27,423 nt of DNA. Origin: a virus. The notes beneath the pieces were generated by a model. That model saw only the letters and a program-made list of their open reading frames with translations. It was not told the DNA's origin and searched no databases. Positions 1 through 27,423 of this stretch are shown piece by piece. The first letter of the stretch is position 1. Every line of letters begins with the position of its first letter. The position numbers and the translations under genes are program-made. The stretch spans positions 1-27,423 of the IMG/VR virus record IMGVR_UViG_3300010396_000091; one strand, given 5' to 3'.

Positions 1-576
1 CTGAACTCGCACATTCACGATGTCTGCGGGCCGCTGGACTTGCTACACGGCTTGCCGATGGCCGACGACGTGCGCCGCGAGGCCAAGAAGGTGCTCGTTG
101 AACGCGGCGGAACTCCGCAGGACGCCATCGCCGAAGCGGAAGCGCGGCTCAAGGAACAGGCGCGACGCGCGCGAGCTGCGAAGCATCTTGCCGCCGCGAC
201 GAAGGTCATGATCGGGTCGCCGCGCAGCGTATTCGACCGATTGGGGTTCGAGAAGGTCAAACCGAAGCTGAACCCGGAGACGCGACCAACGCCGGGGATG
301 CTGCGGCTCATGGAGACGCGGAAGATCCCGATCCCGAAGGACTGCTCGCGGCGTGTGGCGAGCCGACTGATCGGCGAGGACAAGAAGCGCGAGAAGAATG
401 GCCTCTGTCGATTGGCCGGCGTGGAGTGGTTGCGGAAGTACGCCGGAGTAGACGCCTGGAAGCTGCGTGGAACGGTCGCGAAGCAGATTCAAACGGCGAC
501 GATCCGCAAGGGACGGAAGCTGACGCCGGATGAACTGGCGCCGCTATTGGAGTACGAACCAGGATCGGAGGGATAG
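1..576 (+). CDS. C-terminal part of a probable phage DEAD/DEAH-box helicase (5' end outside window)
   Basis: The frame is open from the first base with no start that must be used, so this is the 3' end of a longer gene. The visible 191 residues hold a charged Ala/Arg-rich helix (about residues 25-65), then two similar short helical units: TPGMLRLMETRKIPIPK followed by ASRLIGEDKKREKNGL, then a second with WLRKYAG...W and a closing I-x-x-I helix. This pattern (search helix, ASxLI, R-x-x-x-GL, LxxxG, W) is familiar from the C-terminal tail of phage DEAD/DEAH helicases. The ATPase motifs themselves would lie upstream and are not seen, so the helicase call is an inference from the tail. Its stop codon abuts the start of the MazG-like gene, suggesting one early/replication transcript. 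Alternative: a stand-alone phage protein of unknown function; an internal TTG at 40 would allow a 178-residue product. Confidence 0.55.
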   Translation: MNSHIHDVCGPLDLLHGLPMADDVRREAKKVLVERGGTPQDAIAEAEARLKEQARRARAAKHLAAATKVMIGSPRSVFDRLGFEKVKPKLNPETRPTPGMLRLMETRKIPIPKDCSRRVASRLIGEDKKREKNGLCRLAGVEWLRKYAGVDAWKLRGTVAKQIQTATIRKGRKLTPDELAPLLEYEPGSEG

Positions 577-1062
577 ATGGGTGGAGACGACATTTTCAAG
601 ATGATCGAGGAAGCACACGGATGGAATTCCGATCGCCCGCGACTGTCTCAGTGCGAAGCGGTCAAGTACGAAGGCGGCTGGAACGCCGTTGTGGGACAAA
701 AAGCGAAGGAGGTCGAGATGGGATACGGATGCCAGAAAGAATTTCACCTGAACGATTTTCACCGCGCCAATTACGAGCGCCAGCGCGAGGCGTTCGCACC
801 GCCCCATCCGCTCATGGCCCTGGTGGCGTGCGTTCAGGAGGAGGTAGGGGAGCTTGCCGCCGCCGTACTCGGCGTGACAGGCGAGAAGAAGCGCAAAGCC
901 CACCTGACGAACGCTGACGTGCTCGACGCCGTTGCAGACGCCATGACATATCTGTCTCTCGTCGCCTCAAACGTCGGTTGCATGGACCTGGAGAAGCTCC
1001 TCGGTGAGACGTTCAACATGGTCAGCGACCGCGCAAACTCTAAGATCAAGGTCGGCGTCTGA
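577..1062 (+). CDS. MazG-like nucleotide pyrophosphohydrolase
   Basis: The 161-residue protein belongs by motif to the all-alpha NTP pyrophosphohydrolases (MazG/dUTPase superfamily), which hydrolyse (d)NTPs to NMP and PPi with Mg2+. The metal-binding signature is visible: QEEVGEL at residues 87-93 and LDAVADAMTYL at 116-126, with D117 and D121 in the usual E/DxxD position. Residues 1-75 form an extra N-terminal segment (HGWN...FHLNDFHRANYERQREAF) seen in phage MazG-like proteins before the helical core. The start ATG follows the previous stop directly, with GGAGGG 4 nt upstream. In phages these enzymes are thought to clean nucleotide pools or lower (p)ppGpp during infection; which substrate applies here is not readable from sequence. 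The family assignment is firm, the substrate is unknown. Confidence 0.85.
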   Translation: MGGDDIFKMIEEAHGWNSDRPRLSQCEAVKYEGGWNAVVGQKAKEVEMGYGCQKEFHLNDFHRANYERQREAFAPPHPLMALVACVQEEVGELAAAVLGVTGEKKRKAHLTNADVLDAVADAMTYLSLVASNVGCMDLEKLLGETFNMVSDRANSKIKVGV

Positions 1063-1084
1063 GGTATACTGAGAAAGGACCAAA

Positions 1085-1462
1085 ATGGGCGACCACAAGA
1101 CGAACGGCACTTCCATGGCGAAGGCCGCTGGCAAGCGTGTTCACGAAGCGCAGGTTACGATGCTGAGCGACGATTGCGGACTGATCGGCTTCAATATCAT
1201 GCCGGTGTTTACACAGGACTTGCCGGACGGTCCGATTCGCGTCGCAGCCGTGCTTACTGCAACCGGCGGTCGCATGTCGCAAATTGTGGGTTCGTTTGAA
1301 CCGCGCACGGTTGTGGTTGCCGAGGTTTTTTCTACGACGGTAGAGAACCTGCGGGAACAGCTCATGCCGCTATGCAAGGAAATCATGTACAAGGGTGGTC
1401 AATGCATGAAAGCGAAGGGCCACGGCGGCGAGTGCGGCTATCCGGAGAGGCCGCCGCAATGA
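1085..1462 (+). CDS. Hypothetical phage protein with C-terminal Cys/His cluster
   Basis: This gene encodes 125 residues of unknown function. AAAGGA lies a few bases before the ATG. The middle (about residues 20-95) alternates beta-like hydrophobic stretches (VTMLSDDCGLIGFNIMPVF, IRVAAVLTATGG, VVVAEVF) with a helix ENLREQLMPLCKEI. The end carries Cys and His in a short cluster (GGQCMKAKGHGGECGY), reminiscent of small metal-binding knuckles but not a recognised zinc finger. It lies in the early/replication segment between the MazG-like gene and other small genes and overlaps the next tiny reading frame by ATGA. No function is proposed. Confidence 0.75.
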   Translation: MGDHKTNGTSMAKAAGKRVHEAQVTMLSDDCGLIGFNIMPVFTQDLPDGPIRVAAVLTATGGRMSQIVGSFEPRTVVVAEVFSTTVENLREQLMPLCKEIMYKGGQCMKAKGHGGECGYPERPPQ

Positions 1463-1503
1463 GCAAGCGCGGCGAAGACGGAAACTATTTCACGAAGGAC
1501 TGA
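1459..1503 (+). CDS. Possible 14-residue leader/mini-ORF
   Basis: An ATG overlaps the preceding TGA (ATGA) and opens a 14-codon frame, MSKRGEDGNYFTKD, ending at TGA 1501-1503. The ATGA coupling is the same junction used between the well-supported genes of this window, so ribosomes ending the upstream gene could re-initiate here. It may be a real mini-protein, a spacer that carries ribosomes toward the GTG start at 1523, or chance. There is no homology to lean on. Confidence 0.25.
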   Translation: MSKRGEDGNYFTKD

Positions 1504-1522
1504 TCGCGGAGATTCCCGTCAA

Positions 1523-1846
1523 GTGAGCAAGAAGTCTCGGCCGTGGTCGCGGCAGCAACGGGAGTCGATGAAGCGGCGCGCGCTCATCGGTCAGTGGAAG
1601 GCGTTTTGTCGCTGGTTCATGTTTTCACGCGAGCAAAACATGGATTACATGAGCCTCGGTGGTCACGGCCGGAAAAGGCTTGCGCAGGAATTGCAGCAGA
1701 CGAAACGCTGTCCGATTTGCCACTCGAAGCCGATGCAGTGCCCGCATAGCACGCTCGACGTCTACACGGAACTGCAAACACGGCTCGTGCCCGATGAGCG
1801 CAAGCACAAACCGTGGCCGTTCCAGCATGCGGGGCGGTGGCCTTGA
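1523..1846 (+). CDS. Small basic hypothetical protein with CPxC...CPH metal-binding-like motif
   Basis: The 107-residue protein starts at GTG; a GGAG about 12 nt upstream is the only ribosome-site candidate. It is strongly basic and aromatic at the N-terminus (KSRPWSRQQRESMKRR, QWKAFCRWFMFSREQ), suggesting nucleic-acid contact. A compact CPICHSKPMQCPHS segment at about residues 72-85 gives C-x2-C-x6-C-x-H, a plausible single zinc site. The stop overlaps the TTG start of the next gene (TTGA). No known family is recognised. Position just before the terminase genes makes a small terminase or a DNA-binding regulator conceivable, but neither is shown. Confidence 0.7.
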   Translation: MSKKSRPWSRQQRESMKRRALIGQWKAFCRWFMFSREQNMDYMSLGGHGRKRLAQELQQTKRCPICHSKPMQCPHSTLDVYTELQTRLVPDERKHKPWPFQHAGRWP

Positions 1847-2331
1847 GCGCACCCAATACGACAACCTGGCTGCCTGAACTGCGCGAAGGTCGCGACGGCC
1901 TTTCGCAGATCATCCGCCTCGTGAACCAACTTCGCAGGCGCGTAATCGGCAATGCTTCCGGGGCAACGGCGGCGCTGTTCTCCACGGCAATCGGACGCGG
2001 TGACACGCTCGCCACGTTGACCAACGGCGTCGAGCTAGTCGGTCTGCCGTTCATTACCCCGGTAGTGTATCCCACGTTTACGATCGGCTTCGGCGGACAG
2101 ATCGAAGACACGGGTAGCAACGGCATATTCCGCCTGCGTCTCGGCGGTTCGTACGGGCTAACCGACGGGGTTGAGATAGTCAGAATCACCGCTACGTCTA
2201 CGGGATTTCAAACGGTGCAGGCGACGCCCGTGCTGGTTACGGGGAACACCGCGAATCTCATTCAGATGACGTTGCAGTCAACGCCGGGCAACACGGCACG
2301 ATTCAGAGGCGGTTCGCTCAGTGCCAGTTAA
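1843..2331 (+). CDS. Hypothetical beta-rich virion-like protein upstream of terminase
   Basis: The chosen start is TTG at 1843, which overlaps the previous stop (TTGA); in-frame GTG codons at 1837 and 1813 are alternatives. The 162-residue product has an N-terminal amphipathic helix (WLPELREGRDGLSQIIRLVNQL), which could be a trimerisation stalk. A Gly/Thr/Val-rich beta region follows, with repeated short strands (FTIGFGGQIEDTGS, FRLRLGGSYG, VEIVRITATSTG, LIQMTLQST). The strand pattern resembles small jellyroll (C1q/TNF-like) domains of phage fibres and decorations, but that is an impression. The slot before the large terminase is usually held by the small terminase, and this protein has no helix-turn-helix look, so it is not called TerS. 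Its end overlaps the terminase start by 11 bases. Confidence 0.7.
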   Translation: MSAPNTTTWLPELREGRDGLSQIIRLVNQLRRRVIGNASGATAALFSTAIGRGDTLATLTNGVELVGLPFITPVVYPTFTIGFGGQIEDTGSNGIFRLRLGGSYGLTDGVEIVRITATSTGFQTVQATPVLVTGNTANLIQMTLQSTPGNTARFRGGSLSAS

Positions 2332-3964
2332 GCGCAAACCCGTTCCGCTTGAGCCCGAGGCGCCGGGGATGGACCCGATGCATATATCGCGGTCCATTGA
2401 CCAGACGTCGTTCGCGCCGAAGAAACAGGAATGGCCGGTCGTTCCTGGCTATACGAACCGCATTTTCGCCGCCAACGGGAAGCCGATTTTCGGGACGTGG
2501 GCGGGACCGCAGGACAAGATCTGGGAGTACGAAGGCCGTTACGGGTTTATCGGAGGCGGCACGTACACCGGGAAGACGGACATTCTTCGCTGGTATCCGT
2601 GGCAGCAGATCGAGGAAGACAATAAGCGAATCAAAAGCGGCGAGATAACCGAATCGTTCGGGCAGGCGCTTTACCTGCTACGTGAGACGCCTCGCTTGCG
2701 CGAGGTTATGAACCGCTGCGCGCGTGACTACAAACTCGCTTGCCCCGACGTCACCTGGAAGGCGATGGACAAGACGTATGTGCATCCGAACGGCTATCGC
2801 ATGACGTTCGGACACATGGAGAACGACGAGGACTGGGATAAGTACCAGGGGTGGCAGATCACCTGCCTCCTGTGGGACGAGTTGCCGTCGTTCCTGTTGT
2901 CGCAATGGGATATGATGGACCAGTGGGTACGCCAGCCGGCCGGGTCGTTCCTGACGCCGATTCAGCGGGCCGGCGGAAACCCGATCGGCGTCGGTCGCGC
3001 GTGGGTGAAAAAGTTCTTCGTCGACTTCGGCTCAGGCAAGGAAATCACTAAGAAGGTCGAGGTTGAGGTCGAGGACGCTGACGGGAGCAAGCGCAAGCAA
3101 GTAGTCGAGCGCTCGCGAATGTACGTCTACGCGAAGGTTTCGGACAACAAGAGCGTCGACCAGGCCGCATACCTCGCCTCGTTCGACGGGAAGCCAGCCG
3201 GACTTGTCCGCGCGATGCGAGACGGCGACTTCGGCTCCGCACTCGGGGATCTTGTCGGACTGTGCTGGGACGAAGGCGTGCATGTCGTCCGGTCGTTCAC
3301 GATTCCTTCGACGCGGCACCTGTTCCGCTCGTGTCACTTCACGTACGCCGAGACGACGGTGCAGTGGTTTGCGGTCGACTACGACGGGAACCTGACGGGC
3401 TATCGGGAGTTGCACCTAAAGGACCACACGGCCAAGATGGTCGCGGAGCGCATCCGGGAGATCGAGGAGTACGCTAAGGAACCGCGCGAGTGGTCGGTTG
3501 ACCCGGACGACGGATCGAAGCTGATCGGCGTGCTGGGGCCGGTGACGGCCTGGGAGCGGACGAAACAACGCGGCCCTTCGCCGGCAGAGACCATGCGACG
3601 AGTCGGGATCCGGTGGACGCGAGCGGACGACAACCTGGGAGCTGCGGCAGACCAAATTCGCGACCGGCTGCTGTCACGCACGCTTGACGGCACTCTGAAA
3701 AAATCCCCCGGCGTTCCGGGGCTGCGCTTCTTCGATGACTGCAAGCACTCGATCGAAGAGATCCCGTCCATGCCGGCCGACAAGAACGACAAGGACTGTC
3801 CCGATCCGAAGGCGCCGGCAACCGCTTATAGTGCTATGTGTTACGCTGCGATGAGCAGACCGCTCACGCCCGATCGGAGCAAAACGGCCGACGACGACTG
3901 GGAAAAGTGGGATAAGCCGAAATCGACACGAAAGAGCCGTACATCGTACCCTGGACTTTGGTAG
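2321..3964 (+). CDS. terL: Terminase large subunit (DNA-packaging ATPase/nuclease)
   Basis: This 547-residue protein is the packaging motor that docks on the portal, pumps DNA with ATP and cuts the concatemer. The ATPase domain shows Walker A GGGTYTGKT at residues 78-86 and Walker B with DE as TCLLWDE at 181-187. A mid-segment NKSVDQAAYLASFDG...GDFG (about 276-305) matches the usual linker before the nuclease domain. The RNase H-like nuclease begins near 345, with likely metal ligands D353 (AVDYDGN) and D394 (SVDP) and a late acidic patch near 460-495. The GTG start is chosen because GAGGCGG precedes it and it overlaps the upstream stop by 11 bases; length is normal for the family. The portal gene follows 9 bases later. 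No small terminase is obvious nearby. Confidence 0.93.
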   Translation: MPVKRKPVPLEPEAPGMDPMHISRSIDQTSFAPKKQEWPVVPGYTNRIFAANGKPIFGTWAGPQDKIWEYEGRYGFIGGGTYTGKTDILRWYPWQQIEEDNKRIKSGEITESFGQALYLLRETPRLREVMNRCARDYKLACPDVTWKAMDKTYVHPNGYRMTFGHMENDEDWDKYQGWQITCLLWDELPSFLLSQWDMMDQWVRQPAGSFLTPIQRAGGNPIGVGRAWVKKFFVDFGSGKEITKKVEVEVEDADGSKRKQVVERSRMYVYAKVSDNKSVDQAAYLASFDGKPAGLVRAMRDGDFGSALGDLVGLCWDEGVHVVRSFTIPSTRHLFRSCHFTYAETTVQWFAVDYDGNLTGYRELHLKDHTAKMVAERIREIEEYAKEPREWSVDPDDGSKLIGVLGPVTAWERTKQRGPSPAETMRRVGIRWTRADDNLGAAADQIRDRLLSRTLDGTLKKSPGVPGLRFFDDCKHSIEEIPSMPADKNDKDCPDPKAPATAYSAMCYAAMSRPLTPDRSKTADDDWEKWDKPKSTRKSRTSYPGLW

Positions 3965-3973
3965 GAGCCGCGA

Positions 3974-6397
3974 ATGAGCACGACCCCTGAAGACACCAAT
4001 TCTTCCGAACTCGACACCGACAGTGCCGATTCTACAAACGTCGAAGACAGGCCGGTCGACACGATCACGGTCGGCGGAACGGAAGACGCGCTCAAGGGAG
4101 TTGCGCCCGAAACGGCCAATCTTGTCGACTCGATCAAGGAAGATGAGCAGCAAGAAATCGCCGATGCGGTTTTTGAGGATTTCGAAACCGACTGGAGTGG
4201 TTCCACGAAATTTCGCCAGCGACGCGCAGAGATCTTGAAGCTGGCACTTGGCGAGTTGCCGCCGAAAGAGGACGGCTACAGCCAGATTCACTATTCGATC
4301 ATCATGAAGGCCGTCGTCAAGCTCGCGGCCCGTGTCTACGACCAGCAATTCCCGTCGAACGGCGAGTTTTTCGGCATTCGCCCGACTTCGGCCGCCGATC
4401 TTCCGCGCTGCGTCCGCGTCGCGAAGCACCTGAATTGGCAGGTTTTGCACCAAATTCCCGAGTACGTGCCGAACCACGACGCGCTGATCATGCAGTGGTA
4501 TCTATACGGCTCTGCGTTCACTTTCATCTACTGGAACCCAGTCAAGAACCGTCCATGCCACGAAATCTGCCCCACGGAAGACATCGTGCTCCCGTACGCC
4601 TACCCGCAGTTCGCGAACGAGCCGAGTATGTCAGGGTTGCCGCGCATTACGCGCATCGTCCGCAAGTACCGTTATGGCGCGGATGGCCTCGACGCTTGGG
4701 CGCGCTCGGGTTACTACAGCAAGATGAACGTCGAGGAGCTTTTCGGCGACGACGACGAAGACAAAGACGACGCGACCGCAGGGAACATGACGAGCGGGAG
4801 CGAGGTCAGCGATCCCGTCCGCGAGGTTATCGACCGTGCCAGCGGCGTCAAGAAGCCCGAGAAGGAAACCCCAGCTCGCCGCGAACTGCTTGAACAACAT
4901 CGCTGGTGGAAGCTGGACGAGTGGCCTGAGGAACGGCCGGTTATCGCGACCATCGACCGCGCGACAAAGACGCTGATCGGTTTCGTGGTCCGGGCCGACG
5001 AAGATCCCGAGGACCGCGCGCGCTACAACCGCGAGAAGCAGGCAGACGACGCCGCGTACGAAATGGCGATGCAGCAGTACGAGCAGGACTTGCAGGCGTA
5101 CCAGGCCAACGCGATTAGCATCCTCGGTGGAATTCGACCGGGCGCCATGCCGCCGCCTCAGATGGGCATGCCGACGCCAGCAATGGGTCCGCCGCCCGCA
5201 ATGAGCATGACCGCGCCTCCGATGCCTGGCGCCATGACACCTACGATGCCGGTTGCACCGCAGCCAATGACGCCCCCGGTTGCACCGAAGAAAAAGCCGC
5301 TTCCGAAAGAGCCGACGCTCGTTCCGATCCACTTCTTCACGCACTTCATCTGCATTCCGAATCCCGAGGGGATCTATGGTTTCGGTATCGGCTACCTATT
5401 GGAAGGCAACAACCTCGCGGCCGACTCGCTTGGATCTGCGCTGGTTGACTCGGCCGTTCGCGCGAACACACAGACCGGCATCGCGTCTCGCGAGGCGAAG
5501 CTTGGCGCTGGCGAATGGCGCATCAAGCCGGGTGAGATCATGAAGACGGAACTTTTGCCCGGCGAGATCGACGGCGCGATCAAGTTCCTCCAATTCCCCA
5601 AGCCGGAGCCGACCCTTGGCGAAGTCATCAAGGACCAAAAGGAAGAGGCCGAGGAACTGTCAGGCGCGTCTGACATTCTCTCGGGCGAAGTGGGAGGCTC
5701 GAACGAAACGGCGACGACGACGCAGATTCGCATCAGTCAGGCGCTTGCAGCAGTCAGTATTCAGGGCAAGCGTTATGGCCGATCGCGCACGTCCGAGGGG
5801 GAGAAATTTGCCCGACTGAACAGCGTGTATCTTGGCGACGTGGAGTATTTCAGCGTTATTGATCCGTACCACCAGGCGCCTCCGCAAGCAGAAGACGGCA
5901 CGTACAGCGGGCTCAAGGACAACCAAGCCTATCACCCGTCGGTCGGCATGGTCGAAGACCACAGTATCGCGCGCCAAGACTACCTGGAGGACGTCGCGAT
6001 CACCGTGACCGCAGACCCGCGAATGGCTAGTCAGCCGCAGCGGTTCCAAGAGGCGATGCAGGCGATCCAGGTGACTCAGAACGCGGCAGCGGTTGCGCCA
6101 TGGATCGCACAGAACCCGCAACTCTGGATGGTCTTGCTCCGCGCGCTGTTCACGGCGATGGACCGGCCGGATCTTGTGGCGCTCGTTCAGCCGCCACCGC
6201 CTCAGATCCCTGTCGCGCCGGCCCCCGGTGGAATGCCAGTTCGCGGCGCCCCGCAAGGAGGTCCTCCGAGACCACCGCAACAGCCGCAGGGTAACGGACA
6301 GTCGATGCCGCACCCGCACCCGCAGCCGCCGGGAATGACCGTTCCAAACAGCGGGGGGGCGCCTGTAAACGCGCCGTTCATGAATCAGGGTCAATGA
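3974..6397 (+). CDS. Portal protein (P22-like long form) with Pro/Met-rich insertion
   Basis: The 807-residue portal forms the dodecameric ring through which DNA enters and leaves the capsid. An acidic N-terminus (1-60) leads to a helical core with typical portal sequence (SIIMKAVVKLAARVYDQQFPS, LNWQVLHQIPEYVPN, YLYGSAFTFIYWNP). The clip/stem region is around 450-650, with GIGYLLEGNNLAADS and ETATTTQIRISQALA, the last a common portal signature. Between them, near residues 390-450, lies a low-complexity insertion rich in Pro, Met and Ala followed by KKKPLPK. The C-terminus from about 735 is again Pro/Gln/Gly rich. Length and layout are close to P22-type portals, larger than most siphovirus portals. 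It follows terL after 9 bases, the standard packaging order. The call is firm; the role of the insertion is unknown. Confidence 0.9.
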   Translation: MSTTPEDTNSSELDTDSADSTNVEDRPVDTITVGGTEDALKGVAPETANLVDSIKEDEQQEIADAVFEDFETDWSGSTKFRQRRAEILKLALGELPPKEDGYSQIHYSIIMKAVVKLAARVYDQQFPSNGEFFGIRPTSAADLPRCVRVAKHLNWQVLHQIPEYVPNHDALIMQWYLYGSAFTFIYWNPVKNRPCHEICPTEDIVLPYAYPQFANEPSMSGLPRITRIVRKYRYGADGLDAWARSGYYSKMNVEELFGDDDEDKDDATAGNMTSGSEVSDPVREVIDRASGVKKPEKETPARRELLEQHRWWKLDEWPEERPVIATIDRATKTLIGFVVRADEDPEDRARYNREKQADDAAYEMAMQQYEQDLQAYQANAISILGGIRPGAMPPPQMGMPTPAMGPPPAMSMTAPPMPGAMTPTMPVAPQPMTPPVAPKKKPLPKEPTLVPIHFFTHFICIPNPEGIYGFGIGYLLEGNNLAADSLGSALVDSAVRANTQTGIASREAKLGAGEWRIKPGEIMKTELLPGEIDGAIKFLQFPKPEPTLGEVIKDQKEEAEELSGASDILSGEVGGSNETATTTQIRISQALAAVSIQGKRYGRSRTSEGEKFARLNSVYLGDVEYFSVIDPYHQAPPQAEDGTYSGLKDNQAYHPSVGMVEDHSIARQDYLEDVAITVTADPRMASQPQRFQEAMQAIQVTQNAAAVAPWIAQNPQLWMVLLRALFTAMDRPDLVALVQPPPPQIPVAPAPGGMPVRGAPQGGPPRPPQQPQGNGQSMPHPHPQPPGMTVPNSGGAPVNAPFMNQGQ

Positions 6398-6403
6398 GAC
6401 TCT

Positions 6404-6432
6404 TTGACACGGCTGGGCTTATTGTTTAGGCT
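6404..6432 (+). promoter_or_regulatory. Candidate sigma70-type promoter downstream of portal
   Basis: In the 46-base gap after the portal stop there is a perfect TTGACA (6404-6409), a spacer of exactly 17 bases and TAGGCT (6427-6432), which keeps T1, A2 and T6 of TATAAT. It would drive the KGG gene, co-chaperonin and scaffold. Host promoter preferences are unknown, so this is a candidate only. Confidence 0.4.
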
Positions 6433-6443
6433 ACTGTTCAGCG

Positions 6444-6614
6444 ATGAGTCCCCAGAAACGCGGGTTCGCGAACCTGAGCCCGAAGGAGCGAACCGCCGTC
6501 GCGAGTAAGGGCGGCCTCGCGGCGCAGGCCAGCGGGAAAGCGCATCGCTGGACACCGGAGCAGGCGAAGGCGGCTGGTAGCAAGGGCGGCAAGAAGGAGC
6601 GTCCGAGTGAGTAA
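6444..6614 (+). CDS. KGG-repeat mini-protein (stress-protein-like)
   Basis: This 56-residue reading frame has two KGG units. The first is RGFANLSPKERTAVASKGG (residues 6-24); the second is HRWTPEQAKAAGSKGG (residues 34-49), followed by a lysine-rich tail. The pattern GFA-x-[LM]-x-P-x-x-R-x-x-[IV]-A-S-K-G-G and RWTxEQAxxAGxKGG matches the KGG / stress-induced acidophilic repeat family known from YciG and GsiB, hydrophilic stress proteins. The ATG lies 47 bases after the portal stop, downstream of the candidate promoter; no strong Shine-Dalgarno is seen. The stop overlaps the GTG of the next gene by 8 bases. The family match is clear by eye; the role in a phage is unknown, with nucleic-acid binding or protection during infection as guesses. 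Confidence 0.8.
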   Translation: MSPQKRGFANLSPKERTAVASKGGLAAQASGKAHRWTPEQAKAAGSKGGKKERPSE

Positions 6615-6843
6615 GTTTGAGGAGCGCAAACCCGAGGAGATTCGCGCGTGGCTGGAAGAAAGCGACATCGCGCAGGACTTCGTTGCGTTCTTGGCCGAAG
6701 CGAAAGCGAACAACATTCACATGCTCGTGAATGCAGGGCGCCGCGCGATGGTAACGACAAATGAGGTCGCCCGATACTCAGGAGTGATTGACTTTATCGA
6801 TGGCATCACTTCGATGCTGGAACGCAAACCGGAGAAGAAATGA
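6607..6843 (+). CDS. Small helical hypothetical protein
   Basis: This gene encodes 78 residues with a GTG start behind a strong AAGGAG that lies inside the end of the KGG gene, so the two are translationally linked. The sequence predicts as almost all helix, with an acidic amphipathic N-terminal half (EERKPEEIRAWLEESDIAQDFVAFLAEAK) and a second helical half around YSGVIDFIDGITSMLE. No cysteines, no signal peptide and no recognised motif. Its stop overlaps the co-chaperonin ATG (ATGA). Function unknown; position between portal and co-chaperonin suggests an assembly-related role. Confidence 0.75.
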   Translation: MSKFEERKPEEIRAWLEESDIAQDFVAFLAEAKANNIHMLVNAGRRAMVTTNEVARYSGVIDFIDGITSMLERKPEKK

Positions 6844-7277
6844 GCAAGCTTGACGAACGAATGAAGCAGTACGGAATCCCGCCGATTCCGGGTCTTCCGA
6901 TGGGTAAGACAATCCTCGTGTTCCGCATTCCGCCGGTCGAACGGACGGCAGGCGGCCTCTACATTCCCGAAACCGATCAGGGCGAGCAGGAGATCGGCGT
7001 GTTGCTCGCTGCCGGCCTCGGTGCGATCGACATCCTCAAGGCGGCGCTGATCGAAATCGGCGACGTCATTTGGTTCGGCCGCTTTGCCGGAACCAACCGC
7101 ACCGTTCGGCGCGAGGCCGCGCAGAAGGCCGAGCAGATCACGGCGATGAAGGTCGAAGACGTGCAAATCTCCGTGGATGCCCTTGAACGGTTGAAGGGAT
7201 ACGACATCAAGGAGCTTGCGGTAGAGGGCGAACCTACCGGGCAACACTTCTACGTCCCCAAGAAGAAAGGCAAGTAA
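6840..7277 (+). CDS. GroES-like co-chaperonin
   Basis: The 145-residue protein carries a GroES fold from about residue 22. The first strand is KTILVFRIPPVERT. The mobile-loop end is TAGGLYIPETD (36-46), where LYI stands in the place of the IVL tripeptide that GroES uses to bind GroEL. EIGVLLAAG corresponds to the GEVLAVG strand, IEIGDVIWFGRFAG to VGDIVIF, and MKVEDVQISVDA to the terminal strand. Compared with bacterial GroES (about 97 residues) it has about 20 extra N-terminal residues, an insertion between strands and about 25 extra C-terminal residues. Phage co-chaperonins such as T4 gp31 replace GroES so that host GroEL can fold the capsid protein. The gene lies directly before the scaffold and near the capsid cluster, which fits that role. 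Family call strong, specificity inferred. Confidence 0.85.
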   Translation: MSKLDERMKQYGIPPIPGLPMGKTILVFRIPPVERTAGGLYIPETDQGEQEIGVLLAAGLGAIDILKAALIEIGDVIWFGRFAGTNRTVRREAAQKAEQITAMKVEDVQISVDALERLKGYDIKELAVEGEPTGQHFYVPKKKGK

Positions 7278-8201
7278 ATGGTTCCCGAGAATGACGACGA
7301 GCCGAAGGTTGAAGAGAAGACCGAGGGCGTAACGGTTGATCCGGATGACGTCGAAACTCCGACCGACAAGCCGGCCGAGACCGAGGAGCAGAAGCAGTCC
7401 CGGAAAGAGCGCCGTCAGGCGACCCTGCGCGACGAGAAAGAGGCCCGTCGTCAAGCCGATGAGCGTGCCCGTCTCGCCGAGGAGCGGGTTGCTCGCATCG
7501 AGCGCGATCTCGCCGAGACCCGTGGTTACGCCGCCGCTCTCGGCCAGCGCAACCAGGACGATCCCGCCGCCGCGCGCAAGACCAAGATCGCCTCTCTGGA
7601 AGACGAAGCCGATCGTCATCTCGCGAACGCCGGGATGGCCGCCGCTGCGAAGGACCAGGAACGCGCCAAGGCCGAGATGCGCGCGTACAACGCCAAGCAG
7701 CGCGAGATCGCCAAGCTGGAATTCCGCGCTGAGATGGAACCCGACATCGATCAGCGGTTCCAGCAGTTCCAGCGGCAGCAGCCGATGGCGATGACTCCGC
7801 AGCTCCTCCAGGCCCGCGATAGTCTCCAGCGCGAGTTTCCGTGGCTCACAACGAACAAGCGCGCTCTGGACGCGACCGACGCAGAGGTCGATCGCCGCAT
7901 GCGTTCCGGTCAGCAGTTCTCGTATGAGATGGCCCGAGTTGTCGCAGCCGAGGTTCAGCGCGATCTCAACCTCAAGATCAATACTCCCCCATCCGAGCGC
8001 TCCCGTGCCGCTTACCAGGCCCCCGGCGGCGGCGAAGGCGAAGGCGGCGGCGAAGGTCCCGTGACCGTTCGAATGGGCAAGGCCGAGAAGACGATGGCCC
8101 ACAAGTTGTACCCCGGTCTCGATCCGGCGGAAGCCGAGAAGAAGTGGGCGCGCGAGGTCGGCGCTCCCGAAGCTCGTCGCCAGGCCAAGGCCGGTCGGTA
8201 A
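7278..8201 (+). CDS. Scaffolding protein
   Basis: This 307-residue, highly charged protein has the usual scaffold composition. An acidic N-terminus (residues 1-38, many E and D) is followed by a long Arg/Glu/Ala coiled coil (about 39-155) and a Gln-rich stretch FQQFQRQQ (161-168). After a more globular segment (PWLTTNKRALDATDAEVDRRM), a Gly/Glu linker GGGEGEGGGEG (250-260) leads to a basic C-terminus (MGKAEKTMAHKLYPG...EVGAPEARRQAKAGR) that would bind the capsid shell, as in P22 scaffold. It starts at the ATG immediately after the co-chaperonin stop. The scaffold directs procapsid assembly and leaves before or during packaging. No protease motif is seen. The structured non-coding region follows immediately. 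Confidence 0.8.
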   Translation: MVPENDDEPKVEEKTEGVTVDPDDVETPTDKPAETEEQKQSRKERRQATLRDEKEARRQADERARLAEERVARIERDLAETRGYAAALGQRNQDDPAAARKTKIASLEDEADRHLANAGMAAAAKDQERAKAEMRAYNAKQREIAKLEFRAEMEPDIDQRFQQFQRQQPMAMTPQLLQARDSLQREFPWLTTNKRALDATDAEVDRRMRSGQQFSYEMARVVAAEVQRDLNLKINTPPSERSRAAYQAPGGGEGEGGGEGPVTVRMGKAEKTMAHKLYPGLDPAEAEKKWAREVGAPEARRQAKAGR

Positions 8202-8490
8202 GATTGAGGGAGAGCGTCTCGATCGGGCCGCGAGTCCAAAGGGCTGTGACATGGCCAGCCACGCGGGAGAGACGAGCCCACCGGGGAACGGCCCTTCGGG
8301 GCTGTACGACTCCGGGTTGTCGGCGCCCGCATGCGTTGCCCGTACGCCGGGGCGCCGACATAGAACCTAATCTTCGCGCCGCTCCATCTCGGCGCAAAGG
8401 GGAACCGTCGCCACCCAGGTCTGAACTCCAGCGCGGCGTAGCGCTGAAATCGACGGAGCGCACGGGGACCGCCAGCCGTACTGGCGGGTA
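8202..8490 (+). ncRNA. Candidate structured RNA between scaffold and capsid cluster
   Basis: No convincing gene occupies this stretch, but inverted repeats are dense. A nested domain pairs CGTCTC 8215-8220 with GAGACG 8269-8274, CCGCG 8228-8232 with CGCGG 8262-8266, and GGCTG 8242-8246 with CAGCC 8256-8260. Next comes a UUCG tetraloop hairpin (8289-8304, loop 8295-8298). A perfect 10-bp stem pairs TGTCGGCGCC 8318-8327 with 8351-8360. GCGCCG 8376-8381 pairs with CGGCGC 8390-8395. CCGTCG 8405-8410 pairs with CGACGG 8451-8456 around CAGCGC 8429-8434 / GCGCTG 8441-8446. CCGCCAG 8469-8475 pairs with CTGGCGG 8481-8487 over a 5-base loop. The C(UUCG)G loop favours the + strand as RNA. It matches no RNA class I recognise and is not tRNA-like. 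High GC makes chance stems common, so comparative support is missing. Confidence 0.4.
8469..8487 (+). other. Tight 7-bp hairpin at the end of the structured region
   Basis: CCGCCAG and CTGGCGG form a perfect 7-bp stem over the loop CCGTA. No T-run follows, so it is not a standard intrinsic terminator. It may be the 3' end of the structured RNA or a processing/stability element upstream of the candidate promoter. Confidence 0.45.
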
Positions 8491-8513
8491 GTTCGCTCAT
8501 CCACAGAAAACGT

Positions 8514-8541
8514 TTGCGTCATTACGTAGCTCGTGCATACT
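8514..8541 (+). promoter_or_regulatory. Possible promoter ahead of the capsid cluster
   Basis: TTGCGT (8514-8519), 16 bases, then CATACT (8536-8541) gives a weak sigma70-like pair in a locally AT-richer patch within a GC-rich gap. It would serve the virion gene at 8687 and the capsid genes. The match is modest (3/6 and 4/6). The rest of the gap, 8542-8686, holds further short inverted repeats, for example around 8635-8656, and no gene. Confidence 0.25.
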
Positions 8542-8686
8542 GGTAGCTAGCCTCCGATCTTACTGCGGGTCGGGTACGGTTTCGAAGTAAGCAGCGCCGC
8601 CCGGTAGTTCGGGGTCCGGTGGTCCGTTGACGCCTCTCGCGAATGGCATCGCGAGGAACGGTGAAACGAAGCCATTCGGAGATCCC

Positions 8687-9121
8687 ATGGCACGGCGCAA
8701 GCGACCCGACCCGACCGACACGAACATCCTCTCTGACCCGCAGTACGACCAAGTTCTCAACGCCGACCCGTCCAAGAAGTATTGGTACGTCTCGGATGAG
8801 GACATGCCGACCGCCTTTGGGCGCGGCTACGCGCGCACCGAGCGCAGCGCCAATGGCCCCCGCCCGGCCAAGTGGTACGACGGCATCGCCGATCACGGCC
8901 CCGGCTACCGCGTCAACAACCAGCTCACGTTGATGGAAATCGACAAGGAGCGCGGCGAGGCGATCCAGCACGCCGCCGAGGAACGCCATAACCGCGTCCT
9001 CAAGGCGACGCAGGCGAAGATCAAGGACCCGTCGCAGGACGACACCCGATATCTGTCCTATTCGAAGGACCCCGGCTACCGCAACCGTTTCAACGTCACC
9101 GCGTCTGAGGAGGCTCGATAA
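8687..9121 (+). CDS. Hypothetical virion-associated protein upstream of capsid genes
   Basis: The ATG at 8687 has GGAG 5 bases upstream and is preferred over an in-frame TTG at 8627 that lacks a good ribosome site. The 144-residue protein is hydrophilic, with a basic start (MARRKRPDPTD), Tyr/Trp/Asp-rich short motifs (KKYWYVSDEDMP, AKWYDGIADHGPGYR) and a central charged helix (MEIDKERGEAIQHAAEERHNR). It has no signal peptide, membrane segment or enzyme motif. Sitting 3 bases before the putative decoration gene and ahead of the major capsid gene, it is probably a minor head component or assembly factor. The function is unrecognised. Confidence 0.75.
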   Translation: MARRKRPDPTDTNILSDPQYDQVLNADPSKKYWYVSDEDMPTAFGRGYARTERSANGPRPAKWYDGIADHGPGYRVNNQLTLMEIDKERGEAIQHAAEERHNRVLKATQAKIKDPSQDDTRYLSYSKDPGYRNRFNVTASEEAR

Positions 9122-9124
9122 ATC

Positions 9125-9781
9125 ATGGCAAACGTCACTATTGGCGGCTTTCGAGCCGTCGGAACTCTTTCAGGGGGTCCGCTGCCGACTCCGCTCATTC
9201 GCCCCGTGGCGAATAACTACGGAACCCAGCTCAACAAGGGCGACTGGATCATTCCGGTAAGCGACGGCACGGTGGCTCAGGCTGCCGCCAACAGCACGAT
9301 TCTTCTCGGGGTCATCAATGCCTGCTCGTTCATCCAGGCCGGCGGCGCTTTCACGGGTCGTCGCACGATGAGCGATTTCATTCCGGCGAGCACTACGTTC
9401 TCTCCGACCACGGTCGGCAGCCCGAACGAATCGCTCGTTTCGTACATTCCCGGTACGGCTGACGTTATCTGGGAGGTCGACCTGAATGGGACGACTTCGA
9501 ACACGGTTGCCGGCCGTCTTGGCTTGATGGGTGAGAACTGCAACCTCGTTATCACGGGCACGCCGAGCACCACGATCGGAAATTCCTGCATGTTCCTGGA
9601 CGACAGCTCGCACGCTACGACCGCCGCGCAGTTCCGAATCATCGGGGTCCCCGGCTACTCGCTAGAGAACGGGCTCGACATCACTCAGGCGGGCATGGGC
9701 GATCCGACGCTCTCTCACTGCAAGGCCCTGGTGACTCTCAACCAGGGCTGGCTTCCTCCCTACACCACCTCGGGAACCTAA
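9125..9781 (+). CDS. Putative head decoration/structural protein
   Basis: This 218-residue beta-rich protein lies directly upstream of the major capsid protein, the normal place for a capsid decoration protein. An N-terminal VTIGGFRAVGTLSGG segment leads to NNYGTQLNKGDWIIPVSDGTV and STILLGVINACSF, the 'value, default, reset' strand pattern of small barrel head proteins. The remainder is Ser/Thr/Gly-rich strands ending in QGWLPPYTTSGT. GAGG lies upstream of the ATG (GAGGCTCGATAAATC). No catalytic motif is visible. The decoration role is inferred from position and composition; a minor capsid or head-fibre base protein is an alternative. Confidence 0.65.
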   Translation: MANVTIGGFRAVGTLSGGPLPTPLIRPVANNYGTQLNKGDWIIPVSDGTVAQAAANSTILLGVINACSFIQAGGAFTGRRTMSDFIPASTTFSPTTVGSPNESLVSYIPGTADVIWEVDLNGTTSNTVAGRLGLMGENCNLVITGTPSTTIGNSCMFLDDSSHATTAAQFRIIGVPGYSLENGLDITQAGMGDPTLSHCKALVTLNQGWLPPYTTSGT

Positions 9782-9790
9782 GGAGCGATC

Positions 9791-10702
9791 ATGGCTACGC
9801 CAATTCTCACCACCTCAAATATCCCGTCCACACTCAAGCCGACCCTCGACTTGGTGTGGGGCCAAGAGCAGAAAAAGAAGCTCTTTTGGAAGGACATGGG
9901 CTTCAAGGTGTCCAATTCAACGGACGCCTTCGAAGACGATCAGGAGTTCGCCGGCCTCGGGCCGGCGCCTGCGAAGGCGCAGGGCGCGATGCTCCAGTTC
10001 GACACCATTCAGCAGGGCTTCGCCAAGCGGTACACGCACGTCACCTATGGCCTCCGGTTCACTCTTTCGGAGGAAGCGATCGATGACTGCAAGTACGACG
10101 AGGCGATCAACGGTACGGAGAATCTGAGCAATTCGCTCAATCTCACTCAGGAGTATGTGATCAATTCGATCTTCATCAACTCCTTCTCGTCTTCGTTCGT
10201 CGGCGCCGATGCGCTGTCGCTCTGCAACACGGCCCACCTTCTCCCGAAGGGCGGCACGTACTCCAACATGTTCACGAACGCGCTCTCGCTGTCGGAAACG
10301 GCAATCGAGACCGCCCGCGCGAACATGGCGCAGCTCCCGGACTCGAACGGCTACATCGTCAACGGATATCGGCCAAAGCGCATCGTGGTCCCCGTTCAGT
10401 TGCTCTACCGGGCGATGCGCATCCTCAAGTCGGAGAAGCAGAACGACACGAACAACAACGCGATCAACGTGCTCAAGGGCATGGGTATCGAGGTCGCCGA
10501 GGAAGCGTCGCCGTACCTGACGAGCACCACGAACTGGTGGCTCGTGTCCGACATCAAGGCCGGCATCCGCGTCATTTGGCGCAAAAAGCCGATGTTCCGC
10601 GAGCACAACACCGAAGACAACTACACCTGCACGTACTCGGCCATCGAGCGGTTCTCCGCTGGCTGGACGAATCCGCGCGACGTGTACGGGTCGAACTCGT
10701 AA
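9791..10702 (+). CDS. Major capsid protein (HK97 fold, Mu gpT-like family)
   Basis: The 303-residue protein forms the icosahedral shell. The C-terminal half has a sequence typical of Mu-type major head subunits: PKRIVVPVQLLYRAMRIL, then GIEVAEEASPYLTSTTNWWL, DIKAGIRVIWRKKPMF and the ending YSAIERFSAGWTNPRDVYG. The N-terminus (to about residue 100) would form the N-arm and E-loop, with FAKRYTHVTYGLRFTLSEEAIDD as the spine entry. No long prohead-protease segment is seen at the N-terminus, consistent with a separate scaffold. A strong TAAGGAGCG ribosome site precedes the ATG and is nearly repeated before the next gene, fitting high expression. Confidence 0.88.
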   Translation: MATPILTTSNIPSTLKPTLDLVWGQEQKKKLFWKDMGFKVSNSTDAFEDDQEFAGLGPAPAKAQGAMLQFDTIQQGFAKRYTHVTYGLRFTLSEEAIDDCKYDEAINGTENLSNSLNLTQEYVINSIFINSFSSSFVGADALSLCNTAHLLPKGGTYSNMFTNALSLSETAIETARANMAQLPDSNGYIVNGYRPKRIVVPVQLLYRAMRILKSEKQNDTNNNAINVLKGMGIEVAEEASPYLTSTTNWWLVSDIKAGIRVIWRKKPMFREHNTEDNYTCTYSAIERFSAGWTNPRDVYGSNS

Positions 10703-10711
10703 GGAGCGGCC

Positions 10712-11650
10712 ATGGGTCACATCAACCGTACAAGTTCGTTCAAGAATCCGTTTGCGCTCCCTCCGTGGATCGTGGCGCCGAACGGAGGGGACGTCGTGTA
10801 CGTCTGCTCTCTCGGCGTCCAAAACGGCATTCAGGACGACATCGCGAGCAGGCTCTACACGACGCTCGATGCCGCGCTGAACGTGTGCCAGGCAAATCAG
10901 GGATGGACCGTGATCGTTCTTCCTGGCCACGCTGAGAACGTTACGACCACGCCAACGTTCAAGGCCGGCGTAACGATTGTCGGAGTGGGAACCGGAGACG
11001 AGCGCGGCACGTTCACCTGGACGGCGACCACCTCTCAGTGGGCGATCAACGTCGCGAACGTCAAGATTGCGAACTTGATTCTCAATCTTGCCGGAACTGC
11101 GGCGACGGCAACCACAAAGGCAATCGTCGTGACCGGGGCGAGTAGCACGATCTCCGGGTGTCGCGTCATCGCCGGTGCGGCTGGCGGAACACAGGTCGCC
11201 ACGATCGCATGCGAGTACGGCACGGGCGCGGGCAAGTTCACGTTCGGGGGTGACACCGAGGACGAAGGCAACATTGTCTTTGCCCCGGCCGATGCCGCCG
11301 TCGTGGCGTGTCTCAAGATCGTCGCCGCGCTCGATCAAGGCAAGATCAAGTGGAACAACATCAACGTGGGAATGTCGGCCACCACGGCCGGCGTCTGCAC
11401 GATGACGGTGGCGCCCACGAACATCGTGATCCGGAACAACATCTTCAACAACTCGATCACCAGTTCGACCAAGTGCTTTGTCGGCATCACGGCCGCGACC
11501 GGGTTCGTCGAGTACAACACCGGATACATCACGAACGCCACGGGCGGTGCCACCGCATTCGGCACGCTCGGATCGCTCCAACTCACCCAGAACTTCGGGT
11601 GCGCGGGCGGCGCGGTTACCGGCATTCTGATCGGAAGCGCCAGCTCGTAA
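10712..11650 (+). CDS. Right-handed beta-helix virion protein
   Basis: This 312-residue protein follows the capsid gene by 9 bases with the same strong TAAGGAGCG ribosome site, so it is probably made in quantity. After a short N-terminus (1-45), LYTTLDAALNVCQANQGWTVIVLPGHAE is the entry typical of pectate-lyase-like beta helices. Repeating short strands follow with Asn/Ile ladders (INVANVKIANLILNLAG, IVVTGASSTISGCRVIAG, NIVIRNNIFNNSITSS). No clear acidic catalytic triad can be assigned. The position beside the capsid rather than with the tailspikes suggests a head-surface decoration or head fibre; an enzymatic role cannot be excluded. A 9-bp inverted repeat lies just downstream. Confidence 0.75.
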   Translation: MGHINRTSSFKNPFALPPWIVAPNGGDVVYVCSLGVQNGIQDDIASRLYTTLDAALNVCQANQGWTVIVLPGHAENVTTTPTFKAGVTIVGVGTGDERGTFTWTATTSQWAINVANVKIANLILNLAGTAATATTKAIVVTGASSTISGCRVIAGAAGGTQVATIACEYGTGAGKFTFGGDTEDEGNIVFAPADAAVVACLKIVAALDQGKIKWNNINVGMSATTAGVCTMTVAPTNIVIRNNIFNNSITSSTKCFVGITAATGFVEYNTGYITNATGGATAFGTLGSLQLTQNFGCAGGAVTGILIGSASS

Positions 11651-11656
11651 CAAATC

Positions 11657-11686
11657 GCCGGGCCGTATCTTCGGGGGCGGCCCGGC
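11657..11686 (+). other. Perfect 9-bp inverted repeat (stem-loop)
   Basis: GCCGGGCCG (11657-11665) and CGGCCCGGC (11678-11686) enclose a 12-base loop in the 55-base gap after the beta-helix gene. There is no T-run, so it is a weak terminator candidate. It may attenuate read-through from the abundant capsid transcript or protect an mRNA 3' end. The GGAGG for the next gene lies just after it. Confidence 0.5.
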
Positions 11687-11705
11687 CTCGAACCGGAGGC
11701 CGCAC

Positions 11706-13259
11706 TTGGGCGACACGACGACCACCTACGTCCCTCGGGACTTCCGGCGCGTCTGTGACCAGTGCGGCAACCTGTACAATCGTTCCCAGCTTCGCCGCCG
11801 CCGGAACTGGATTTTCTGCGACGACTGCGAAGGCAAGGGAACGCGGATCATCGAGGAAGAGAACGAGGCGATTGCCCGCCAGCGCCCGTTCCGAATTCTT
11901 CCCGTTCCAAATCCGAAGCCGCTCCTGATCGAAAACCTCTACAACTACATTGCAGAGGAAGGAATCTTGTTCGACTTCATTCTGTCGACAGCACCGGCGC
12001 GCAATACCGGAGGGGCGAACGATCCCCTTGCTGCCGCATGGGCCGTTGCGTACCTGTCCGACGTGGTGACTCAGAACGCGACAACCTCCTTGACGACGAG
12101 ACCGGCAAGCTGGGTGGCCTCGGCGAAGATCAAGATCGCCTCGCTTCTGACGTACCTACTCACGCAGCAGAGCGGCAGCCCGACCGGCCCGAGCGTAACG
12201 GCGCAGGATCCGCGCTACGGCGGGTTTCTGTCCGGAGGCTTCTACGTCGCCTCGACGGTCATCGCGGCCGGGCGCGCTTTCATGAAGGCGTATTTTGCGC
12301 TCGGGACCGTCGAGTATCTCAATGCGGCGAACCGCTGCGCGACGTTCTTGCGGCACGCCCAGTGCGGCGATGTCCAGGTCACGCAGCACACCGTTTACCC
12401 GAACGGTGGAAGCGCGTATCACGTCGGTGGCGTCGCTTCGTCTGTGACAGATTCGACTGGATTCCAGTCCAATACGTTCAACCTGGCGGACGTCTACGCG
12501 GCAGTGTTCTTCAAGGAACTCGGGTCGGTGGTTGGACTGTCGACGACGTACGGAGACGCGAGTTCAACTTCGTTCTTTACCGCCTCGACGCAGGCGGCGC
12601 TTAGTACGATGATTTCTGAGCTGTCCACGTTCGCTGAAACCGGACCGAAGGACTCGGCTCACGGCGACGCGAACACGCCGGGGCTTTCCGCGACCGCGCC
12701 GAAGACCACGTATGTGGCATATCTGAGCACAGGGACCGGCAACGGTTCATGGGGAGCCCCGACGACCGTACCCGGATCGGCGATTGCGGGAGCCGTGGCC
12801 GGCTGCTTCGCCGCAAACGGGGCCGACGCGACGGTTACCGCCATGCTCGCGTGGCTTGCCGCAGGAACGTCGAACGCCGCGAACAGGACGCCGACGACGA
12901 ACACGGCGCAACAGACGCTCGACGGGATCACGGGGACGTATAGCCCGGCGACGGCACCAGCTACTGCCTTGACGGCATCTGCTCCGTTCACCGAGGCAAC
13001 AGGCGCGTTATACGACCTGGCGTCACTCGGCATTCTCGCGCCCGTCCTGAGCGCTACGAATGCCAACACCCTGCGTACTGCTCGAACGGCAGTCGCGCTC
13101 AGCGTGCCGTGGTCGACCTACTATCTGGATCTTAGGTCTCTCGGCGTTCTCGGGCGAGCTGGGCTTTCGCTGCAACCGCATTCGAGCGCCGGCCAGTCTA
13201 CCCCTGACGTGGTGTTCGCGGCGCAGTACGGAAACGTCTTTCGCTACTCAAATCCATGA
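11706..13259 (+). CDS. Unknown protein: N-terminal zinc ribbon plus possible (alpha/alpha) toroid
   Basis: The TTG start is chosen for the GGAGG 6 bases upstream. The 517-residue protein opens with four Cys in two CxxC pairs, C17/C20 and C38/C41, the layout of a zinc ribbon, then an acidic helix (EEENEAIARQRPF). The body from about residue 75 is Ala/Thr-rich and reads as alternating helices (DPLAAAWAVAYLSDVV, WVASAKIKIASLLTYLLTQQ, FNLADVYAAVFFKELGS) with loops such as DPRYGGFLSG and QHTVYPNGG. This spacing recalls helical toroids of glycosidases or lyases, but no catalytic residue can be assigned. It sits between the head genes and the gp4-like adaptor and overlaps the adaptor by ATGA. It could be a head/neck protein, a head fibre or an enzyme. 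Domain calls are by eye; function unknown. Confidence 0.6.
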   Translation: MGDTTTTYVPRDFRRVCDQCGNLYNRSQLRRRRNWIFCDDCEGKGTRIIEEENEAIARQRPFRILPVPNPKPLLIENLYNYIAEEGILFDFILSTAPARNTGGANDPLAAAWAVAYLSDVVTQNATTSLTTRPASWVASAKIKIASLLTYLLTQQSGSPTGPSVTAQDPRYGGFLSGGFYVASTVIAAGRAFMKAYFALGTVEYLNAANRCATFLRHAQCGDVQVTQHTVYPNGGSAYHVGGVASSVTDSTGFQSNTFNLADVYAAVFFKELGSVVGLSTTYGDASSTSFFTASTQAALSTMISELSTFAETGPKDSAHGDANTPGLSATAPKTTYVAYLSTGTGNGSWGAPTTVPGSAIAGAVAGCFAANGADATVTAMLAWLAAGTSNAANRTPTTNTAQQTLDGITGTYSPATAPATALTASAPFTEATGALYDLASLGILAPVLSATNANTLRTARTAVALSVPWSTYYLDLRSLGVLGRAGLSLQPHSSAGQSTPDVVFAAQYGNVFRYSNP

Positions 13260-13942
13260 CGACCTACTCTTTCGATCTGAATCTCCAGGCCATCGCGAAG
13301 AATGCGTACTTCTATGCGGGTCTCATTGGGCCGAATATTCAGCCCGACACCGATCAGCTCGCGGGCGCAAAAGATCTTATCAACATGCGGACGAAGGAAT
13401 TGCAGTCCGAGGGGATCATTCTCCGAACGCTGACGCAGCAGACGATTTCGCTTGTTGCTGGAACGGCGATCTATGCGATGGCGTCTTCCGTGCTCGACAT
13501 TGACACGGGCCACCCGTACGTAAGCGGCGGCGGGATCGACGTGCCGATGACCGAGTATTCCCGCGATCAATATATGTCACTCACGGTGAAGACTTTCACG
13601 GGCCAGCCGACCGCGTTCTACGTCGAGAAGACGCCGACGATCAATGTGTACCTATACCCGGTTCCAGATTCGTCGTGGACAACGATGACGCTTCCGATTA
13701 TCACTCTCTTGCCGGACTTGAACGTCGGAACTGACACGACCTCGCTCATGGCGAAGTACCTTCGCTGCCTTACACTGGGAGTCGCGGCAGACCTGGCCAT
13801 GTCCATGCTTCCGCAGCGCGCTCCGTTGCTGTTCGGGCAGTATGAAGAAGCGAAAAAGCTCGCCCGAAACGACGACACGGAACGCGGATCGCTGCGACTG
13901 ATCCCGGACTACGGCACCTACGGCTACGGAAGGCGGTTCTAG
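13256..13942 (+). CDS. Head-tail adaptor (P22 gp4-like)
   Basis: This 228-residue protein resembles the podovirus adaptor that binds under the portal ring and starts tail assembly. The N-terminal helical part (LQAIAKNAYFYAGLIG...AKDLINMRTKELQSEGI) is followed by a strand with the familiar adaptor signature QTISLVAGTAIYAMASSVLDID. The central beta part (AFYVEKTPTINVYLYPVPD) is followed by a long helix with the AADLAMSMLP...FGQYEEAKKLARNDDTERG pattern and an Arg-rich aromatic end. Size and order (capsid genes, adaptor, then tail hub) agree with P22-like genomes. The ATG overlaps the upstream stop (ATGA). The adaptor family is likely; no enzymatic muramidase motif like that reported for P22 gp4 can be assigned. 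Confidence 0.78.
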   Translation: MTTYSFDLNLQAIAKNAYFYAGLIGPNIQPDTDQLAGAKDLINMRTKELQSEGIILRTLTQQTISLVAGTAIYAMASSVLDIDTGHPYVSGGGIDVPMTEYSRDQYMSLTVKTFTGQPTAFYVEKTPTINVYLYPVPDSSWTTMTLPIITLLPDLNVGTDTTSLMAKYLRCLTLGVAADLAMSMLPQRAPLLFGQYEEAKKLARNDDTERGSLRLIPDYGTYGYGRRF

Positions 13943-14275
13943 ATGGGCATGCTTGGCGATATGATGACGATGAAACCGAGCGAGACCGGGAAGGATTCGG
14001 TCACGCTGGACGAGCTTGGCAGCCTGATTCCATCGGCAAATACGCACAAGCTCGACAAGTACGGCAACCCCGAGCGACCCAGGAGCGATCCATGGGGTGA
14101 CTACCTCGAAACAATGCAATACCTTACGCAGCCGAAAACGGACATGGGACCAGACGCTCGTCGCGCCCTTGGTGGTATGCCGCCTTTGCCGCCGGCACAG
14201 CATGATCCGGTGGAGATGCAGTCCTCGGGCCTCGGGAGCGCGATTATGTCACTGCTGTTCGGAGGCGCCAAGTGA
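13943..14275 (+). CDS. Small hypothetical protein between adaptor and tailspike
   Basis: The 110-residue product starts at the ATG immediately after the adaptor stop. It is Met/Gly/Pro-rich, with a charged middle (NTHKLDKYGNPERPRSDPWGDYLETMQ) and a Met/Leu-rich hydrophobic end (SGLGSAIMSLLFGGAK) that might anchor or pack against other tail parts. No known motif is visible. Its end overlaps the GTG of the tailspike (GTGA). It is probably a minor tail or neck component by position only. Confidence 0.7.
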   Translation: MGMLGDMMTMKPSETGKDSVTLDELGSLIPSANTHKLDKYGNPERPRSDPWGDYLETMQYLTQPKTDMGPDARRALGGMPPLPPAQHDPVEMQSSGLGSAIMSLLFGGAK

Positions 14276-15798
14276 GCGCAGGCTCTCTCATTGGTCCGCT
14301 GTCGATCAGCGGATCGAACACGAATACCGGCACGCCGAACGCTGGAGGTAGTTTCTTCGCGTACATCGTCGGAACGACGACGCAGACGCCGATCTACTCG
14401 GACGCCGCCGCGACGATCGCGATCGCTCAGCCGGTAACACTGGACAACGCCGGAAGGATTCCGTATGCGACCTATCCGAACGGCCTTTACTGCGTCGGTC
14501 CTGTGCGGCTCTATGTGCTCGCCGCTGACGGAAGTACAGTCATTAGCGATACCGTGTTTCAAACGGTCGCCTCCGGGGCCGCACTAGCTAATGCGAAATT
14601 TCCCGCTGAGTTGACGGTAGACGCGGGGTTCACGGCGCTTGGAACGAGCCTTGGAGGCATTGACGGAAACTACCAGGCACCGACCGGGACGACTCCGCGC
14701 GCTGTCAACGCTGTCCTATCGTCGCTGCAACTCACGCCGCAGGACTTCGGAGCCCTCGGAGACGGGCTGCATGACGATACCAGCGCGATTCAGGCCGCAC
14801 TCAATGCACTCAAAGCAGCGGGTGGCGGTACGCTGTATCTTAGTCCTGGGACATACAAGACCAGTGCAACCATTTCTCTGTCGTCTGCGACCGGAATAGC
14901 GGTAAAGGGGACCGGATCGAGCGCCAGCGTCGTTAATCAGACGAACGCCTCAGCAGACGTATTCGACTTCACTTCCTGTACGTCGCTTTATTTGTCTGGC
15001 TTTTTCATGTCGCATGCCAGTTCGACCAGCGGGAACGCAATAACACTGTCGCAATGTAGCAGCGTATTTGCGGAGCGCATCGGATGCAATCCTTTGTTCA
15101 CGATTGGTTTGTACTCGTCGGGTAATACGTCAAGTGGACTCACATTGATATCGTGTAATTTACAGGGGAAAGCTTCCGGGAGGGGCCTCAAGAGCGAAAC
15201 GCCGTTCACCGTAATCATTGGTGGGTCATACGGCATCGTTTCAGGGTATCCCATGGAGTTCACGCTGGGAGCTGCTAACGTTTCGCTTTCGGGAGGAATA
15301 AACTTTTTTCCGTCCGGAATCGGCAGCACAGGAATTCTGTTCAATGCGGCACTCACGGGGGCTAGATTTTCCGTAGTTGGCTGCCCATCACTCGGACTGA
15401 ACGCGCTGCCGTTCGACCTGTCTGGGCTTTCGACGGATCCGCATCTATTCCAAGTCGCCAACGGAGTTGAAGGCATTACGTACTCGGCGGCGATTGGTAA
15501 TACGCTGTCCATCCTCAGCCAGTACGGTCACGATTCAGTTCTGGTGGCTGCTTCCGGCGGCGCTGGTACGATGACGGTCGCGGCTCCCGTGCCGACGCCG
15601 GCCGCTGAGCGCGGTCAATACTTCGTCACGCACTTCAAGAATGCTTCCGGGGGCGCGGTTACGTGGTCCTTGAATGCCGTATTCGTGGCAAACGCGTCAA
15701 TCCCAACGACCGACGGTCACACGATTTCTGTCGGCTGGTACTGGGACACCACGACGTCTAAGTACCGCGAAATGTGGCGCCAGGATACGGTTACATGA
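14272..15798 (+). CDS. Tailspike-like protein with pectate-lyase beta-helix
   Basis: The 508-residue protein begins with a beta-rich N-terminal domain (1-150; GGSFFAYIVGTTTQTPIYSDAA, VTLDNAGRIPYATYPNGLYCV), a common virion-attachment domain of podovirus tailspikes. The motif DFGALGDGLHDDTSAIQAAL at about 158-177 is the classic entry of pectate lyase 3/polygalacturonase-like beta helices. The helix continues with GGGTLYLSPGTYKTSATISL and repeated Ser/Gly coils. The end (VTWSLNAVF...GHTISVGWYWDTTTSKYREMW) looks like a small beta-sandwich cap. Tailspikes bind and often cleave surface polysaccharide; the catalytic residues here cannot be fixed. Middle bases (about 14940-15400) are visibly AT-richer than neighbouring genes, as expected for a swapped receptor-binding module. 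GTG start overlaps the upstream stop. Confidence 0.83.
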   Translation: MSAGSLIGPLSISGSNTNTGTPNAGGSFFAYIVGTTTQTPIYSDAAATIAIAQPVTLDNAGRIPYATYPNGLYCVGPVRLYVLAADGSTVISDTVFQTVASGAALANAKFPAELTVDAGFTALGTSLGGIDGNYQAPTGTTPRAVNAVLSSLQLTPQDFGALGDGLHDDTSAIQAALNALKAAGGGTLYLSPGTYKTSATISLSSATGIAVKGTGSSASVVNQTNASADVFDFTSCTSLYLSGFFMSHASSTSGNAITLSQCSSVFAERIGCNPLFTIGLYSSGNTSSGLTLISCNLQGKASGRGLKSETPFTVIIGGSYGIVSGYPMEFTLGAANVSLSGGINFFPSGIGSTGILFNAALTGARFSVVGCPSLGLNALPFDLSGLSTDPHLFQVANGVEGITYSAAIGNTLSILSQYGHDSVLVAASGGAGTMTVAAPVPTPAAERGQYFVTHFKNASGGAVTWSLNAVFVANASIPTTDGHTISVGWYWDTTTSKYREMWRQDTVT

Positions 15799-17285
15799 GC
15801 GACGAGAAGCCCATACCGTTCGCGGATGGCCTGGCCAGCGGCCTCGGGGAACTCTCAGGGTCATCTCCGCTGTTCGTGAACATGCTCGTTGATCCAACGG
15901 GGTCAATGACGATTCGTCCCGGCATCCGCGCGTGGTCCGCGTTTCCGTCTTCGTCCCCGGTGAACAACTCCCCGGTCATCGGCATCTTCCCGTGGCACAA
16001 TCAAGTCGGCGACTATATCGTCTTTGTTACTGCCGATCGTTACATCTGGGCGTGGATTGGACCTGGCAACGTGATCGCGCTGTCGTCTTCGGGCGACGCT
16101 ACAACCAGACTTGACGGTTCAGGGCGACCGATCTTCACGTACGACTCCACCCGCGTCGCCATTGCCGGAGGCGGCGGTCCCCAACAGTGGACGGGCGGCG
16201 GCTTGTCGTCGCGACTGGCGCCGGGGCAGACGATGCCGGATGGATCTCCGCTCGCGCTTACGCACATCGGCTACAACGCTCAGCGCTTCGTCGGCTGCGA
16301 CAACAGTTTCAGCGGATATTTCCAGTGGACCGATCCGGGTCCTCCCGCGCACTCGACGTGGCCAATCGTCGGGCCGTACTTTCAAGAAGCCGAAGCATGG
16401 CCCGATCCGGCGGTGGCCCTGTTTACGACCACGAACGAGGTGTTTGTTTTTGGCACGGAGACGACGCAGGTTTACCTGCCCGATCCGACGACTGCGTTCT
16501 CGGCCGCGATGACCGTCCAAGCGGGCGTCGGCGCGACCTATTCCGTTATTCCGGTGACCGAGATCGGCGCTTTCGCGTGGCTCGACGACAAGCACCGATT
16601 CGGCCTGTCGGACGGGCGAAGTTACAACGTCATATCGACTCCTGCGATTGATAACGACATCACGCAACCAGGATTCGTTGTCTCTGACTGTTGGGCAGCT
16701 CGCATTCGTCTCGGCGTTTGGGATCTGCTGCTGTGGGTGTTTCCGACACAAGGACGCGGCTTCTGCTACGACAGAACCACGTCGAAATGGATGGGCGAGT
16801 TTCGGACCATTGACGCCAGCGGCAACTGGTTGGCCTGGGCACCGACCTCCTACGCCTACGTCCCCGGCGCCTCGCCGCAGCAAAATGTCCACCTTGTTGG
16901 TCTGGCGAATGGTACAATTGCTGAGTTGACTTTCGCGGCTACAGATGATCTCGGAACGACACTCAAAGCGGTGTCGCGAACTGGTTTTCAGAATCGTGGC
17001 ACCTTCAACTGGAAGGAGTGCCGCTATGCGCGTCTCCAGTTCGTACGTGGATCGACTGCTCAACCGGGACCGGCACCTGTCGTGGAGCTTCGCTATCGCG
17101 ATAACCTCGGCAATTTTCGCCCGGTGGTTAGTTGGTCCGCTGGCGTCGCGGGCGACTACAATCCGATCGTCGAAAAGTTCAATCTCGGCGTCTATCAGCA
17201 ACGCCAGTGGGAGCTTGAATGGTCCGGAGGGGGACCATTCTCGTTGACCGGCGCAACCGAAACCTTCAACGTGCAGGACGTGTAA
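15795..17285 (+). CDS. Tail hub / packaged-DNA stabilisation protein (P22 gp10-like)
   Basis: The 496-residue protein resembles P22 gp10, which forms the hub under the adaptor and retains packaged DNA. The start shows the family pattern SSPLFVNMLVDPTGSMTIRPGIRAW. Regular beta-propeller-like blades follow (GDYIVFVTADRYIWAW, FTYDSTRVAIAGGG, THIGYNAQRFVGCD, ALFTTTNEVFVFGTETTQVY, EIGAFAWLDDKHRFGLSDG). The end VVELRYRDNLGNFRPVVSW and QRQWELEWSGGGPFSLTG is also typical. The ATG at 15795 is chosen because it overlaps the tailspike stop (ATGA); an in-frame GTG at 15774 is less likely. Order relative to the gp4-like gene fits P22, except that a tailspike gene is inserted between them. Confidence 0.85.
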   Translation: MSDEKPIPFADGLASGLGELSGSSPLFVNMLVDPTGSMTIRPGIRAWSAFPSSSPVNNSPVIGIFPWHNQVGDYIVFVTADRYIWAWIGPGNVIALSSSGDATTRLDGSGRPIFTYDSTRVAIAGGGGPQQWTGGGLSSRLAPGQTMPDGSPLALTHIGYNAQRFVGCDNSFSGYFQWTDPGPPAHSTWPIVGPYFQEAEAWPDPAVALFTTTNEVFVFGTETTQVYLPDPTTAFSAAMTVQAGVGATYSVIPVTEIGAFAWLDDKHRFGLSDGRSYNVISTPAIDNDITQPGFVVSDCWAARIRLGVWDLLLWVFPTQGRGFCYDRTTSKWMGEFRTIDASGNWLAWAPTSYAYVPGASPQQNVHLVGLANGTIAELTFAATDDLGTTLKAVSRTGFQNRGTFNWKECRYARLQFVRGSTAQPGPAPVVELRYRDNLGNFRPVVSWSAGVAGDYNPIVEKFNLGVYQQRQWELEWSGGGPFSLTGATETFNVQDV

Positions 17286-17648
17286 ATGGGTCTTTCCTGG
17301 CAAGACGTTGCATTCGCGCCTCTCGGCGGCATTGGAATCGCGGGAGCCGCCATGGACGACAAGTCCAACGGAACCGGCGCGTTCGGCGGCGGATTTCCGA
17401 GTCTGAGCAGCATCATGAACGGGCTGGAGGGCGATCCGAACGGTCTGTCGGCCCAACTCCAGAAGCTTTCCAGCCAGGCGTACAGCCAGGGCAATCAGGT
17501 GAAGAATTTCCTTCTAAGCCGCGAAGGAAACGCCGAGAAGTACTACAGCCCAATGCAACAGATGTTCGGGCAGATGTATGGAACCGGCGGAATCATGCCG
17601 GCGAAAGCGCCTGGCGTTCCGGGCAGCACTCCGATCGGAGGCAGGTAG
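17286..17648 (+). CDS. Small internal-virion-like protein
   Basis: The 120-residue protein begins at the ATG right after the tail-hub stop. It has a Gly/Ala-rich hydrophobic start (FAPLGGIGIAGAAM), a helical middle with a Gln-rich amphipathic pattern (LSAQLQKLSSQAYSQGNQVKNFLLSREG) and a Gly/Met/Pro end. This composition is typical of small ejection proteins encoded behind the tail hub in podophages, which leave the virion with the DNA. No sequence family is recognised with certainty. The stop TAG overlaps the GTG start of the next gene by one base. Confidence 0.6.
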   Translation: MGLSWQDVAFAPLGGIGIAGAAMDDKSNGTGAFGGGFPSLSSIMNGLEGDPNGLSAQLQKLSSQAYSQGNQVKNFLLSREGNAEKYYSPMQQMFGQMYGTGGIMPAKAPGVPGSTPIGGR

Positions 17649-18409
17649 TGGCCGGCCCCGTTAGCACGTTGGTGGGGACGAAGCCGAACGCGACTTCGTA
17701 TACGGCACCCGGAACGGCGCCGATCAGCCCGACTGGAGAATATCCGGGATTCAGTTCCGCGACCGCTCCGGGAACGGCAGCGACTACACCCCCGCTGAAT
17801 AGCCCGTTCGGTGGACCTGAGATATACGGTGCGCCGGGGACCACGTATGCCGGGGTGGCAGCGGCTGGCGGAACCGGAACGGGCACGTCTCCCGTTTCTT
17901 CGCCTGCGCCTGCTCCGAGCACTTCCCCTGCGACGCCGACCTATGGAACGCAGAGCGGGCCGGGGATCCTTCAACAGTGGTTCGGAGAGCGTGCTAACGG
18001 CACCGATCCGGCCTACGAGTACACGACCGGACGCGGGATCAAGGCGCTCGACAATGCTGCCGCAGCTCGCGGCGGGTTCAACGGCGGCGCCAGTATGCAG
18101 CAGGACTCGGATTACCTGGCGAACATGGGCGCGCAGCGCCAGAGTCAACTTGACACGCTTGCCGCCGGAGCGTCGGGCGAGAACGCCAACCAGATCAGTC
18201 AAATGCTCGGAATGGGCATGGGACTGGCCGGTGGCCAGGCCGGATTGGCCGGTGGTTACGACACTGGCGCGGCAACCGACTGGACCAACGCGAACAACAC
18301 TGGACTTTCACTGAGCGGGCAGGCGGCAATGATTCCGTATCTCGCTCGTCAGCAGATGATGTCGCAACTCATGGGCGGCGGCATGGGGATTCTTAGCAGC
18401 CTGTTGTAG
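17648..18409 (+). CDS. Probable DNA-transfer/ejection protein
   Basis: The start is GTG at 17648, one base inside the preceding TAG; the frame is open far upstream but that part only shadows the tail hub and small protein. The 253 residues split into a low-complexity Pro/Thr/Gly/Ala N-terminal half (to about 105) and a helical half. The second half shows RGIKALDNAAAARGGFNGGASMQQDSD, MGAQRQSQLDTLAAGA and ISQMLGMGMGLAGGQAGLAGG, ending in LARQQMMSQLMGGGMGILSSLL. The 'R-x-I-x-x-L-x-x-x-x-A-x-R-G' followed by Gln/Ala/Leu repeats is a recurring pattern of podophage DNA-transfer proteins. It is expected inside the capsid and to be ejected through the cell envelope; this is inferred. Confidence 0.68.
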   Translation: MAGPVSTLVGTKPNATSYTAPGTAPISPTGEYPGFSSATAPGTAATTPPLNSPFGGPEIYGAPGTTYAGVAAAGGTGTGTSPVSSPAPAPSTSPATPTYGTQSGPGILQQWFGERANGTDPAYEYTTGRGIKALDNAAAARGGFNGGASMQQDSDYLANMGAQRQSQLDTLAAGASGENANQISQMLGMGMGLAGGQAGLAGGYDTGAATDWTNANNTGLSLSGQAAMIPYLARQQMMSQLMGGGMGILSSLL

Positions 18410-18411
18410 CC

Positions 18412-19932
18412 ATGGCCGATCTAAACTTCCTCCAATACTACAAGCCGATCGACTACCTGACGCCCATGTCGGTGGCACAGAAGATGGTAGAGCGCAATCG
18501 CAACGCCAAGACTCAACGCATGTTCGCGGAGAATCAGGCGAAGCGCCAGTCTGCGCAGGACTTGCGCGAACAGCAGGAATTCGAGCAGAAGCAGGCGGAC
18601 GAGAAGCGCAAGGAAGACATCGAACAGGCGCATGCATTGCAGACGATCGGGATGCTCCATCCGACCAATCCAGGCGCAGCCGAAGCGCTGGCGAACGCCT
18701 ACGGAATCCACCTCAACCCGTTGACCGCCGCGACTCCGGTCGCGCAAGCGCCGTCGTTCGACGATCAGTTGAACCATGAACTTGCGGGCGCCGGTCCGGA
18801 CGCCGGAGTGCCGTCAAGCGGGGCAGGCCCTGCCGGTTATCCCAAGCCTCCCGATCCCGTTTTCGAGGGTCCGCAGGAGTCGCCCGATCTTGAGGAGCGC
18901 ATGCAGCAGGCGAAGCCTGACGCGAAGCTCGAAGCGCTCATGTCGTCCGCGTCTGCTGCGCCGAAGTTCGAGGCTGCGTCGTACGAAGCGCCCAAGCCGT
19001 CGAACCCGCTGTTCGAAGCGGTGATCGGGAATCATCACTATCAGCTTCCGTCGACCGTTCCCGGCACGGGCCTCGGGAAGAAGTACGACGACGCTTTCTC
19101 GGCGCTCGTGCAGAGCGGCATGGATCCGGCGAAGGCGCGAGAGCACGTCTTCTCGATGTACTCCGACGACAACAAGGCGACGAACATCGCAAGCCGTACG
19201 GCCGAAGAGATCAAGCAGCGCGAGCAGGAGAAAGAGAACTACGGCAACAAGTTCGCGCTCACCGCAGAACAACGACAAGGCAACACCGAGACCGCCGAGC
19301 AGGGCCGCAACCGTCGCAACGCGGAGAACAACAAGACGCGCCTCGAAGCCGCCGCTCTCATGGGCGGTCCGCGACAGGAACAGGCCGACACCGGCAAGCG
19401 GACGCAGTACATGGGAGTCGTCAACCACTTCCAATCGACGGCCGGGACGAACGCGGATCTCAAGGCGCTCAAGAACCTCACGAAGATCAAGGGCGAGTTG
19501 AGCCCGGATTCTTCGGCGACATCGCAGCAGGCGGCGGCCGACACACTCGCGCAGATCGCGCAAGGGGGTAAGGCGGGCGTTGTCGTCATGCGGGCGTTCA
19601 ACAATCACAGCCTCGGGCCGCTGGAAATGGCCAAGGATAAGGCTTATCAGGCTACGCACAACGGACGTCACTCGCAGGCGTGGATCGATTCGCTAAACTC
19701 CACCGTCCGCGAACTGCGCGAGTCCCAGCAGGAGATCGGAAAGGGCCAGTTCGAGGCGTTCGAAGATGCGGCGGGTTCGCGGAGCGCCTACGCGCAGGAT
19801 CCCGAGGTTGCGCCGCACGTTGAGGAACAGCGCCGGGCGTTCGCGAAGGAGTTGGGGATTCCGCTGCCGAACAACGGACCGAGCGACTCGGAGAAGCTGG
19901 CGAAGATCATGGAAGGGCTGGGGATCAAGTAA
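18412..19932 (+). CDS. Large coiled-coil putative ejection protein
   Basis: This 506-residue protein starts 2 bases after the previous stop. It has an N-terminal segment FLQYYKPIDYLTPMSVAQ and a long Gln/Glu/Arg coiled coil (about 22-80). A Pro/Ala-rich linker (about 100-210) precedes a second Gln/Asn/Arg-rich helical zone (EEIKQREQEKENYGNKFALTAEQRQGN, about 263-320). A globular helical C-terminus follows, with AFAKELGIPLPNNGPSD near the end. There is no signal peptide or enzyme motif. Length, composition and place in the row of four similar genes suggest an internal virion protein such as P22 gp16/gp20 types, without detectable motif proof. Its stop overlaps the next ATG (TAATG). Confidence 0.62.
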   Translation: MADLNFLQYYKPIDYLTPMSVAQKMVERNRNAKTQRMFAENQAKRQSAQDLREQQEFEQKQADEKRKEDIEQAHALQTIGMLHPTNPGAAEALANAYGIHLNPLTAATPVAQAPSFDDQLNHELAGAGPDAGVPSSGAGPAGYPKPPDPVFEGPQESPDLEERMQQAKPDAKLEALMSSASAAPKFEAASYEAPKPSNPLFEAVIGNHHYQLPSTVPGTGLGKKYDDAFSALVQSGMDPAKAREHVFSMYSDDNKATNIASRTAEEIKQREQEKENYGNKFALTAEQRQGNTETAEQGRNRRNAENNKTRLEAAALMGGPRQEQADTGKRTQYMGVVNHFQSTAGTNADLKALKNLTKIKGELSPDSSATSQQAAADTLAQIAQGGKAGVVVMRAFNNHSLGPLEMAKDKAYQATHNGRHSQAWIDSLNSTVRELRESQQEIGKGQFEAFEDAAGSRSAYAQDPEVAPHVEEQRRAFAKELGIPLPNNGPSDSEKLAKIMEGLGIK

Positions 19933-20834
19933 TGGACATCGACCCGAAGACGGCAGAAATGGCACGGGCGAAACTGCATGCCTTCCTTGACGGCAATCCG
20001 CCTCCGGAGAAGGCGGCCCTCGCCCGCCAAGCCCTCGGGATGCTCCCAGGTCCGAACATGAAGCCACGCGACAACGGAGATCCTGTCGCCGAAGACGAAA
20101 AGCTCGGGATCGAGAACAGGCCGATCGAGTCCCATGGTCCAATCGCGGATCAGTTTTCACCCGGTTTGAGCCAAGAAGAACAGGACGAAGCCGCGGTTTC
20201 TCCGAAGCGGCCCGAGGAGCTTGACAACGATTTCGTAGGTCAAGAAATCGCTAACGGCGCAATGGGCACTGCACTTATGCATGGGATCGGGCTCGCTCTG
20301 TCGAAGCCGGCCAGCGCCATCCTGAAATCAAAAGGAGGGCGTGCCGCTCAGTTGCTCAAGTCTACCGAGGCGTCAGGGGGAGATCCCGGCGTGTTCAATC
20401 TGGATGCGATCGTTCAGGGCGGCAGCCTAAAGGGACAGAAGGTCGGGGACGCGATCGAGCATCTACAACGCCTCAAGGCCAACGGGGCTGACGTCGAGCG
20501 TGAGCTTGAGACGATCATGAACGACGCGCATACGGGCAGTCCGGACGTTGAAGCCGCTCACGCCGCGCTCAAATTTCGGCCGCCGACCGCCTATGAGTCG
20601 GTTCATGCTCTGCACGGAAATCCCGTTGCACTGGCCTCGGCCGGAACGCACGTTCTCCCGCCGATCATGGGAAGGCTTACCGTTCCGGCGTCCATCGCGA
20701 ATGCGACTGGCGCCGGAATCGCCAACGTCGTTAGTCCGACGACGGCTTTTCTGAACTCGCCAATCATGCGCGCGGTCATGGGGAATCCAGGAACAGCGCT
20801 TCCCGGTTCACCGCTTCCCGGAGGAAATCAATGA
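19932..20834 (+). CDS. Putative ejection protein with hydrophobic Gly/Ala segment
   Basis: The 300-residue product begins by a one-base TAATG overlap. Its N-terminus is a short amphipathic helical unit (PKTAEMARAKLHAFLDG...EKAALARQALGML) followed by an acidic linker. A Gly/Ala/Leu stretch (ANGAMGTALMHGIGLALSKPASAIL, about residues 113-137) could insert into or cross a membrane. The C-terminal part is again Ala/Gly/Pro-rich (LASAGTHVLPPIMGRLTVPASIANATGAGIANVVSP). These traits fit a membrane-active ejection protein that acts during DNA entry. No named family is recognised. The stop overlaps the ATG of the next gene (ATGA). Confidence 0.6.
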   Translation: MDIDPKTAEMARAKLHAFLDGNPPPEKAALARQALGMLPGPNMKPRDNGDPVAEDEKLGIENRPIESHGPIADQFSPGLSQEEQDEAAVSPKRPEELDNDFVGQEIANGAMGTALMHGIGLALSKPASAILKSKGGRAAQLLKSTEASGGDPGVFNLDAIVQGGSLKGQKVGDAIEHLQRLKANGADVERELETIMNDAHTGSPDVEAAHAALKFRPPTAYESVHALHGNPVALASAGTHVLPPIMGRLTVPASIANATGAGIANVVSPTTAFLNSPIMRAVMGNPGTALPGSPLPGGNQ

Positions 20835-21073
20835 ACATGCACCTTGGTGGCGGGGGCCAGTTTGCCTCGCTGGAACACAAGCTCTCCGGTCAACCCGGCG
20901 TAACGAATCCGGCTGGCCTAGCCGCGTCCATTGGGCGGGCGAAATACGGCGGCCACAAAATGTCGGAGATGGCACACCACGGAACCTCGGCGGCCCATTT
21001 ACCGAACCATCCCGACTCGGGCGCCATCCACCACGTTGTCCACCACGTAATGCACCACCTTTTCGGAGGGTAA
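20831..21073 (+). CDS. Small His-rich phage protein with LAAxIGRxKYG motif
   Basis: This gene encodes 80 residues. The core GGGQFASLEHKLSGQPGVTNPAGLAA + SIGRAKYGGHKMSEMA (residues 7-48) matches a small conserved motif seen in many phage proteins, usually GxxFxxLxxKLxxxxGVxxPxALAAxIGRKKYGKxxFxxMA. Here the tail that is normally Lys/Arg is replaced by a His-rich end: 13 of 80 residues are His, with HHVVHHVMHH at 67-76. GGAGG precedes the ATG, which overlaps the upstream stop. The His cluster could bind Ni, Zn or Cu or act as a pH switch. The function of the motif family is unknown to me. Confidence 0.7.
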   Translation: MNMHLGGGGQFASLEHKLSGQPGVTNPAGLAASIGRAKYGGHKMSEMAHHGTSAAHLPNHPDSGAIHHVVHHVMHHLFGG

Positions 21074-21077
21074 GCCA

Positions 21078-21470
21078 GTGATTGAAGACATTATAGTCGG
21101 AGTGTCCGGTGGAACACCAGCCGCAGATTCGAACGAGTACGTTCTTTTCGATTCTACCATCGCCCTTGGCGCCGGATTGATGCAGGTCAAAGGAATCGAT
21201 CGCGGCCAGTTCATGGTCGACAATCCGGCCGCAGGAACGCTCAAGTCCTATTGGTCCCCTGACAAGGGAACGACGTGGAACCTCAATTCCACCACGTCGG
21301 TAGCCGCCCGCGGCGGCGGCGCAACATCTGGCATTCTCGCCAGCCCGTTTGACTACTCGCTGTCCGGTTTTGCGGACTGGAAGCTGGCCTGGCTGAACAG
21401 TGGCACGGCGCAGACCGGATGGCAGCCGACGTTGACGCTCTCGCGCGGCCAGAAGGCGCTGAGCTTCTAA
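21078..21470 (+). CDS. Small beta-rich virion-like protein
   Basis: The GTG start is supported by GGAGGG 7 bases upstream. The 130-residue protein is composed of short strands with Gly, Ser, Thr and Trp (NEYVLFDSTIALGAG, QFMVDNPAAGTLKSYWSPDKGTTWNLNST, WKLAWLNSGTAQTGWQPTLTLSRG). It resembles a single beta-sandwich domain, perhaps a fibre-associated or baseplate decoration domain. It sits between the ejection set and the fibre genes and its stop overlaps the ATG of the next gene (TAATG). No homologue is recognised. Confidence 0.65.
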   Translation: MIEDIIVGVSGGTPAADSNEYVLFDSTIALGAGLMQVKGIDRGQFMVDNPAAGTLKSYWSPDKGTTWNLNSTTSVAARGGGATSGILASPFDYSLSGFADWKLAWLNSGTAQTGWQPTLTLSRGQKALSF

Positions 21471-22105
21471 TGGGAACGAGCGTCCCCGCAGCCTCGGCGC
21501 CAGCGACCATCCCAGCCGGCACGCTGGCCCTCTCGAAGCTAGCCACCCAGGGCGATTCGACGGTGGTCGGGGTTCCAGCCGGCGGAGGCACGGAATCTCC
21601 CGTCGCTCTCACGGCGACGCAGCTCACGGCGCTCATCAATCCGGCGACGGCTTCGCTTCCGGGAGCCATGACGGCTGCTCAGGCGGCGGCGATTGTCGGA
21701 GGTGTTCCGGCGGCGGCATATATCAGCGCCGCGATCGATATGACAACGCCCGCTGACAACATCGCGTTTCTTCCTGCGAACGCCGGCAAGTTTTTCCTTG
21801 GCCTTCGGTCGAGCTGGATGGTTGCCTCTGTTACTGGAACGGCATCCGGCTCGCTTGTATTCTCGGCTGGCAATGATGCCAGTCATCAAAACATGCTGAG
21901 CACCACCGCTGGAACTATCACGTCTGGCGTGCTCAATGGACTCACGGGAGCAACCGCACCACCCATCATCATCACGGGTAACAACTTCGGCGCGTTCGGC
22001 ACGCTGCTTGATAATACCACTCCAATTGTTATCAAGGTGGTTACCGCGCCAACGGGCGTAACTGCGGGAACATTCCGTCTGTTCGTTACTGGCCTGTGGC
22101 TGTAA
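21470..22105 (+). CDS. Tail-fibre-like/receptor-binding-associated protein
   Basis: The ATG overlaps the previous stop (TAATG) and is preferred over an in-frame upstream start at 21419. The 211-residue protein has an N-terminal Ala/Thr/Gly stretch with fibre-linker phrases (PAGTLALSKLATQGDSTVVGV, GGTESPVALTATQLTALINPAT). The C-terminal beta domain (FFLGLRSSWMVASVTGTASGSLVFSAGND, PIVIKVVTAPTGVTAGTFRLFVTGLWL) resembles a jellyroll head. The phrase VVGVPAGGGTESPVALTATQLTALI is commonly found in fibres from environmental phages. A role in adsorption is inferred. The next gene begins 2 bases later. Confidence 0.62.
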   Translation: MGTSVPAASAPATIPAGTLALSKLATQGDSTVVGVPAGGGTESPVALTATQLTALINPATASLPGAMTAAQAAAIVGGVPAAAYISAAIDMTTPADNIAFLPANAGKFFLGLRSSWMVASVTGTASGSLVFSAGNDASHQNMLSTTAGTITSGVLNGLTGATAPPIIITGNNFGAFGTLLDNTTPIVIKVVTAPTGVTAGTFRLFVTGLWL

Positions 22106-22106
22106 C

Positions 22107-25100
22107 GTGCGCCGGTCGGCTTTAATAGTCGCCGTGATCCTACTCGGCGCGGGCGCACGAGCTGACCAGGGATGGCAGGATAACCAGGACGGGAATAACT
22201 TCGCGTGCTACGACGTCGGCTCGTTTAGCGCGAACAACCTGACCAGTGGTGGGCGAGCCTATTCGGTAGTCGGAACAGGTGAAATCGTAAACGACACACC
22301 GAATTGGTGGACACAGACGACGTGGTATGTAGACCCGCAGTCTATCTTCGGGACGTGCAGCGACGGAAACACAGGACTGACGGCGGGCGGTCCGCTGTGC
22401 AACTACTCCGAACTGGCTCGGCGGCTAGCTGGAGCGACGCTTGCGAGCACGGTTACCATGACGGTACATGGTCAATCAGCACAGAACGCTAGCGATACGC
22501 CAATCTTCACATATTACACCACGAGCCAGTCTCAAGTTACTTTTGTGGCCACGCAAACCGTTCTTTACACAGGGACAGTGAGCACGTACACGGCGGCGAC
22601 GGTTGGAACTCCGGCCGCCGATGACAATGAGCTTTCTGATACGGGGATTCCGGTTTCGTACACGGCTAGCGGGCTGCTAGCTAACGGCGTCGTCTTCCAT
22701 CGGACCAGCGGAACGCCTTGCACTTGGTACGCGGCCAAGGATCTCGGTTCGAAGACAATTCGCGTATCATGGCCGTCTAATCTATTGACGGCATGTACTC
22801 CGGCACCGGGAGATACCTACACCGCATCGTCGATGCCGCTTCTGTCGTTTGCTCACTTCCAGGGGTCGCAAGAGCTAGGCACCGTGGCCAATGGATTTAT
22901 GATTTCTGATGCCAATGTACCGGGAGGACAAAATCTGTTTTACCAACAAGATTGGTTTACAACCCACAGCCGCGATGGAGGAGTTTTCTACAATTGCGCA
23001 TTTTCCGCGAATTACAATTGGCTGGGAAATCTTTTCGGCGGAAGCGTTCTTGTGGCCGGCGGTCTTCTACGCGGAACTGGGTTGACTGAATATACCGTAG
23101 TAAGCCCTCACTGGTTCAACATGGAGGGAGGGAGATTAACATTCCAGGGCGCGGGACTCGATGTCGAGGTCGCCACGGCAACGGCATTCCAAATAAACTT
23201 TTATGACGTCAGTGGATTGGGTGGTTGTTTGCAAGTCCAGACCACGGCTAGGTATCAACAAACCGTAGAGGCTATTGGAGGGAAAGGGAATACCATACCG
23301 ATGGTATCGGTGAATAATGCGACGGCCACCGGAGTTACCGTGTCGGATGCATCGACGTCGGCAGTTAATTCGATAGTTGTCAACGGAGTTGGGTTCCATG
23401 CCGCTGACCTTCCTGTCAATGACGTCAATTCTGGATCGCACCTAGGTTCTACTGGAACGCCTATCACTTCGGCCGGCTGCGCTCAGTTCAATACGAGTGG
23501 CATCCTGTCCAGCACAGGAAGCTCCTGCGGCAGCGGCAGCGGCACCGTCACCTCCGTGACCGGCTCCGGCGGTCTTGTCTGCTCGCCCACATCGCCAAAC
23601 CCGACATGCACCATGGACACGTTCGCGTGCTCACCCGGCGACTTCGTGTCCTCGGCAAGCACGGGCGGCCTGGCTTGCACCACACCACGCTATCAGGCGT
23701 GGACCGACAACACATTCACGCCGCTGCCACAGGAAACGTTCTCGACGGCCGGAGCCGGGCTGGACATCACCGACGACCCCGGCGACGCAGCCACGGTCAT
23801 CTCCCTGCCGATACTCGTGACGCCGGGGTCGTGCACGAACTGCTCCGCGACGATCGACAACTTCGGGCGGGTTACTGCGTATGCCCCCGGGACGGCTGGA
23901 GCTGACGCCTTGGCGACGTACGAAGTAACCTCGTCCAGCCACATTCCGGTCAACGGCGTGAATCTTGGCGCGCTAGCTAGCGGCGTAAATGAACAGGTGA
24001 CCACGGCGGGGGTCGCGGCTCCGCTGACCTACCAGTGTGTCGCCAGCGAGGTTCAGATCGGCGCCGCGAGCGGCGGTGGGCTCGCGCAGACATCGAATCT
24101 CACCTATGGCGTGCTCGGAAACGGGCTTGTCGTAGGCGGCGCTCCGCAGGCGACGTTCCCCGCCGAGATCGATGCGCAGGCGGCCTCGGGGTCGTCGTTC
24201 ATTGCGACCCACACGGCCGGGATTGGGTCGGGAGACTACTCGGGCTTCGTGATCTATCTCGGAGCGACACTCGCGGGGGCGCCGTACTTTCAATACCTGG
24301 TGCCGGCCCTAGCGAACACGACGTTTGGGGCGAGCGGCTCGGCGATTCTCGACAGCAACACGTCGAGTTCGGGGCAATTCAGGATCGGCAATAGCTCGAC
24401 GTCGAACGGAATCGACCTCTACACGGGGTCGTCACGGACTACCCGGGTCCACCTGGCCTCCGCGGGAGATCTCGACTTCGTGGCGATGACCGCCCCGGCA
24501 ACCCCGGCGAGTGGGATAGGGGCGCTCTACGTCGACTCGGGCTCGAAGAACATCGCCGTCAAGGACGACGCGGGAAACATCAACCACGGCATTCGAACGA
24601 ATTCGTGCGGCGCCTCGCATTTCTTCACCGCTGTCGGAGGAGACGGAAGCTCGACGTGCTCCACGGTGGCGTTCAGCGACGTGACCGGCTCCGCGACGTG
24701 CGCGCAGCTCCCGGCACTAACGGGGGACACGCATTCGTCGGCCGGGTCTTGCGCGACGGTGACAGACCACCTCACGGATGGCGCGGGTACTAGCTTCAGC
24801 ACCTCAGGTGTTTTCGTCCCAGGGCAGCCGTTCGTAGCGACGGCGGGTAACCACATTGCGACGAATGCAATCAAGAACTTCGGGCGCACAACGTCGATCT
24901 TCTACTCATGGAACGACTTTGGACTGTTTACCGGAATCAGTTGCTGGCTCACGCCCGGACCCACGGGGGCCGGAACGATCAATCCCTGCCAACCAGACGG
25001 CTTTGGCGTGGTCGCCGAATTGGCCAAGGGATTCGCGGCGAATTTCTGTCGCGTTACGGTCAACGTGGTCGTTAATAGCTATGCCGCGGCGGCAGTTCCC

Positions 25101-25304
25101 CTGACGTTCCAGGTGACGCGAAATGGTTCGAACGTGACCGGCTGTGTGACGAGTGGACTCGCAGCCGGGTTTACCGGGGTCATCGATAGCGGCGAGGTCA
25201 GCGTGTCCGGAAGCGCATCGACTGACACATGGGGTGTGCTTGCGGCCGGGTCATATCCAGGTGGCACGTCGAGTCTCTATGTGGACGTGGAGATTTACCA
25301 ATGA
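22107..25304 (+). CDS. Giant fibre-like protein with N-terminal signal peptide
   Basis: This 1065-residue protein starts at GTG with no evident Shine-Dalgarno, so coupling to the upstream stop is likely. The first 19 residues MRRSALIVAVILLGAGARA have basic n-region, hydrophobic core and an AxA-type signal-peptidase site before DQGW. The N-terminal half (20-450) is beta-rich with aromatic and Cys residues (MEGGRLTFQGAGLDVEVAT) and may form a beta helix or sandwich. From about 470 the fibre phrase GTVTSVTGSGGLVCSPT and repeated Ser/Gly/Thr modules follow (ITDDPGDAATVISLP, FRIGNSSTSNGIDLYTG, GIGALYVDSG). The end is a compact beta domain (LTFQVTRNGSNVTGC, SSLYVDVEIYQ). Cys residues are frequent. 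Bases near 22500-23450 are AT-richer than neighbours. A tail fibre is likely; the signal peptide is atypical and suggests an alternative of an exported surface protein. Confidence 0.72.
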   Translation: MRRSALIVAVILLGAGARADQGWQDNQDGNNFACYDVGSFSANNLTSGGRAYSVVGTGEIVNDTPNWWTQTTWYVDPQSIFGTCSDGNTGLTAGGPLCNYSELARRLAGATLASTVTMTVHGQSAQNASDTPIFTYYTTSQSQVTFVATQTVLYTGTVSTYTAATVGTPAADDNELSDTGIPVSYTASGLLANGVVFHRTSGTPCTWYAAKDLGSKTIRVSWPSNLLTACTPAPGDTYTASSMPLLSFAHFQGSQELGTVANGFMISDANVPGGQNLFYQQDWFTTHSRDGGVFYNCAFSANYNWLGNLFGGSVLVAGGLLRGTGLTEYTVVSPHWFNMEGGRLTFQGAGLDVEVATATAFQINFYDVSGLGGCLQVQTTARYQQTVEAIGGKGNTIPMVSVNNATATGVTVSDASTSAVNSIVVNGVGFHAADLPVNDVNSGSHLGSTGTPITSAGCAQFNTSGILSSTGSSCGSGSGTVTSVTGSGGLVCSPTSPNPTCTMDTFACSPGDFVSSASTGGLACTTPRYQAWTDNTFTPLPQETFSTAGAGLDITDDPGDAATVISLPILVTPGSCTNCSATIDNFGRVTAYAPGTAGADALATYEVTSSSHIPVNGVNLGALASGVNEQVTTAGVAAPLTYQCVASEVQIGAASGGGLAQTSNLTYGVLGNGLVVGGAPQATFPAEIDAQAASGSSFIATHTAGIGSGDYSGFVIYLGATLAGAPYFQYLVPALANTTFGASGSAILDSNTSSSGQFRIGNSSTSNGIDLYTGSSRTTRVHLASAGDLDFVAMTAPATPASGIGALYVDSGSKNIAVKDDAGNINHGIRTNSCGASHFFTAVGGDGSSTCSTVAFSDVTGSATCAQLPALTGDTHSSAGSCATVTDHLTDGAGTSFSTSGVFVPGQPFVATAGNHIATNAIKNFGRTTSIFYSWNDFGLFTGISCWLTPGPTGAGTINPCQPDGFGVVAELAKGFAANFCRVTVNVVVNSYAAAAVPLTFQVTRNGSNVTGCVTSGLAAGFTGVIDSGEVSVSGSASTDTWGVLAAGSYPGGTSSLYVDVEIYQ

Positions 25305-25567
25305 TCACCTGGGGCCAGCTCGCGCTCGGCATCGGGCTTTTCCTCCCCATCGCCGGCCTCATCCTCGCCGTGGGGCGGCTGCTTGAGCGCATCGACGCCC
25401 TGCGGACAGACGTGACCAGCCTGAGGACCACAACGTCGGCGAGCGCAATTGCCCAGGGGCGCCGCATCGGCAACCTGGAGAGCTACGTAGGATTGACCGC
25501 AGACGGAATCCCCGTTGAGCGGATGGGAGACTTTTCTGGACGTGTAAGAGGGAGCAATGACCGATGA
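25301..25567 (+). CDS. Small membrane protein with TM helix and coiled coil (lysis cassette)
   Basis: The ATG at 25301 overlaps the fibre stop (ATGA); upstream in-frame codons lie inside the fibre gene. The 88 residues hold one membrane segment (about 5-25, WGQLALGIGLFLPIAGLILAV) and a hydrophilic heptad-like stretch (RLLERIDALRTDVTSLR...GRRIGNLESYVG). One TM plus a coiled coil is the shape of an inner-membrane spanin or of small holin-associated proteins. No second TM and no lipobox are present. Being first in the cassette that ends with an endolysin supports a lysis role, but holin versus spanin cannot be decided. Confidence 0.65.
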   Translation: MITWGQLALGIGLFLPIAGLILAVGRLLERIDALRTDVTSLRTTTSASAIAQGRRIGNLESYVGLTADGIPVERMGDFSGRVRGSNDR

Positions 25568-25841
25568 AACGAACAGCCCTGGCCTTACCGGGAACACCGC
25601 CGAGTCCGACGTTCTCGGATTCTTCTACGACGACGCTATCGGCGCATTTCAGAGGCTACGCGACGACGCTGAGAGACTTGGGGAATTCGCGGGCCGCCTT
25701 GGTGGACTCGTTCGGACGGTTGGAATTGCTGCTACCGCCACCCACCGGGCCGAGTTCCACCGAGCCGCAGAAGCCTTCCAAAGGACATCTCAACTCACTG
25801 GACGGCTCGTAGCCTGCCTGAATATCAAGGAGACACCATGA
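25557..25841 (+). CDS. Hypothetical small helical protein
   Basis: The 94-residue product begins inside the end of the membrane-protein gene and ends at the ATGA of the next one. It is soluble and helical, with an acidic/aromatic start (ESDVLGFFYDDAIGAFQRLRDDAERLGEF) and a Gln/Arg helix near the end (FHRAAEAFQRTSQLTGRL). GAGGGAG sits only 2 bases from this ATG, closer than ideal. A second ATG at 25564, in another frame (25564-25812, 82 aa, Ser/Pro-rich), has better spacing and an ATGA overlap. The 94-residue frame is preferred because it joins the downstream gene exactly and looks protein-like. Function unknown. Confidence 0.55.
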   Translation: MTDETNSPGLTGNTAESDVLGFFYDDAIGAFQRLRDDAERLGEFAGRLGGLVRTVGIAATATHRAEFHRAAEAFQRTSQLTGRLVACLNIKETP

Positions 25842-26365
25842 CCAAAAAGCAACTTCTCCACATCCTCGGACTCGCCGCCGTTGGCGTCCTGGGCGGCATC
25901 GTCGACGTGTTCACGCAGTCCCACGCCGTGTGGGCGCCCATCGCCGTCGCGCTCGCCGTCGACCTCAAGAACATTCTCGGGACCAAGCTGAGTGGCCCTC
26001 CTGTGGCCGTGCTGGCGCTGGCGGCACTCGTCGGTCTCTCGGGGTGCAAGAGCGTCCTCGGCCCGGTCCCGCCGCCCAATACGCCCGGCTTCGTCAACTG
26101 CTCGGAGGCCGCGCTGCACGCCGCCGCGCTGAACATCCTCCCGAGCGCGGAGACCGCCATCGCACAGGCGAACTACGAGGCTGCGGTGGCGGCGCTCATC
26201 GCCGGCATCGGCGGTCCGTTGGCGTTCGCCGAGGTGGCCTGCGCGCTCCAGTGGATCGCGAGCAAGGCCGCGCTCCAGGAGACCGCCACCGGCGATCCCC
26301 TGGAAGCGACCAAGGCCGCTCACGCGCGGGCCTGGCTGGCGGCGCACCCGGTGCAGTTCCAGTGA
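25838..26365 (+). CDS. Membrane protein with internal lipobox (lysis-type lipoprotein/holin-like)
   Basis: AAGGAG lies upstream of the ATG in the coupled ATGA junction. The 175-residue protein has an N-terminal hydrophobic segment (about 6-24) and another (30-42, AVWAPIAVALAVD), then a third (55-69) ending in LVGLSGC, where C70 fits the lipobox rule. After C70 comes KSVLGPVPPPNTPGF, a Pro-rich stretch like that of Rz1-type lipoproteins. A helical part follows (NCSEAALHAAALNILPSAETAIAQANYEAAVAALIAGIGG) with a second hydrophobic patch near 134-155. It could be one fused protein, or an internal GTG at 26003 could give a separate lipoprotein. A spanin or holin function is inferred from the cassette, not shown. 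Confidence 0.65.
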   Translation: MTKKQLLHILGLAAVGVLGGIVDVFTQSHAVWAPIAVALAVDLKNILGTKLSGPPVAVLALAALVGLSGCKSVLGPVPPPNTPGFVNCSEAALHAAALNILPSAETAIAQANYEAAVAALIAGIGGPLAFAEVACALQWIASKAALQETATGDPLEATKAAHARAWLAAHPVQFQ

Positions 26366-26550
26366 GGCGCACCGACCGGCTGCTGCTGTCGCTGATGCTG
26401 TTCGCCCCCGTGTCGGTCGGCTTCGCCGTCGTGGAGGTGGCCGCCCTGAGCTGCTACGCCCACGTGCCGGCGCCGAGCTGCGCGGATGATCCGACGCAGC
26501 CGGGGTGTTACCCGCCGCTACAGGACGAGCGGGCGGACGGCGGGCGATGA
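26362..26550 (+). CDS. Small exported or membrane-anchored Cys-containing protein
   Basis: The GTG overlaps the upstream stop (GTGA) and opens a 62-codon frame ending in the ATGA of the next gene. The N-terminus MRRTDRLLLSLMLFAPVSVGFAVVEVAALS is basic then hydrophobic, a signal peptide or anchor. Cys31, Cys40 and Cys49 are spaced exactly nine residues apart in a Pro-rich segment (HVPAPSCADDPTQPGCYPP). AALSC is not a canonical lipobox, so lipidation is uncertain. Size, Pro content and neighbours recall Rz1-like outer-membrane spanin subunits, which is a guess. The reading frame continues upstream but that part only shadows the preceding gene. Confidence 0.55.
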   Translation: MRRTDRLLLSLMLFAPVSVGFAVVEVAALSCYAHVPAPSCADDPTQPGCYPPLQDERADGGR

Positions 26551-27236
26551 CCCAGATCGCCGTCCTCAACGGCTCGTCGAAGCTCGCCAACATCGATGTG
26601 ACCTTTCTCGTCGAGGCGTGCGCCCAGCAGCTCTACGAGTTCTGCCAGCGCTGGAACCTCGACCCGTGGGCGATCGGCTTCTATGCCAGCACCGCAGGCC
26701 TTCCCGCCGACGACATCTACATCTTCGTCTACGTCGACCAGCTCGACGTAGACGGCGCCCTGGCCTATCACTCGGTGGACGCGCTCGGCCGCCCCTACGG
26801 CCGGATGCTGCCACCCGATGACAAGCTCGACGCCACCGACCTTTCGCATGAAATCCTGGAGACCCGAGGCGATCCGACGTGCGATCGCTGGTTCCGCATG
26901 CCGGACGGAGTTGAAATCGCGGTGGAAGTGGCAGACCCAGTCCAAGCGGACGCCTACGCGCAGGAAGCGACGGTGCTAGGCGAGACCCGGAAGATCAAGG
27001 TGAGCAACTACGTACTGCCGGCGTTCTTCGAGGCCAGTAACGCTTCCGGACCATACGATCGCCTAGGAAACCTGCGGGCTCCATTTCAGATCGCTCCGGG
27101 AGGCTACGCTGCCGAACTGGACGCCACGGGGAACGAGCACGACGTGTTCGCGCGCAGGATCCTCGGAGACGTTCCACCGCACAAACTAATGGACGTTGGT
27201 GGCCGGCTGTTGCGCCGACTCAGGACGCAGCGATGA
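26547..27236 (+). CDS. Zincin-like phage protein with HExxE motif
   Basis: The ATG overlaps the previous stop (ATGA). The 229-residue protein has an alpha/beta N-terminus (FLVEACAQQLYEFCQRWNLDPWAIGFYAS). The key stretch is DLSHEILETRGDPTCDRWF at 98-116, with HEILE at 101-105. A second acidic motif, VAVEVADPVQADAY-like (EIAVEVADPVQADAY, 123-137), follows and then VSNYVLPAFFEASN. The combination 'SHE-x-x-E ... DP ... E-V-x-D-P-V ... VSNFVxPxWF' recurs in phage hypotheticals and suggests metal binding by H101, E102/E105 and later acids. Proteolysis is plausible but unproven, since the second zinc-ligand His of classic HExxH is replaced by Glu. It lies just before the endolysin. Confidence 0.65.
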   Translation: MTQIAVLNGSSKLANIDVTFLVEACAQQLYEFCQRWNLDPWAIGFYASTAGLPADDIYIFVYVDQLDVDGALAYHSVDALGRPYGRMLPPDDKLDATDLSHEILETRGDPTCDRWFRMPDGVEIAVEVADPVQADAYAQEATVLGETRKIKVSNYVLPAFFEASNASGPYDRLGNLRAPFQIAPGGYAAELDATGNEHDVFARRILGDVPPHKLMDVGGRLLRRLRTQR

Positions 27237-27423
27237 GCGCGCTCGGACTGGCTGCGCTCTCAGTCGCCCAGGCCGATCTCGCCGCCGGCATCCGAGGTGG
27301 CCAACCGGGACGCTTCCAGTCGCCGGACGTGGCGCTGCGGCTTGCTGCGGTGGGTATCGACTACCCGGCGCCATGGTGTGCAGCCGAGATGTTCCACTGC
27401 TTCGCGCAGGCGACGATCGGACA
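27233..27423 (+). CDS. Endolysin-type peptidoglycan hydrolase, N-terminal fragment (3' end outside window)
   Basis: Sixty-three codons are visible, starting from an ATG that overlaps the previous stop (ATGA). The sequence LSVAQADLAAGIRGGQPGRF leads to PAPWCAAEMFHCFAQA at 46-60. A 'PWCAxF/M...W/C' block after an N-terminal helix is characteristic of CHAP- and NlpC/P60-like amidase/endopeptidases, where this Cys (C49) is the nucleophile. The His and third residue would lie beyond the window. The position at the end of a run of small membrane proteins supports an endolysin. No signal peptide is evident, consistent with release through a holin. Which of the two families it belongs to cannot be decided from this fragment. 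Confidence 0.6.
   Translation, partial: MSALGLAALSVAQADLAAGIRGGQPGRFQSPDVALRLAAVGIDYPAPWCAAEMFHCFAQATIG

What the first reader, a model, noticed from the sequence alone, without database searches (positions are those of the whole stretch)
8202..8490. Dense nested inverted repeats: candidate new structured RNA ahead of the capsid genes
The only long non-coding gap in a gene-packed window holds a three-level nested stem (8215-8274), a UUCG tetraloop hairpin (8289-8304), a perfect 10-bp stem (8318-8360), a two-level stem (8405-8456) and a 7-bp hairpin (8469-8487). It could be a cis regulator of the scaffold-to-capsid switch, a phage small RNA or a packaging-type RNA. No known class is recognised.
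Basis: partly seen in the sequence, partly recalled or inferred. Interest (0 to 1): 0.72.

Follow-up and report, generated by a model that had tools for sequence, protein, structure and literature searches.

The report
A new phage small-RNA module
The gap before this phage's capsid genes encodes a previously unrecorded RNA with a nearly invariant 31-letter hairpin core that turns up once per genome in about 50 very different uncultivated phages, in one case built into a tRNA in place of its anticodon loop, which suggests that phages use it to grip some conserved partner.

Summary
The inverted repeats are real. Folding energy alone would have dismissed them (z -1.0 on the + strand), but comparison does not. 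Window 8232-8262 is one copy of a 31-nt module, P1-[G]AGUCCAAAG-P2(5 bp)-UGACAUGGC-P2'-A[C]-P1'. It occurs in about 60 IMG/VR contigs (49 distinct copies), one per record. P2 is Watson-Crick paired in 240 of 240 cells and all five pairs change on both sides. Rfam, INPHARED, PLSDB, about 1,360 bacterial genomes and the papers searched gave no match.

The module sits on unrelated scaffolds: a three-hairpin RNA (here, 8215-8370), a multibranch RNA, plain hairpins, and once a full tRNA body whose anticodon loop is replaced by a 71-nt arm. About half of the testable long records have it within 2.5 kb of the terminase gene. Close relatives of this phage lack it, and some copies are antisense to their neighbours. 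I read it as an accessory, trans-acting small RNA that binds a conserved, probably host, factor (confidence 0.45). The partner is not shown. A packaging role is the main rival.

Positions 8371-8490 are not conserved. The imagined cis-regulator is probably a second RNA downstream (8550-8689), in the capsid operon's 5' UTR.

The parts
8232..8262 (+). RNA A core module GAGUCCAAAG-GGCUG-UGACAUGGC-CAGCC-AC
   Evidence: R1 model match 8226-8268, 63.8 bits; P2 covariation; about 60 viral contigs
8228..8266 (+). P1 stem closing the module (8228-8231 with 8263-8266)
   Evidence: sequence; P1 covariation across phages; G-U pairs over-represented
8215..8274 (+). outer stem CGUCUC/GAGACG (8215-8220 with 8269-8274) beyond an asymmetric internal loop
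   Evidence: sequence; L026 has a different but complementary stem (AGGAAGCC/GGCUUCCU) at the same place
8281..8315 (+). hairpin 2: 8281-8286 with 8310-8315, carrying inner cUUCGg hairpin 8289-8304
   Evidence: sequence and fold; CCGGGG..CUCCGG kept in L026, which lacks the inner hairpin
8318..8360 (+). hairpin 3: 11-bp perfect stem 8318-8328/8350-8360
   Evidence: inverted repeat I5; different but complementary stem in L026
8361..8370 (+). conserved 3' tail AUAGAACCUA (L026: AUAGGACCUA)
8371..8490 (+). rest of the flagged region; stems present, no homologue with conserved structure found
8513..8541 (+). promoter-like TTTGCG-17-CATACT of the capsid operon; most relatives have TTGAC(A/T) here
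   Evidence: alignment of relatives; inferred, not recognised by the generic scan
8550..8580 (+). leader RNA B unit 1 (GCCUC-stem-GGNAY-GGU)
8596..8620 (+). leader RNA B unit 2 (variant, UCC bulge)
8632..8662 (+). leader RNA B unit 3
8611..8686 (+). long stem 8611-8622 with 8672-8686 that buries the ribosome-binding site (GGAG 8678-8681) and abuts the ATG at 8687
   Evidence: folds of window, L001, L003 and L025; compensatory changes by eye in L002, L003, L004, L005
7278..8201 (+). upstream gene, probable scaffold by position (no family match)
8687..9121 (+). first gene of the capsid operon (144 aa, no family match)

Best explanation
RNA A (window 8215-8370) is an accessory phage small RNA that acts in trans. 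Its working part is a 31-nt binding module whose two loops (AGUCCAAAG and UGACAUGGC) are set exactly 5 bp apart by P2; whatever scaffold is at hand stabilises and displays it. The module most likely grips a factor that hardly varies among hosts, such as a host protein or a defence or antitoxin component that the phage decoys or neutralises. Shown: the module, its RNA-level conservation, scaffold swapping, one copy per record, sporadic presence. Inferred: transcription, processing, trans action, host partner, decoy role.
For: Covariation: 12 of 12 pairs change on both sides, score 0.599 against 0.220 shuffled, P2 fully paired. G-U pairs make up 21 of 40 non-Watson-Crick cells in inner P1 (expected 1/6, p 2e-7), which points to RNA, not DNA. 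Letters the search patterns left free are still nearly invariant. P2 is strictly 5 bp: the length-variant scan gave only chance hits. Scaffold swapping includes a tRNA body, 47.2 bits in Rfam's tRNA model, anticodon loop replaced by 71 nt (L138). Two flanking genes both antisense in 6 of 48 loci. One copy per record in 48 of 48. 29 records of relatives lack it. No accessory phage gene shared by carriers at BLAST sensitivity.
Against: No partner, transcript or phenotype is known. Clustering near terminase and portal genes is not explained by a host-directed role. No cellular counterpart was seen in about 1,360 genomes, so an antitoxin being mimicked is hypothetical. In most loci the RNA is co-directional with its neighbours (18 of about 30 with both neighbours scored), so co-transcription is common. 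The lack of a shared gene rests on BLAST; a distantly related phage protein could be the partner.
Confidence: 0.45

Rival explanations
1. It is a packaging or head-assembly RNA, like the phi29 pRNA in role: the module docks on portal or terminase and the scaffold varies.
For: Terminase large subunit within 2.5 kb in 10 of 19 long records (2.6 expected, p 4e-5; 7 of 16 after dropping three of the four class-A records, p 0.0034). Terminase and portal lead the families around the module. In several loci it lies between terminase and portal genes.
Against: Relatives with the same capsid proteins (MCP up to 94% identical) lack it in the same gap, and 29 records lack it altogether as far as the contigs go. 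The RNA is near-invariant while the terminases fall in many families. Nine of the 19 long records have it more than 2.5 kb from the terminase (up to 157 kb).
Confidence: 0.22
2. It is a cis-acting element of late transcription, such as a put-like antiterminator read by RNA polymerase, or another co-transcriptional regulator.
For: Mostly co-directional with late genes and placed ahead of long operons; RNA polymerase is a conserved partner.
Against: Both flanking genes antisense in 6 loci; one copy sits inside a tRNA body expected to be excised by RNase P and Z; in the window a new promoter-like site follows it.
Confidence: 0.12
3. It is an aptamer for a small molecule, as riboswitch or sink.
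For: Two invariant loops at fixed spacing, variable stems, no shared protein partner.
Against: No consistent downstream gene or expression platform; tRNA and multibranch scaffolds make no riboswitch sense.
Confidence: 0.07
4. It is a self-cleaving ribozyme.
For: Scattered distribution and invariant loops resemble small ribozymes; theta ribozymes of gut phages are tied to tRNAs (PMC10879173, title and abstract).
Against: No hit to any Rfam ribozyme even at E 5; sits inside an otherwise intact tRNA body.
Confidence: 0.04
5. The conserved unit is DNA, for example a cos/pac or recombination site near terminase.
For: Proximity to terminase genes.
Against: Excess of G-U pairs in P1, free covariation of both stems with loops fixed, tRNA-embedded copy.
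Confidence: 0.03

Closest known systems
AbiF antitoxin RNA motif (RF03085) and type III toxin-antitoxin RNAs
   Same: 33-35 nt hairpin modules that neutralise a toxin by direct RNA-protein binding, active in trans (PMC12373285)
   Different: No Rfam match for our RNA; single copy, not repeated; no toxin gene shared by carriers; no cellular copy found
phi29 pRNA (phage packaging RNA)
   Same: phage small RNA; ours is often near packaging genes
   Different: No sequence or Rfam match; scaffold not conserved; absent from close relatives with the same head proteins
GOLLD, ROOL and similar large ornate RNAs
   Same: orphan structured RNAs linked to phages (GOLLD and ROOL described in PMC12286853; phage link from general knowledge)
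   Different: Conserved part is only 31 nt and moves between scaffolds; no Rfam match
RNA anti-CRISPRs and phage-borne ToxI mimics (recalled, not tested)
   Same: small phage RNAs that decoy host defence
   Different: Our module matches no Rfam family; partner unknown
tRNA (RF00005)
   Same: L138 keeps acceptor, D and T arms at 47.2 bits
   Different: Anticodon loop replaced by the module, so it cannot decode

Membership tests
phi29-type pRNA | match to the Rfam pRNA model | tested here: not met
   no hit in window or 16 carrier loci at gathering, none at E 5 in 8100-8760
phi29-type pRNA | needed by the packaging motor, so kept by relatives | tested here: not met
   29 records of MCP relatives without it; fragments, so not absolute
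phi29-type pRNA | binds the connector/prohead | not testable with these tools
   needs binding assay
AbiF / type III antitoxin RNA | match to RF03085 or other antitoxin RNA model | tested here: not met
AbiF / type III antitoxin RNA | adjacent toxin gene | tested here: inconclusive
   no gene shared by carriers beyond clusters of a few related phages at BLAST sensitivity; defence library (padloc) not run
AbiF / type III antitoxin RNA | neutralises a toxin in trans | not testable with these tools
   needs toxicity assay
HDV-like (theta) and other small ribozymes | match to a ribozyme covariance model | tested here: not met
   E up to 5
put-type antiterminator | always sense to, and upstream of, the operon it serves | tested here: not met
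   6 loci antisense to both neighbours
tRNA | anticodon loop | tested here: not met
   L138 matches the tRNA model but with 71 nt in place of the loop; L121 and L142 tRNA-like readings not confirmed by the model

The most novel reading that the evidence does not exclude
A class of phage RNA built around one near-invariant 31-nt grip that phages transplant between scaffolds, including a tRNA used as a display frame, to capture a universal bacterial factor during infection.
Probability: 0.4. Interest if true: 0.92.

Novelty: categorically new. Interest (0 to 1): 0.8.

Why it matters
If the module binds a host factor, its extreme conservation across unrelated phages points to a target that bacteria cannot easily change, and the 31-nt hairpin can be made and used as bait at once. 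It would also be a natural case of the tRNA-scaffold trick that engineers use to stabilise RNA. If instead it is a packaging RNA, it would extend such RNAs beyond phi29-like phages. Either way the motif and model let others annotate a feature that standard phage annotation does not see.

Tried and rejected
Folding-energy test: not informative. Group I intron or other known RNA inserted at the scaffold stop: no Rfam hit. Cellular copies: none in 399 (model) and about 1,360 (pattern) genomes. Cultured phages and plasmids: no match of the 31-mer. P2-length variants: three hits, all chance. Chance hits discarded by structure: L123, L133, L151, L182, L183, L185. Generic promoter/terminator scans around the copies: promoters upstream in 6 against 2 in control, terminators 1 against 1, not informative. 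Shared accessory gene: none. tRNA reading of L121 and L142: not supported by the tRNA model; L158 not tested with it. Literature: motif strings matched 343 papers, and the 20 listed were unrelated; other searches found no description.

Full report
What is in the window. The window is a 27,423-base IMG/VR phage record. The gap between a probable scaffold gene (7278-8201) and the first gene of the capsid operon (ATG 8687) is 485 nt. The listed stems exist, but the + strand folds no better than shuffles (z -1.00 for 8202-8500, -0.80 for the whole gap); the - strand gives z -2.17. By energy alone the finding would fall.

Relatives and the first surprise. The major capsid protein led to relatives L001-L005 and others. 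In the closest (94% identical MCP) the gap is about 200 nt and lacks the flagged sequence; only window 8458-8686 aligns. But L026 (54% identical MCP) has a homologous RNA in the same place: GAGTCCAAAGGGCTGTGACATGGCCAGCCAC against GAGTCCGAAGAGCTGTGGAGTGGCCAGCTAC, then CTCCGGGTTG-hairpin-CATAGRACCTA, with the long stem of hairpin 3 wholly different yet complementary in each.

The module is widespread. A pattern built from these two (17 fixed letters) hit 45 IMG/VR stretches; nearly all share the letters left free. I put the chance expectation at a handful; that is my estimate from an assumed collection size, not a tool result. A second pattern that left P2 free hit 52, and P2 was complementary in the true members. 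A third that relaxed the apical loop added one true member, L184. A fourth for other P2 lengths gave only chance hits. Altogether about 60 contigs hold 49 distinct copies.

Covariation. On 48 distinct copies (alignment A3) all 12 pairs have changes on both sides, the covariation score is 0.599 against 0.220 +/- 0.017 shuffled, and sliding partners by one column drops pairing from 87% to about a third. P2 has 240 of 240 Watson-Crick cells; in the inner four P1 pairs 21 of 40 non-Watson-Crick cells are G-U against 1 in 6 expected (p 2e-7), so selection is on RNA. Caveats: positions fixed by the search patterns are conserved by ascertainment; P2 was fixed in part by pattern 1 but free in pattern 2; related phages are counted separately.

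Scaffolds. In L138 the Rfam tRNA model matches at 47.2 bits (gathering 29) with acceptor, D and T arms present and a 71-nt stretch holding the module where 6 nt of anticodon loop should be. L121, L142 and L158 look tRNA-like by eye, but the model did not confirm L121 or L142, and L158 was not tested. Eleven loci (L118, L124, L126, L139, L145, L157, L162, L166, L170, L175, L178) share a multibranch RNA closed by CAACACG/CGTGTTG with a CUGG-NN-GACG-NN-CAG side hairpin (eight of them aligned; the others carry identical arms). Others are long plain hairpins, such as L125 and L168. Window and L026 share the three-hairpin form.

Where it sits. Each of 48 records has exactly one copy, from 4 kb to 481 kb. 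Terminase large subunit and portal lead the families around it. In 19 long records with a terminase, 10 have it within 2.5 kb of the module (2.6 expected, p 4e-5; non-redundant 7 of 16, p 0.0034). Twenty-nine records of MCP relatives lack it. In 6 loci both flanking genes are antisense to it (the window row of that call rests on a spurious minus-strand ORF). No accessory gene is shared among carriers at BLAST sensitivity.

What it is not. No Rfam family, no match in cultured phages or plasmids, none in 399 Pseudomonadota genomes by model (strict filters) or in about 1,360 genomes by exact pattern. The rate in bacterial genomes cannot be compared with that in viral contigs, because I do not know the size of the viral collection.

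How it most likely works. Two invariant loops at a fixed 5-bp spacing, unrelated scaffolds, a tRNA frame that would be processed out of its transcript, single copy, patchy presence and antisense placement argue for a discrete RNA that binds something in trans. Because the RNA barely changes while the phages share almost nothing, I infer a partner that is conserved among hosts. Decoy or antitoxin mimicry is the reading with precedent: the AbiF antitoxin modules are 33-35 nt hairpins that act in trans (PMC12373285). None of these steps is shown experimentally. Packaging is the strongest rival because of position.

The second RNA. Downstream, 8550-8689 is the 5' UTR of the capsid operon and is conserved across the lineage. 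It holds tandem units GCC-UC-stem-GG-NAY-GGU (8550-8580, a variant at 8596-8620, 8632-8662). Such units occur 15 times in 3.4 kb of leaders against 5 times in 327 kb elsewhere (285-fold), with only two more of the GCCTC type in 5 Mb of other loci, both in this lineage. Pairing is 99.3% and covariation 0.585 against 0.128 shuffled (units chosen by their flanking letters, and two entered with a hand-corrected register). A longer stem buries the ribosome-binding site. This is where a scaffold-to-capsid regulator is most likely to be.

Noticed in passing
window 8550-8689: Second structured RNA: tandem bulged hairpins (GCCUC..GGNAYGGU) and a stem over the ribosome-binding site in the capsid operon leader, found only in this phage lineage among the loci scanned.
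   Followed up: partly
L162 2200-2316 (+) and L170 1743-1859 (-): Rfam Betaproteobacteria-1 RNA (RF02932, 95.6 and 91.1 bits) about 640 nt downstream of the module, ahead of terminase; hints at betaproteobacterial hosts for that group.
   Followed up: partly
window 6840-7277: A co-chaperonin GroES-like gene (phrog_3188, E 4.9e-07) sits between the portal and scaffold genes.
   Followed up: no
window 8455-8492: This stretch aligns with the last codons and stop of the scaffold gene in L001, so RNA A appears as an insertion of about 270 nt at the scaffold's 3' end.
   Followed up: partly
window 8469-8487: The 7-bp hairpin has a counterpart at the end of the L001 scaffold gene with two compensatory differences around the same CCGTA loop; two sequences only.
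   Followed up: no
L022, L023 and L024, gap after the scaffold gene: Relatives carry a small ORF there that reads as a CxxC zinc-finger-like protein, so this gap seems to be a general insertion spot.
   Followed up: no
window 8202-8500, minus strand: The reverse strand folds better than shuffles (z -2.17); no explanation.
   Followed up: no
L134 9918-12288 and L153 9855-11759: Copies of the module lie inside phage tRNA clusters of 21 and 9 tRNA genes.
   Followed up: partly
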